A DNA stretch of 43,811 nt from a virus. Below, piece after piece: positions 1 through 43,811 of the stretch; position 1 is the stretch's first letter; each line of letters begins with the position of its first letter. A program made the translations under genes and the position numbers. Under the pieces are notes generated by a model that was not told the origin of the DNA, ran no database searches, and was given only the letters and a program-made list of their open reading frames with translations. Location: positions 1 through 43,811 of IMG/VR virus record IMGVR_UViG_3300020215_000880, one strand, 5' to 3'.

Positions 1-297
1 CGCTCCTTTGTGGTCTGCCCCTTTGAGGTTCGCCCCTTCGAGGTTCGCCCCTTTGAGGTTCGCCCCTTCGAGGTCCGCCCCTTTGAGGTCCGCCCCTTCG
101 AGGTTCGCCACTTCGAGGTTCGCCCCTTCGAGGTCCGCCCCTTTGAGGTTCGCCCCTTCGAGGTTCGCCCCTTTGAGGTTCGCCCCATAGAGGTTCGCCG
201 CACTTTTAACAGCAGCTTCTAGGCAGAGCTTTAGAGAATCCGTTTCAAGACTAAAGAGAACCGAACCAGACCATCGCGATTTGATTTCGAACTTCAT
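1..297 (-). CDS. Pentapeptide-repeat protein (partial, runs off left edge)
   Basis: Reading the minus strand from an ATG at 297 gives 99 codons without a stop. The first ~34 residues ([12 protein letters not shown]...) are non-repetitive and the rest is about 13 tandem A(N/D)LxG units, the pentapeptide-repeat signature that folds as a right-handed quadrilateral beta-helix. Repeat units alternate K and E at the fourth position and the DNA is a 15-bp tandem repeat. Such proteins can mimic DNA (Qnr/MfpA type) or act as scaffolds, but the family does not fix a function here. No strong ribosome site is seen before the ATG. If the window ends join, the frame continues directly into the replication protein starting at 43811. 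Confidence 0.85.
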
Positions 298-382
298 CGG
301 GAGGCACCTTGATAGTGGCAAGGGCAGCGACGTGAGATGTCAAAGCTTAGGCACCCTTGTAGGAGGGAGGCAGTGAGAGTGA

Positions 383-426
383 CAAACAAAATAGCCCCTA
401 ACGCACGGTGAAGTACGCTAGGGGCT
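383..426 (-). terminator. Rho-independent terminator
   Basis: An 8-bp perfect inverted repeat, AGCCCCTA (393-400) and TAGGGGCT (419-426), is followed on the minus strand by ATTTTGTTTG. It lies between the att region and the pentapeptide gene and would separate the lysogeny transcript from the pentapeptide/early transcript. The rest of 298-538 shows no convincing gene. Confidence 0.7.
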
Positions 427-538
427 TTGATGGGATGAGGACGGGACGTGAGGGTTAGTTCCGCATTATTCTTCTGCGGGCACCCACCTAAAGGAGAGGC
501 GGTTAGGTTTGACTGTTGCACGTTCGCTCCTATTTCTA

Positions 539-646
539 GGAACGAACCTGATTAGGCTAGTTATGTGGAGCGGGTGAAGGGAATCGAACCCTCGTCTCGA
601 CCTTGGCAAGGCCGGGACACCCGGACCGCCTAAATCAGGTTCGTCC
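539..646 (-). other. Putative attP: truncated tRNA-Gly(GCC) 3' half inside an inverted repeat
   Basis: On the minus strand 566-629 contains an anticodon stem-loop with GCC anticodon (TTGCCAA loop), a variable region, a T-arm (GAGGG / TTCGATT / CCCTT), the 3' acceptor strand CACCCGC and a discriminator T followed by CCA. This is the 3' half of a tRNA-Gly. A normal D-arm and matching 5' acceptor are missing: the whole element is only 64 nt. Tyrosine integrases commonly use tRNA 3' halves as the att core, and the integrase gene is 250 bp away. Arms at 539-557 and 628-646 form an almost perfect inverted repeat bracketing the core. Confidence 0.7.
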
Positions 647-654
647 GATGACCA

Positions 655-712
655 ATAAAAAAGCCCCCGTGCCTTCTATGCATTTGGGAACGCTAGCGCA
701 CTGGCGGGGCTG
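655..712 (-). terminator. Rho-independent terminator after integrase
   Basis: AGCCCCCGTGCC (662-673) pairs with GCACTGGCGGGGCT (698-711), with small internal mismatches. On the minus strand the stem is followed by TTTTTT. It lies downstream of the integrase and just before the att core. Confidence 0.65.
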
Positions 713-868
713 CCCGGTTAAGGGCAAAAAAATACCGTCAGCAATGTGGTTGCTCACGGCGACATGATTAATTTCCAGCGTTCCCATAACTGTTTTCTAC
801 CTTACACCCTTTTTATTTTCAAGTCAAATCTTCTTTTCCGACGAAAAACAATGCTAGTTCTCGACGGA
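687..868. other. Inverted-repeat-rich region between integrase and att core
   Basis: Two pairs of inverted repeats are visible: GGGAACGCT (687-695) with AGCGTTCCC (778-786), and TTTTCCGACGA (about 833-843) with TCGACGGAAAA (about 858-868, one mismatch). The position next to the integrase and tRNA core suits integrase arm sites or, for the second pair, an alternative transcription terminator. A minus-strand TTGACT with a downstream AAAGGG at 808-827 partly resembles the repeated phage promoter found elsewhere. No convincing gene is seen here. Confidence 0.35.
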
Positions 869-874
869 AAACCA

Positions 875-1900
875 TCACACTAAAATTTCTGTCCCGTCCC
901 TTTCCAAGACCTCTTGCGCCTCAATTAAGTGCACGATTTTCCGGGGCGTGTAAACCGGCAGCATCCGGTCGTCGGAATGGCCCAGGCTTTCCACCACCGT
1001 CTGAGACGGCACATTGTTATCCAATAATAAGGTGGCGGAGGACGGTCTTAGATGCTTCAGCTTAACGTGGGGCAGATTGGCAACCGCCGCGACCGTGGTA
1101 AACCGTCTTTGGACCACGCGGGCCCAGGATTCGGCCGAGAGATTCCCATCCACAAAAAGAGGTGTTCCGCTGGGCACGACCTCCATTCGCCGTCTTAAGA
1201 TTCGGTTAAGGTTTCGAATCGCGATTACGTAGGGTTTTCCCGAAGGGTTCCGGCGAGTGACGGTCTTATGTTGGATGCCGGTCAATACCCCACGTGCGAG
1301 ATCCACGTTTTTGTCCGTAATACGCCACAAATCACAAGGCCTTAATCGCGTCAAATAAAGCGCCTCTATGATTTCCGCCACCAAGAGGTCATTCAGCGAA
1401 ATAGCGGCACCGATGAGACGGTACACGACTTTCTTTGGCCACACAGTCTTATTGGCGAATGGGAGCTCGTTGACCTTCGGGACCAAAGATCCCGGATTCC
1501 GGGGCGGCAGCGGCACCTTCCGAAAGTCGATCCCGTGAACCACCCCCACCTCGCGACATTGGTAAAGCCAGTTAAACATCCGTGTCACCATCCCATGTGG
1601 GGTATTAATGGAGTTGGGTTTAAGGCCGCCCTGAGAATATAGACCTGGCACTGCAAAATCGCGGCGCATTTTTTCGATATCGAACTTCGAAACTTCATCG
1701 CAGTAGCGATCCTTGAAAAACCTTTTGATTCGCTCTCTATGCTTGCCGCACGTTCGAGCTTTGGGCCTGTCTTTCCAGTCATGCTCCCACCAAAGATCCA
1801 CCGTATCAGGGACCAGCAACCGAACCGTAAATGGTCCGGAGGCGAAAAGCTCCAACTGGACAGCATGGCTGCTGTCCTGTTCTGGCCGATCCAATTGCAT
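875..1900 (-). CDS. int: Tyrosine integrase
   Basis: This 341-aa tyrosine recombinase would catalyse site-specific integration and excision, probably at a tRNA-Gly gene given the adjacent att core. Catalytic residues fall in the expected order: R187 (in LTRLRPCDL), K212, the K-x-x-R box at 282-285 (KHLR, Lys in place of the more common His), H308 (LGHSDD) and the nucleophile Y317 (VYT). An SAM-like core-binding domain precedes them at about 35-130. The start is uncertain because no clear Shine-Dalgarno sequence precedes the ATG at 1900. It lies at the end of the leftward recombination operon, 188 bp after the SSB-like gene. That gap holds only a small CCCTTC/GAAGGG hairpin. Confidence 0.92.
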   Translation of the reverse strand: MQLDRPEQDSSHAVQLELFASGPFTVRLLVPDTVDLWWEHDWKDRPKARTCGKHRERIKRFFKDRYCDEVSKFDIEKMRRDFAVPGLYSQGGLKPNSINTPHGMVTRMFNWLYQCREVGVVHGIDFRKVPLPPRNPGSLVPKVNELPFANKTVWPKKVVYRLIGAAISLNDLLVAEIIEALYLTRLRPCDLWRITDKNVDLARGVLTGIQHKTVTRRNPSGKPYVIAIRNLNRILRRRMEVVPSGTPLFVDGNLSAESWARVVQRRFTTVAAVANLPHVKLKHLRPSSATLLLDNNVPSQTVVESLGHSDDRMLPVYTPRKIVHLIEAQEVLERDGTEILV

Positions 1901-2088
1901 AGTGATTGTTTGCAGTGTTTAAGCGATAAGCGATGGTTCTTCAAGTGGTTTTTCATAGTTAGGCGAAAAATTTACGGTGTCCTTACGATTCTCTTGCACA
2001 ACGCGCGTTTGGCCAAGCGCAAAGGCACATCCCTTCAAAAGGAAGGGTCTAAGGTTTTGATTAAACCGGCCCGGGCCGCTAGAAAACG

Positions 2089-2541
2089 CTAGAACGGAAC
2101 CTCTTCGTCCGAAACTGGTCTCGTTTCGGAATTAATCTGATCCACGATGAGATAAGCAATCTCATTTTTCGGTCGTCCATTCAGATCCTTCGTGACTTTT
2201 AACTTTGCTCGAAACCGCTTGCCGATCCAATTGTCGGGTTCGACATCGAACACTCCTTCGTAAGGTTCCCCAATCGCTTTGAGGAATTGCAGGGCCATCC
2301 CCGCTCCCTTCTTTTCCTTCGGAAGAAAGGTAACGTTGTGAAACACGGTGGTCCCTAACCATTCGCCGGTATCGTCGATCTCGCATTTAACGGATACGTA
2401 CGGATCGCCGTTTTTTGTAATCCGCGGGTTTCCTTCCTTATCGAAGTCGGAGGCTTTTTTTATTTGAAGCGTATAAACGCCTTCGGGCGCTACCGCGGCT
2501 TCATCCATTTTGATCCCCTTTGCATTAAATGAAAAGCTCAT
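2089..2541 (-). CDS. SSB-like protein (DUF669 type)
   Basis: This 150-aa protein has a beta-rich body and an acidic C-terminal tail ending SDEEVPF, very like the DDxIPF tip through which bacterial single-stranded DNA-binding proteins recruit partners. Proteins of this type (DUF669) are found next to phage recombination ATPases. It follows the Sak4-like ATPase gene by 9 bp, which supports a role in coating ssDNA for strand annealing. The start at 2541 has a TCTC-rich minus-strand complement equal to AAGGAGAG, a good ribosome site. Role is inferred from tail and context. Confidence 0.75.
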   Translation of the reverse strand: MSFSFNAKGIKMDEAAVAPEGVYTLQIKKASDFDKEGNPRITKNGDPYVSVKCEIDDTGEWLGTTVFHNVTFLPKEKKGAGMALQFLKAIGEPYEGVFDVEPDNWIGKRFRAKLKVTKDLNGRPKNEIAYLIVDQINSETRPVSDEEVPF

Positions 2542-2550
2542 GATCTCTCC

Positions 2551-3432
2551 TTATTTTCCAGCCGCAGCCGGCGTTAGTTTCTTCTCGATGAACGAAATGC
2601 ACTTACCGATGGTCTCCGATGTCATCTCGCTCCAATCATCCACGTCGGCCTTGGATAGCCATGAGTCAACGTCAGATTGATTGATCTTCACCACTTCGAG
2701 GAGATGCTTAACTCGGGCCACCTGTTCCGGGCTCGCCATGACGATTGGCGTTGACTCGCTTTCGATCTTTTCCCGACCATAGATTTCTGCAAACTTTTTA
2801 AAGTCGAGCGGGAAACGATCATCTTGAGGAAGCGAGGCAATCCGACTTTTCTTGACGAGAAATGTCCGGTTACGGCCCTCCTTCTCAAGCTCAATCCAAA
2901 GATCGAGAATGTATTCCAGCTTGTCGTAACCGTCAAAGGTCGTTCCGGCATAGGATAACTCGGCTCCGCGGCGACGCTCCCACTTATCTTTGGTGTGGCA
3001 TATCAGCAAGACGTTCATCTTAATGGTGTCGATCCATCGCATGAGTTGTCGGGTCGGGCGGTTCGCTTCTTTCTTGTCCTTGCCGAAATCGCTTCCCACC
3101 TTCTCTTCAGCCAAGGCCGCAGCTCTCAAATAGAGGGCGCTGAAGCTGTCCAGAATGAGCGTCTTGAAGTCGTGCTTCGTAGTCGCCAAGGTGGTCAGCT
3201 CGTTGATGACAGCGCCGAAATCTTGGCTTCCCTGTTCTTTTCCGAAGTAGACCCCTCCCGATGCGGCGAGTTTCTTTCGGTACTCTGGTCGAATTGCACC
3301 GCCTTCCGAGTCGATGTAATACGGAGTGGGCCAATCTAAGGCAAAAAACGTCTTGCCTACACCTGACTTTCCGCTTAACAGCATTTTAGCGTGTCCCTCT
3401 GCTATGACTTCCGGCTTGACTGCTTTTAACAT
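2551..3432 (-). CDS. RecA-like phage ATPase (Sak4/AAA_24 family)
   Basis: A P-loop ATPase of 293 aa with Walker A GKSGVGKT at residues 21-28 and a Walker B-like LILD at 92-95. The family (phage nucleotide-binding, Sak4-like) consists of single-domain RecA-like recombinases that work with a cognate SSB, which is encoded immediately downstream. The start at 3432 is preferred over the upstream 3489 because GGAGG lies six bases before it. The reading frame overlaps the end of the HNH gene by 7 bp. It probably promotes annealing during replication or genome circularisation. Confidence 0.85.
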   Translation of the reverse strand: MLKAVKPEVIAEGHAKMLLSGKSGVGKTFFALDWPTPYYIDSEGGAIRPEYRKKLAASGGVYFGKEQGSQDFGAVINELTTLATTKHDFKTLILDSFSALYLRAAALAEEKVGSDFGKDKKEANRPTRQLMRWIDTIKMNVLLICHTKDKWERRRGAELSYAGTTFDGYDKLEYILDLWIELEKEGRNRTFLVKKSRIASLPQDDRFPLDFKKFAEIYGREKIESESTPIVMASPEQVARVKHLLEVVKINQSDVDSWLSKADVDDWSEMTSETIGKCISFIEKKLTPAAAGK

Positions 3433-3890
3433 ACTGCCTCCTGCGTGTTTTCGAGTACGCCTCTCGCTTTCTTTAAATTTGCCCACCAACGCTTCCGACC
3501 CTCCGAAATCTTGCGACGTGCTTCTGGCGATCTGTTGTGTCGGTGCATATGTTCGGAGTGCGTAAAAATCTCTAAATTTTCAATTCGGTTATCTGTCTTT
3601 ATCTCGTTCTTGTGATGAATCTCTTCTTCTACTGAAATAAAACGACCCACATGTTTTTCCATCACTAGGATATGCTCAAAAACGTAATGTCCCTTTTTAG
3701 TTGCTCTCGGGTGTCCAACACAGCGAACTTGCTTGTATCCGCCTGCCGTGATTCTCCAACCGCCCTTCCACGCCGGATTTCTTTCGCCCGAATTGATTCC
3801 TTTCCTTGGCGTTCCTGTATGCCTCTTCGGCTTTCCATCTAACCGTCTCAAATCTTTAGTCTCCGCAGGTTTATAGAGTCTGCGCTCCAC
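3426..3890 (-). CDS. HNH endonuclease
   Basis: A 154-aa HNH nuclease with a GTG start at 3890. The core is at about residues 68-115: an H-x-x-x-x-EH segment, the paired His of EEIHHKNEIKTDN and the downstream N-R-I-x-N-L-E-I-F motif followed by H-x-H, the usual HNH_3 homing-endonuclease layout. The basic C-terminus (SEGRKRWW...) is a typical NUMOD-like DNA-binding tail. It sits as a free-standing gene between the zinc microprotein and the recombination ATPase, which suggests a selfish insertion or a packaging/recombination accessory role. Confidence 0.85.
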   Translation of the reverse strand: MERRLYKPAETKDLRRLDGKPKRHTGTPRKGINSGERNPAWKGGWRITAGGYKQVRCVGHPRATKKGHYVFEHILVMEKHVGRFISVEEEIHHKNEIKTDNRIENLEIFTHSEHMHRHNRSPEARRKISEGRKRWWANLKKARGVLENTQEAVC

Positions 3891-3953
3891 TTGTATTAAA
3901 ATTGCCCCAGCCCTCTGGCCGCCAGTAAGACTCCCCTCTCAGGATTCTCCCCT

Positions 3954-4094
3954 TCAAGCCGCGGCCTGTATTTTCTCTCGAAGCTGGGTAAATTGAATGT
4001 CGGGGATCACCCGCAAGCACGTCACGTGCTTCGGCATGTCCTCGGCCGGAAATGTAATTTCGCACTCCTCGCAGTAAAAATCAGTTTTGGTCAT
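3954..4094 (-). CDS. Zinc-finger microprotein (46 aa)
   Basis: A 46-aa frame starting at an ATG that overlaps the stop of the upstream gene as ATGA. It contains CEEC at residues 8-11 and H23/C26 (HVTC), a C2HC zinc-finger arrangement, and ends REKIQAAA. The tight coupling and the cysteine pattern support a real gene. It may be a DNA-binding or regulatory peptide of the recombination operon. Confidence 0.7.
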   Translation of the reverse strand: MTKTDFYCEECEITFPAEDMPKHVTCLRVIPDIQFTQLREKIQAAA

Positions 4095-4285
4095 GGGTTC
4101 TTTTTTGGCTTCCTTTTCTCGCGAATACTAACAGCGCAGTTTGTCGCAGCCACAAATGCGTCGAAGGCGTCAATAAGATACCGGACTGCCTTTTGCTCTT
4201 GCCCCTCAATGACCCTAATCTTCGCCTCCTTAAGGAGTTGCCGGGTCAATGTCATTCCAGTAATGTACTCGCTCAGACGGTTCAT
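4091..4285 (-). CDS. Hypothetical helical protein (64 aa)
   Basis: Starts at MNRLSEYITG, with GGAGGAG seven bases upstream and an ATGA overlap with the preceding gene; an upstream start at 4312 is less likely. The sequence is predicted mostly helical with a basic tail (REKRKPKKNP). No family is recognised. It is the second gene of the leftward recombination operon. Confidence 0.65.
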   Translation of the reverse strand: MNRLSEYITGMTLTRQLLKEAKIRVIEGQEQKAVRYLIDAFDAFVAATNCAVSIREKRKPKKNP

Positions 4286-4485
4286 GACTTTTTCTCCTCC
4301 GCAACGACCCATTTCCCTGCCGATTTCCGCGCGATCACCCGCGCCGCCCCCAAAATCACCTCATCGTCCGCGCCCTGCTCCCCAGCTAAACGGAGCATCT
4401 GGTACGCCATCATGTTCTCGAAATCGTTAATGTTCGCCCGGCGCTCGATGGCTCCGTCTAACAGCTCTCGAATTTCCTGGGTCAT
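4282..4485 (-). CDS. Hypothetical protein, first gene of the leftward operon
   Basis: A 67-aa acidic helical protein (MTQEIRELLDG...) with a strong ribosome site (GGGAGG) before its ATG. It is the first gene after the consensus promoter at 4530-4557, so it is expected to be expressed early or on derepression, in a position where other temperate phages often carry Cro- or excisionase-like proteins. No HTH is obvious and no function is assigned. Confidence 0.6.
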   Translation of the reverse strand: MTQEIRELLDGAIERRANINDFENMMAYQMLRLAGEQGADDEVILGAARVIARKSAGKWVVAEEKKS

Positions 4486-4519
4486 GATGGCCTCCCTTGA
4501 AATAGGTATCCTTAAGTGC

Positions 4520-4545
4520 TACTCTACGAGTATACTAATTGTATA
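4520..4545. promoter_or_regulatory. Two operator-like palindromes
   Basis: TACTC-TAC-GAGTA (4520-4532) and TATAC-TAATT-GTATA (4531-4545) are perfect 5-bp inverted repeats lying end to end. They cover the -10 region of the leftward promoter and lie just upstream of the divergent HTH regulator gene, as expected of operators for that regulator. Confidence 0.5.
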
Positions 4546-4557
4546 GTTACGTGTCAA
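4530..4557 (-). promoter_or_regulatory. Consensus sigma70 promoter, leftward recombination/lysogeny operon
   Basis: On the minus strand TTGACA (RC of 4552-4557) is separated by 16-17 bp from TATACT (RC of 4530-4535). This near-consensus promoter reads into the 4485 gene and on toward integrase. It overlaps the palindromes at 4520-4545, so repression is likely. Confidence 0.75.
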
Positions 4558-4580
4558 GTGGCGGTTTGAGGGGAAGAAAT

Positions 4581-4886
4581 ATGCAAAGTAAAACTATGGT
4601 ATATTCACGCGGCGTTTTTGATACAAAGAAAGGGGATCAAAATTTGCTCTCAATGGCTCAAACTGCCAAGGCTTGGGGGATTACTCGTGTCACGCTTTAT
4701 CAATGGATATATCTCGGGGTTATTGTCCCCCAAGGACACCAAAAGATAGGCAACCGGAACTTTTATTGGTTCTCGCCTGAATATGTAGATAGAGTCAAAA
4801 GCATCATCCCAAAAGAGAGAGGCTCGGGGACGCCGATTTTGACCGATGATGTGATTGTGAAACTAAAAAAGCTGAAACCTAACTAA
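4581..4886 (+). CDS. Helix-turn-helix regulator (MerR/excisionase-like)
   Basis: A 101-aa plus-strand protein, start chosen at 4581 because GAGGGGA lies just upstream; an in-frame TTG at 4539 is less likely. Residues 23-50 (LSMAQTAKAWGITRVTLYQWIYLGVI) read as a MerR/AlpA-type winged helix-turn-helix, followed by an aromatic wing (NFYWF). It is divergent from the leftward operon with operator-like palindromes between them. That makes it the best candidate for the lysogeny repressor or a directionality factor. Its stop overlaps the end of the convergent 4883-5140 gene by 4 bp. Confidence 0.65.
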   Translation: MQSKTMVYSRGVFDTKKGDQNLLSMAQTAKAWGITRVTLYQWIYLGVIVPQGHQKIGNRNFYWFSPEYVDRVKSIIPKERGSGTPILTDDVIVKLKKLKPN

Positions 4887-5140
4887 GCCGCTTTCTTCAC
4901 AAACCGATGCGACGCCCAGTTCCAAAGGGCTCCAAAAGCTCCTACAAAGGCCACAATCAGGCCAGCCTCTATCTGTGCTTGACTCACGTCCATGGCTTCA
5001 AAAATAGGCGCAGAATAGGCTGCGAGCTTTGGCCCGAACAAAAGTCCAACGATTGCACCCGCCGCATGCTTAGCGAACTTCTGAATCACCTTCCGTACAA
5101 TCACGCCTTCGAACAACGACTGCTTTAGTTTCTCGAACAT
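4883..5140 (-). CDS. Small membrane protein, holin candidate
   Basis: An 85-aa protein with an amphipathic, basic N-terminus and two hydrophobic segments at about residues 26-47 and 58-77, ending in a basic tail (HRFVKKAA). The size, topology and location at the far end of the cluster that contains the lysin suggest a holin, but no family is firmly recognised. The ribosome site AAAGGAGGT precedes the ATG, and a GTGGG/CCCAC hairpin lies immediately upstream of it (about 5160-5175). Confidence 0.6.
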   Translation of the reverse strand: MFEKLKQSLFEGVIVRKVIQKFAKHAAGAIVGLLFGPKLAAYSAPIFEAMDVSQAQIEAGLIVAFVGAFGALWNWASHRFVKKAA

Positions 5141-5199
5141 GTTTGACCTCCTTTGAAAATGTGGGCAGTACCCACGAAAACTTTATCCACCACACCCGT

Positions 5200-5484
5200 T
5201 TACGGCTTTTTGATGCCCAGCTCTTTAAAGCGCTTCTGAGCAAATTCGAAATACTGACTCTCATTCCAGGCCTCTCGCTCCACCACGAAATAGATCTTTT
5301 GCCAATCGCCATGAATAATAACCATGGCCGGATGTAGGCCGCTGCTGGCAGGCGGGATTAACTCTAGGTCAATGCCAGCTATTCCCAGGGTGTTCGTTCG
5401 AATAATGAGCCATGCGTCCTTCGGCAGATTGGCCATAAGCCCGAAGTCATTCCGCCTCCGGCCAAGGGCTATCCATTTGGGCAT
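5200..5484 (-). CDS. Hypothetical protein (94 aa)
   Basis: A soluble 94-aa protein (MPKWIALGRRR...) overlapping the 3' end of the cyclase-like gene by 16 bp, so probably co-translated with it. A beta-rich middle (AWLIIRTNTLGIAGIDLELI) is followed by a helical end (FAQKRFKELGIKKP). No family recognised. Its coupling makes it a candidate partner of the cyclase homologue. Confidence 0.6.
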   Translation of the reverse strand: MPKWIALGRRRNDFGLMANLPKDAWLIIRTNTLGIAGIDLELIPPASSGLHPAMVIIHGDWQKIYFVVEREAWNESQYFEFAQKRFKELGIKKP

Positions 5485-6107
5485 GGCGCGTCCCCATTGG
5501 CGTACTTGAAGGCATAAAGCTCTTTCATGTCCTCATCATCCAGGCCGCGCGGCGTCGGGCCTTTAATAAGGAGCCGCTCGAACTGCAAACTCTTCACATC
5601 GGGCTTCAAGAGCTGCCGGACCGCCTCCGTGCAAATGCAGCCCACCCCACGCTCAACTTCTAAAATCCGATCCCCCAAAGACGGGCTGAATCCTACATAC
5701 TCGACTTTCCAGCGCCGGTCGGCTTTGCGGATGGGCGGAACCCATATTTTTGAGACCATCCCGCAGGCCACCCGAACCCGAAATCCTTCGGGCCGCGGGT
5801 GCCGCATTTTCACAATCAGGGCTTCCAATCGCTGCTGAAGCTCGTACGAGGTTTTGAGGACGCAAAGCGCCCCGCCGCAATTGTGCCCCCGAACCATTTC
5901 CTTGAAAGCGACAAAACCGTCGCACAAATACTTGACGTGGTATCCGGTCGCGTACTCATAACGGCGAAATTCGTTGTACATCTGCCGGATATAGGCGCTT
6001 TTGTCCTCATGACTGGTCGCACCACGTTTGGCCCACGTCGTAAAACCGGTCGTGTCCCCGTAGATCACGAAAACGCGGACTCTTTCCTCTCTGCATTGTC
6101 GGTTCAT
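5469..6107 (-). CDS. Class III nucleotide cyclase homology-domain protein
   Basis: This 212-aa protein has the layout of a class III adenylate/guanylate cyclase catalytic domain. The first metal Asp is D18 in VFVIYGDTTGFT; K59-D63 in KYLCDGFVAF aligns with the K-x-x-GD second-metal motif (Cys where Gly is usual); VRVACGMV (111-118) matches the RIGIHTG strand; VGFSPSLGDRI (138-148) matches G-x-x-V-N-x-A-x-R, with R147 kept but Asn replaced by Ser; the end LLIKG...ELYAF matches the family C-terminus. Both metal ligands are present, so activity is possible, but the missing Asn could mean altered or lost catalysis. It lies among lysis and membrane genes with no fused sensor domain. The nucleotide used cannot be told from sequence. 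Confidence 0.72.
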   Translation of the reverse strand: MNRQCREERVRVFVIYGDTTGFTTWAKRGATSHEDKSAYIRQMYNEFRRYEYATGYHVKYLCDGFVAFKEMVRGHNCGGALCVLKTSYELQQRLEALIVKMRHPRPEGFRVRVACGMVSKIWVPPIRKADRRWKVEYVGFSPSLGDRILEVERGVGCICTEAVRQLLKPDVKSLQFERLLIKGPTPRGLDDEDMKELYAFKYANGDAPCPNG

Positions 6108-6111
6108 TCAT

Positions 6112-6606
6112 TTATCTTCGGACGTCACGTTTGACGCTGTATTCCGTTGGCAGTGCCTGTATTTTCTCTCGAACTTGGCTAATCCACACCCACGTTGTGG
6201 CAAAGAGGCCGATCACCGGAACCATCGCCGCGGCGAAGACCTTAAAGAAGAAGCTGCGGATATTGCGCTGAAACTCTTTCCAGTCTGTGATCGGCGCTGC
6301 GTAGTGTTCATCCATGACGGCAACACGTGTTCCCAGTTCTCCAAACTTTTTAATCATTTCGGTTTCCAAGCGAAGGATGGCTTTCTCAAGCTCGTCGTTC
6401 TGCGCCTTGACCTTTTGCATAGTCGGCGAAATGCCACCGTCGATTCGGCCTTTCATGTATTCAACGGATTGCTCGACCTTCGTAAAAGCAATCTGGGTTT
6501 GGTGAAACAAATCGGTCAGTGCCGAAATCCGCTTGTCATATAGGTCCGTCGTCGAACGGACCATCCCGGCAATATCAAACGGATGGAGGCGTTCTTCGTC
6601 GCTCAT
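6112..6606 (-). CDS. Coiled-coil protein with C-terminal membrane helix
   Basis: The start is placed at MSDEERLHPF because GGAGG precedes it and the ATG overlaps the lysin stop as ATGA. The 164-aa product has a long helical/coiled-coil region (about 20-95) and one hydrophobic helix at about 120-144 (FFFKVFAAAMVPVIGLFATTW), then a short basic tail. Coupling to the lysin suggests a lysis accessory role (holin or spanin-like), but no spanin lipobox or signal is present. It could alternatively be a membrane-anchored partner of the downstream cyclase homologue. Confidence 0.65.
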   Translation of the reverse strand: MSDEERLHPFDIAGMVRSTTDLYDKRISALTDLFHQTQIAFTKVEQSVEYMKGRIDGGISPTMQKVKAQNDELEKAILRLETEMIKKFGELGTRVAVMDEHYAAPITDWKEFQRNIRSFFFKVFAAAMVPVIGLFATTWVWISQVREKIQALPTEYSVKRDVRR

Positions 6607-7049
6607 GCGTCCTCCACGATCCTTAATCTTCCCCACCACGCGAAGTGGGACGAGGCCATGTACGAATCAATCGGTGTTTGGACAACACCCCATTTAAGGC
6701 CCTTGGCTTCGATAACTTGGCTGCCGCCGACGAACGTCCCCACATGGTGAATCACGCCGGTCTCGGGGTTGTGCTTAAATCCCAAATCACCCAGTAAAAG
6801 CTTGCCTGGAAAATCGGCCCAATGTCCTGGTATCTTTCGGCACACCTTTGCCTGGTTGTACGATCCGTCGGGAATGGAAATCCCGATCTTATGGAAGGCC
6901 ACCTGAAAGAGTTCCGAGCAGTCCCACGCCTTGTATTTGGCCCAGTCTTTCTCGTTTGGGTCGTTCTCCACGCCGAAGACGTAAGGCTTCCCCACCTGTT
7001 GTTTGAGGAAGTCGATAAACTGGGGCCAGTTTATTTCTGAGTGCTTCAT
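6603..7049 (-). CDS. NlpC/P60 family peptidase, probable endolysin
   Basis: A 148-aa single-domain NlpC/P60 cysteine peptidase: C44 in AWDCSELFQ, H101/H102 in VIHHVGTFVGG and the trailing VIEAKG motif form the expected Cys-His active site. Such enzymes cleave the peptide stems of peptidoglycan. There is no signal peptide or cell-wall binding domain, so release would need a holin. Start ATG overlaps the upstream stop (ATGA). It lies in a lysis-like cluster with a coiled-coil membrane protein downstream. A virion-associated role near the tail cannot be excluded. Confidence 0.85.
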   Translation of the reverse strand: MKHSEINWPQFIDFLKQQVGKPYVFGVENDPNEKDWAKYKAWDCSELFQVAFHKIGISIPDGSYNQAKVCRKIPGHWADFPGKLLLGDLGFKHNPETGVIHHVGTFVGGSQVIEAKGLKWGVVQTPIDSYMASSHFAWWGRLRIVEDA

Positions 7050-7588
7050 TGGTCCGGCCTTAGCATTCGACTGATGAGGTTCACCAGGCGGCGAATCATG
7101 CGAATTTGCTGTTGTTGATAAACGTAAAGCTGGGCCACTGTTGCAGCCGGAACCGTTTCTATCGTATCCATAAGCGTTCGATCCGATGAGAGATTGTCTT
7201 CGAAGGCGGCTTTTTCGGGGCTCCGATCAAAGGTAATGCGAATATCGTTGTTCGGGTCCGGCGTGTACTCTAAGGGGGTCGGAACCCAGTTCAAACGCTC
7301 GTACACGGCCCCTTGCGCCACTCGGTAGTAATATTTAGTCAACCCGTACTGATCTCGATGCGAGGGAATGCCTTGCGACCGGTTGTAGACATCAATGGCT
7401 CGGCCCTGGCCCGGCATTGACGTTTCGTCGGCATAAATGACGGGTCCGTAATTCATGCTGGCTCGTGACCGTTCGTAGTGCTTACTGTCCCAATCGACCG
7501 CCACGAGTAGCCTTTGCTGCGGGAAGGGTATACCCGATGGCCAGTTTGCCGGTTGATTGATATCCGTCAGACCGCAGAAGATATGCAT
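7046..7588 (-). CDS. Hypothetical protein, paralogue of 7600-8106
   Basis: A 180-aa protein with a strong ribosome site (GAGGAGG) before the ATG. Its C-terminal third shares a pattern with the neighbouring 168-aa protein: RS-x-E-x-x-x-FEDN, then a helical stretch ending RRLVNL...RP, so the two look like divergent duplicates. The N-terminal half is rich in aromatics and may be a beta domain. Position next to the fibre gene suggests a tail or fibre accessory, which is an inference. Confidence 0.65.
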   Translation of the reverse strand: MHIFCGLTDINQPANWPSGIPFPQQRLLVAVDWDSKHYERSRASMNYGPVIYADETSMPGQGRAIDVYNRSQGIPSHRDQYGLTKYYYRVAQGAVYERLNWVPTPLEYTPDPNNDIRITFDRSPEKAAFEDNLSSDRTLMDTIETVPAATVAQLYVYQQQQIRMIRRLVNLISRMLRPDQ

Positions 7589-7599
7589 AGAGTCCTCCT

Positions 7600-8106
7600 C
7601 TAATTAGGTCGTTCTCGACGACCATCTAAATTGATCAGCCGCCTCAAAATGATGGCCAACGCGCGGTCGTTGGCGTTCGTGGACTGAGCCATCGTGTTGA
7701 GTGTGTTCAACATTTGCTGCCGGTTATCTTCGAACTCCGTGCGTTCCGCCGAACGCTGCAATGGCACCACAACATCGGCGCTCGGCGTGTACACGCGCGG
7801 CCGCTTAAGCCATCCGCCCGTTCGGACGATCTGGCTGGATGTGTTCACGGTGTACTTGTCGAAACCGCGATAATCCTTCTGAGCAAGCGAGTTGCAGAGA
7901 TCGGCAACGAGACTCTGATTCCGTAGGTCGCTTTCGTCGACTTCAATCGTCCCGTGGCTGGGATTAAAATTGTCTCGCCGTGTCGCAAATTGATCCCGGT
8001 CCAAAATGATTCCGATGATTCGTTTCCGGCCAGGCCGGCCCGGAATGTCCGAGTTCAAAAAGAAGATGATTGCCAGACAGAGATTGATGAAAACGTGGCC
8101 CTTCAT
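7600..8106 (-). CDS. Hypothetical protein with N-terminal hydrophobic signal
   Basis: A 168-aa protein whose start overlaps the fibre stop (TAATG). The N-terminus MKGHVFINLCLAIIFFL is a hydrophobic segment after a Lys, compatible with a signal peptide or anchor, though the cleavage site is unclear. The C-terminus repeats the RSAERTEFEDN ... RRLINL ... RP pattern of the next gene. No family recognised. Confidence 0.65.
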   Translation of the reverse strand: MKGHVFINLCLAIIFFLNSDIPGRPGRKRIIGIILDRDQFATRRDNFNPSHGTIEVDESDLRNQSLVADLCNSLAQKDYRGFDKYTVNTSSQIVRTGGWLKRPRVYTPSADVVVPLQRSAERTEFEDNRQQMLNTLNTMAQSTNANDRALAIILRRLINLDGRRERPN

Positions 8107-9890
8107 TAGTCGGCGCTCCCCGCTAACACTGAGACCGGCGTAAATGTGCCGGATCCATTGGCGGCGTAGGTGAATACGGAAGCGTTTTGGAGGTAGCCGG
8201 AATTGGCCGCCCGGGCCCCATATTCAACCGCGTTCCTCAGACGAACTTGGCCGCAAAAACATGGATTCGCTATGACGGCCCCAGAGGACGCGCTTATGTT
8301 GTCCACGCCAGAACCGTGAATATCGCCATAACCCGTGAGATTCAACTTGGAATTGTTGGCTGCATTCACACCGTAGCCACCGGTTTTTCCAAAGATGGCG
8401 AATTGACTCAAGTTTCCGTAGCTGTTGGACATAAGAATCCCAGATCCACCGGCGGTGGGAGCCGACGAAAACATCAGGTAATACCCGGTCTCAAAGCTGG
8501 ACCCATCGCTCATGTTCCAATCAGCGGTGTTCCAATAAAAAACCAAGTTCTGAGCGAAGAGAGATTGCGAAGCTTGGCGGTGGTCGATTCCGTAGAGGGA
8601 ACAGCTGGATATATTGAGTGTCGAAGGGCTCGCTTCCGATCCCTGCTGAAAAATCAAGCCATAGCCAAGATTTCGAAAGCCCATCTGCGAAATCTGAATG
8701 TTCCTCTGGCCACCCTGGACCGTAATTCCAACGCCCGTGCCACCTCCATCTATCAAGGTATCCGTTGTCGTAAACACCTCGTAAGAGCTGGTGGCGTCAG
8801 GAACGTCACCGGGCCATACGCCCACAATCGTGAACGTGCTGGCGTTGTTGAAGTAAATCGGGACGGTGCTTCCCGCTCCCGTGCCTGCTGTGATCGACAG
8901 AAATAAACCGGTGTACTGTCCAGCCGTGAAGGGCGTACCACTCACGCGCAAGGTACCGAATCCGTCGGAGCCGTTACCGGACCCATTGGCGGCCGCCACT
9001 ACAGATCCGGTTCGAAGGGTTGTTTTTGTGCCGCTGATGGTGATAGAAAAACTACCCGTTGGGACCTTGCCTTGGATAACGGTTTCCGAAGGATAGGTGC
9101 CCGTACCGAGAATGACGGACACATGACCGCTGTAAGACCCCGGGATCGTGTTCACGGCAAACGGAAGCGTCGCAAACGCACCGGAAAAGGTCGCGGTCCC
9201 TTTTGTGAGAGAATCCGTGCCACGGGCCGCGTCGACGTACATGGTCATCGAGCCGTAGCTCCGGATCGGTTGCCAGTCGGACCCGTCGTAGCGATATTCA
9301 ATCGTTCGACCGACGGGGTTATGAATAAAGCATTGCCCGATCACCGGCGAGGACGGAAAGGCGGTTCCCGTCGAGCAGGATTTATCCCAGATCAGCGTCG
9401 ATTCGAGGTTCTTGCTGGCGTCCGTGGTGACGAGGCGGCTCGCCGTGAGTCCCGTCACCTTGGCGGAGCTTGCGTTCAACGCTGCGACGGTACCACTCGA
9501 CACGTTGATAAATCCGCTCTGCTGACTGGACGGACTGATTTGAGCGTAATTGGTATTGCCATTTGGGATATCGGCGTTTGTCAGCGCCGAGGACACGAGC
9601 AATTTGCTGGCATTGGTCTTCACAAATTGACTCGCCGTAAGCCCCGTTACCGCTACGGTCGAGGCATTGAAATAGGCAACCGTCCCTGTCGTTAGATTGA
9701 TTGGCCCTGTCTGCTGAGAGGAGGGGTTGATTTGCGCGTATCGCGTCGAACCGCTGGGGAGTGTATTCGAAGTAACAACTGTGACGTAATCGGGACGCCC
9801 GGAAATGCCGTTATGGATAAACTTATAGGTCTCTGCGCCGCACACCGATGTAACAAAGGTGACGGCTAGAAATACGGCGTGCCTTTTCAT
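8106..9890 (-). CDS. Sec-exported tail fibre/spike with beta-helix body
   Basis: The start at 9890 is set by an ATGA overlap with the upstream stop; an earlier in-frame start at 9950 is less likely. The 594-aa product begins with a classic signal peptide (MKRHAVFLAVTFVTSVCGA, cleavage about residue 19). Next comes a module also found in the second spike (YAQINPSSQQTGP-x-NLTTGT), here present twice in tandem as an approximately 75-residue repeat. The remainder is Gly/Ser/Thr-rich with short beta repeats typical of a right-handed beta-helix. Role inferred: receptor-binding fibre or a secreted surface protein. A signal peptide on such a protein is unusual. Confidence 0.8.
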   Translation of the reverse strand: MKRHAVFLAVTFVTSVCGAETYKFIHNGISGRPDYVTVVTSNTLPSGSTRYAQINPSSQQTGPINLTTGTVAYFNASTVAVTGLTASQFVKTNASKLLVSSALTNADIPNGNTNYAQISPSSQQSGFINVSSGTVAALNASSAKVTGLTASRLVTTDASKNLESTLIWDKSCSTGTAFPSSPVIGQCFIHNPVGRTIEYRYDGSDWQPIRSYGSMTMYVDAARGTDSLTKGTATFSGAFATLPFAVNTIPGSYSGHVSVILGTGTYPSETVIQGKVPTGSFSITISGTKTTLRTGSVVAAANGSGNGSDGFGTLRVSGTPFTAGQYTGLFLSITAGTGAGSTVPIYFNNASTFTIVGVWPGDVPDATSSYEVFTTTDTLIDGGGTGVGITVQGGQRNIQISQMGFRNLGYGLIFQQGSEASPSTLNISSCSLYGIDHRQASQSLFAQNLVFYWNTADWNMSDGSSFETGYYLMFSSAPTAGGSGILMSNSYGNLSQFAIFGKTGGYGVNAANNSKLNLTGYGDIHGSGVDNISASSGAVIANPCFCGQVRLRNAVEYGARAANSGYLQNASVFTYAANGSGTFTPVSVLAGSAD

Positions 9891-10249
9891 CGGATGAGCT
9901 GCGGCTGCGGCCGAAGTTCCTTCGCGAGACTCCGTGAGATGAACCAACACACAACAAGCGTCGTTATGCAGCTACAAGCCAAGTTAGGATCGATCAGTTT
10001 TTTGCTGAAACACTCAAACGCCAAAAGAGAAGTCAGAGCAATCAACACCACGAATTCCGAGGTGAACCATCCCAGCTTATAGGTGCGGAACCGTTTGTAG
10101 ATACCGCGCCCAAGGATGTAGAGACTTCCCAAAACGGTGACGAGAACGGCGAACACTTGTGGCGATAGCCCGAATCGTCGGGCCACAAACAGGCCGGAAA
10201 CCGCCAGCACCCCAATCCACAGTTCCGATGTTTTCCAGGATCTTTTCAT
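9887..10249 (-). CDS. Multi-pass membrane protein (120 aa)
   Basis: Start at 10249 (MKRSWKTSELW) overlaps the upstream stop as ATGA. Four hydrophobic segments are seen at about residues 9-27, 33-52, 65-82 and 92-110. The topology is holin-compatible, so this and the 85-aa protein at 4883 are both holin candidates. It is co-translated with the Sec-exported fibre downstream. Confidence 0.65.
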   Translation of the reverse strand: MKRSWKTSELWIGVLAVSGLFVARRFGLSPQVFAVLVTVLGSLYILGRGIYKRFRTYKLGWFTSEFVVLIALTSLLAFECFSKKLIDPNLACSCITTLVVCWFISRSLAKELRPQPQLIR

Positions 10250-10494
10250 GCGTAAACCAAACTCGCGCGATTGTCCAGAATCGACCCCTCGGGGGCGACT
10301 TTGATGGTATCCGGACTGGACGAGTCCCCCGTATAGGACCACTTTTCTACCCACCAGGCTGCTTCCGACGTCGCGGCGCCGCGCTTGGCTATGCCGTGGT
10401 ACTCAAGCCGCCCACTCGCGTCATAGAAAAAGGCTTCCTGAATCAGTCCCTTTCCAAAGAACCGCCGGTAAAGTGCAATGTCGCTCGCGTTCAA
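10246..10494 (-). CDS. Hypothetical protein (82 aa)
   Basis: A soluble 82-aa protein with a TTG start preceded closely by GGAGGA. It contains a compact beta-like region (AFFYDASGRLEYHGIAKRG, WWVEKWSYTG). Similar short proteins occur beside fibre genes in phages, but no name can be given. Its leader is unusual: an intrinsic-terminator hairpin ends just before its ribosome site. Confidence 0.6.
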   Translation of the reverse strand: MNASDIALYRRFFGKGLIQEAFFYDASGRLEYHGIAKRGAATSEAAWWVEKWSYTGDSSSPDTIKVAPEGSILDNRASLVYA

Positions 10495-10506
10495 ACTTCC
10501 TCCAAA

Positions 10507-10545
10507 TAAAAAAGGGCCAAAACCCTCCGACGAGGATCTTGGCCC
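10507..10545 (-). terminator. Intrinsic terminator/attenuator directly upstream of a ribosome site
   Basis: On the minus strand GGGCCAA (RC of 10539-10545) pairs with TTGGCCC (RC of 10514-10520), followed by TTTTTTATTT and then GGAGG of the 10494 gene. There is no room for a promoter between the U-tract and the gene, so transcription of 10494-4883 from upstream must read through, unless it starts inside this leader. Confidence 0.7.
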
Positions 10546-10621
10546 GTGTTAAGTCGCCTTAAGTGGGGCTAGCTAATTGATGCGCAAATTCAACTCAAAC
10601 AAATCTTAATCACATCTTAAC

Positions 10622-10650
10622 TTGACACAGTGGTGCACTGGTGGTACACT
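10622..10650 (+). promoter_or_regulatory. Promoter and operator of the toxin-antitoxin operon
   Basis: TTGACA (10622-10627), a 17-bp spacer and TACACT (10645-10650) give a near-consensus sigma70 promoter. CAGTG-GTG-CACTG (10628-10640) is a perfect inverted repeat in the spacer, and GTGGTGCAC / GTGGTACAC form a direct repeat. Both are as expected for autoregulation by a ribbon-helix-helix antitoxin. Confidence 0.75.
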
Positions 10651-10673
10651 ACTTTCAAAAAGGAGATAAATCG

Positions 10674-10925
10674 ATGCCCACATCATTGCCTCGCGTTCAA
10701 GTTGCATTCGACAAGGGAACGTATGAGATCCTCGAAAAGATCTCCTCTGTTGAGAAAGACTCTTTATCCCATATCGTGGCTCGTCTTGTGAAATATGCCA
10801 TAGAAATGTCCGAAGATTTAACTCTCGGCGAAATCGCCAATAAAAGACTCAAGACGTTCTTGCGAGATGATGCGTTGACATCCGAGGATCTTTTAAAGTG
10901 GAACAAAAACCGAAGAAAGGCATAA
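10674..10925 (+). CDS. Ribbon-helix-helix type antitoxin
   Basis: An 83-aa protein, start at 10674 chosen because AAGGAG lies eight bases upstream. The N-terminal PRVQVAFDKGTYEILEKIS fits the beta strand and first helix of a ribbon-helix-helix DNA-binding fold; the C-terminal part (about 50-83) would wrap the toxin. It overlaps the toxin gene by 28 bp and has its own promoter with an inverted repeat, the standard type II toxin-antitoxin layout. Being on the strand opposite to the late genes marks it as an accessory insertion. Confidence 0.78.
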   Translation: MPTSLPRVQVAFDKGTYEILEKISSVEKDSLSHIVARLVKYAIEMSEDLTLGEIANKRLKTFLRDDALTSEDLLKWNKNRRKA

Positions 10926-11257
10926 CTTTTAAAGTTCTTTGGCACTCGGAAATTGTCGACGACTTCCGCGATATACCGCAAAATATCGTTGAAAATATCA
11001 TTGAAGCGTCGACTTACCGCCTTTCTCAGGCCCCCCAATTGGTTGGTGCCCCACTTAAGGGAACCACTAACCTCGTCTGGAAGATGCGATTTTCTGCTTA
11101 CCGTATTCTCTTTACGATGAACCAAAAGTCCGAAGAAGTCTGGGTGTTGTCTGTTAAACACAGAAGTGTCGTTTATAACCAGCAAAACATAATGAGCGTG
11201 TTGCAAATGGCTATAGCGATTCACCAAAGCGGCGGTAGCATTAAACCGCTCGAATAG
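10898..11257 (+). CDS. RelE/ParE-superfamily toxin
   Basis: A 119-aa product with a GTG start inside the antitoxin gene. The core matches the RelE fold: TFKVLWHSEIVDDFRDIP, then LSQAPQLVGAPLKGTTNLVWKMRFSAYRILF and a final VWVLSVKHRSVVY, with the conserved KMR-x-x-x-YRI and HR-x-x-VY elements. Members either cleave mRNA on the ribosome or poison gyrase. In a temperate phage it may stabilise the prophage or exclude competing phages. Confidence 0.82.
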   Translation: MEQKPKKGITFKVLWHSEIVDDFRDIPQNIVENIIEASTYRLSQAPQLVGAPLKGTTNLVWKMRFSAYRILFTMNQKSEEVWVLSVKHRSVVYNQQNIMSVLQMAIAIHQSGGSIKPLE

Positions 11258-11282
11258 TCGTTTAATAGAGGAGGTAAGTGTC

Positions 11283-11990
11283 ATGCGTTTATTGTTCCTT
11301 TTCTTACTTGTCTTTAGCCCACTCTTCTGTACTGCCGAAGAATACTTAGGAAAGATTTCGGCCAACGAGTTTGATCAAGATTCAATTGCCAACCCCTACG
11401 GAGCTGGAAGTGTTTACAAAGCAAACGGGATAATGAATCCATATAGTCCTTATGGCAATCCTTATAGCAATCAAAGTTGGGCCAATCCTTATGCGACTGA
11501 CGCACCACGACTTTATGATTCCCAAGGCAATTACCGTGGGAAATTAAGTCTAAACAAGTTCGACTTGGATTCCGTTTCTAATCCGTATGGTCGATACGGT
11601 AACAAGTTTTCTCCTGAAAGTGTTAACAACCCTCACGGCGCTGGTAATAAATTCAAAAGTGATAGTCCGACTAATCCATATGGAACTGGTCTTGCAATAG
11701 TTGCTGGTCAACCATCTGCTCATACCCCGTCTTACTCCAACTTTAAAGATCCGTATAATTCTGTTAGTAATGGAATTTATACTGGCATGAATCTTGGAAT
11801 GGCTATTGCTGCTAGTCAATGGAACAGACGGCATAACCAAATAGAGAAATTGCTTGCCGAAGTAGAGTTTATCGCTAAGTTGCTCACGGCTGATGAAGAA
11901 GCCGGCTTTGTTCTTTCCGAAGAAGATAGAAAGTATTTGGGAGACGAAGCACTCAAAAGATTCAGAGTCATAGAAAAATTGCAGCAATGA
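11283..11990 (+). CDS. Secreted NPYG-repeat protein
   Basis: A 235-aa protein with a clear signal peptide (MRLLFLFLLVFSPLFCTA, cleavage about residue 18) and a strong ribosome site (GAGGAGGT). The mature part has repeated S-x-x-NP(Y/H)G units spaced about 15-25 residues apart (residues 35-135), then a hydrophobic patch and a charged helical end. Proteins of this type are known in bacteria but have no assigned function. It follows the toxin by 25 bp on the plus strand, converging on the ejection-protein gene with only 2 bp between the stops, so it is probably a lysogenic-conversion moron. Confidence 0.7.
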   Translation: MRLLFLFLLVFSPLFCTAEEYLGKISANEFDQDSIANPYGAGSVYKANGIMNPYSPYGNPYSNQSWANPYATDAPRLYDSQGNYRGKLSLNKFDLDSVSNPYGRYGNKFSPESVNNPHGAGNKFKSDSPTNPYGTGLAIVAGQPSAHTPSYSNFKDPYNSVSNGIYTGMNLGMAIAASQWNRRHNQIEKLLAEVEFIAKLLTADEEAGFVLSEEDRKYLGDEALKRFRVIEKLQQ

Positions 11991-11992
11991 TT

Positions 11993-14098
11993 TCATTTGT
12001 TATCTGAACCTGATTTAGAAGAAAAATAAGACAAAAGCCGTGAAGCAACCAGCCCTGCTTCCGGGGTTCCTTTCGGCAGCTCAATTCCTTTCGTTAACAG
12101 TTTTCTTATAGGCGAAGATAAATATGCTTTTGCAAGCACCGTTGGACTCACCAAGATCGCAATGCCGGAAGCAGGATGACTAATTGCCCAAGCGAACCCC
12201 GCCCAAGTGACTATGTTTTGAGCTGTACCAGATGGATTCCCCGCTAACTGTTCTGCCTTACCCATCTTTTCTCCAATGTGGGCCATAGTTTTCAAATCAT
12301 CCAGCAAATCTTTTGAGAATAGAGCTTTTAGTGTTTCATCTCCGTAAGTATTGAGTCGCGCCGAAAAACGAGTTGGTGAGAAGTTTCCTGTCTTCTCTTC
12401 AGAAAGTAGTTTCGCCAAAAAACCCTCGCGCACTTTTTCCATGCCTAGGTTCCCAAGCTCCTTCTGAACTGCCCTAATATTGCTCGTGTTTTTCGGTTGG
12501 ACGATGTAGTCGATAACCTTTTCGGGACGCTGCTTAAGTAGCGACTTAAAAAGCGGATTTTCAACAGTCCTTGTGTCGGCTCTTTGCAATCCGGCAATCA
12601 AATCCTCAAATTGGTTAATCTCCTGAGGAGAAAAAATCGTTTTTAGCGTTTCTCCATACTGATCAAGTCGCGAACGGACCACGTCTGCGGTAATTGCCTC
12701 GCCCTCACCGGTTTCAGTGAGACGACTAACAAATTTCTTTTTTAAAGGCGCGAAAGATTCCTCGCCGATTCCCTGTCTAAGCATTTTTATTTCCGTATCG
12801 GCGCCAGGCTTAAAGACCATCCCGATTACTTTCTCCGGGTCGGACTTCAAAACCCTCTGGATGTCAGCTCGCCCGAATAGCTGCTTCGACTCCTTGTAAA
12901 AGGCTCTGGCTACGGTCAGTGCATTTTCCGCTTCAGTCCCCGCCGCTTTCATAAAATCGTCGGCATCTTGTTCCAGGGCGCCGAACAAACGTTTATATGT
13001 AGATGCGGAACGGTCACTGACGAACTTTGTTCCTTGCGCAGCCTTGCTAAATCCATAGGATGGATCCGAAGACGCTATCAACTCCCCCAACCGTGAACGT
13101 ATGCTGTTCAAGTCTGACCAATTCAATGGCTTCCCTTCGGCCAAATCAGTGAGAACGCTCATTGACTCTGAATCACGAAGACTCTGAGGCAAGCTGCCCT
13201 CGCTTTTCATTATTTCTTTAGCAGCTTTACTTAAATTTTTCGGCTCGATAGTTAGGTTAGGATCAATATATTCGTCTACCTGACTGTACAGTTCTTGAGA
13301 CTTACCGAATCTAACCTGGGATGCCTTCTTTATGGCCTCCTGCCCCGCCATGCCTATCTCTTCGTAAGTTTCAGATGACCCTAGACGCTTCAGGAAAGAA
13401 TCCTTTAACTTGTTAGCCGTGTCAGTCCTAAGCTTGGTTTCTCTGTTGAACACGGTATCTATCTGGTTCTTAAGCTGCTCACCAAGAGCCTCTATGGTTT
13501 CTTTGGGCCCATTCTCCGCAAGAATTGCTTCGCGACGTTTCACTAACTTTTCCATTTGTCCGATTCTGAACTTGCGGATGATGTCGGCTGAGAATGGGGT
13601 TTTTTCTAATGCGCTCTCGATCAGGCTCAGATTTTTTGATCCAGTTAACTCGGCTGGAGTCAATTCAATTCCAAACCGCACCGCTTTCTGAGCCAATTCA
13701 ACGCCTTTCTTGCCTGCAACAGCTGCGATTTTAACAGCTTGCGATGCTGGGAGTTCAGGGCTTGCCGTCATAGCAATATCCGGACCCATGGAAATAAACG
13801 TTCCGACCCCAGCCGACACATAGGGATTAACTTGTTCGCGACCAAGATACTCGCTTGCGATTTCGCCAGCCTTACCAGCTAACTTAGATGCTGCCTCAGG
13901 TATTGTTTGCAGGAATGATAAAGGCGAGTAGTTTTGCGGATCTTTCAATTGATCCACAACAGCAGAGCGCAACGATCTTGGCTGCTTCTCCTCTATCTTC
14001 TCGGCCGAAACATTGGGATCGTCCAGAAAACGAATACGCCCTTTTTTTGAAGGTGCGGTAGGCTGAGATTGATCTTCATCTAAAAATCGAATAGGCAC
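11993..14098 (-). CDS. Large internal virion/DNA-ejection protein
   Basis: About 701 aa from a GTG at 14098 directly after the upstream stop; a TTG at 14128 is the alternative. The protein is largely helical, with a short RFLD motif repeated near the N-terminus, long coiled-coil-like segments and a hydrophobic region near the C-terminus (about 630-670, IVTWAGFAWAISH...GIAILVSPTVLA). Length, position after the tail genes and membrane-active segment fit podovirus internal core proteins that are ejected into the host envelope. No enzymatic domain is recognised. Confidence 0.7.
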   Translation of the reverse strand: MPIRFLDEDQSQPTAPSKKGRIRFLDDPNVSAEKIEEKQPRSLRSAVVDQLKDPQNYSPLSFLQTIPEAASKLAGKAGEIASEYLGREQVNPYVSAGVGTFISMGPDIAMTASPELPASQAVKIAAVAGKKGVELAQKAVRFGIELTPAELTGSKNLSLIESALEKTPFSADIIRKFRIGQMEKLVKRREAILAENGPKETIEALGEQLKNQIDTVFNRETKLRTDTANKLKDSFLKRLGSSETYEEIGMAGQEAIKKASQVRFGKSQELYSQVDEYIDPNLTIEPKNLSKAAKEIMKSEGSLPQSLRDSESMSVLTDLAEGKPLNWSDLNSIRSRLGELIASSDPSYGFSKAAQGTKFVSDRSASTYKRLFGALEQDADDFMKAAGTEAENALTVARAFYKESKQLFGRADIQRVLKSDPEKVIGMVFKPGADTEIKMLRQGIGEESFAPLKKKFVSRLTETGEGEAITADVVRSRLDQYGETLKTIFSPQEINQFEDLIAGLQRADTRTVENPLFKSLLKQRPEKVIDYIVQPKNTSNIRAVQKELGNLGMEKVREGFLAKLLSEEKTGNFSPTRFSARLNTYGDETLKALFSKDLLDDLKTMAHIGEKMGKAEQLAGNPSGTAQNIVTWAGFAWAISHPASGIAILVSPTVLAKAYLSSPIRKLLTKGIELPKGTPEAGLVASRLLSYFSSKSGSDNK

Positions 14099-14099
14099 G

Positions 14100-15185
14100 T
14101 TATTCCCATATGGCAGGGCGCCCGCCAACGATAATGCTTAAACCAGGCGTAAGCTTTGCCTTTTCAGCCTCTTCGATAGACTCGAACGTTGGCGTCTTTC
14201 CAGAAACCGCATTCCGCCAGTTCTCGTAATGAACTTTGACTTCAGTGAGCCTCTTTTTTAATTGGGTTGGACTCTGCGATTGGTCAAGAGATGCGACAGT
14301 CGCTTGCAGATTCTCCAATTCCTGCACCGCCACCTGCCCCAAGGCACCACCCGTTGGGGATGCTTGTCGCATTGCCTGAAGCTCAGCAAATCCGAGATTT
14401 GCCTTTATCGTTTGCAAATCGGCAGCAAGATCCTTGGCTGTGCTCCCCGGAATAATTGCTGTCTTGGCGCCTAAACCAGCGGTTGTGGCGCCGACCTTGC
14501 TCATTGCTTGGTCTACCTTCCCAATGATTCGGTTAGCTTGTGAGACAGCCCCTTCTTTCACTTTCTCTTGTTTAGTCCGTTCGCCTTCGGCTTTTGCTAC
14601 TGCCTCTAGTTGCTCAAAAGGAACATCAAGGAATTCGGGGCGGGACGTGCGCAACTTAACCGCTTCTTCTGGCGAAAGGCCCATCTGTCCGGCTAAACGA
14701 TCAAAGACAAATGGATCTACGCGTTTCTTATTTTCTCCTACTTTAAGAGCTTCTTTCCAAGCGTGTTCTGTTACAGCGCTTACTTCCTCTCCGGACTCGC
14801 CAATTCTTGCGCCTTGTGCGATTAACCATTTCCGGCCAAATTCAGGATCCCACGCACCACTTTTGGTGTTCTTGGCCCAAGTATCCAATGCTTTAGCAAG
14901 CTGTTTATCTGCACCCTTTTGCTCAAACGCTTTTGGATCAAATTTGGGTACGTCAACGCCAGCCTTTTGATAGTCATTAGCAGCACTTTGGATGAGTCCC
15001 ATCATGGTTGTCTTATCGTTCTTCATTGTTCGAGCAAGTTCAAGTTTGGAATCGGCCGCTTTTAACGCCAATTCTCGTTCTCTAGCTGCTTTTTGTTCTC
15101 TGACTTGACTCACCGTTAGAGCGATATTCAATCCTCTCTCGACACCGCCTGCTAAAGAGGCAAATGGATCCACGAATTCAGCCAT
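14100..15185 (-). CDS. Internal virion protein, coiled-coil
   Basis: A 361-aa helical protein. The N-terminus is strongly coiled-coil (residues 20-55), and residues about 245-315 contain a region (GSTAKDLAADLQTIKANLGF...GALGQVAVQELENLQA) of a kind that recurs in phage internal/structural proteins. Start ATG abuts the previous stop, with GGAGGG upstream. Probably part of an internal ejection complex with its two neighbours. Confidence 0.7.
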   Translation of the reverse strand: MAEFVDPFASLAGGVERGLNIALTVSQVREQKAARERELALKAADSKLELARTMKNDKTTMMGLIQSAANDYQKAGVDVPKFDPKAFEQKGADKQLAKALDTWAKNTKSGAWDPEFGRKWLIAQGARIGESGEEVSAVTEHAWKEALKVGENKKRVDPFVFDRLAGQMGLSPEEAVKLRTSRPEFLDVPFEQLEAVAKAEGERTKQEKVKEGAVSQANRIIGKVDQAMSKVGATTAGLGAKTAIIPGSTAKDLAADLQTIKANLGFAELQAMRQASPTGGALGQVAVQELENLQATVASLDQSQSPTQLKKRLTEVKVHYENWRNAVSGKTPTFESIEEAEKAKLTPGLSIIVGGRPAIWE

Positions 15186-16739
15186 TTACGCAGCCCTCCT
15201 CGTCAGACGGAATTTCCTGTCAATCTTCCGGTCCAAAGCCCGGATTGAGGTGAGAAGAATGTTAAGCGTGTTTCCAACATCCTGAGCCTTCCGGTCTGGC
15301 GTCACGAATTCTTTTGGGGCTTCTTCGGCAATGATGCCGATACGCTTCCCTTCGCCGTGTCGCGGATCTTTGTAGTCGAAAGTGTAGACGTTGCCCTTTC
15401 GAACGAGGTCGAAGACCTTGTTTTCTTCGCGTTTTGTCAACCTATGAATGTTCTTCTTGGCCTTTTTGGTAGACATCAAGCCCATTAAACCGAAACCAGC
15501 ACCAGCCCCAGCAAGCCAAGGGGCTTTCATAAGAAGGCCAGTTGTAGCGAGGGTACTCGCGAGATTTAGGAGCCCGCCTTGTCTTTGCGAACTTAAGGCA
15601 GAATTTTGAACGTCCGCCCCATACTGCATTTGCCTCTGATTCGCGTAAGGCGATTGCAAGGCACCGTAGGCAGCCGTCAAAGAGGGGTAAGCACCCATGA
15701 ACCTGGCCGGACCATGTTCCGCAGCCGAACTCAAGAAATTAAGCGAGGTCAAAGCCGGATTTGCTGTTGACGAACCACGCAGCTCTTGTACAAGGCCGAA
15801 CTGGCCTAAGTTTCTGCTGGTTGCCGCATCCAACTCCCCTCGCCTTGAAGCGTCTTCAATCAGGTTGTACCGCTTCTTAAATGTGTCCAAGGTTTGTACG
15901 GCCGGCGTACCGATGGCAACGGCCGTATCGGGGTCGTCCCCGATCACGTCATAGCCGCGGCGCCGCAAGTTCTCCGCTACGCCAACAAACTCGCGCTTCT
16001 TTGATTCGGCTATTGCGGGATCGATGGGCAACTTCCCTTCCAGGGCCATTTGTTGGCGGTTCATGAGTTGATCCAGAATTGACCCCGCCTTTTCCTCTAT
16101 CTCTCGATCCCGGGCAGCCAGCGACTCTTGATACTGAAGGTTCTGCTGAATCCGATCCCTCAAGCCCTTTACGGCCTCTTGGTCGAGCTGCAGTTCGGTA
16201 CGGCCCGGAGTCACTTCGCCCGGCAAGACGTTTTCCCTTACGAACCCTAATTCCATCTTTCTCCGATCATCTGAAGCCCCGCTCAATGTATCGCTGAACG
16301 CTCGGACAATACGATCCTCCGGGCTCAGTCGTCGGATCGCGGGGGTCAGCTGTCGGGTTGATTGGATAACTTTATCGATGTACTGATCAGGGAGCTGCCC
16401 TCGTAAGCTTTGGATCGCATCGATTTCCGAGATCGGACGTCGTGCCCTTTGCGCTGCCAGGTAAGTCTCTCGTGCCTTTTGTCCCAAGGATCGAGCCGCA
16501 TTGAATTTATCGATATCCGCAACGGTTTCCCGGCGCTCAGTACCGCGCGACTCCGGGATATCGATGCTTTTGTAGAGGCCGCTAATCCCTTTGAGAATGT
16601 TCTGCGTTTCTGTGGCTTTCAGTGATTCGTCCGTCAAGAGCTTCGAAAACTGCTCAAGGCTGAGTTTCTGTTGATTGAGCAGATCCAGTTCTTGCGGCGA
16701 TAATCCGGGCGGGGTCGGGACCTTGGGGCTCTTAGACAT
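15186..16739 (-). CDS. Virion protein with C-terminal peptidase S74 chaperone domain
   Basis: 517 aa from MSKSPKVPTPPG (AAGGAG upstream); an upstream in-frame start at 16850 is less likely. The body is helical; about 394-422 is Gly/Ala-rich hydrophobic. Residues 423-517 match the S74 intramolecular chaperone: STKKAKKNIHRL (Ser-Lys dyad and KxNI), YTFDYKDP, GIIAEEAPKEFVTPD and a closing helix. S74 domains normally trimerise beta-helical spikes and then cleave themselves. Here the domain is on a largely helical protein beside ejection proteins, which is unusual. Confidence 0.75.
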   Translation of the reverse strand: MSKSPKVPTPPGLSPQELDLLNQQKLSLEQFSKLLTDESLKATETQNILKGISGLYKSIDIPESRGTERRETVADIDKFNAARSLGQKARETYLAAQRARRPISEIDAIQSLRGQLPDQYIDKVIQSTRQLTPAIRRLSPEDRIVRAFSDTLSGASDDRRKMELGFVRENVLPGEVTPGRTELQLDQEAVKGLRDRIQQNLQYQESLAARDREIEEKAGSILDQLMNRQQMALEGKLPIDPAIAESKKREFVGVAENLRRRGYDVIGDDPDTAVAIGTPAVQTLDTFKKRYNLIEDASRRGELDAATSRNLGQFGLVQELRGSSTANPALTSLNFLSSAAEHGPARFMGAYPSLTAAYGALQSPYANQRQMQYGADVQNSALSSQRQGGLLNLASTLATTGLLMKAPWLAGAGAGFGLMGLMSTKKAKKNIHRLTKREENKVFDLVRKGNVYTFDYKDPRHGEGKRIGIIAEEAPKEFVTPDRKAQDVGNTLNILLTSIRALDRKIDRKFRLTRRAA

Positions 16740-17019
16740 GGGAAAACTCCTTCTTAAAGAATAGATGCTCGTCGTCTCGTCCGTACTGCTGCGCACCAAG
16801 GCGATTGAAAATTCCATGCATGGTTTTGTGCTCCGGTTCGCTGCACACAAGCCAACCCAAAAGCCGATGTTGCCGTATGTGGTCCTCGACTTGTTTGAGG
16901 TCTTTATAAAGACGCATCTTAAACCGAGACGATTGCTCGCCCACCCATCGGATGAACACCCAGCCGCTGTGGACCACGCGAGCCTCCATTACGCCATCGC
17001 TAAGAATCGTCTTTTCCAT
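16732..17019 (-). CDS. Hypothetical protein (95 aa), possibly GNAT-like remnant
   Basis: A 95-aa protein (MEKTILSDGVMEAR...) in the tail cluster. The end LVCSEPEHKTMHGIFNRLGAQQYGR weakly resembles the last strands of an acetyltransferase fold, but the length is too short for a complete GNAT domain. It overlaps the S74 gene start by 8 bp. Function unknown. Confidence 0.6.
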   Translation of the reverse strand: MEKTILSDGVMEARVVHSGWVFIRWVGEQSSRFKMRLYKDLKQVEDHIRQHRLLGWLVCSEPEHKTMHGIFNRLGAQQYGRDDEHLFFKKEFSHV

Positions 17020-17021
17020 AC

Positions 17022-17354
17022 CTACTCTTTCTTTTCCGCTTGCTGCGACTCTTCAAGCTTCAACTTGATTTGTCCGATATAGGCCGAGTTCCAACCCAGA
17101 ACGTTCTCTTTGGCGCGATTCCAGAGCAAACGGAAATCGGCATCTTCAAGCTGAACCGAATCGCCCGTCGCGCTTCGGATCTTGATAGCAACTTGGAATG
17201 ACCAAACGCCTTCATCGGCATCTTTTGGCGTTGGATTGCAGGCCAATCGCAAAAGCATCTGCTTATAAGTCGGGATGGTCCCCTTGTTTTTCTCGTCGAG
17301 CAAGTCCTCGTCAACGAAATAGAGCTTTTTGTTCAATTCAGTAATGATCTTCAT
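17022..17354 (-). CDS. Hypothetical protein (110 aa) of the tail cluster
   Basis: A 110-aa soluble protein with AGGAG before its ATG. Mixed alpha/beta sequence ending in an acidic-basic tail (EESQQAEKKE). Placed between a fibre-like protein and the GNAT-like remnant, it may be a tail-assembly factor, but nothing in the sequence proves this. Confidence 0.6.
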   Translation of the reverse strand: MKIITELNKKLYFVDEDLLDEKNKGTIPTYKQMLLRLACNPTPKDADEGVWSFQVAIKIRSATGDSVQLEDADFRLLWNRAKENVLGWNSAYIGQIKLKLEESQQAEKKE

Positions 17355-17365
17355 ACGTCTCCTAA

Positions 17366-18151
17366 TTAATTTGGAATCCGAAGAAGTTTAAAACCAGCCC
17401 CGCCGGAATCGGCCGCGCCAACCGTAACTCGTTCCAACGCAGCGTTGTCAACGTCGTAAATCATGAAGCGGGTTTGAGTCGCGACCCCCGAACTATCAAA
17501 ACGGGCAACCTCAACTCCGTTGGACGCGATGCTGAACTGGTTGGCCCCCGACCTAAAGGCTCCAAGCGTAGCTCCGTTTTCGAACGACATCGATGGAGCG
17601 CCAGCCGTCCCGTCAGGGAAATAAACAACACCCGTGTGACTGAAGTAAAAATTACCGGCCGCGTCGTTATCCAACACAATATCGGCGCCAGATCCGGTTT
17701 CAAATTCCCAGGTGACAATTCCCACCTTTGTCATCTTGATAAAGGCCGCAGAAACGCTGTTCGCTTGTTGAATATGGAGCTTTGTACCAGATGGCGAAAC
17801 CCCGATTCCGACGGAATCAGAGAAGGTCTTATTCCCCGTAAAAGTGATCGCGCCGTTAACAATCGTTGTAATATCCGAATCGGGATCGATGTACCACTGG
17901 GCCTCGCCCGTTATTTGCTTGATCAAATAGCGGAGGCGAGCCAGTTCCCCTTGCCCGTCTGTTGCCAGTGATTCGGTCCCGCCCGGATAGGGATCGGCCG
18001 TTGTCTGCATCTGCGACACGGTGGCTGAGTAGTCACCGATGCCCGCAAAGTCGCAGTTGTTGATATGGTTATCGTGTTCGGCGTTCCGCTCGGAGGCGGT
18101 AATTGTGTCGCCCGTATTTACGGTTGTGACCTTTGAATAATTTCCCGGCAC
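17366..18151 (-). CDS. Tail fibre-like structural protein
   Basis: 261 aa with GTG start and GAGGT upstream. The N-terminal region (VNTGDTITASERNAEHDNHINN) is a motif common at the start of phage fibre proteins, followed by Gly/Ser/Thr-rich beta repeats (NKTFSDSVGIGVSPSGTKLHIQ...FRSGANQFSIASNGVEVARFDSSGVA) typical of fibre shafts. It has no signal peptide, unlike the two other fibre/spike genes. Confidence 0.72.
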   Translation of the reverse strand: MPGNYSKVTTVNTGDTITASERNAEHDNHINNCDFAGIGDYSATVSQMQTTADPYPGGTESLATDGQGELARLRYLIKQITGEAQWYIDPDSDITTIVNGAITFTGNKTFSDSVGIGVSPSGTKLHIQQANSVSAAFIKMTKVGIVTWEFETGSGADIVLDNDAAGNFYFSHTGVVYFPDGTAGAPSMSFENGATLGAFRSGANQFSIASNGVEVARFDSSGVATQTRFMIYDVDNAALERVTVGAADSGGAGFKLLRIPN

Positions 18152-18159
18152 GGTTTACC

Positions 18160-18741
18160 TCACTTCTTCTTCTTGCATTTTTTCTTGGACGCTTTGGGCA
18201 CGTCCGCCGACACCACAGGCTCGACCGTCTTTTCGTGAAGGCATCCATTCTTTTTGAAAACCTCACACAGATCGTTGGTGCGCTGAACCGCATCTTTCAA
18301 CGACGTGTGCGAGTCAAACACCTTCAAAGCTTTCACGTTGGCCCACCTCTTTCCGTTCTCCTGAATGTCCTGTTCATGTTTCTTGGCCCATCGGTCTTCA
18401 TTGGCCATGCTGTTTTTGATTTGGGCAACGATCCTGTCACAGGTGTCCGGGCAGGTATCAAAATCGATCTTTTCGTTCTTCTCGCAATCAGCGCACATAT
18501 GAAGATTGATCACGGTCCCGTCGCTTAACGCCATCGGAACCCGTCTGTAATGGCCCAGTTTTACCAACGTCAACACCTTCTCGCGCCGAGGCGGATCCGA
18601 TTTGATATCGAGTTCGATGTAATGGCGCGTAACGACTTCGCAACCACAACACTGGCACCGGATGCACTTGGGTCCCAACGGAACGGGTCGCGCCTCGCTT
18701 AATTCATCAAACTCGACGTATTCGTGTTCGAAATGGCTCAT
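18160..18741 (-). CDS. Cys-rich zinc-ribbon protein with polylysine tail
   Basis: A 193-aa protein with C-x2-C-x-C-x-C near the N-terminus (CIRCQCCGC), a second pair (CADC) and more Cys at CPDTC, suggesting zinc binding. It ends in a run of Lys (KASKKKCKKKK). The ATG overlaps the nozzle stop (ATGA). No function assigned. Confidence 0.62.
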   Translation of the reverse strand: MSHFEHEYVEFDELSEARPVPLGPKCIRCQCCGCEVVTRHYIELDIKSDPPRREKVLTLVKLGHYRRVPMALSDGTVINLHMCADCEKNEKIDFDTCPDTCDRIVAQIKNSMANEDRWAKKHEQDIQENGKRWANVKALKVFDSHTSLKDAVQRTNDLCEVFKKNGCLHEKTVEPVVSADVPKASKKKCKKKK

Positions 18742-20288
18742 GCCGATTTCGCCTTCGCGCCCATCACGCGGAAATCCGTTAAATCTTGCGAGAGAAAGAA
18801 GTCTTGGCCCGCCACGTTGTTGTAGAACTCTTTCTGAATGCGCTCGCCATAAGCATTAATGTCATAGGTTGGCGCAATGATCTCATCGCCCCCATAGACG
18901 GCGGTGCCATACAGGCCCGTGCCGTAAACCGATCCGGTACCAGCCAGCGAAACCGTCGTCGAGACTTTCTGTTCCCCATCGATATAGACAAGGACATTCA
19001 AGTTGTAGCTGCCCTGCGGCACTTGAATGATCTTGCCCCGCTTGTAGTGTTTTCGAACGCGGGGATTGTCAAAAGATGTGTTGGCGGTTCGAGCCCGAGA
19101 AGCGTAACCGTTTCCAGCGTCACTCTTATTGGTTTGGTTGAGCTTCCAAACGAATCCGTCGTAGTCACCCGTGTAAAGTTCGGGATTTCCTGTTCCCGTT
19201 TCGATCAAGGCCGAGCAAGACGCTCCAAACCCCGATGCAAAAGACGTGTTTTGGTCAATCGACCAGGCGGCCTCCAAAGGACGGTCCAAATGGAATTTAA
19301 GCGCGGTATCGACTTCGGTCTGGCCAGCTCGCACCACGAAGAAGTACACGATGCGCCGAACCGGATCGAACGAACAATGGAAATCGTCAATGAAGGACAA
19401 CCGCACGTTTTCTCGAATCCAGCGGTCCATGTACGACGCCTTTGTCAGATCCGCCATTTGATAATCGCCGTACTTCTGCGCCGTTGTCACCGAATAGATG
19501 ACACCGTTATCCATCATGCAGAGCAAATCGTTGTAGACGTTGGCGATCAGGCGCCAATGGGAGACCCCGCCCGCCCATTGCGCCGGGAACACGCTCCACG
19601 ACGATGGGGTTGGATCCGTGTCATCCAAGATGTGACTCTTTTGCTTCCCCATAAAAATCAAGCGACCGCCATAGGTCGCCATGCCAGTTAGGCCATAGCC
19701 ATCTCCAAACCGCACGGGGATCTGTATGGTGGAAGCGCTGAAATCGCCCCCATCGTCTGCGGCACTGGCATAGGCGTCTTCGCGCGAGCTTCCAAAGACG
19801 CCCGCCCACAACCGCCGTTTAAAAGGGAGTAATTGGTTCGGTCGATTTCCCGCCGACCATGCGGCCGGGGCTGCCACATCGCTGGTCGAGACGGTCGCAC
19901 CGTCCCATTCCTGTGGCAAATTGGAACCTTCGGCGATGTAGACCTGGTTATTTAAAACGGCGAACGAATATTTGTTGGAGGCGGAAAGACCGGTTTTGAT
20001 GGTGTCTGTGTAGTTCTTGTAGATTTTTCCATCGGAGGCCCCGAACATTTTGTAGGACGTCCCATTGTTCAACCTGAATTGATGAAGTCCAAGAATTCTT
20101 GGCGCACCTGTAACGACGGTGGAATTATCTTTGGACGTCCCTCGCCGCTTGGATACACCACCTTCAAAAAGATCGACGTTCCGGCTCGGCTCCGTCAAAG
20201 AGGTGATCGGAATCAAATCGATGTTGGGATTAAAGTTGAAGCCAGCCGCGTGAAGCGGGATCGCGTAGGCTTGACCCATGTAGCCCAT
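18738..20288 (-). CDS. Tail nozzle/stabilisation protein (beta-propeller type)
   Basis: 516 aa with repeated propeller-like strands (LGLHQFRLNNGTSYKMF...IYKNYTDT, NKYSFAVLNNQVYIAEG, YGGRLIFMGKQKSHIL, VYNDLLCMMDNGVIYSVT). This resembles P22 gp10/T7 gp12-type nozzle proteins, which form the distal tail tube of podoviruses. It directly follows the adaptor gene in transcription order, as in those phages. Confidence 0.7.
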   Translation of the reverse strand: MGYMGQAYAIPLHAAGFNFNPNIDLIPITSLTEPSRNVDLFEGGVSKRRGTSKDNSTVVTGAPRILGLHQFRLNNGTSYKMFGASDGKIYKNYTDTIKTGLSASNKYSFAVLNNQVYIAEGSNLPQEWDGATVSTSDVAAPAAWSAGNRPNQLLPFKRRLWAGVFGSSREDAYASAADDGGDFSASTIQIPVRFGDGYGLTGMATYGGRLIFMGKQKSHILDDTDPTPSSWSVFPAQWAGGVSHWRLIANVYNDLLCMMDNGVIYSVTTAQKYGDYQMADLTKASYMDRWIRENVRLSFIDDFHCSFDPVRRIVYFFVVRAGQTEVDTALKFHLDRPLEAAWSIDQNTSFASGFGASCSALIETGTGNPELYTGDYDGFVWKLNQTNKSDAGNGYASRARTANTSFDNPRVRKHYKRGKIIQVPQGSYNLNVLVYIDGEQKVSTTVSLAGTGSVYGTGLYGTAVYGGDEIIAPTYDINAYGERIQKEFYNNVAGQDFFLSQDLTDFRVMGAKAKSA

Positions 20289-21172
20289 TAGAGCCTCAGC
20301 CTCGTTAGCTCGCCACCGTAAGGAATGTGGCGGACGAGCAGAGTTTGAATCCCATCGTCAAAAAGTTTCTTCGTCGGGATGTATTTATCGTTGTCTTCCA
20401 GCTCCATGATCTTGTAAGCCAGGCCGTTGGTCAGGACAAAGCGCCAATCGCGCAAAATGCGAGTAATCCGTGTGGCGTTTCCTTCCGTAAGATCCACCTG
20501 GTGAACGTGCATGAAATACTTGAGATAAATGCCGTAGGTGGATAAATCAAACGGTCTGTCGAAAACGATTTGCCGGTTAAATTTGGCATACGCCGACGGA
20601 ATTCCGAGACTCGGGGCCACATTGTCCTCGTCAAATTCCCGGATATTTTCCTCTTCCAAGAAGCGCGGTTTGTTGGCAATCAGATACGTGGAACTGGCTG
20701 ATGGACTTGTGCTCGACCACGATGAAACCGTCGCAACTTTCGTGCTGGTGTTGTAGGCGGTGCACACACCATAACTGTCCACGCCAGTGCCACCCGTAAT
20801 GACAATGGTTTTCCCAACCACATCCGTTTCCGTGGCATCTTCATTGGATGCAAAGGTAATACTGGTGGAACTTCCCGTCTGGGCGGTTCCTCGATGCGTT
20901 CCGTCCATGATAATCACGGAAATTTCCTCGTCGAAATCTTCAGGGAGCGTAATTGCTCTTAAGCCCTTGGTTGAAATGTCCATGGCTTCCGCTTCCAACG
21001 ACTTGAGGCGTGTGTTTCCGTCTCGGAACGACGCCATCCAGATTTCGTTCAGAACTTCTTGGAGAAGTCGGTCTGCGCGTGTCGTTTCTGTTGACGACGC
21101 AGAATCGACACCGGCCTTTTTGTAGGCATCGGTCTTTATTTGTGTGATTGTCGGATTGTCGGGAACGGCCAT
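20288..21172 (-). CDS. Head-to-tail adaptor / tail tubular protein A-like
   Basis: 294 aa. The first helix-rich region (ITQIKTDAYKKAGVD...RADRLLQEVLNEIWMASFRDG) and the C-terminal helical part (TRITRILRDWRFVLTNGLAYKIMEL) flank a Ser/Thr-rich beta insertion (about 90-160). Order between capsid and nozzle fits the tail-tube A/adaptor proteins (P22 gp4, T7 gp11). TAATG overlaps link it to both neighbours. Confidence 0.68.
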   Translation of the reverse strand: MAVPDNPTITQIKTDAYKKAGVDSASSTETTRADRLLQEVLNEIWMASFRDGNTRLKSLEAEAMDISTKGLRAITLPEDFDEEISVIIMDGTHRGTAQTGSSTSITFASNEDATETDVVGKTIVITGGTGVDSYGVCTAYNTSTKVATVSSWSSTSPSASSTYLIANKPRFLEEENIREFDEDNVAPSLGIPSAYAKFNRQIVFDRPFDLSTYGIYLKYFMHVHQVDLTEGNATRITRILRDWRFVLTNGLAYKIMELEDNDKYIPTKKLFDDGIQTLLVRHIPYGGELTRLRL

Positions 21173-21381
21173 TACCTCACCCTCTGAACACGACCTTCGG
21201 TTCTATGTGGAACACGATCTTCATTGGGATGCCGTCCGTCGTCGCAATCCCGGCAAACGATCAGACCCGCATGAGCTTCGTCGTGTTTGGCTCGGCGCAC
21301 CGAACTAAACCGGCACGCAAAACCACACACATCGCACTCTACCCATCGATCACCGGGAATGTATCGAGGAATCCGGTTCAT
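21172..21381 (-). CDS. Zinc-ribbon protein (69 aa)
   Basis: A small protein beginning MNRIPRYIPGDRWVECDVCG. Cys pairs CDVC and CRDC plus His form a zinc ribbon. Proteins with this opening and size recur in structural clusters of diverse phages. TAATG and ATGA couple it to both neighbours. Confidence 0.7.
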   Translation of the reverse strand: MNRIPRYIPGDRWVECDVCGFACRFSSVRRAKHDEAHAGLIVCRDCDDGRHPNEDRVPHRTEGRVQRVR

Positions 21382-21974
21382 CGCTTTGTGTAATAAAGTG
21401 CCTCAACGGTAATATCGGAAGCGGATGCGCCCGTCTCGTATTCGACACGAAGAACGATATCGCCCGCAGACGGGAAAACGCCACCTCCGGTATCCGCCGT
21501 CGTCGGCAAGCCGACATCGGTTTGATAGACGGTGCTGTCCGTTGTCCGGTCAGAAGAAAGTAAGTAAGGCGTTCCGCCAGAGGAATTCACGTAAGCCCGA
21601 ATCACGGCTGGGGCGAAATTGACGTTCTCGACCAAATGCGTACCAACGGTATCGGCCTCGAATACCTTGGAGAAGAACCACTCCACATCTCCGTTCGTTG
21701 CGCCGACTTCGGTCACAACGCCGATCTTAATGGTGGCCGTTGAGGCAGCGACTTTATCCACGTTGATTCGAATGTTGGTCAGGCAGGCGTATCCCGTTTT
21801 CTCGTGCGGAAAATTGGTCGTGTCCGACAAATCAATCAGGATCGTTGACGTGCTGGCGGTAATGCCATCCAGAAAGTATTTAACGTAACTCGACTCTTCA
21901 CGCGAAACTTGAAAATCAATAGCGTGCGCCGAAGCACTGGCGAGCATCAACAACCCGAATAAAAGTTTCTTCAT
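21378..21974 (-). CDS. Sec-exported structural-cluster protein
   Basis: 198 aa with an obvious signal peptide (MKKLLFGLLMLASASAHA, cleavage about residue 18). The mature part is beta-rich with Thr/Ser (STSTILIDLSDTTNFPHEKTG, STATIKIGVV) and ends in a beta strand. It lies between capsid and tail adaptor, where decoration or head-completion proteins occur. It is expressed through a terminator hairpin placed just before its ribosome site (GAGGAGA). An exported protein here is unexpected. Confidence 0.7.
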   Translation of the reverse strand: MKKLLFGLLMLASASAHAIDFQVSREESSYVKYFLDGITASTSTILIDLSDTTNFPHEKTGYACLTNIRINVDKVAASTATIKIGVVTEVGATNGDVEWFFSKVFEADTVGTHLVENVNFAPAVIRAYVNSSGGTPYLLSSDRTTDSTVYQTDVGLPTTADTGGGVFPSAGDIVLRVEYETGASASDITVEALYYTKR

Positions 21975-21988
21975 GTGTTCTCCTCAAG

Positions 21989-22026
21989 AAAAAGCCTGGT
22001 GAGATGAGTGTTCACCCCACCAGGCT
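21989..22026 (-). terminator. Intrinsic terminator after the capsid gene
   Basis: AGCCTGGTG (21993-22001) and CACCAGGCT (22018-22026) form a perfect 9-bp stem, followed on the minus strand by TTTTTC and, four bases later, the GAGGAG ribosome site of the 21974 gene. It probably lowers downstream expression relative to the capsid. The remaining gap 22027-22125 shows no gene. Confidence 0.75.
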
Positions 22027-22125
22027 CATTCGTCTTTACCCCATCTTGAAATCTGCCCTTGCCATCGCGTTCCGGGGTGAGAAACGCAAAGCTCAAAGGA
22101 CTTAGTTAACTCTGATGCCTCTCCG

Positions 22126-23016
22126 TTACGCGCCCTGGCTGCCGAAGAACCCTCTCCAATCGGAGAAGCCGCGGCTCCATCGCGCCGTTCCTTTGAACTT
22201 CGCGTCTTCGGTATCGAAGTCGCCATCCTGCTCAAAGTCCGGCATCCGGCGGTTGAACCAGTTGAGCTGGTGTCCGTCGCATTGAATGAACCAGGCGTCC
22301 GTGTCGGTCAGATAGTGGTTCACCATCACTTCCACAATACCTCTCACCGCATTGATGTCGTTCTGAGCGGAACCGGGGAGCAGTTCTGACTTGAGGACAC
22401 GAACCGCGTTGAACTGGTCGCTCGGATGAACGATTACTTTCCGGGCCAAGAGGTTGATTGGAAGGCTCCGATCATCAACCGTGGCCGCAATGTCGATCAA
22501 CGCTTGCTCAAGGCTGGTATCTGAGAAGTCCGCAGCCGTTGTCAGTTCGTTCTGCTCGGTGCCGCCACCGGTGAGCGGATGATCCGTCGCACAAAGCTCT
22601 TTGCCGTCTCCGCCGGTGTAGCTGCTGTTGAAGGCTCGGTTTAAGACGTTTGCCGCATCCTGTTCTTGCGAGATGCGCATCGAACGACCCAAGGCCGCTG
22701 GCATCTTCCGCATGATGTTGTACAGGTCGTCTTCCCACATTTCGCGCGTCACGCGGAAACCCAGACCAAAGGTTCGGTGTGTGTACCGAACGTTGAAACC
22801 CTGGATCGGGTCGTCGTAGGTGATCCCAGACCCTTCGTCTTTCTCAGGAACCACACCGAATCCCGACACGCCGGAATCGTCCTCGTACTGACGGGTGGAT
22901 TCCAAAATGTTGAAAATCCGGGTGTACTCAAGCGGATACTGATTGAAGTTGTTGAAGAAGATTTCTCGAAAGCCAGGGGCTAGTAAGTCCCCGAAGCTGG
23001 ATCGAATGGCTGTCAT
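22126..23016 (-). CDS. Major capsid protein
   Basis: 296 aa, strong AGGAGG before the ATG. Sequence features such as MWEDDLYNIMRKMPAALGRSM, the DHPLTGGGTEQN segment and a C-terminal WFNRRMPDFEQDGD region resemble the Mu gpT/HK97-fold capsid type. It lies downstream of scaffold and decoration genes and is followed by a terminator, typical of the most abundant virion protein. No protease gene is obvious, so maturation may be cleavage-free. Confidence 0.85.
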   Translation of the reverse strand: MTAIRSSFGDLLAPGFREIFFNNFNQYPLEYTRIFNILESTRQYEDDSGVSGFGVVPEKDEGSGITYDDPIQGFNVRYTHRTFGLGFRVTREMWEDDLYNIMRKMPAALGRSMRISQEQDAANVLNRAFNSSYTGGDGKELCATDHPLTGGGTEQNELTTAADFSDTSLEQALIDIAATVDDRSLPINLLARKVIVHPSDQFNAVRVLKSELLPGSAQNDINAVRGIVEVMVNHYLTDTDAWFIQCDGHQLNWFNRRMPDFEQDGDFDTEDAKFKGTARWSRGFSDWRGFFGSQGA

Positions 23017-23165
23017 ATGTGTCCTCCTAGGTATTTTTGGTTTCTGAATGCGCCTGTGATGGCGAAGGCGCCCCTAGAAGGAGCGAAGAGGGCTGATAAG
23101 CCCTGGGTCGAAGACCCAAAGTCGAACTGCTTTTGTGAAAGCGGGGCAAGGCCCCGAAAAAACGT
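23017..23165 (-). other. Array of five small hairpins in the capsid leader
   Basis: In the 149-bp gap five perfect stems follow each other: CGGGGC/GCCCCG (23142-23156), GCTTT/AAAGC (23129-23142), GGGTC/GACCC (23105-23117), AGGGCT/AGCCCT (23089-23104) and GCGCCT/AGGCGC (23050-23071). The capsid ribosome site follows. No promoter or ORF is clear. Likely a structured mRNA leader. Confidence 0.55.
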
Positions 23166-23747
23166 TTAGTGCGATCCGAGAAGAATAAGGACCGTGTTAT
23201 TGGAGTCTGCGGTCAGGGCTTTGCCCAGGCCCGCTCCGTCGGTCGGCGTGTTGTCAGTCGCCACGCGTCCCGCGATAGCCGTGGACACCAAAATGTCCCC
23301 AACCGCCACCGTGTGCGTCGTTTTGACAACAGCCAAGCCGGCCACTTTGATCCGACCCACAGAACCGTTAGTAATCGATTCGTCCACGACGCCAATGACT
23401 TTGGTGTCATTGGCGGTCGTGGTCGTCGCAAAACTGCCGTTTGCACCGACCGAGGAAATCACGACGTCCCCTTGCGTCAACGTGCTACCGGATTGATTCT
23501 TGAGTTTGACCACCAATCCGCCGTGACCACCGTCTGAGGTTGTCGGGGTGGCATCCGAGTTTGAAAGAACCAGATCACCGTTATAGAGCACAAGGTCGGG
23601 TGAGTCGGTGTTCGTTAAACGGAGAACGTCCGTAGTCCGAAGAGCGGACGCTTTGCCTTTCAACGACCATATATCCGTCGACGCAGCCCAAGCGAGACCA
23701 ACAACCAACACTAAACCAAGCGGCAAAAATTTCTTAAATCGTTTCAT
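23166..23747 (-). CDS. Sec-signal decoration-like protein
   Basis: 193 aa with a signal peptide (MKRFKKFLPLGLVLVVGLAWA, cleavage about residue 21). The mature part has Gly/Thr/Val beta repeats (GDVVISSVGANGSF...TKVIGVVDESITNGSVGRIKVAGLAVVKT...VAVGDILVST), matching capsid decoration proteins of the DUF2190 kind in spacing and position. A Sec signal on a decoration protein is unusual. Confidence 0.7.
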   Translation of the reverse strand: MKRFKKFLPLGLVLVVGLAWAASTDIWSLKGKASALRTTDVLRLTNTDSPDLVLYNGDLVLSNSDATPTTSDGGHGGLVVKLKNQSGSTLTQGDVVISSVGANGSFATTTTANDTKVIGVVDESITNGSVGRIKVAGLAVVKTTHTVAVGDILVSTAIAGRVATDNTPTDGAGLGKALTADSNNTVLILLGSH

Positions 23748-23755
23748 TCGTCCTC

Positions 23756-25036
23756 CTAAGAGTTAATTCCGACCGCTACATAATCGCGGTTGTTCTTCCG
23801 CACCTCGTAGGAGGTGAAATGCGCTTTCATCAAAGCGTCCATATCAGCGTCCGAATACCCCCGGACGTGTTCAAAATGGCCTTGGATCTCTTCGCGCCAC
23901 GGCGTTGCAATCACAACTTTTCCGCCTGGCTTGCACAGAGATTTCATCAGGGAAATCAGTTTGGCATCGTCGCGCAGGTGCTCGATGGTATGGGCGGAAA
24001 CCACTACATCAAACGTTTGACTGTCGCCGTTTACGGCATAGGTCCGGATGTCCGCAACCTTTCCATCGAAGCCTTGGGTCTTGAGAATTTCAACGGCCTT
24101 TGCCGAAAAATCGTAGCCGGTCCCCTCGATACTTTTGGCCTCCCGCAGTTTCTTAAGGAGAACGCCAGGCCCAGATCCGATATCCGCAACTTTGGCCTTT
24201 TCTGGAATCTCGGCCGCAATATCCCGCAAGGTTTCGGGATAGTGTCCCTCTCGGGAAGCGTTTTTAAGGAATTCCTCACTCCAAATCGTGTCCCAGTAGT
24301 CTTTTTCAAGGGTTTGGTTCTGAGCGATGCCCGTCATGTGCTGAAGTAAGCCGCATTCATGAGCCGCTTTCGCAAAGAGATGATCGAAGTAGTAAAAGCC
24401 ACCGTGGGCGGAAATAATCCGTGTGTCCACGTAGGTTTTAAACCCTTTGTCTTTTGCTCTTAAACAAAAATTGATGTCGTGCCCTTCGCTCCGCACACCA
24501 CGACCCTTCTCCCAGATATCCTCAAAAGGCGGCCATTCAATCGCTTCAATAACGCTTTTGTGGATCAAGAGGCAACCGGATCCAACCCAATCCACTTCAA
24601 CAATTGGATTTGACGGGTCCTTGGCGTTCAGTTCGGAGAACTCCGACTTCCAAGGACGGCCGTGCACATTCACGCCCAAGACTTTCCCATTAAAGTCTTT
24701 AGCCCACCCCGCAACAGGGGCCCATGGGGCGACTTTGGTTTGGTAAAGGCCGCTCACGATTTTGGCCCCGTATTTTTCAACGGTTTCGGCCATTAGCGGA
24801 ATGGTCATCGGGGGGAACTGCTGGTCAACGTCCATCAGAAACAGCCATTCGGCACCTAGATTGAGAGCCTTGTAGATGCCGTCATTGTAGCTGGACGCTT
24901 TAACGGAAGTGTCGCCGGGTACCATGAAAGAGTCGGCGGGCTTCATCATCCGCAAATAAGACCACAGGAAATAACGCGGTTCCATGCAGTGATTATTAAC
25001 GTTGACGAAGCCCAGCCGACCCTTAAGCATGTTCAT
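23756..25036 (-). CDS. Glycosyltransferase-methyltransferase fusion
   Basis: 426 aa with two domains. Residues 1-230 are a GT-A glycosyltransferase: D69-V-D71 (LFLMDVDQQF) as the metal/sugar-nucleotide motif, VDWVGSGCLLIHK at 148-160 and EGHDINFC at 184-191 as the acceptor/catalytic region. Residues 245-426 are a class I SAM-dependent methyltransferase: VADIGSGPG (283-291) as the AdoMet loop, GTGYDFSAKAVEIL and FDVVVSAHTIEHL. It is translationally coupled to the upstream head gene (TAATG). Context suggests modification of a virion or host glycan. Target unknown. Confidence 0.85.
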   Translation of the reverse strand: MNMLKGRLGFVNVNNHCMEPRYFLWSYLRMMKPADSFMVPGDTSVKASSYNDGIYKALNLGAEWLFLMDVDQQFPPMTIPLMAETVEKYGAKIVSGLYQTKVAPWAPVAGWAKDFNGKVLGVNVHGRPWKSEFSELNAKDPSNPIVEVDWVGSGCLLIHKSVIEAIEWPPFEDIWEKGRGVRSEGHDINFCLRAKDKGFKTYVDTRIISAHGGFYYFDHLFAKAAHECGLLQHMTGIAQNQTLEKDYWDTIWSEEFLKNASREGHYPETLRDIAAEIPEKAKVADIGSGPGVLLKKLREAKSIEGTGYDFSAKAVEILKTQGFDGKVADIRTYAVNGDSQTFDVVVSAHTIEHLRDDAKLISLMKSLCKPGGKVVIATPWREEIQGHFEHVRGYSDADMDALMKAHFTSYEVRKNNRDYVAVGINS

Positions 25037-25569
25037 TAAATACCGGCGCTCCGGTGCCTATAGAGATGGCGGTTCAGTTGAACGATATGCGTCGCGTACT
25101 TGCCGATTTCGAGTCCGCCGCCTGTCACGAAGCCCAAAACTTGAACGGGGTCCGTAGTTGCGGTTCCAGCTGCACTGGCATCGATCTCGACTTTGCTTTG
25201 TCCCGTGGTTGTATTCGGGGCTGCCAAAATCAGAGCGAACGTCGCTCCGACCGCGGCCTGGGAAGGGGTCGCAGCATCGCCATCGTCCTGGATCGTAAAG
25301 AGCTGATGCGGATCGTCGTAAACCCAGACTTCCGGCGGGGTCGTTACACCCGAGGCGGGTGCCGCAACATAATTCGCGGCGACGCCAATAATATTGGCCG
25401 AACCGGTCGTTGTGACAATCCGGTGGATACGTCCGTTGGCGGCAAGAGCTACGATGTCGCCTTTTCCGATACTGGTCGAGGTTCCGCCGAGGTATTTCCG
25501 AAGGCGGGGCGGTCCGCCGTTGTTACCGTTCCACGGTTTTAAGCCGCGAGGTGCGTCTACATTAGCCAT
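25036..25569 (-). CDS. Head decoration-like protein
   Basis: 177 aa beginning MANVDAPRGLKPWNGNNGGPP, an N-terminus seen in phage capsid-associated proteins. The body is beta-rich (GKGDIVALAANGRIHRIV, IIGVAANYV, PVQVLGFVTGGGLEIGK). Ribosome site CAGGAGG. No signal peptide, in contrast to the 23166 protein, so the two decoration-like genes differ in targeting. Confidence 0.68.
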   Translation of the reverse strand: MANVDAPRGLKPWNGNNGGPPRLRKYLGGTSTSIGKGDIVALAANGRIHRIVTTTGSANIIGVAANYVAAPASGVTTPPEVWVYDDPHQLFTIQDDGDAATPSQAAVGATFALILAAPNTTTGQSKVEIDASAAGTATTDPVQVLGFVTGGGLEIGKYATHIVQLNRHLYRHRSAGI

Positions 25570-25721
25570 TGTGGCCTCCTGTGGGATTCATCCCAATTGG
25601 TGAAGTCATTCTTAACCAACAGCGCCGGATCGGCGGGAACGACAGGGCGGATGCCCTAGGCGCACACAGGAGTTAAATCCTTGGCGAATGTGAGACGCGG
25701 ACAAAATGTCCGAGCGAGGAA
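25570..25721 (-). other. Hairpin-rich leader of the head operon
   Basis: Downstream of the promoter the leader holds four perfect stems: CGGAC/GTCCG (25698-25712), AGGGC/GCCCT (25644-25657), CGCCG/CGGCG (25623-25635) and TGGGA/TCCCA (25582-25595), the last directly before the ribosome site. No ORF is credible here. Confidence 0.5.
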
Positions 25722-25751
25722 AGAATAATCCCCGTTTGATAAAAAAGTCAA
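25722..25751 (-). promoter_or_regulatory. Phage-type promoter, copy 1 (head operon)
   Basis: Minus strand TTGACT (RC of 25746-25751), 18-bp spacer ending AACGGGGAT, then TATTCT (RC of 25722-25727). A 25-nt block around the -35 is almost identical to the copy at 35409-35438. It would drive the head genes from 25569. Confidence 0.7.
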
Positions 25752-25753
25752 GA

Positions 25754-25978
25754 CTATTTTTGCTTAGGCGTCTTTTCCTGAACAACAGTTGGATTTTCTT
25801 TCGGAGCCGGTTTTCGCATGAGAACCAAGCTGACCCCCGCCTCAACCCGTTCGTCCCTGGACCCACCGTATTCAGAAGCATTAACGTACGTCCAGCCCTC
25901 GGCAACGTAATCCCCGGCCGACTTAACGTTTACAAACCGCACGGCACCTTCTTTAACCTTTGACATTTTTATTTTCAT
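25754..25978 (-). CDS. Hypothetical protein (74 aa)
   Basis: A 74-aa protein with GGAGGGAG before its ATG (an internal Met at residue 5 is possible). It has a short beta fold (AVRFVNVKSAGDYVAEGWTYVNASEYG) and a Lys/Pro tail. The YVAEGWTYVNASEYG segment resembles YTFANAEHYGLN of the next upstream protein, suggesting a shared small domain. Function unknown. Confidence 0.6.
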   Translation of the reverse strand: MKIKMSKVKEGAVRFVNVKSAGDYVAEGWTYVNASEYGGSRDERVEAGVSLVLMRKPAPKENPTVVQEKTPKQK

Positions 25979-25990
25979 ATCTCCCTCCGA

Positions 25991-26521
25991 TTAGTTATCT
26001 TCGCCCGTTTCCGTCACAGCGCCCGTTACGGGAACCCTGTGACCTGATCCGGCTGCTGCCTGATCAAATTCCCTTTGCAAATCCCGTTTGACCGCTGCTT
26101 CCCGTTGTCTCACAACGTTATCGAGGTATTGGCGTCGTTCCTCGTACTTCTCAATCGGGATCTCCATTAAGACCATTTCCCGGCGTTTGACTTGCGTTCC
26201 AGGCTCTTGACCTTCGCCAGGCACCCGCTGATTGAGACCATAGTGCTCGGCATTCGCGAAGGTATAGCCCTGCGACAACCGCTGTTCAATTTTGCGTGGC
26301 GAGACGAAACAAGCATGGAATCCCGGCCGAGACTTGCCAAGGCGCAGCATATCCATGCGCCACGGATTGGCTCCTTCTTTGGTCCACGGCTTTGTCGGCT
26401 CTTTGTCTCGAAACGCCGGATGGATGTGTTGCGGCCCGCCGCTTCCCGGTCTCGGTCCAAACTTATTGTCCGCTGATGCTTTCGGAGGCCGTCCCGGCCG
26501 CCGTTTGATTTGCTCCTCCAT
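25991..26521 (-). CDS. AT-hook-like hypothetical structural-cluster protein
   Basis: 176 aa with an AT-hook-like N-terminus (KRRPGRPPK), a conserved-looking middle (KPWTKEGANPWRMDML...YTFANAEHYGLN) and a helical C-terminus rich in Arg/Gln. The hook could bind minor-groove DNA, but in this position the protein may be a head-morphogenesis factor. TAATG coupling to the scaffold gene. Confidence 0.6.
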   Translation of the reverse strand: MEEQIKRRPGRPPKASADNKFGPRPGSGGPQHIHPAFRDKEPTKPWTKEGANPWRMDMLRLGKSRPGFHACFVSPRKIEQRLSQGYTFANAEHYGLNQRVPGEGQEPGTQVKRREMVLMEIPIEKYEERRQYLDNVVRQREAAVKRDLQREFDQAAAGSGHRVPVTGAVTETGEDN

Positions 26522-27258
26522 TATCGTCCTCCTCGGGGCTTAATCCCCATGGCTTTCTTATGCGAGACGTACTTCTCTTTCAACTTGTCGACGGGCATTC
26601 CCGGCCAGAGATTTCTAGCCGTACGAAGTTCGATCTCGCTTAATTCATCCTCACTTTCATCGCCAGACGGCGGAATATCGCCAGCGCTTTCCACGTCAAC
26701 GGGTTTTGGGGCAGAGGACGCACCTTTCTTTTTCTTGCCGTACTCATATCCCGCCTTGAACGGATTGGCTTTCGAATAAATTTCCTCTCGAAGCTTCGGG
26801 TCGTTCTCCATGTCACGTTCGGCAATAGCCGCATTTTCTTCATAGTCGTCGTACATCGCATGCATCATCATGATCATGTTTTCGTTTTGAGTCTTGCGAA
26901 GCTGTTCCGACCACGACTTCTGCAATTCCGTCTGGTTGTTATCGACCCAAGCGCGATAACCTTCTGGATCTTCGGCAGGGTTTGGAGCTGGCGGCTTTGG
27001 CCGATCCGCTTTTTCCTTCGCCAACGACTCCATACGTTCGGCCATGTCCCGACTGTGTTTGCGAAGAGCATCGAGATCCTTTCTCAGTTCTTCTTTCTCG
27101 CGTTCCGTGTCTTTCATCTTCCGATAGATCTCGTTCCATCGGGGCGAGCCTTCTTTTGGCTCGTGTTTGTCCGCATCTCCCTTTGCGGCTCCATTCAGAG
27201 CAGCCGCTTTCGGCTTCTCCTCTACGGCAACATCTTCTTTTACTTCTGGCTTATCCAT
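26521..27258 (-). CDS. Scaffolding protein
   Basis: 245 aa, highly charged, with a coiled coil at about 45-85 (MKDTEREKEELRKDLDALRKHSRDMAERM) and a mixed-charge C-terminus. Gene order portal-GroES-like-scaffold-capsid and composition are typical of capsid scaffolds. GGAGG lies nine bases before its ATG. Confidence 0.72.
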   Translation of the reverse strand: MDKPEVKEDVAVEEKPKAAALNGAAKGDADKHEPKEGSPRWNEIYRKMKDTEREKEELRKDLDALRKHSRDMAERMESLAKEKADRPKPPAPNPAEDPEGYRAWVDNNQTELQKSWSEQLRKTQNENMIMMMHAMYDDYEENAAIAERDMENDPKLREEIYSKANPFKAGYEYGKKKKGASSAPKPVDVESAGDIPPSGDESEDELSEIELRTARNLWPGMPVDKLKEKYVSHKKAMGIKPRGGR

Positions 27259-27601
27259 TGGCAGGAACCTCCTGTAATTGCGGCGCTGTTGCGCTGGCTT
27301 CCGTCAAATTGATCCCTTCTTCTTCAAGAAAACCCAGAATATCGGGTTCGTTCATCACGAGCGTATCGTTGTACCGTTCGTCCACGTAAACGGAATCGAC
27401 GGGAATCTCAACGCCTGAATATTTAGCGAAGAGAACAGTGTCTCCATCCTTGACCGCCACGCAATCGGGCCCAGCATGAAGAACTTTCCCTACCATCCAG
27501 ATTTTCTTGTACTTCTCCGGAACCAGAATTCCCTTCACCTCGTTTTCCGCGAGACGTTTCACGAACATGCGCTGCCCGTAGGCCGCGAGTTTGTAGCTCA
27601 T
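27251..27601 (-). CDS. GroES-like co-chaperonin
   Basis: 116 aa that follow the Cpn10 pattern: QRMFVKRLAENEVKGILVPEKYKK, then GKVLHAGPD, VKDGDTVLFAKYSGVEI and a closing DILGFLEEE. These correspond to the GroES beta-barrel with its mobile loop region (about 15-32), roof and the GD-x-V-L-F motif. Phage examples (T4 gp31-like) adapt host GroEL to capsid folding. Its place between portal and scaffold fits that role. Confidence 0.75.
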   Translation of the reverse strand: MSYKLAAYGQRMFVKRLAENEVKGILVPEKYKKIWMVGKVLHAGPDCVAVKDGDTVLFAKYSGVEIPVDSVYVDERYNDTLVMNEPDILGFLEEEGINLTEASATAPQLQEVPANG

Positions 27602-27846
27602 GCGTTTTCCTCCCTTTTGTTTTCATCAATGATCTTGTCCACCAAAGTCATCATCTCTTCCATGGCGTAGGCGTACCCCTCCGCAAAATTCGCTTCAGTT
27701 AATTTGCCTTCTCGGACATAGGCCCGTTCCAAAGACACGTGGTACTGCTTAAGACCGACGATCTCGTCCCAAAAAGGACGGCCTTTTGGGTCGTTCCGCC
27801 ATTCCCGCAAATCTTCTGCGGAAAACTCGCGCTCAGATTTCTTCAT
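27598..27846 (-). CDS. Hypothetical protein (82 aa)
   Basis: A charged helical protein (MKKSEREFSAEDLREWRND...) overlapping the portal gene end by 14 bp and the co-chaperonin start by ATGA. No family recognised; probably a head-morphogenesis accessory. Confidence 0.6.
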   Translation of the reverse strand: MKKSEREFSAEDLREWRNDPKGRPFWDEIVGLKQYHVSLERAYVREGKLTEANFAEGYAYAMEEMMTLVDKIIDENKREENA

Positions 27847-29863
27847 CCATGCCTCCGTTCATGCTTGGGGCAGGTTCTGGCATCGTAGGTTCGACCTCGC
27901 CTTCTTGCGGCGGTTTCGCCTTGCCCACATTGTCTAGGTAGTCTTTGACGCCTTGCGTTCCTAGACTGGACCGCGTTTTCTCTTCCAACATCCAAAGTGC
28001 CCGTGTTTTCTCTTTGTGTTTTTTGAGAATCTCTTTGTATTCGGGCGCCATCTCTTTGTAGGCGTCGGTCTTCTCAAACGCATCGTGAATCGCCAAATGG
28101 AGCTCGTGGTTTTCGCCAGGCTGCGGATCGTGCGTGAGCCCTTGCATGAACATGGCGTTTTCGGCGTCTGGTGACATGGGTGGCTCTGGGAGTTTCGGTA
28201 AGTAACGGTTCACTTTCTTGTGGTCGTAAGACTCAATGAAGTCCTTCGTCGCTTCCCAGAGGGCCTGTGGGTTTTGCACTTGGACGCCTTGCGGGACCAC
28301 GCCTGTGAGCGGGTTTTGAAGCATGAAAGCAACCAGTTCCTGGGCCTCTTGGCGCCGCTGCAACCGGCTGGCATACGTCGGATCGCCCACCGGAATCACA
28401 TGCTTCACACCGTCCATGTCGGACCGATTGATCGCCTTAAACGCGATGTTCTCATCCCCCTCCATCACAACGTATTGCTTGGATTCCGGGAGAAAGAGCT
28501 GGTTGTTTAAGAAGATCAGGCGCAGTTCTTTCTCTAAAGATCGGAAGAGGCGCTTGGTCATGACGCCAAACTGAATCATGCCCTGCTCGATCACGGCCAA
28601 GGTTCCACCGGTGACGGGTGACCGCATCCCTTTCGGGAATCGGCCCATCATGAAGTCGGACACGCTCGTAAACTGCTCGACGTACTGCTGAATGAAGCCC
28701 AAAACTTGGAAGAGGGATTGATCCAGACGCTGCATGTTCGGAAAGAACACTTGGCTCGCGTCCTCGACCTCTTCCATGTGCCCGGGGGACAGTTTGATTT
28801 CGCGACGCTTGAGTCCAGCCCGACGGCCATAAAAGCCGAACGGCTGGTTAGAAAGCCGTCCGGCGTCAAAGATTTGGTTGAAGGCCGTGTTCGCCATCTC
28901 GTTTAAGACTTCCAAGAAATGGCCGAATCCGAAGGAATAGAAGCCTTCCGGGTTGGGAATGAAGTGGTAATCGACGAAGTAATCAAGGTCTTGGCTCTTG
29001 CCGCTGGCTTGGATTTGAGCTTTAACCGCTCGAAGGAGCGTATGACTCGGGTGGTCAACGGTGAGGACGTAGGGCGTGTAGTCTTTGTCCAGAGACGTTT
29101 TATAGAGAAGGTGCTGCTCCAACATCAGAAGCGGCTTTTCACCCGATGCTGACGACGCCGATTCCGTTTCATCTCGCGTCTCTTGAATCGGCATGGACGA
29201 CACAGACGCCGAATCACGCTTCACCTTGGCAAAGTCCACGTAAAAACCGTTTGTCGCCTTTCTTTCGAGCTCATCGTAGTGTCGGAAAAGGCGGTGCGTT
29301 TTCCGGCGGGCGGATTTCATGTTCCGAGTCCGGTACGGGAGCACCAAATCGACGCCCGAGACGTATTCGGAGACGGGCCGCTGGTTTTTTGAGTCGTACC
29401 AGACCTTTTTAAAGTTGGTCCCACCGATAGCGGTGTTCAAAATGAGCTTATCCGTCTCCTCCTCAAACTCCTCCATGTCGTATTTGATCTGCCAATTGGT
29501 GAAGTCTTCCGCTCGCTTCGCCCGATCAACGTCATTCAGTCCGACAGGGATCACTTTGGCGAATTGAGGTGGGGCAAAGAACGCTTGGTAGGCCCGACCA
29601 TGGAACTGATTGCACGCCACGGCCAAAAGAGGCAGACACACGTTGGAGGCGTCTGGCCAGGGCGTCGTTTTCTTGTCGCGGTGGCACATCCAGAGCTTGT
29701 AGTAGCGGTTTCGCTTCTCTTCCCACGGCATCCGATCTTTTACGTCTTGGTTGTAGGTCTCAACGACCATATTCCCAATCTTTTCCCGTTCTTCTTTCTT
29801 TAAGAGTTTCGCGACGTTCTTAAGGCCCGGATCTTCGGGCGACTTGAGTAATTTTTCTGGCAT
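27833..29863 (-). CDS. Portal protein
   Basis: 676 aa, P22-like portal in length and pattern: an N-terminal wing (TYNQDVKDRMPWEEKRNRYYKLWMC), TPWPDASNVCLP, the crown/stem region (FGFGHFLEVLNEMANTAFNQIFDAGRLSNQPFG) and LRLIFLNNQLFLPES. Forms the dodecameric DNA channel. AAGGAG precedes the ATG; follows the large terminase by 10 bp. The Asp/Glu-rich C-terminus overlaps the next gene. Confidence 0.85.
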   Translation of the reverse strand: MPEKLLKSPEDPGLKNVAKLLKKEEREKIGNMVVETYNQDVKDRMPWEEKRNRYYKLWMCHRDKKTTPWPDASNVCLPLLAVACNQFHGRAYQAFFAPPQFAKVIPVGLNDVDRAKRAEDFTNWQIKYDMEEFEEETDKLILNTAIGGTNFKKVWYDSKNQRPVSEYVSGVDLVLPYRTRNMKSARRKTHRLFRHYDELERKATNGFYVDFAKVKRDSASVSSMPIQETRDETESASSASGEKPLLMLEQHLLYKTSLDKDYTPYVLTVDHPSHTLLRAVKAQIQASGKSQDLDYFVDYHFIPNPEGFYSFGFGHFLEVLNEMANTAFNQIFDAGRLSNQPFGFYGRRAGLKRREIKLSPGHMEEVEDASQVFFPNMQRLDQSLFQVLGFIQQYVEQFTSVSDFMMGRFPKGMRSPVTGGTLAVIEQGMIQFGVMTKRLFRSLEKELRLIFLNNQLFLPESKQYVVMEGDENIAFKAINRSDMDGVKHVIPVGDPTYASRLQRRQEAQELVAFMLQNPLTGVVPQGVQVQNPQALWEATKDFIESYDHKKVNRYLPKLPEPPMSPDAENAMFMQGLTHDPQPGENHELHLAIHDAFEKTDAYKEMAPEYKEILKKHKEKTRALWMLEEKTRSSLGTQGVKDYLDNVGKAKPPQEGEVEPTMPEPAPSMNGGMDEEI

Positions 29864-29873
29864 AAAATCTCCT

Positions 29874-31466
29874 TTAGTAGCCGGTAACCGAACTGCGTCC
29901 TGCTGTTAAGGGCGCTCGTTCGGGTTCTTCGCTGTCAACCATGTCGCAGTAAGGCTCATCGAGGAGAATTCGGTGAATCCCCTCGATAAAGTGGTCGTCT
30001 TTCTTGATGGGAACTTGTTTTACGTCGTGCTTCTGCTGCGTCTTCAAAGGGAACTCGTCCCATTGGTAGTGCAGAATCTGGTGGATCACGCCTTGCATAT
30101 CATCGAAGACAAAAATGTTCGGGAACCGGCCCGCTTCTAAGTCGTAATCCAAGTGGTTCTGCATGAGCAGGATGCCGGCGTCTCGGTTTTTCGATCCGGC
30201 GTTGCATCTGAATCCGTAATCGGCAAAAAGATCCCACATGCCCTTTCCGTCGTCCCGGCCCGGGTCTTGGATCTTGGCGATAGGGTCAATGAGACGCACG
30301 ATTTCATCGCCACGCCGTCCCAAAATTTCGGTTTCGTAGATCTTCATCGATTCACAGAAGGGTTCGACGCGGTTTAACGGGTCGCCATTCTTCAACTCAC
30401 CGCACACAAACTTGCGTTGATTGGGTGCGACGGCGATCCAGACAGCGTGATGCGGCGTCCGCGGATGGGTGTCGATGTGCATCCAGAGGCCCCAATGCTT
30501 GGGGATCTTGCCACCGTAGGGTTGGAGTACGCGGGCCCGGCTTTTGAGATGGATATCCTTCTGAAATTTCTTGTAGACCAACCCGACCAAATGGAAGAAC
30601 CGGCCATGGAGGCGGGCTTCCTTCTCATCGTCCGTGAGGTTCGCTGCAAACTCATCGACCGCTTGCTGTGTAAGCCCGAAGTTCACGTTGTCCGAGATAT
30701 CGAAGTAGTGAAGGCCCACGTCTTTGCGGCTATAAAGCTCGTCGTAGATCCACGCCTCTTTTAAGGGGGTCATGGTCATCCAGGCTTTGCCACGTCGATC
30801 CATAAGGCCGCGCTGCTGAGCGACCCAGATGGGCCTAGGCGGAGGCTCGTCGTCGTGGATCCAGTCGTAATCGGCGGATTCAAAGAGATCCAAGTCTTGG
30901 TCGTAAGACTGAAGGAAGATTTGGGAACCGTTCTTAAGCTGAATCGTCGTAATGACGCCCTGTGGATTTCGTTTGACCGCTTGAAGTTCCGGCGTTGGCA
31001 GGGCGCCCGGAATGCCGGCTTCGTGATTTCCCAGAAGTTTTGGGATGATCACTTTCCGCACCTGCTCTTGGAACGACTCGCCGCAGATCAGGCCCTTGTT
31101 TGGAATCCGAATGTCCACTCTGTAGTTTGGGTCGTCTTTCGGAAGCCACGGACGGTAACCCAGTGCGAATGCAACGTCTTCGTTGATACCGCTCGTTGAT
31201 TTGCCGGAACGGTTTGCTCCGCTCACAATCCGGATCTGGGATTTATCCGCATGAAAACCTTGCTGCTTGATGTGCGGACCTCGGATCGAGCCGTCGGGCA
31301 GGAACTGGTAATAACAGATCGACCAATTCTTTCGCCGCCACGCTTTCTGCGCTTCGAGCTCCTTGATTTCCTTCTCAAGTTGCTTGACGCGTTCGAGGCG
31401 CGCGATATCGGCTTCGAGTTGCTTGGTCTTATCTATTTGTGTCGCTATGTCCGTTTCGTTCGCCAT
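29874..31466 (-). CDS. terL: Terminase large subunit
   Basis: 530 aa packaging motor. A coiled coil at 10-42 precedes the ATPase: Walker A GANRSGKST (83-91) and Walker B IHDDE (203-207). The RNase H-like nuclease has acidic residues D332 (MHIDTHP), D394 (RLIDPIA) and D490/D491 (IKKDDHFIEG). It is separated from the small-terminase gene by about 3.3 kb, unlike the usual adjacent arrangement. The start has only a weak ribosome site. Confidence 0.92.
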   Translation of the reverse strand: MANETDIATQIDKTKQLEADIARLERVKQLEKEIKELEAQKAWRRKNWSICYYQFLPDGSIRGPHIKQQGFHADKSQIRIVSGANRSGKSTSGINEDVAFALGYRPWLPKDDPNYRVDIRIPNKGLICGESFQEQVRKVIIPKLLGNHEAGIPGALPTPELQAVKRNPQGVITTIQLKNGSQIFLQSYDQDLDLFESADYDWIHDDEPPPRPIWVAQQRGLMDRRGKAWMTMTPLKEAWIYDELYSRKDVGLHYFDISDNVNFGLTQQAVDEFAANLTDDEKEARLHGRFFHLVGLVYKKFQKDIHLKSRARVLQPYGGKIPKHWGLWMHIDTHPRTPHHAVWIAVAPNQRKFVCGELKNGDPLNRVEPFCESMKIYETEILGRRGDEIVRLIDPIAKIQDPGRDDGKGMWDLFADYGFRCNAGSKNRDAGILLMQNHLDYDLEAGRFPNIFVFDDMQGVIHQILHYQWDEFPLKTQQKHDVKQVPIKKDDHFIEGIHRILLDEPYCDMVDSEEPERAPLTAGRSSVTGY

Positions 31467-31474
31467 TGTTTTGC

Positions 31475-33232
31475 CTAGTTCGGTTTCCCGTCTTGGCCAT
31501 GCGCCACAACCACTTCGTAAATGAACGATCCGCCCGTCGGCGCGAACGCCGCATTGGTGTGCAAATAAGCGCTCAGCTTGTCGCCCGCCACAACCCGGTG
31601 TTTCAAATAATCGCCGTACTGGGTCACAGGGCCGGTCTGGTTGGCCCCAATGGTGGGAAAGGACAGCTGGGAAAGGTCGGTTCCGTTGATTCGTGTGGAC
31701 ACGTCATAACCGCTCGTAATCGGAGTCGACGATGAGTAGTAGATATTGACCGCCACAACGTTCCCCCGGTCCCGCATGTAGGCGTACGTGGACACTGTAA
31801 CGCCTTCAAATGGGACGTTGTTGTAAGTCGTGTTGGCCGCGACGTTCGTTTGAATGAACCGGTAGACGGTCGTTTCCATGTCCGTGAATTTCACCTTGTC
31901 GCTTCCTACACCTGTGCTGCTCACCAAAATGTTCCATTTGCCAGTTCCCTTGAAGGCAACGTGGCTGAAGTTCACGCGGTGTGTGGTGCTGACAAGAACC
32001 GACGGCTCAAACAGATAAGGCTGGGCATGATCCGACGTAAACAGCGTGTTACTGATGGAGATATCGATAGGGTTGGAGCCGCCCCCATCAAAAAAGGTCT
32101 GCCGGCTGTAGCCGTTGAAAAAGGAACCGGAGATATTGGTGATGCTGGACCCCGAGGACGTGGGAGCCGAAAAATAATAATCGTAGGTGTTGTTCGCTTC
32201 GAACTTGGTGTTTGTGATATTAACCGTGGAATTGATGTCTTGATTCAGGCCCTTGTCGTTGGCTTCAATGTCGCACTCATTGAAGTTGATCAGAGCCCCG
32301 ACCACGCGCACGCCAGTGTTGCAGTACCGAAAGTAACAGCGAACCAAGTCCGTGGCGCTGGCAATTTCCGTCGGAAACACAGCGTTCGGGTCAACGTGGC
32401 TCGTGAAATAGATCCCGTGGCCTAAGTAATTGGCAAGCGTGGTTTGCGTACCGTGGCCATTCACGTCCACCAATTCGAACCGGTACGTAATTGAGCCCGC
32501 AACATAAATCCCGTACCGGCCGGCGCCGGAATTCCCGAACACGGCCACGTTTTTTAAGTAGCCATAGCCAGGTCCCCACATCACGATCCCCGTATGGGTC
32601 GTTTCCGCCACACGAAGCCGGATGTTCTCCATCGACACGCCCCAGATCCATTCCGTGGTTTCCGTGCCGATACGGATGGCCGTGCTGGTCCCCACATAAT
32701 AAAGCGTGGTCCCAGAGGCGGATCCGCCAGCGTCCGTCCGGTGCGGCATGCCTTCCCCAATCAGCCGAACCCAGGGTTTATCCAGCACGAGTGTCGTCGT
32801 TTGAAGGTAGTAGGTGCCGCTGGGCAACAGCACATCGCCCCCACCCCAGGTGTTGCTGACGTAATCAATCGTGGCCTGGATACTGGTCGCGTCGTTGTCG
32901 GTGATTCCGTTATCGGTTGCACCGAAATCCTTCACGCTCACACGAGGCAGGGCGCGTTGTGTGTAATTCCCCGGCCACGTCACGCCGACTTGAACAACCG
33001 CGGTTGAGACGTTCAGATGTCTGATTGTGCCTGTGGTCAAATTGACGGGACCCGTTTGCGCGCTGGACGGATTGATCTGCGCGTAATTCGTCGAACCCGT
33101 GGGAATTGTTGTCGATGACAAATCAGTGTAAAAATCCGGATGACCCGTAAACGGATTTCTCATCCGTTTCAGCGTCTCCGCGTCTGACAAGCAAGGAAGG
33201 CTTAGGAGAACGGCGAACAGCAGCTTTCGCAT
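31475..33232 (-). CDS. Sec-exported pectate-lyase-fold tailspike
   Basis: 585 aa with a signal peptide (MRKLLFAVLLSLPCLSDA, cleavage about residue 18). Residues 19-75 share a module with the fibre at 8106 (GHPDFYTDLSSTTIPTGST and YAQINPSSAQTGPVNLTTGT). From about 97 the pectate_lyase_3/tailspike start VSVKDFGATDNGITDND leads into a right-handed beta-helix with a lid-like LLPSGTYYL. Such spikes bind or cut surface polysaccharides. The export signal is unusual. Confidence 0.82.
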   Translation of the reverse strand: MRKLLFAVLLSLPCLSDAETLKRMRNPFTGHPDFYTDLSSTTIPTGSTNYAQINPSSAQTGPVNLTTGTIRHLNVSTAVVQVGVTWPGNYTQRALPRVSVKDFGATDNGITDNDATSIQATIDYVSNTWGGGDVLLPSGTYYLQTTTLVLDKPWVRLIGEGMPHRTDAGGSASGTTLYYVGTSTAIRIGTETTEWIWGVSMENIRLRVAETTHTGIVMWGPGYGYLKNVAVFGNSGAGRYGIYVAGSITYRFELVDVNGHGTQTTLANYLGHGIYFTSHVDPNAVFPTEIASATDLVRCYFRYCNTGVRVVGALINFNECDIEANDKGLNQDINSTVNITNTKFEANNTYDYYFSAPTSSGSSITNISGSFFNGYSRQTFFDGGGSNPIDISISNTLFTSDHAQPYLFEPSVLVSTTHRVNFSHVAFKGTGKWNILVSSTGVGSDKVKFTDMETTVYRFIQTNVAANTTYNNVPFEGVTVSTYAYMRDRGNVVAVNIYYSSSTPITSGYDVSTRINGTDLSQLSFPTIGANQTGPVTQYGDYLKHRVVAGDKLSAYLHTNAAFAPTGGSFIYEVVVAHGQDGKPN

Positions 33233-33289
33233 TTATTTCTTTCGTTTCTTCCGTTTCAACTTCGCGCGCTTGAAGCACATCGTCGGCAT
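33233..33289 (-). CDS. Polycationic 18-aa leader peptide of the spike
   Basis: An 18-codon frame with a perfect AGGAGG six bases before its ATG encodes MPTMCFKRAKLKRKKRKK. Its TAA abuts the ATG of the tailspike gene, which itself has no strong ribosome site, so spike translation is probably coupled to this peptide. The basic tail might slow ribosomes. A real peptide function is not established. Confidence 0.5.
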   Translation of the reverse strand: MPTMCFKRAKLKRKKRKK

Positions 33290-33305
33290 ACAACCTCCTG
33301 GGCAA

Positions 33306-33348
33306 CAAAAAAGGGCCGATGCCTCCGCTTTCGCAGAAACACCGGCCC
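33306..33348 (-). terminator. Intrinsic terminator/attenuator before the spike operon
   Basis: Minus-strand CGGGCCG-type stem: GGGCCG (33313-33318) with CGGCCC (33343-33348), followed by TTTTTTG and directly by the leader-peptide ribosome site. It ends the early operon and leaves no space for a new promoter, so the downstream late genes need read-through or a promoter further upstream. Confidence 0.72.
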
Positions 33349-33382
33349 GTGTAGATAAATCTAGTGGGGCAAAATTTTTAAA

Positions 33383-33520
33383 TTAATGTCCGAAAAACAC
33401 ATGCCTCCATAGGTCAAATGTAAGCGGCACAAATGCTCCGATGGCTAAGAGGAACAAAACAACTATCGCCAAAGGTAAAAACAGTTCATCAAACAGTTTT
33501 TTAAAGTCTTCGAGATTCAC
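33383..33520 (-). CDS. Single-helix membrane microprotein (45 aa)
   Basis: GTG start overlapping the upstream stop (GTGA). The 45-aa product has one hydrophobic helix (residues about 14-32, FLPLAIVVLFLLAIGAFVP) between an acidic N-terminus and an aromatic/His tail. It is the last gene before the terminator. Function unknown. Confidence 0.6.
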   Translation of the reverse strand: MNLEDFKKLFDELFLPLAIVVLFLLAIGAFVPLTFDLWRHVFFGH

Positions 33521-33651
33521 GCTGTTGCCTTACCAAACCTGTTTAGCAACATCTGCATAATCTCAGCGTGGATCCCAAGCTCCATGATCAAAGCAAAGAC
33601 GTGCCGCGCGATCTTTGAGTGCTGGTGCGTTTGGTCCCGCTTATCGATCAC
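33517..33651 (-). CDS. Hypothetical microprotein (44 aa)
   Basis: 44 aa helical product from GTG at 33651 with GGAG upstream and GTGA overlaps to both neighbours. Sequence MIDKRDQTHQHSK...MELGIHAEIMQ. No family. Confidence 0.5.
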   Translation of the reverse strand: MIDKRDQTHQHSKIARHVFALIMELGIHAEIMQMLLNRFGKATA

Positions 33652-33809
33652 GCCCCGTCGCTCCTATGGATCGATGGATATGCACACCAACCCAGCCCTC
33701 GGGAATACCAAATCGTCTGCGCACGGACCGCTCGGGCCTTTAAGTAGAACCGAACGAACCGGACAGGATGAATCAATATGTTCATTATCGCGCTAACCGT
33801 CAGTTCCAT
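33648..33809 (-). CDS. Hypothetical protein (53 aa)
   Basis: 53-aa basic, aromatic product (MELTVSAIMNILIHP...) overlapping the next gene by GTGA. There is no clear ribosome site, so it is less certain than its neighbours, although the stop/start overlap supports it. Confidence 0.4.
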   Translation of the reverse strand: MELTVSAIMNILIHPVRFVRFYLKARAVRAQTIWYSRGLGWCAYPSIHRSDGA

Positions 33810-33824
33810 AAATCGGCACGGTGC

Positions 33825-34064
33825 CTATTGAATATTCCCACCATCTACAAAATCCTTCATCCGCAACTCGAATATGCGATTGATAAATTCATCGCATTCC
33901 GGTGACCCCGGATCATGAGTGCAATTGTGAATGTAGTGATAGCCTTTAACCATCTCTCGCATCACACGGAAGGCGCGGAGGAGAAATTGAAGTGGCTCTT
34001 CCGCATCGTCACGAGATCCGATCCACACACGCTCAATATCTTTTATCCGCTCAAGCGCGGTCAT
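33825..34064 (-). CDS. Hypothetical protein (79 aa)
   Basis: 79-aa helical acidic protein (MTALERIKDIERVWIGSRDD...) whose start overlaps the upstream stop (ATGA). No family recognised. Confidence 0.6.
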   Translation of the reverse strand: MTALERIKDIERVWIGSRDDAEEPLQFLLRAFRVMREMVKGYHYIHNCTHDPGSPECDEFINRIFELRMKDFVDGGNIQ

Positions 34065-34189
34065 CCCCTGACGCTCCCAACATCCGCCGGCTTCTGCTTC
34101 TCTTTACCAGCGCCACAGGCCGAACAGGGCTGGCCGACGATCTTTGGCTTGCCGCAGGTCTTGCAAGGTACGATCTTCGTGGCCATCAT
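34061..34189 (-). CDS. Zinc-ribbon microprotein (42 aa)
   Basis: 42 aa (MMATKIVPCKTCGKPKIVG) with CKTCG and CSACG knuckles, a minimal zinc ribbon. The ATG overlaps the stop of the 57-aa frame (ATGA). The frame is open upstream to 34384, so a single 107-aa product is an alternative, but the ATGA couplings and the Cys motif of the overlapping frame favour two small genes. Confidence 0.55.
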   Translation of the reverse strand: MMATKIVPCKTCGKPKIVGQPCSACGAGKEKQKPADVGSVRG

Positions 34190-34359
34190 CTCACCGCACA
34201 GGCAAAATGCGTCTTGCACTTCGTACACCGGTACATATCCCAAATGGTCTTTCGAACCAAGAGGCCACCACATCCCGCCTCCAAGCAATACCCCAAAATG
34301 TCCCGCCCCTTCTTCGGCTTCAAATCCTCTTTTTGTTTGGCGGGGCGGCTGGAATTCAT
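34186..34359 (-). CDS. Zinc-binding microprotein (57 aa)
   Basis: 57 aa (MNSSRPAKQKED...MYRCTKCKTHFACAVR) with a C-terminal C-x2-C-x5-C motif. Start overlaps the upstream stop as ATGA. No known family. Confidence 0.6.
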   Translation of the reverse strand: MNSSRPAKQKEDLKPKKGRDILGYCLEAGCGGLLVRKTIWDMYRCTKCKTHFACAVR

Positions 34360-34643
34360 CGTTTCTTAACCTGCCTGTAACCACTTCGGGTTATGCTCCA
34401 TGAATCGTTCTCGTCTCTTTGAACTATCATGCGAGACCAACTCCTCCCACAAAAACAATTAATGCGCTTCAGTCGACTCATTACATCCCACTCAGTTCCG
34501 CAATGGCATTTGAAATAACAAGGAACCTCTTTTTGTGGGAGGGGACTCTGAATGGGACCTATTCTCAATTTAACCCCGTGGGCCTGGGGGTTCCCACCCC
34601 TGGGGTCCTGACTATTCCTTGTTTTATCGCTTCGTTTGCGCAT
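34356..34643 (-). CDS. Hypothetical Cys-containing protein
   Basis: 95-aa frame; the convincing part is the C-terminal 55 residues with C-x-C-G (FKCHCGTEWD) and C-x-C-G (INCFCGRSW), zinc-ribbon-like. The first 40 residues are low-complexity and the start is weakly supported. It ends in ATGA overlap with the next gene. Confidence 0.5.
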   Translation of the reverse strand: MRKRSDKTRNSQDPRGGNPQAHGVKLRIGPIQSPLPQKEVPCYFKCHCGTEWDVMSRLKRINCFCGRSWSRMIVQRDENDSWSITRSGYRQVKKR

Positions 34644-34664
34644 TTGGCCTACATTCCGCGAGTG

Positions 34665-34790
34665 CTAATTATGCTGAATCGCTGCAACTCGACTTCCGAT
34701 AATACCCAGTATGTGTTGGGGGGTTATCGGCAAATTACTGACAATCAATCTATTCAACTCTCCGACGGTAAATGACCAATTACGCGTCAT
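34665..34790 (-). CDS. Hypothetical microprotein (41 aa)
   Basis: 41 aa (MTRNWSFTVGELNRLIVSNLP...) starting 8 bp inside the small-terminase gene end. Helical, soluble. No ribosome site, so translation would depend on coupling. Confidence 0.45.
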   Translation of the reverse strand: MTRNWSFTVGELNRLIVSNLPITPQHILGIIGSRVAAIQHN

Positions 34791-35400
34791 TGCTAGCAGA
34801 ATCGAATACTTGATTCTCAATGCTTTCACTATTCAAATTCCGAGTGCTAACATTGACGTCTTGAGCGCTCACATCGATCACTTTCGCTTCACTGATTCGC
34901 CGCAGCTCTTCTTTTTTAGCCTCTAACTCTCTGTCCAGCTCGATATCATCCTTGTCGATCTTAATAATCTGCGTGGCCATATCGGACATGAGACGACCCT
35001 TATCGATACCGATGGCTGATATGGTCATGAGCTGAAGGGCGCTGGAAGCGTCGAGCTTATCGTCGGTGATCTTCTCCTGGGCTCGGTGAGCTGTCTGGAA
35101 GGTCATTCCGAGGAGAGAACGTTTGATGTCGTCAAGTTTCTTATCGTCGATGATCTGATAGCGTTTGTCCTTCTTTACATCATACACGGTAGAGCGGTCA
35201 ATTCCGCTTTCTCTCTCTATTTCCGTTGGGGTTTTTCCGGCTTTGAGCATGGCTGCGACGGCGAGTTTTTCGACGGGAGTGTAGCGTTTACCGGAATCTT
35301 TTTTCTTATACGAGAGAAGGCGATTTCTGCGTTTGAGTTTGGGTTCTGGGTTGATTTCGTTGGGTGGGTTAGGGTTAGAGTTTTGGGGAAGATCGTCCAT
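34780..35400 (-). CDS. terS: Small terminase-like HTH protein
   Basis: 206 aa with a disordered Pro/Asn N-terminus, a helix-turn-helix at about residues 44-78 (VAAMLKAGKTPTEIERESGIDRSTVYDV) and a helical coiled region after it. This layout fits phage small terminases that bind pac/cos sites. A repeated phage promoter lies so close upstream that its mRNA would be nearly leaderless. It is distant from terL. Confidence 0.68.
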   Translation of the reverse strand: MDDLPQNSNPNPPNEINPEPKLKRRNRLLSYKKKDSGKRYTPVEKLAVAAMLKAGKTPTEIERESGIDRSTVYDVKKDKRYQIIDDKKLDDIKRSLLGMTFQTAHRAQEKITDDKLDASSALQLMTISAIGIDKGRLMSDMATQIIKIDKDDIELDRELEAKKEELRRISEAKVIDVSAQDVNVSTRNLNSESIENQVFDSASNDA

Positions 35401-35408
35401 GGTGGTAC

Positions 35409-35438
35409 AAAATAGTACCCGTTCGATAAAAAAGTCAA
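35409..35438 (-). promoter_or_regulatory. Phage-type promoter, copy 2 (small terminase)
   Basis: Minus strand TTGACT (RC of 35433-35438), 18-bp spacer with AACGGGTAC, then TATTTT (RC of 35409-35414). GGTAC and GTACC flank the -10 as an inverted repeat, a possible operator. The ATG of the terminase gene starts only 8 bp after the -10. Confidence 0.68.
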
Positions 35439-35608
35439 GACTGAATGTTTTGAATTTAGGCGCAGTTCACCTTAAATAGGGCTAGCGGTGATTAGAAATA
35501 GTTGTGAGTTTGACGTTCGTGGTTATGGGCTAGTGAGGCGACAGTGTCGCGCTCAATTTCGCGTGGAGCATTCCCGCTCATTCTTTCGATTATCACTTAA
35601 GCATACGC
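35439..35608. other. Palindrome-rich intergenic segment
   Basis: No convincing gene. GCGACA-G-TGTCGC (35536-35548) and CTTAAGC-ATAC-GCTTAAG (35596-35613) are strong palindromes. They may be operator sites or a terminator for the transcript from copy 3 of the promoter, or part of a packaging or replication site. Confidence 0.4.
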
Positions 35609-35710
35609 TTAAGCGCGGGTCTCGCAAACCAGGCCGTGACGTTGATAGTCCGTTTGACGTCCGAGGATCACAATGTCCTCTGCTTGATGATCAAAGAGCC
35701 AATACCGCAT
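35609..35710 (-). CDS. Possible microprotein (33 aa)
   Basis: A 33-aa frame (MRYWLFDHQAEDIVILGRQ...) downstream of promoter copy 3, with no ribosome site. Plausible but weak. Confidence 0.3.
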   Translation of the reverse strand: MRYWLFDHQAEDIVILGRQTDYQRHGLVCETRA

Positions 35711-35786
35711 GGTGAGACGCGCCCTGAACGGGCGAAGCGGGATTGGCTGACTTTGACCGCCTGGGATCCCGGACGACTGAGCTCTA

Positions 35787-35816
35787 AAAGTACTACCCGT
35801 TTCCAACTTAAGTCAA
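35787..35816 (-). promoter_or_regulatory. Phage-type promoter, copy 3
   Basis: Minus strand TTGACT (RC of 35811-35816), 18-bp spacer ending AACGGGTAG, then TACTTT (RC of 35787-35792). Shares GTCTTGACTT and AACGGG at identical spacing with the other two copies. Confidence 0.6.
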
Positions 35817-35827
35817 GACAAATCTCA

Positions 35828-36052
35828 TCAAGCCATTTTTGGCTGCCACTTTCGTTTATGTTTCGCTTCATGGTTAGGCAACGCTTCCCGGATGGAGGGC
35901 AATTTAAAAAAGCTGCGTGGTTTTTTCCTTCTGTCTTCCCGAAAGATGCAGCCATCAAAGACGGCACCGCAATTCCGGCATTTGTTGCGGTGAAGCCGGC
36001 CGATCTCACAATTGAAACAATGATCTGGGACTAAGCGTTCATATTGGGGCAT
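35828..36052 (-). CDS. Zinc-ribbon protein (74 aa)
   Basis: 74 aa from MPQYERLVPDHCFNCEIG; Cys pairs CFNC and CRNC form a ribbon, followed by a basic C-terminus (RREDRRKKPRSFF..., HKRKWQPK). It begins 8 bp after the upstream stop. A longer version to 36157 would overlap the zinc microprotein and is less likely. Confidence 0.55.
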   Translation of the reverse strand: MPQYERLVPDHCFNCEIGRLHRNKCRNCGAVFDGCIFREDRRKKPRSFFKLPSIREALPNHEAKHKRKWQPKMA

Positions 36053-36059
36053 TGGGCCC

Positions 36060-36194
36060 TTAGCATTCGTGCTTTCCGCTGCATGTGTGGCAATAGCTTC
36101 CTCCGCACGCTTTGCAATGCGTGCTTTCGTGCATGTGAATGACGGCGGGGCAGCCATCGCACACGACCATCAAATCTGAGGTCTTTTTAGTCAT
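36060..36194 (-). CDS. Zinc-finger microprotein (44 aa)
   Basis: 44 aa with eight Cys/His ligands in tight order (CDGCPAVIHMH, CKACG, CHTC, HEC), a RING- or ribbon-like pattern in miniature. Its ATG lies inside the end of the YopX gene (8-bp overlap). Confidence 0.62.
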   Translation of the reverse strand: MTKKTSDLMVVCDGCPAVIHMHESTHCKACGGSYCHTCSGKHEC

Positions 36195-36561
36195 TCTCTT
36201 TCTTTAGAAGCTCAGGAGTCTCGAAGATGTTGCCGATGACTTCCCTTTCCACAGCATTGCCCAGAACAATATCGAGATCGTCACCCTCAACACGAAACCC
36301 GCAGTTCTCCCAATACACTTTACCCATACCTTCAACTGGACCGTGAAAGCGCAAAACATCCCCTTCATAAATCTCCACACGATTTTTATCCTTAAGTCCC
36401 GTATACCTCAGCAATTCAAACCGCTCCGCCACCCACGTCTGTCCGTTTACGGTCACGGTATGAGGCGTGCCGTGCAGATGGTGAAAGCTGATGGCCTCCA
36501 CCTCGCACATTTTCTTATCGATCTTGTCCCAGGCTTTGAATTTAATTTCGTTCATTGACAT
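36187..36561 (-). CDS. YopX family protein
   Basis: 124 aa matching the phage YopX family: IKFKAWDKIDKKM near the start, LLRYTGLKDKN, EIYEGDVLRF and the C-terminal EVIGNIFETPELL. Structurally these are small beta-barrel-like proteins whose role is unknown, common in early regions of phages. Confidence 0.85.
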   Translation of the reverse strand: MSMNEIKFKAWDKIDKKMCEVEAISFHHLHGTPHTVTVNGQTWVAERFELLRYTGLKDKNRVEIYEGDVLRFHGPVEGMGKVYWENCGFRVEGDDLDIVLGNAVEREVIGNIFETPELLKKEND

Positions 36562-36589
36562 TCGGTTCTATCAGGTGAAAGACAAGTGA

Positions 36590-36736
36590 TCAATAGACCT
36601 TTCCGTTGTCAGCGATCCTTAGTAGTTCCCCTTCTTTAACGGCACACGAAGCCTTAAATGTTTTAACAATCCTTCCCTTTCTTAATTGCCTACGTTCTAA
36701 CCACAGAAATAAGAGCAAACATAGTTTTCTAATCAT
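36590..36736 (-). CDS. Microprotein with hydrophobic N-terminus (48 aa)
   Basis: 48 aa with AAGGAGG nine bases before its ATG. N-terminus MIRKLCLLLFLWLE is basic then hydrophobic, followed by a basic helix. The strong ribosome site is the main evidence. No family. Confidence 0.6.
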   Translation of the reverse strand: MIRKLCLLLFLWLERRQLRKGRIVKTFKASCAVKEGELLRIADNGKVY

Positions 36737-37039
36737 TGATTGTGCCTCCTTGTGTTCTCAAATCAGCGGACGGGCCGAACCAGTGTATTTCGTTCTCCGT
36801 GATCTGGAACGTGAACGAAACCTCCCATTAAAGGGAAAGTCTTTTTGTGCGCCAGTTATCATTCGCACCCGGCCTTGAACACTTCTTGTACTGTCATCCC
36901 GGTTAATGCCGGGCCACCGTCCGCTTAAAGTGTTTGCCGTGGTCCCGAGGTCCGTACCAAGACGGATTAGCCTGTCTATCCATGGATAGCGTCAAGTTCC
37001 TATTTGCGGTCACGGCAAATTAATGCTGTGGGGCCGGTC
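36737..37039 (-). ncRNA. Structured intergenic element, candidate RNA
   Basis: A 300-bp stretch with no credible ORF. A 9-bp inverted repeat TTTGCCGTG (36933-36941) / CACGGCAAA (37011-37019) closes a region that contains a 14-bp palindrome (36976-36989) and TCCGT/ACGGA (36951-36966). CCCGG/CCGGG (36898-36913) follows. The layout suggests a multi-branched RNA of about 90 nt, possibly a cis-regulator of the 36736 gene or an independent small RNA. Confidence 0.35.
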
Positions 37040-37225
37040 CTAGACCTCACGGATCAGATGTTGCGTTAGCCCATTTCGTCCATTCCCTAGTGATTCGGAA
37101 CACCAGGGCTTTCCTGTGTGTCTGCTGGCCAACCGTTCGCAGTTTAAACTAACACCCTGTTCTAATCTCGGCTTCCGACAGCCGCCCACAGCAAATTGTT
37201 TCCCACCATGCCAATGTACACGCAT
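37040..37225 (-). CDS. Possible small protein (61 aa)
   Basis: 61-aa frame from MRVHWHGGKQFAVGG; basic and Cys/His-containing, but no ribosome site and no family. The upstream in-frame start at 37291 would overlap the neighbouring gene by 56 bp. Confidence 0.35.
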   Translation of the reverse strand: MRVHWHGGKQFAVGGCRKPRLEQGVSLNCERLASRHTGKPWCSESLGNGRNGLTQHLIREV

Positions 37226-37235
37226 GGTGACTTTT

Positions 37236-37493
37236 CTATACAGATTCTCCCTTCTGTATCCGGTCCCATTGGGAGAGAGCTTCGCTGGCAATTCTTTGAT
37301 CGCAAGGCTGGCCAGGTGAATTAAATGATTCGTGATTGTCCTTGCACGGAGCGCTACAGGCGATCTTTTTCAGGGCCTCCACCAACGGCCTCACTTGCTC
37401 AAGGCATTCGAGATACCCTTCGGCCTTAGCAAGCGTCTTCGGATGCAGTTTGTCTTCACTCTCAACAAGCATTCTCGCCTGCTTCTCGTTCAT
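37236..37493 (-). CDS. Hypothetical protein (85 aa)
   Basis: 85 aa from MNEKQARMLVESED; start overlaps the HNH stop (ATGA). Helical N-terminal half and Cys-containing C-terminal half (ACSAPCKDNHESF). No family recognised. Confidence 0.6.
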   Translation of the reverse strand: MNEKQARMLVESEDKLHPKTLAKAEGYLECLEQVRPLVEALKKIACSAPCKDNHESFNSPGQPCDQRIASEALSQWDRIQKGESV

Positions 37494-38065
37494 GGCTTGT
37501 CCTTTAGAGAGCGATGAACCAGACGGTGACACGCAACGCAAAGCCAAATCACCTCCAATGGGTAGCTATAACCTTTGTGGTGATGTCCTTCTATTCGACC
37601 TGAAGCTCCACAAGTTGAGCAAGTGGACAGCTTTGCTATCACTTTTGATTGTACTGCCTTGGCTAAAAGTGACCGCGCTTTGATGTGCTCAGGGTACCGT
37701 AGTCTTTGTATCCGCGCATTACGCTTATCTTTTGCACGTAAAATTGGGTTTTTCTCACGGCGTAATTTTCTCTGATATTCCTTCTTACTAGGGTACGGTC
37801 GATTTCTAAACAAATCTCTTTGGTATTTGGCAGCACACGCTTTGCATTTCCATTCACGACCAAGAGCACTTCGTTTGGCTTTTACAAAAGCGTAAATCGG
37901 CTTTTCAACCCCACATTTTTTACAGCGACGGATCACGTCTAATAGGCTCATCTCCTCCGCCTTTTTCGTCCCTACGATTTGAATGCCAGAGAGATTCTTT
38001 CCACGACAGCCGATACAATCACAATCTGGCGAATGCTTATATGATCCGTCCGGCAATTTGATCAT
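37490..38065 (-). CDS. HNH endonuclease with N-terminal zinc ribbons
   Basis: 191 aa. N-terminal CDCIGC and the CKKCG...CKAC ribbon are followed by a basic linker; the nuclease core is at 148-185: CSTCGASGRIEGHHHKGYSYPLE then WLCVACHRLVH. This is a four-Cys HNH type common as free-standing homing nucleases. ATGA coupling to both neighbours suggests it is maintained as part of the early operon. Confidence 0.82.
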   Translation of the reverse strand: MIKLPDGSYKHSPDCDCIGCRGKNLSGIQIVGTKKAEEMSLLDVIRRCKKCGVEKPIYAFVKAKRSALGREWKCKACAAKYQRDLFRNRPYPSKKEYQRKLRREKNPILRAKDKRNARIQRLRYPEHIKARSLLAKAVQSKVIAKLSTCSTCGASGRIEGHHHKGYSYPLEVIWLCVACHRLVHRSLKDKP

Positions 38066-38304
38066 CTCATCGTCCTTTTTGAAATCGTCACCGCCTCCAC
38101 GTTGGCCACGCCCGTCGAGAGATGAATCGTCGTCGCGTAGCCGTAATTACCGATTGTTAGTCCGGCCTCGACAAGATCCTCAATCGGACTGGATATTTCC
38201 TCAGCGGGGGCCACAGACATCGATGGATCAAGCCAGATGACTAAGTACGAGACTCCCACCACACCAAGCAATCCAACGAGCAGGCCGATAATGTAACGCT
38301 TCAC
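38062..38304 (-). CDS. Membrane-anchored protein, duplication copy A
   Basis: 80 aa, GTG start overlapping the upstream stop (GTGA). One N-terminal helix (VKRYIIGLLVGLLGVVGVSYLVIWL) and an extracytoplasmic soluble part. The first 16 residues match the 43-aa protein at 38782 almost exactly, showing a duplication. Confidence 0.62.
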   Translation of the reverse strand: MKRYIIGLLVGLLGVVGVSYLVIWLDPSMSVAPAEEISSPIEDLVEAGLTIGNYGYATTIHLSTGVANVEAVTISKRTMR

Positions 38305-38465
38305 TTCGGTTCCCCCTCTTTGCTGGAATGGGCGTTCTTAAACCTATGCCCTTTACGTTCATCGTGCCAAAGCCAGAGTCTGTGACAACGACATTGTTTT
38401 TGAAGTAAACCTTTCTTCGTTCGTCTCTCGGCTTCATAATGCCATTGAATGTAGCCTTTGGGCAT
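38301..38465 (-). CDS. Cys/His microprotein, duplication copy A
   Basis: 54 aa (MPKGYIQWHYEAERRTKKG...CRCHRLWLWHDERKGH) ending AHSSKEGEPK. The end shares AHSSKEGE with the 39129 gene through an identical 23-nt DNA segment. TGATG coupling to the Lar-like gene. Possibly zinc binding. Confidence 0.6.
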   Translation of the reverse strand: MPKGYIQWHYEAERRTKKGLLQKQCRCHRLWLWHDERKGHRFKNAHSSKEGEPK

Positions 38466-38785
38466 CACGCCTTCCCCTTTGCGTTAAGCGCTTCTTTGAG
38501 TCTCTTAAATGTGTGTCGAATCATAGTGTGGTCAGGAACAACATTTTCTTTTTCTCTGATGTACTTCTCAATTGCGTCTCGTAGCGCCTCGTTCTCGCGC
38601 CAACAGTAGGCGTTTTGCCACGCCTCATAATGAAACCGTAGAGGAATTAGACAGCCAACCGGCTCTTGCCTTCCAGAAACAGGTTGGCATTGATGCTGGT
38701 AAATGTTCACATCCATGCGAGGCTCTCGTTTTGGCAGTTTTCCACAAAACGGACAGGGTTTTAACTTCTCTTGTTCCGCGCTCAT
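38465..38785 (-). CDS. Lar-like restriction alleviation protein, copy A
   Basis: 106 aa beginning MSAEQEKLKPCPFCGK. The CPFCG knuckle, a second Cys pair-like region and the trailing EAWQNAYCWRENEAL match the Lar/zinc-ribbon family of phage anti-restriction proteins (E. coli Rac Lar modulates type I restriction). C-terminus KEALNAKGKA is shared with copy B at 39290. ATGA and TGATG couplings. Confidence 0.7.
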   Translation of the reverse strand: MSAEQEKLKPCPFCGKLPKREPRMDVNIYQHQCQPVSGRQEPVGCLIPLRFHYEAWQNAYCWRENEALRDAIEKYIREKENVVPDHTMIRHTFKRLKEALNAKGKA

Positions 38786-38913
38786 GTAGGCTTCACCAGT
38801 TTTTGTTCGATGATATGAATGCGAGTTTTGGCCGCCACACCAAGCAGTCCAACGAGCAGACTTATAATGTAATGCTTCACCTCATCTCTCGCTCTCTGGT
38901 CGCTCTGGGTCAT
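38782..38913 (-). CDS. Membrane microprotein, duplication copy B
   Basis: 43 aa; the segment VKHYIISLLVGLLGV copies the start of the 38062 protein, preceded here by 11 extra residues (MTQSDQRARDE). Short, basic C-terminus. Probably a truncated or diverged duplicate. Start overlaps nothing; the stop overlaps the Lar copy A start. Confidence 0.55.
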   Translation of the reverse strand: MTQSDQRARDEVKHYIISLLVGLLGVAAKTRIHIIEQKLVKPT

Positions 38914-38917
38914 GGGG

Positions 38918-39136
38918 TTATTTCCTAAACGCTTGCCCAGACCATGCCAGATGCTTGATTCTTTTAAGTCCAGAGCGCGACCATCTTTTTATGATGGCCG
39001 CATTGACCTTTGCCCAATCGGTAGTGTCACTCGACTTCAATGCGAGCGCATAAGTCTGTGCTATGTCTTTCTGTCTCATCGACTTATTGCCAATTTCATC
39101 TAAAAGCGTCTGCGTGCATAGAATCAACTCAAACAC
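38918..39136 (-). CDS. Hypothetical protein (72 aa)
   Basis: 72 aa from GTG at 39136 with AGGGGGAG upstream; overlaps the preceding gene by 8 bp. Helical, basic (MFELILCTQTLLDEIGNK...). The longer frame from 39178 is unlikely. No family. Confidence 0.5.
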   Translation of the reverse strand: MFELILCTQTLLDEIGNKSMRQKDIAQTYALALKSSDTTDWAKVNAAIIKRWSRSGLKRIKHLAWSGQAFRK

Positions 39137-39293
39137 TCTTCTCCCCCTCTTTGCTGGAATGGGCCTTCTTTGGATCATACGCCATACAATTGCACTTATC
39201 TGGGGCTGGCTCCTTAAATCCCTTCTGACAGTAATATTTCCCAGCCGTATGAGACGCTTTAGTGTGGCCGCATTTACATAACTGTGTTTTCAC
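39129..39293 (-). CDS. Zinc microprotein, duplication copy B
   Basis: 54 aa, GTG start overlapping the Lar copy B stop (GTGA). Pattern C-x-CGH...H...C...C-x-C-x-AYDP is a zinc motif seen in small phage proteins. Ends AHSSKEGEKSV, shared with copy A. Confidence 0.65.
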   Translation of the reverse strand: MKTQLCKCGHTKASHTAGKYYCQKGFKEPAPDKCNCMAYDPKKAHSSKEGEKSV

Positions 39294-39589
39294 CACTTCC
39301 CCTTTGCGTTAAGCGCTTCTTTGGCAATGGCGATGACGTTCCTACAGGCATCGGCAGCGTTTGGACTGCCAGCGGCCGATATACAACGATTCAAGGCTTG
39401 GGTCAGTGCCTCGATCTCGCGCCAACAGTAGGCTGAATTCCAATTCTCACTTGACATTCGTTGAAACTGCCCGGCTGGACAAGCATGTTGAATCTCCTTG
39501 TCTCTTTTGGGACTAGTAACTTGAAAATACGATAGTTGGTCGTCTCCACAAAACGGACACGGCCTTAACTTCTCTTGTCCCGCGCTCAT
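39290..39589 (-). CDS. Lar-like restriction alleviation protein, copy B
   Basis: 99 aa from MSAGQEKLRPCPFCGDD. Like copy A it has the CPFCG knuckle, a NWNSAYCWRE-x-EAL block and a KEALNAKGK ending; about a third of residues are identical between copies, concentrated at both ends. An upstream in-frame start at 39631 overlaps the previous gene and is less likely. Predicted anti-restriction or other zinc-ribbon function. Confidence 0.7.
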   Translation of the reverse strand: MSAGQEKLRPCPFCGDDQLSYFQVTSPKRDKEIQHACPAGQFQRMSSENWNSAYCWREIEALTQALNRCISAAGSPNAADACRNVIAIAKEALNAKGKW

Positions 39590-39593
39590 GGTT

Positions 39594-39989
39594 TTAAGCC
39601 CTGCATGCCTCACCGTGATGGTGGCATCCACGCTTGCAATTTTCTTCAGGAACGCCTCTTTCTTTGCAATTGCATTCTGCCTTCTCCCCCTTCCCTAGAT
39701 CCCCTTGCGGGCCTGCGTGAAGCAGCTGAGAGGCATGTTCCATGCACAAGAAAGCGCTTCCACCACAACCGCAAATTACTGGATATCCTTCCTCTGATAA
39801 AACAAAACCGAATTGATTCCTTCGCAATAGTTCCTGGTTCTGTTCGTCCTGTCTTACAACCACTTTATAGTCACCAAGGATGAGGAGCATAAATCGGGTG
39901 AACATTGACTGCCTGGGAAGCCAGGGTTGCAGCCTGCTCTCAAGTTCCGCCCTATATTTTGAATGGTCTACCCAGCTAAACTTGCTCAT
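39594..39989 (-). CDS. Cys/His-rich hypothetical protein (131 aa)
   Basis: 131 aa. The first half has a hydrophobic stretch (MFTRFMLLILGDYKVVV); the second is zinc-like (VICGCGGSAFLC, CNCKERG...CKRGCHHHGEAC). It overlaps the RyR-domain gene by 14 bp. No family recognised. Confidence 0.55.
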   Translation of the reverse strand: MSKFSWVDHSKYRAELESRLQPWLPRQSMFTRFMLLILGDYKVVVRQDEQNQELLRRNQFGFVLSEEGYPVICGCGGSAFLCMEHASQLLHAGPQGDLGKGEKAECNCKERGVPEENCKRGCHHHGEACRA

Positions 39990-40527
39990 GTTTCACATCA
40001 GACTTATGGAGGAGCTGAGAGGCGGAGGAAATTGTTCGACAGTAATCACACTGTGCATGATAAATTGACGGGGGTTCGCCGTGGTAATACTTGGCAAAAG
40101 ATACGAGTTCTTCAATCACCTTCCGCTGCTCGGCGAGTCCGTTTGAATAGCTCTCGATGACGTTCTTAGCGTTCGCGTATTTCTGACGTTCTTGATCTAA
40201 GTTTTCCTCCAACTCTTCAATCTTCGCCTTCTGCTCGGCGAGGAGCTTCCAATAAGGCGCAACCTCTTTTCGATCCGATTCTTTCTCTCGCTCACTTAAT
40301 TGCTCGTATGGCGTCTCGGCTTGACGGTTCCATCGTGCGATGTTTTCCGACGTCCAATTCGCTACGGCGTGCTTGTGCCAGCGCGACCACCTTTCGTGTT
40401 CGAGGGCGGCCAACTCTTCCATAAGATTATCCGTCACTGGTGGAATACAGTCATGCGAATTGAGCCTTTCTCTGTCGCCAAAAGGCTTATCACACATCGC
40501 GCAAATCAGAGGTGTTCTGTCCGTCAT
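39976..40527 (-). CDS. RyR-domain-like protein with C2H2 finger
   Basis: 183 aa. N-terminal CAMCDKPFGDRERLNSHDC is a C2H2-like finger. Residues 36-95 (EELAALEHERWSRWHKHAV...PYEQLSEREKESDR) match the RyR motif found in many phage proteins, whose role in phages is unknown. Then a coiled coil (AKIEELEENLDQERQKYANAK) and a last Cys pair (CDYC). Confidence 0.7.
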   Translation of the reverse strand: MTDRTPLICAMCDKPFGDRERLNSHDCIPPVTDNLMEELAALEHERWSRWHKHAVANWTSENIARWNRQAETPYEQLSEREKESDRKEVAPYWKLLAEQKAKIEELEENLDQERQKYANAKNVIESYSNGLAEQRKVIEELVSFAKYYHGEPPSIYHAQCDYCRTISSASQLLHKSDVKHEQV

Positions 40528-40745
40528 GGGCGGGGGTCCTTTTGAGGTTTATGTTCGATAACAATGTCTGTAGGATGACAACACCAACCGCTGTCCAACT
40601 TAATCTGTGGAATTTCCGGATAAATTTTTACAATCGTCCCATACAGATATCCGCCAGATAAGGAACCGTTTCCTCCGATCCTAACTTTAATCCAGTCGCC
40701 AACACTCACCCGTTCAACGTCGAGATACTGTTCGTTCTCCGTCAT
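40524..40745 (-). CDS. Hypothetical small beta-barrel protein (73 aa)
   Basis: 73 aa from MTENEQYLDVERV, ATGA coupled to the previous gene. Pattern VGDWIKVRIGGNGS...YGTIVKIYPEIPQIKLDSGWCC suggests an SH3/KOW-like barrel. Function unknown. Confidence 0.55.
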   Translation of the reverse strand: MTENEQYLDVERVSVGDWIKVRIGGNGSLSGGYLYGTIVKIYPEIPQIKLDSGWCCHPTDIVIEHKPQKDPRP

Positions 40746-40933
40746 CGTTGCTCTCCTTTCCCAAAACGTAAAAAGCATTTCTTGGAACAAAACATTTCAT
40801 CCAAAATCGTGATCCATCCATCTGGTAAAGACGGATAAAAGACGTGTGGCGCAAAAATGCTGACATTCGCGAATTGCTCTAACTCCTTGCTACATTGTTC
40901 GCAGTAGAAGGTATATGTGCAACGAAGGCTCAT
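40742..40933 (-). CDS. Zinc-ribbon protein (63 aa)
   Basis: 63 aa with C-x2-C (FYCEQCSKEL) and a second C-x3-C (MFCSKKCFLRFG), a zinc ribbon resembling small phage MYM-like fingers. ATGA coupled to the one-helix microprotein upstream. Confidence 0.6.
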   Translation of the reverse strand: MSLRCTYTFYCEQCSKELEQFANVSIFAPHVFYPSLPDGWITILDEMFCSKKCFLRFGKGEQR

Positions 40934-41028
40934 TGCTCTCCTTTGCTCCGTCGAATGACAAAAACGACACCGAAGAACAAAAGCGTGGGAACCATCGCAG
41001 CCGAAACCCAGAGGAGGAATTCAAGCAT
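40930..41028 (-). CDS. One-helix membrane microprotein (32 aa)
   Basis: 32 aa (MLEFLLWVSAAMVPTLLFFG...RRSKGEQ), almost wholly one transmembrane helix with a basic cytoplasmic end. It starts inside the rusA stop region and overlaps the next gene as ATGA. GAGGAGG-like sequence lies just inside. Function unknown. Confidence 0.55.
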   Translation of the reverse strand: MLEFLLWVSAAMVPTLLFFGVVFVIRRSKGEQ

Positions 41029-41392
41029 CGTGTGTCCAGAATCTGATCCGCACTTCCGTCCGCTGCGGTTCCACGCGGGGGAACTTCGCCGAATTGCCAA
41101 ACGAGTAGATCTGCTGATCGTCTTCCCACACTACTCTGTTTAAAGCGTCCTCAACGAGTTTTATGAGGTTGGACAGGTCGGCCCCGCCATGACATCCAAA
41201 AAACTGGCAACTCGCTTCCACGGGCAAGCCGGTGCGTTTCCAGCCCTGTTCCATCATCGCAGCCATCGCGAGCGAAGCGATTTCTCGTTTCTTCTGGCGT
41301 TGTTCTTTCGGTTCGAGCAGGCGGCCGCGCCAGAGATTGACTCGTTTCCACGTGACCGGCTTCCCGGGAATCGTGAAGAACAGTTCCTTCAC
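41021..41392 (-). CDS. rusA: RusA-family Holliday junction resolvase
   Basis: 123 aa from a GTG that forms GTGA with the upstream stop (a GTG at 41422 is the alternative). KELFFTIPGKPVTWKR starts the RusA fold; acidic residues D72 (ADLSNLIK), D82 (VEDALN) and D91/D92 (WEDDQQI) are the metal-binding set, with K78. RusA resolves four-way junctions by symmetric cleavage. Expected role: resolving recombination intermediates before packaging. Confidence 0.85.
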   Translation of the reverse strand: MKELFFTIPGKPVTWKRVNLWRGRLLEPKEQRQKKREIASLAMAAMMEQGWKRTGLPVEASCQFFGCHGGADLSNLIKLVEDALNRVVWEDDQQIYSFGNSAKFPRVEPQRTEVRIRFWTHDA

Positions 41393-41622
41393 TTCGGAAT
41401 TATCCCATGGTCCCGGTCCCACGCCTCGCGCGCCTCATCCAGTGGCAAACAGGCGGTTCCACGCTGACACACAATGCACATGGCGATCACCAGGTTGTCG
41501 CCGCGGCAGCCGGCCTGGGTAATCATCACCGTTCGGCGCCCGCATCGAGAGCGGCAGGGAGCCAGACTGGCCTCCACCTCTTTCAAACTCACGTGGCCCG
41601 CCACGCTATTGGACACGCACAT
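41389..41622 (-). CDS. Zinc-ribbon protein, Lar-like
   Basis: 77 aa with Cys pairs CRSRC and CIVC and a trailing LDEAREAWDRDHG, loosely like Lar-type ribbons. Overlaps neighbours by 4 and 17 bp. Function uncertain. Confidence 0.5.
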   Translation of the reverse strand: MCVSNSVAGHVSLKEVEASLAPCRSRCGRRTVMITQAGCRGDNLVIAMCIVCQRGTACLPLDEAREAWDRDHGIIPK

Positions 41623-41815
41623 ACGGGAACCCCTCTAAGGGAACGTCAGAGAGCCGGGGATCGTGTGGGAAGAACTGCCTTTCGGCGCATTCACACGCTT
41701 TAATGTCGCCCTCCGCACAAATAAATTCCCGAACGCCTTTCTCAAAACACGCCGTAACATTGCTCGCGACCAGAACCGTAAACGCATGGCGATGGCGAAA
41801 CGAGGTGGCGTCCAT
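41606..41815 (-). CDS. Hypothetical protein (69 aa)
   Basis: 69 aa (MDATSFRHRHAFTVLVASN...), TAATG coupled. Contains scattered Cys (CAEGDIKACECAE). No family. Confidence 0.55.
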   Translation of the reverse strand: MDATSFRHRHAFTVLVASNVTACFEKGVREFICAEGDIKACECAERQFFPHDPRLSDVPLEGFPYVRVQ

Positions 41816-42063
41816 TAGAACACGGATTTGAGTCCGACGCCGAAGTCCCGTGGCTTGAGTCCGTCGGGCATCCGTTCGGCCGTCTGCTGCTGTTCTTCGG
41901 CTTCTGCGTGCTCGATAAACCCGCGGGCCCGCTGAACCAGCTCATTCCAGTAGTACGGCCCGCCGGGTTGTGCGCGGAACTGCCGGACGAGCTTATCTTC
42001 TTCGCCCTGCAGCCAGATAATTCGTTCCGCCATCTGTTTCGTCATTTGTGCGTCGTTCTGCAT
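41815..42063 (-). CDS. Hypothetical helical protein (82 aa)
   Basis: 82 aa from MQNDAQMTKQMAER, chosen because GGAGG lies six bases upstream, although this gives a 71-bp overlap with the previous gene. Helical, Gln/Glu-rich. No family. Confidence 0.55.
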   Translation of the reverse strand: MQNDAQMTKQMAERIIWLQGEEDKLVRQFRAQPGGPYYWNELVQRARGFIEHAEAEEQQQTAERMPDGLKPRDFGVGLKSVF

Positions 42064-42376
42064 CTTGCGCCTCCTTGAACCTCTTTTCCCACGGTTTTTC
42101 CGTCCCGCAACGGAGACAGAACTTGTCGCCATCAATCGTCACCACCACGTCACCCTTCACCAGGTCAATCTCCGCCGAGCAATACAGACACAGTTCAAGC
42201 TCTTGCGTATGCCCGCTGCATTCGTGCCGGCGGAAACAGCTGTAACAGAATTCCTGCTCGCAGTACTCGCAGCTTTGCGTCGGCTGAACGATGCTGCCGG
42301 TATCCTCGTCCCGCCACGAATCGTCGATCAGCCAGTCCCGGCCGCACAACCCGCATTCGGTAGCGAAGGGATGCAT
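41993..42376 (-). CDS. Multi-zinc-ribbon protein (127 aa)
   Basis: 127 aa with at least five Cys pairs (CGLC, CEYC, CYSC, CLYC, CLRC) and His, so probably two or three zinc sites, one with a cross-brace look. TGATG coupled to the previous gene. Possibly a nucleic-acid or protein adaptor. Confidence 0.6.
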   Translation of the reverse strand: MHPFATECGLCGRDWLIDDSWRDEDTGSIVQPTQSCEYCEQEFCYSCFRRHECSGHTQELELCLYCSAEIDLVKGDVVVTIDGDKFCLRCGTEKPWEKRFKEAQDAERRTNDETDGGTNYLAAGRRR

Positions 42377-42585
42377 CACGAACTCCGAAACGCCTCGTAC
42401 GACAGCGCCTTCATGAGCATGATCGTCTGCTTGGCGTCCCGCAAGAACCGGTCAATCGCCACGCGCTTTTGCTCGTCGGACAGATTCTCATCGAACGCCG
42501 TCCGCGTGATCTTGTCCGTCAAGGTGCTGACGACCGTGGACTCTTCGATGAGCTTTTTAAGTTGCGATTCTCTTGAGTGAGACAT
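42376..42585 (-). CDS. Hypothetical helical protein (69 aa)
   Basis: 69 aa (MSHSRESQLKKLIEES...) with GGAGAA upstream. All-helical charged sequence. No family. Confidence 0.55.
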   Translation of the reverse strand: MSHSRESQLKKLIEESTVVSTLTDKITRTAFDENLSDEQKRVAIDRFLRDAKQTIMLMKALSYEAFRSS

Positions 42586-42603
42586 TCCGAGTTCTCCGTC
42601 TAC

Positions 42604-43014
42604 CTAGTCAGACTCCGACTTTGACTGAGAGACGCCAACGATGTTTCGGAGGCGCCCTCGCTTTGCCTCACCACCGGAGTATTCCCATACGATCTCGTTT
42701 TTTCGTTTGAACACAGCCCAGTCGAAACTATGTGTGGCTCTGCGGCATACGGACGAGACGAGTTCACCCGATTCGGTATGCAGAAAGTTTCTCCTCTGCA
42801 GCTCGTTGGCAATTCTCCGGTTGTGGCGTGCTTGCAACTCGTCATCTTCGGGTATGTGATGCGTGTCTTTGATCGTCTTCAGCTTAAACAGCTCTTGAAT
42901 GTTCCAATTCGCCAAACAGTGACCTCGTTTTTCCTCGACGGCATGTAATCTTTGCACAGTCTCTTCGTCTTCAATTGCGGCGACTTGCATCGCCCTCGCT
43001 AACCAGAATTCCAT
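42604..43014 (-). CDS. Hypothetical protein (136 aa)
   Basis: 136 aa; start ATG overlaps the replication gene stop as TGATG (a GTG one codon upstream is possible). Helical N-terminal half with winged-helix-like features (ANELQRRNFLHTESGELVSSV) and a basic C-terminus. It may work with the replication protein next to it, but this is inference. Confidence 0.55.
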   Translation of the reverse strand: MEFWLARAMQVAAIEDEETVQRLHAVEEKRGHCLANWNIQELFKLKTIKDTHHIPEDDELQARHNRRIANELQRRNFLHTESGELVSSVCRRATHSFDWAVFKRKNEIVWEYSGGEAKRGRLRNIVGVSQSKSESD

Positions 43015-43811
43015 CACGGCCCCCCGCTTCTCTTGGCTAAGACCTCACGAAACTTGTCGGAATGCTTGACGATTGTTTCGAGAGTGCAATCCAGTTTCTT
43101 CGACTTAAGGTCACCGTACACGTACTCCATGCAGTCAAGCGCGGTGCCGACGTCACCGAACAGGTTGATCAGAGACTTGGCGGGCTTGGAGTTCCGCGCA
43201 AAGTGTTCTTTGTCCCACGCCGTGTCTTTTAAGTCCACTCCGTTCAAAGCCTTCCACCCCAAAACGACTTGTTGGACTTGAGTCAGCGGACGAACACTCG
43301 CACCATCGCCGTTTTGTTGGCGATTAGTATTCTGCTCCTGTTCCTGCTCCTGCTCCTGCTCCTGGGGGGAAACCTTCCCCGAAGCTTTCGGGACTCTTTG
43401 GCGAAGCTTTCGAAATGCTTTTTGAAAGCTTTCCGGTAGGTACTCATCGTTTGACCAAAAACGTTGAATAAGATGTGTTTCAGGAATTTCATGAAGATCG
43501 TTGAGAGCGCTGACCAAAACGTTGGGGTTTTCAGGGGTGTTGTACTTCCACCAAGTGGGCAGAAAAAGCACTCTTGCATGCTTATCCCAAGCCCAATTTA
43601 ACGTTTGGCAAACCTTGTCGAAAGCTTCCCGAAAGGTTTCGGGGAGCACCCCCAAATCTTCAATTGCCATGGCCGGCGAGAAGTTAAAAAGACCGATTCG
43701 ATTGCTTTGGGCCGTGACCAAGTAAACAGCTATTAGCTTCTCTTCTGAGGTCAGCTGTTGGAATTTCTCATCCTTCCAAAGACGCGGGTCAATCTTCCGG
43801 TAGCGGGCCAT
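43014..43811 (-). CDS. Replication initiator/DnaD-like replisome organiser
   Basis: 265 aa beginning at the ATG at the window edge. The N-terminal 110 residues (RYRKIDPRLWKDEKFQQLTSEEKLIAVYLVT) match phage replisome-organiser winged-helix domains. A low-complexity EQ linker (about 149-160) separates a C-terminal domain (LGWKALNG...FGDVGTALDCMEYVYGDL) with DnaD-like character. Probably loads the host helicase at the phage origin. Translation may continue from the pentapeptide gene if the genome is circular. Confidence 0.75.
   Translation of the reverse strand: MARYRKIDPRLWKDEKFQQLTSEEKLIAVYLVTAQSNRIGLFNFSPAMAIEDLGVLPETFREAFDKVCQTLNWAWDKHARVLFLPTWWKYNTPENPNVLVSALNDLHEIPETHLIQRFWSNDEYLPESFQKAFRKLRQRVPKASGKVSPQEQEQEQEQEQNTNRQQNGDGASVRPLTQVQQVVLGWKALNGVDLKDTAWDKEHFARNSKPAKSLINLFGDVGTALDCMEYVYGDLKSKKLDCTLETIVKHSDKFREVLAKRSGGP

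Follow-up and report, generated by a model that had tools for sequence, protein, structure and literature searches.

A very diverged, stand-alone class III nucleotide cyclase homology domain encoded among putative lysis genes of a phage

Class III cyclases in phages and related systems

Class III nucleotide cyclases are a known kind of phage protein. Canonical domains of this class are found in 10 of 50,697 INPHARED records, namely HTVC008M (twice), four Melnitz isolates, NatCom_28274, a faecal record, and two records of 'Acinetobacter phage MD-2021a', and in IMG/VR, the contigs of which can include host DNA, there are 354 confirmed stretches with such domains. At least four PHROG families contain class III domains, all of them labelled as of unknown function, and BFVD includes Caudovirales proteins with a 'guanylate cyclase domain'. 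There is a large and little-studied set of viral cyclases, and in the literature searched, which was chiefly open-access, no study of the function of a phage class III cyclase was found. The cyclases of HTVC008M (AGE60353), Melnitz (QZI95054) and NatCom_28274 (XTK83929) have 474-683 aa; that of HTVC008M has a CHASE2 sensor, and those of HTVC008M and Melnitz adjoin curli-related genes. Among the best 80 IMG/VR loci (L003-L082), 45 have complete frames, all of 556-706 aa; with only these top-scoring loci kept, the length comparison favours near-canonical cyclases. These complete frames match PHROG 35576-type proteins of unknown function. One BFVD entry has only 287 aa, which means that shorter forms exist.

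Like these cyclases, the protein described here is a phage-encoded class III domain, but it is a bare one of 212 aa among putative lysis genes, and as the complete IMG/VR frames are all much longer, what is unusual is that it stands alone. It departs from the other phage cyclases in architecture and genomic context, not in the presence of such a domain in a phage. The initial annotation had called these domains rarely seen in phage genomes, which is right only in part, given the 10 INPHARED records, the 354 IMG/VR stretches and the four PHROG families.

Three further groups are close enough for comparison. The PF00211 domains of Pseudomonas aeruginosa CyaB (3r5g), Arthrospira CyaC (1wc0) and Synechocystis Cya2 (2w01) are colinear with the 212-aa protein and share with it both metal Asp residues, the base-contact Lys, the Arg of the NxxxR motif, a Lys-Gly pair near the C-terminus, and the fold of the model, whereas the phage protein has Ser in place of the Asn, Cys in place of the Gly before D63, has lost the G-I-N-T-G segment, and lies below PF00211 detection. 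DUF2652 (PF10851) proteins are soluble and mostly single-domain as well, with the same D,D / K,E / R pattern; they have the Lys-Glu pair, lack the Asn, and are predicted to act on ATP or GTP (Ramakrishnan and colleagues, PMC4886424). The PycC cyclases of Pycsar systems have the class III fold and the metal Asp residues, and in clades B-E they carry only one cyclase domain (PMC11224242), but the 212-aa protein differs from them in its base-contact residues, and no PycTM or PycTIR neighbour was found.

The gene and its virus

The window, which is the whole stretch of DNA that was analysed, corresponds to a virus record with a length of 43,811 bases. It contains genes for a terminase, a portal, a capsid/head protein and an integrase (Table 1) and, judged from these surrounding genes, is a genuine phage; the integrase suggests that the phage is temperate. 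The cyclase-like ORF starts with an ATG at 6107 and ends with the stop at 5469. Its GC content of 0.559 and GC3 of 0.67 resemble the values of the head protein gene and further late genes, and there is thus no sign of a recent import.

The closest relatives found by their terminase are IMG/VR contigs (49-62% identity), and one of them, a 45 kb contig (G006), has a structural block that is colinear with the window; in the pieces of it that were read, nothing resembled the lysis region of the window. Twenty-four viral records that share a related terminase, many of them fragments, showed no relative of the cyclase. Among genome contigs, such a terminase turned up only on a short MAG contig from Gammaproteobacteria, and its 29% identity is too low to name the host. 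Between the head genes, a 426-aa ORF (23756-25036, minus strand) encodes a C-terminal methyltransferase domain (Pfam 1.5e-16) behind an N-terminal part with matches in PHROGs, and two related phages, L093 and L094, have kept this protein at 51-54%.

Table 1. Position of the cyclase-like gene, of its presumed active-site codons, and of other features of the window
Feature	Position	Strand	Basis
Stand-alone class III nucleotide cyclase homology domain, 212 aa	5469..6107	-	profile, genome search, alignment, model
D18, first metal Asp	codon 6054..6056	-	D in 101/101 other domains
K59, base-contact Lys position	codon 5931..5933	-	K in 98/101
D63, second metal Asp, in the turn joining strands 2 and 3	codon 5919..5921	-	invariant in the others
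E136, second base-contact position	codon 5700..5702	-	others S, T, D, G or V
S143, replaces transition-state Asn	codon 5679..5681	-	N in 100/101
R147, Arg of NxxxR motif	codon 5667..5669	-	R in 100/101
94-aa protein, no family	5200..5484	-	no match in Pfam, PHROGs, NCBIfam, PADLOC, INPHARED
85-aa ORF with membrane segment and strong ribosome site	4883..5140	-	hydropathy and start region; no family matched
175-aa ORF, long helical part followed by one membrane segment	6112..6639	-	hydropathy
NlpC/P60 hydrolase	6603..7049	-	Pfam PF00877 2.3e-10; phage matches
Terminase large subunit	29874-31466		
Portal	27833-29863		
Head protein	22126-23016		
Integrase	875-1900		

Homology to class III cyclases

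The 212-aa protein is below detection by all libraries. It has no match in Pfam, NCBIfam, PADLOC (at E up to 10) or among PDB sequences (phmmer), and in PHROGs there is one chance match only (0.16). The search with PF00211, which the initial annotation had proposed, came back empty as well, the curated cut-off of that model not being reached. Close relatives were not found in INPHARED or PLSDB (tblastn, E up to 1), nor in IMG/VR by peptide or DNA patterns, and 587 candidate stretches from GTDB contigs included none that was confirmed. Standard annotation misses such proteins entirely.

With all curated models silent, class III homology was tested directly. A first profile, built mostly from near-identical IMG/VR cyclases, gave the protein a weak score of 8.5 bits, which was nevertheless above 2,000 shuffles, and was later replaced by a diverse profile of 21 cyclases from which the protein itself had been left out. 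This profile matches residues 12-184 with 19.6 bits (E 1.5e-5) and ranks the protein first among all ORFs of the window, the next ORF having an E of 1.5, while the best of 10,000 shuffles reaches 10.8 bits. MAFFT aligns it end-to-end with three solved cyclases at 19-23% identity, with both metal Asp residues, the GFT, the Arg and the Lys-Gly in the same register. The third line of evidence is a search with the 212-aa protein alone against 398 Pseudomonadota genomes, in which the targets were not hand-picked. The top four matches are all PF00211 proteins (E 2.0e-4 to 8.2e-4 per genome), which score 77-119 bits to PF00211 and are aligned across the same motifs. Matches five and six, a carbon-nitrogen hydrolase and a G6PD with E-values of 0.005-0.009, are unrelated enzymes, so that noise begins there and trust ends near 1e-3.

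It could be argued that the protein has nothing to do with cyclases and that the motifs resemble theirs by chance, given that no family library or PDB sequence matches and that the identity to cyclases is only 14-24%. A colinear, full-length profile match far above the shuffles and an unbiased genome search with nothing but cyclases in the first four places make this scarcely credible. The 212-aa ORF is confirmed as a very diverged, stand-alone class III nucleotide cyclase homology domain, as had been proposed.

Structure model and active-site residues

AlphaFold with the sequence alone gave an uninformative model (pLDDT 33.9), and a model guided by an alignment of 19 IMG/VR cyclases reached a pLDDT of 63.5 and a pTM of 0.62. 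The latter matches CyaB (3r5g) with a Foldseek E of 5.9e-8 and a TM of 0.68 by query, as well as with a VIA Z of 16.3 across 193 residues at 3.7 A, and it also matches CyaC and Cya2. As canonical cyclases guided the model, this match is partly circular; it is consistent with a class III fold and is no independent proof. In the model, D18 lies where strand 1 ends, D63 is part of the turn that joins strands 2 and 3, and the helix of residues 141-151 carries R147; these are the positions expected for the family. The two refuting outcomes named with the initial annotation, a different fold or Asp residues outside the active site, are thus not seen, but only provisionally, as cyclases guided the modelling. 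PycC chains are not among the structural matches listed for the model, which carries no weight either way.

The residues were compared with 101 other cyclase domains, which come mostly from IMG/VR and are closely related among themselves. The two metal Asp residues of class III cyclases correspond to D18 and D63 in the alignment, and S143 aligns with the transition-state Asn while the Arg of the motif is kept as R147; both observations had been made correctly from the sequence. K182-G183 is also kept and is invariant among the 101 domains. Other positions have changed: C62, just before D63, is Gly in 101/101 and Y16 is Phe in 100/101 of the other domains, and the G-I-N-T-G and V-G-N-x-G segments (strand 4-5 motifs) have decayed. 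Because of these two decayed segments and a pLDDT under 50 for residues 123-140, the reading of E136 is the least secure. The only other Ser at the Asn position among the 101 domains is that of a phage Melnitz cyclase (L085, Melnitz-3; 2732-4783; VSTAAR), so that this cyclase and the 212-aa protein have the same residue there in the alignment. It looks as if the metal and NTP site is maintained and the transition-state Asn has been lost.

Membership in DUF2652 was considered for the identical residue pattern and was rejected, as the PF10851 profile does not match up to an E of 10 and five members of the family, compared across the domain, show no similarity in sequence.

Neighbouring genes and the question of Pycsar

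The cyclase gene is co-directional and tightly packed with the NlpC/P60 gene, the product of which is probably the endolysin. Four nucleotides separate the stop of the 175-aa ORF from the cyclase start, and at the other end the start of the 94-aa ORF overlaps the cyclase gene by 16 nt (5469-5484); for the 94-aa protein, which the initial annotation describes as coupled to the cyclase, no family matches. Small ORFs with one predicted membrane segment each lie on both sides of the cyclase gene, and the 85-aa ORF is a possible holin, although none of the small membrane ORFs near the cyclase matches a holin family. The claim that the cyclase lies beside lysis genes accordingly has partial support, from the hydrolase and from the membrane segments of the small ORFs, and none from a holin family match.

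The neighbouring ORFs have no cyclic-nucleotide-binding or TIR domain (Pfam), which bears on two explanations that involve Pycsar. In the first, which the initial annotation had named among others, the protein would act in counter-defence and block Pycsar, either as a decoy that imitates PycC or as a sponge for cyclic pyrimidines, an idea that can draw on the class III fold common to the Pycsar cyclases (PMC11224242). However, PADLOC gives no match, though this protein escapes every library, and K59 is of the purine type, unlike EaPycC, in which an Arg (R142) is located four residues before the metal D146, an offset equivalent to that of K59, with base-contact residues varying among PycC clades (PMC11224242). 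Moreover, the known anti-Pycsar proteins are nucleases (PMC9117128), and a late-gene position is ill-suited to an early counter-defence gene. With partner domains missing as well, the decoy is highly improbable, and the proposed block of Pycsar finds no support. In the second explanation, the prophage would carry a Pycsar-like defence cyclase that protects the lysogen against other phages, with one of the small membrane proteins as effector. The integrase in the window and the membrane ORFs adjoining the cyclase gene would fit, but these neighbours resemble lysis genes, lack the expected domains, and the gene is located in a late operon, so that such a defence is very unlikely. From the initial interpretation, the assignment to the family and most of the residues, with a nearly complete site, have thus held up, while rarity was overstated.

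Possible function

It is plausible from the residues that the protein binds NTP and slowly cyclizes purine nucleotides. As a soluble single-domain protein it would, like other members of the family, form a head-to-tail homodimer, which, going by K59, D18, D63 and R147, may bind a purine NTP together with two metal ions that D18 and D63 coordinate, and may cyclize the purine nucleotide at a low rate, with ATP favoured by the Lys. Cyclization is likely retained because the metal Asp residues, the base-contact Lys and the Arg of NxxxR are all kept, and the best guess is that the activity is reduced and not abolished. By its position, the gene would be expressed late, alongside the lysis genes, and, more speculatively, the product might change cyclic-nucleotide signalling in the infected cell. 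There is about an even chance that this whole reading applies, i.e. that the protein is a soluble, homodimeric, NTP-binding, slow purine cyclase made late to alter host signalling. By analogy, a retained function would agree with the loss of the Asn being tolerated in known or predicted cyclases: the Asn is absent from some established cyclases, Rv1900c having a His at this position (PMC4886424), and the DUF2652 proteins and the Ser of the Melnitz cyclase may be further cases. What has to be counted against the slow cyclase is that the residue map comes from a single sequence for which no sister was found.

The main rival is a dead pseudo-cyclase that binds NTP, or that poisons a class III cyclase of the host as half-site partner and thereby lowers the cyclic-nucleotide output. 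Catalysis could have been lost with the exchange of the transition-state Asn for Ser, that of the invariant Gly for C62, and the decayed G-I-N-T-G and V-G-N-x-G segments. As two protomers are required to build a class III active site, a bare domain might also work in trans (PMC11224242). A dead protein would have no need, though, for both metal Asp residues, the Lys and the Arg, all of which are kept, and a pairing with a host cyclase is doubtful at 14-24% identity, which leaves the pseudo-cyclase as a tentative explanation that deserves to be taken seriously.

A further reading would be a minimal, single-domain cyclase that a temperate phage makes at the same time as its lysis proteins; a cyclic nucleotide that rises or collapses would then help to set the moment of lysis or, late in infection, to shut down a signalling or immune pathway of the host. 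A use of cyclic mononucleotides by phages for such ends is not, to our knowledge, described, and this reading is rather unlikely. If the protein is active, phages would write cyclic-nucleotide signals, beyond erasing them, and if it is inactive, it points to a phage pseudo-cyclase acting on host signalling. The bare 212-aa form is the simplest phage class III cyclase to express, assay and knock out.

Other features of the window

Several further features were noticed. At the very start of the record (1-222, plus strand), short head-to-tail repeats are seen in one translated frame. A free-standing HNH_3 endonuclease (PF13392, E 7.6e-13) is encoded at 3426-3890 on the minus strand and overlaps the start of an AAA_24 ORF at 2551-3489. 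On the opposite strand to the cyclase gene, two small overlapping ORFs (10641-10925 and 10898-11257, plus strand) look by eye like an antitoxin-toxin pair, composed of a 94-aa protein and a RelE-like protein of 119 aa. Finally, a 183-aa ORF at 39976-40527 (minus strand) has a weak match to the RyR domain (Pfam 2.5e-4, under the curated cut-off); RyR-like domains have been discussed as possible nucleotide sensors, which would make this ORF, weak as its match is, of interest beside a cyclase homologue.
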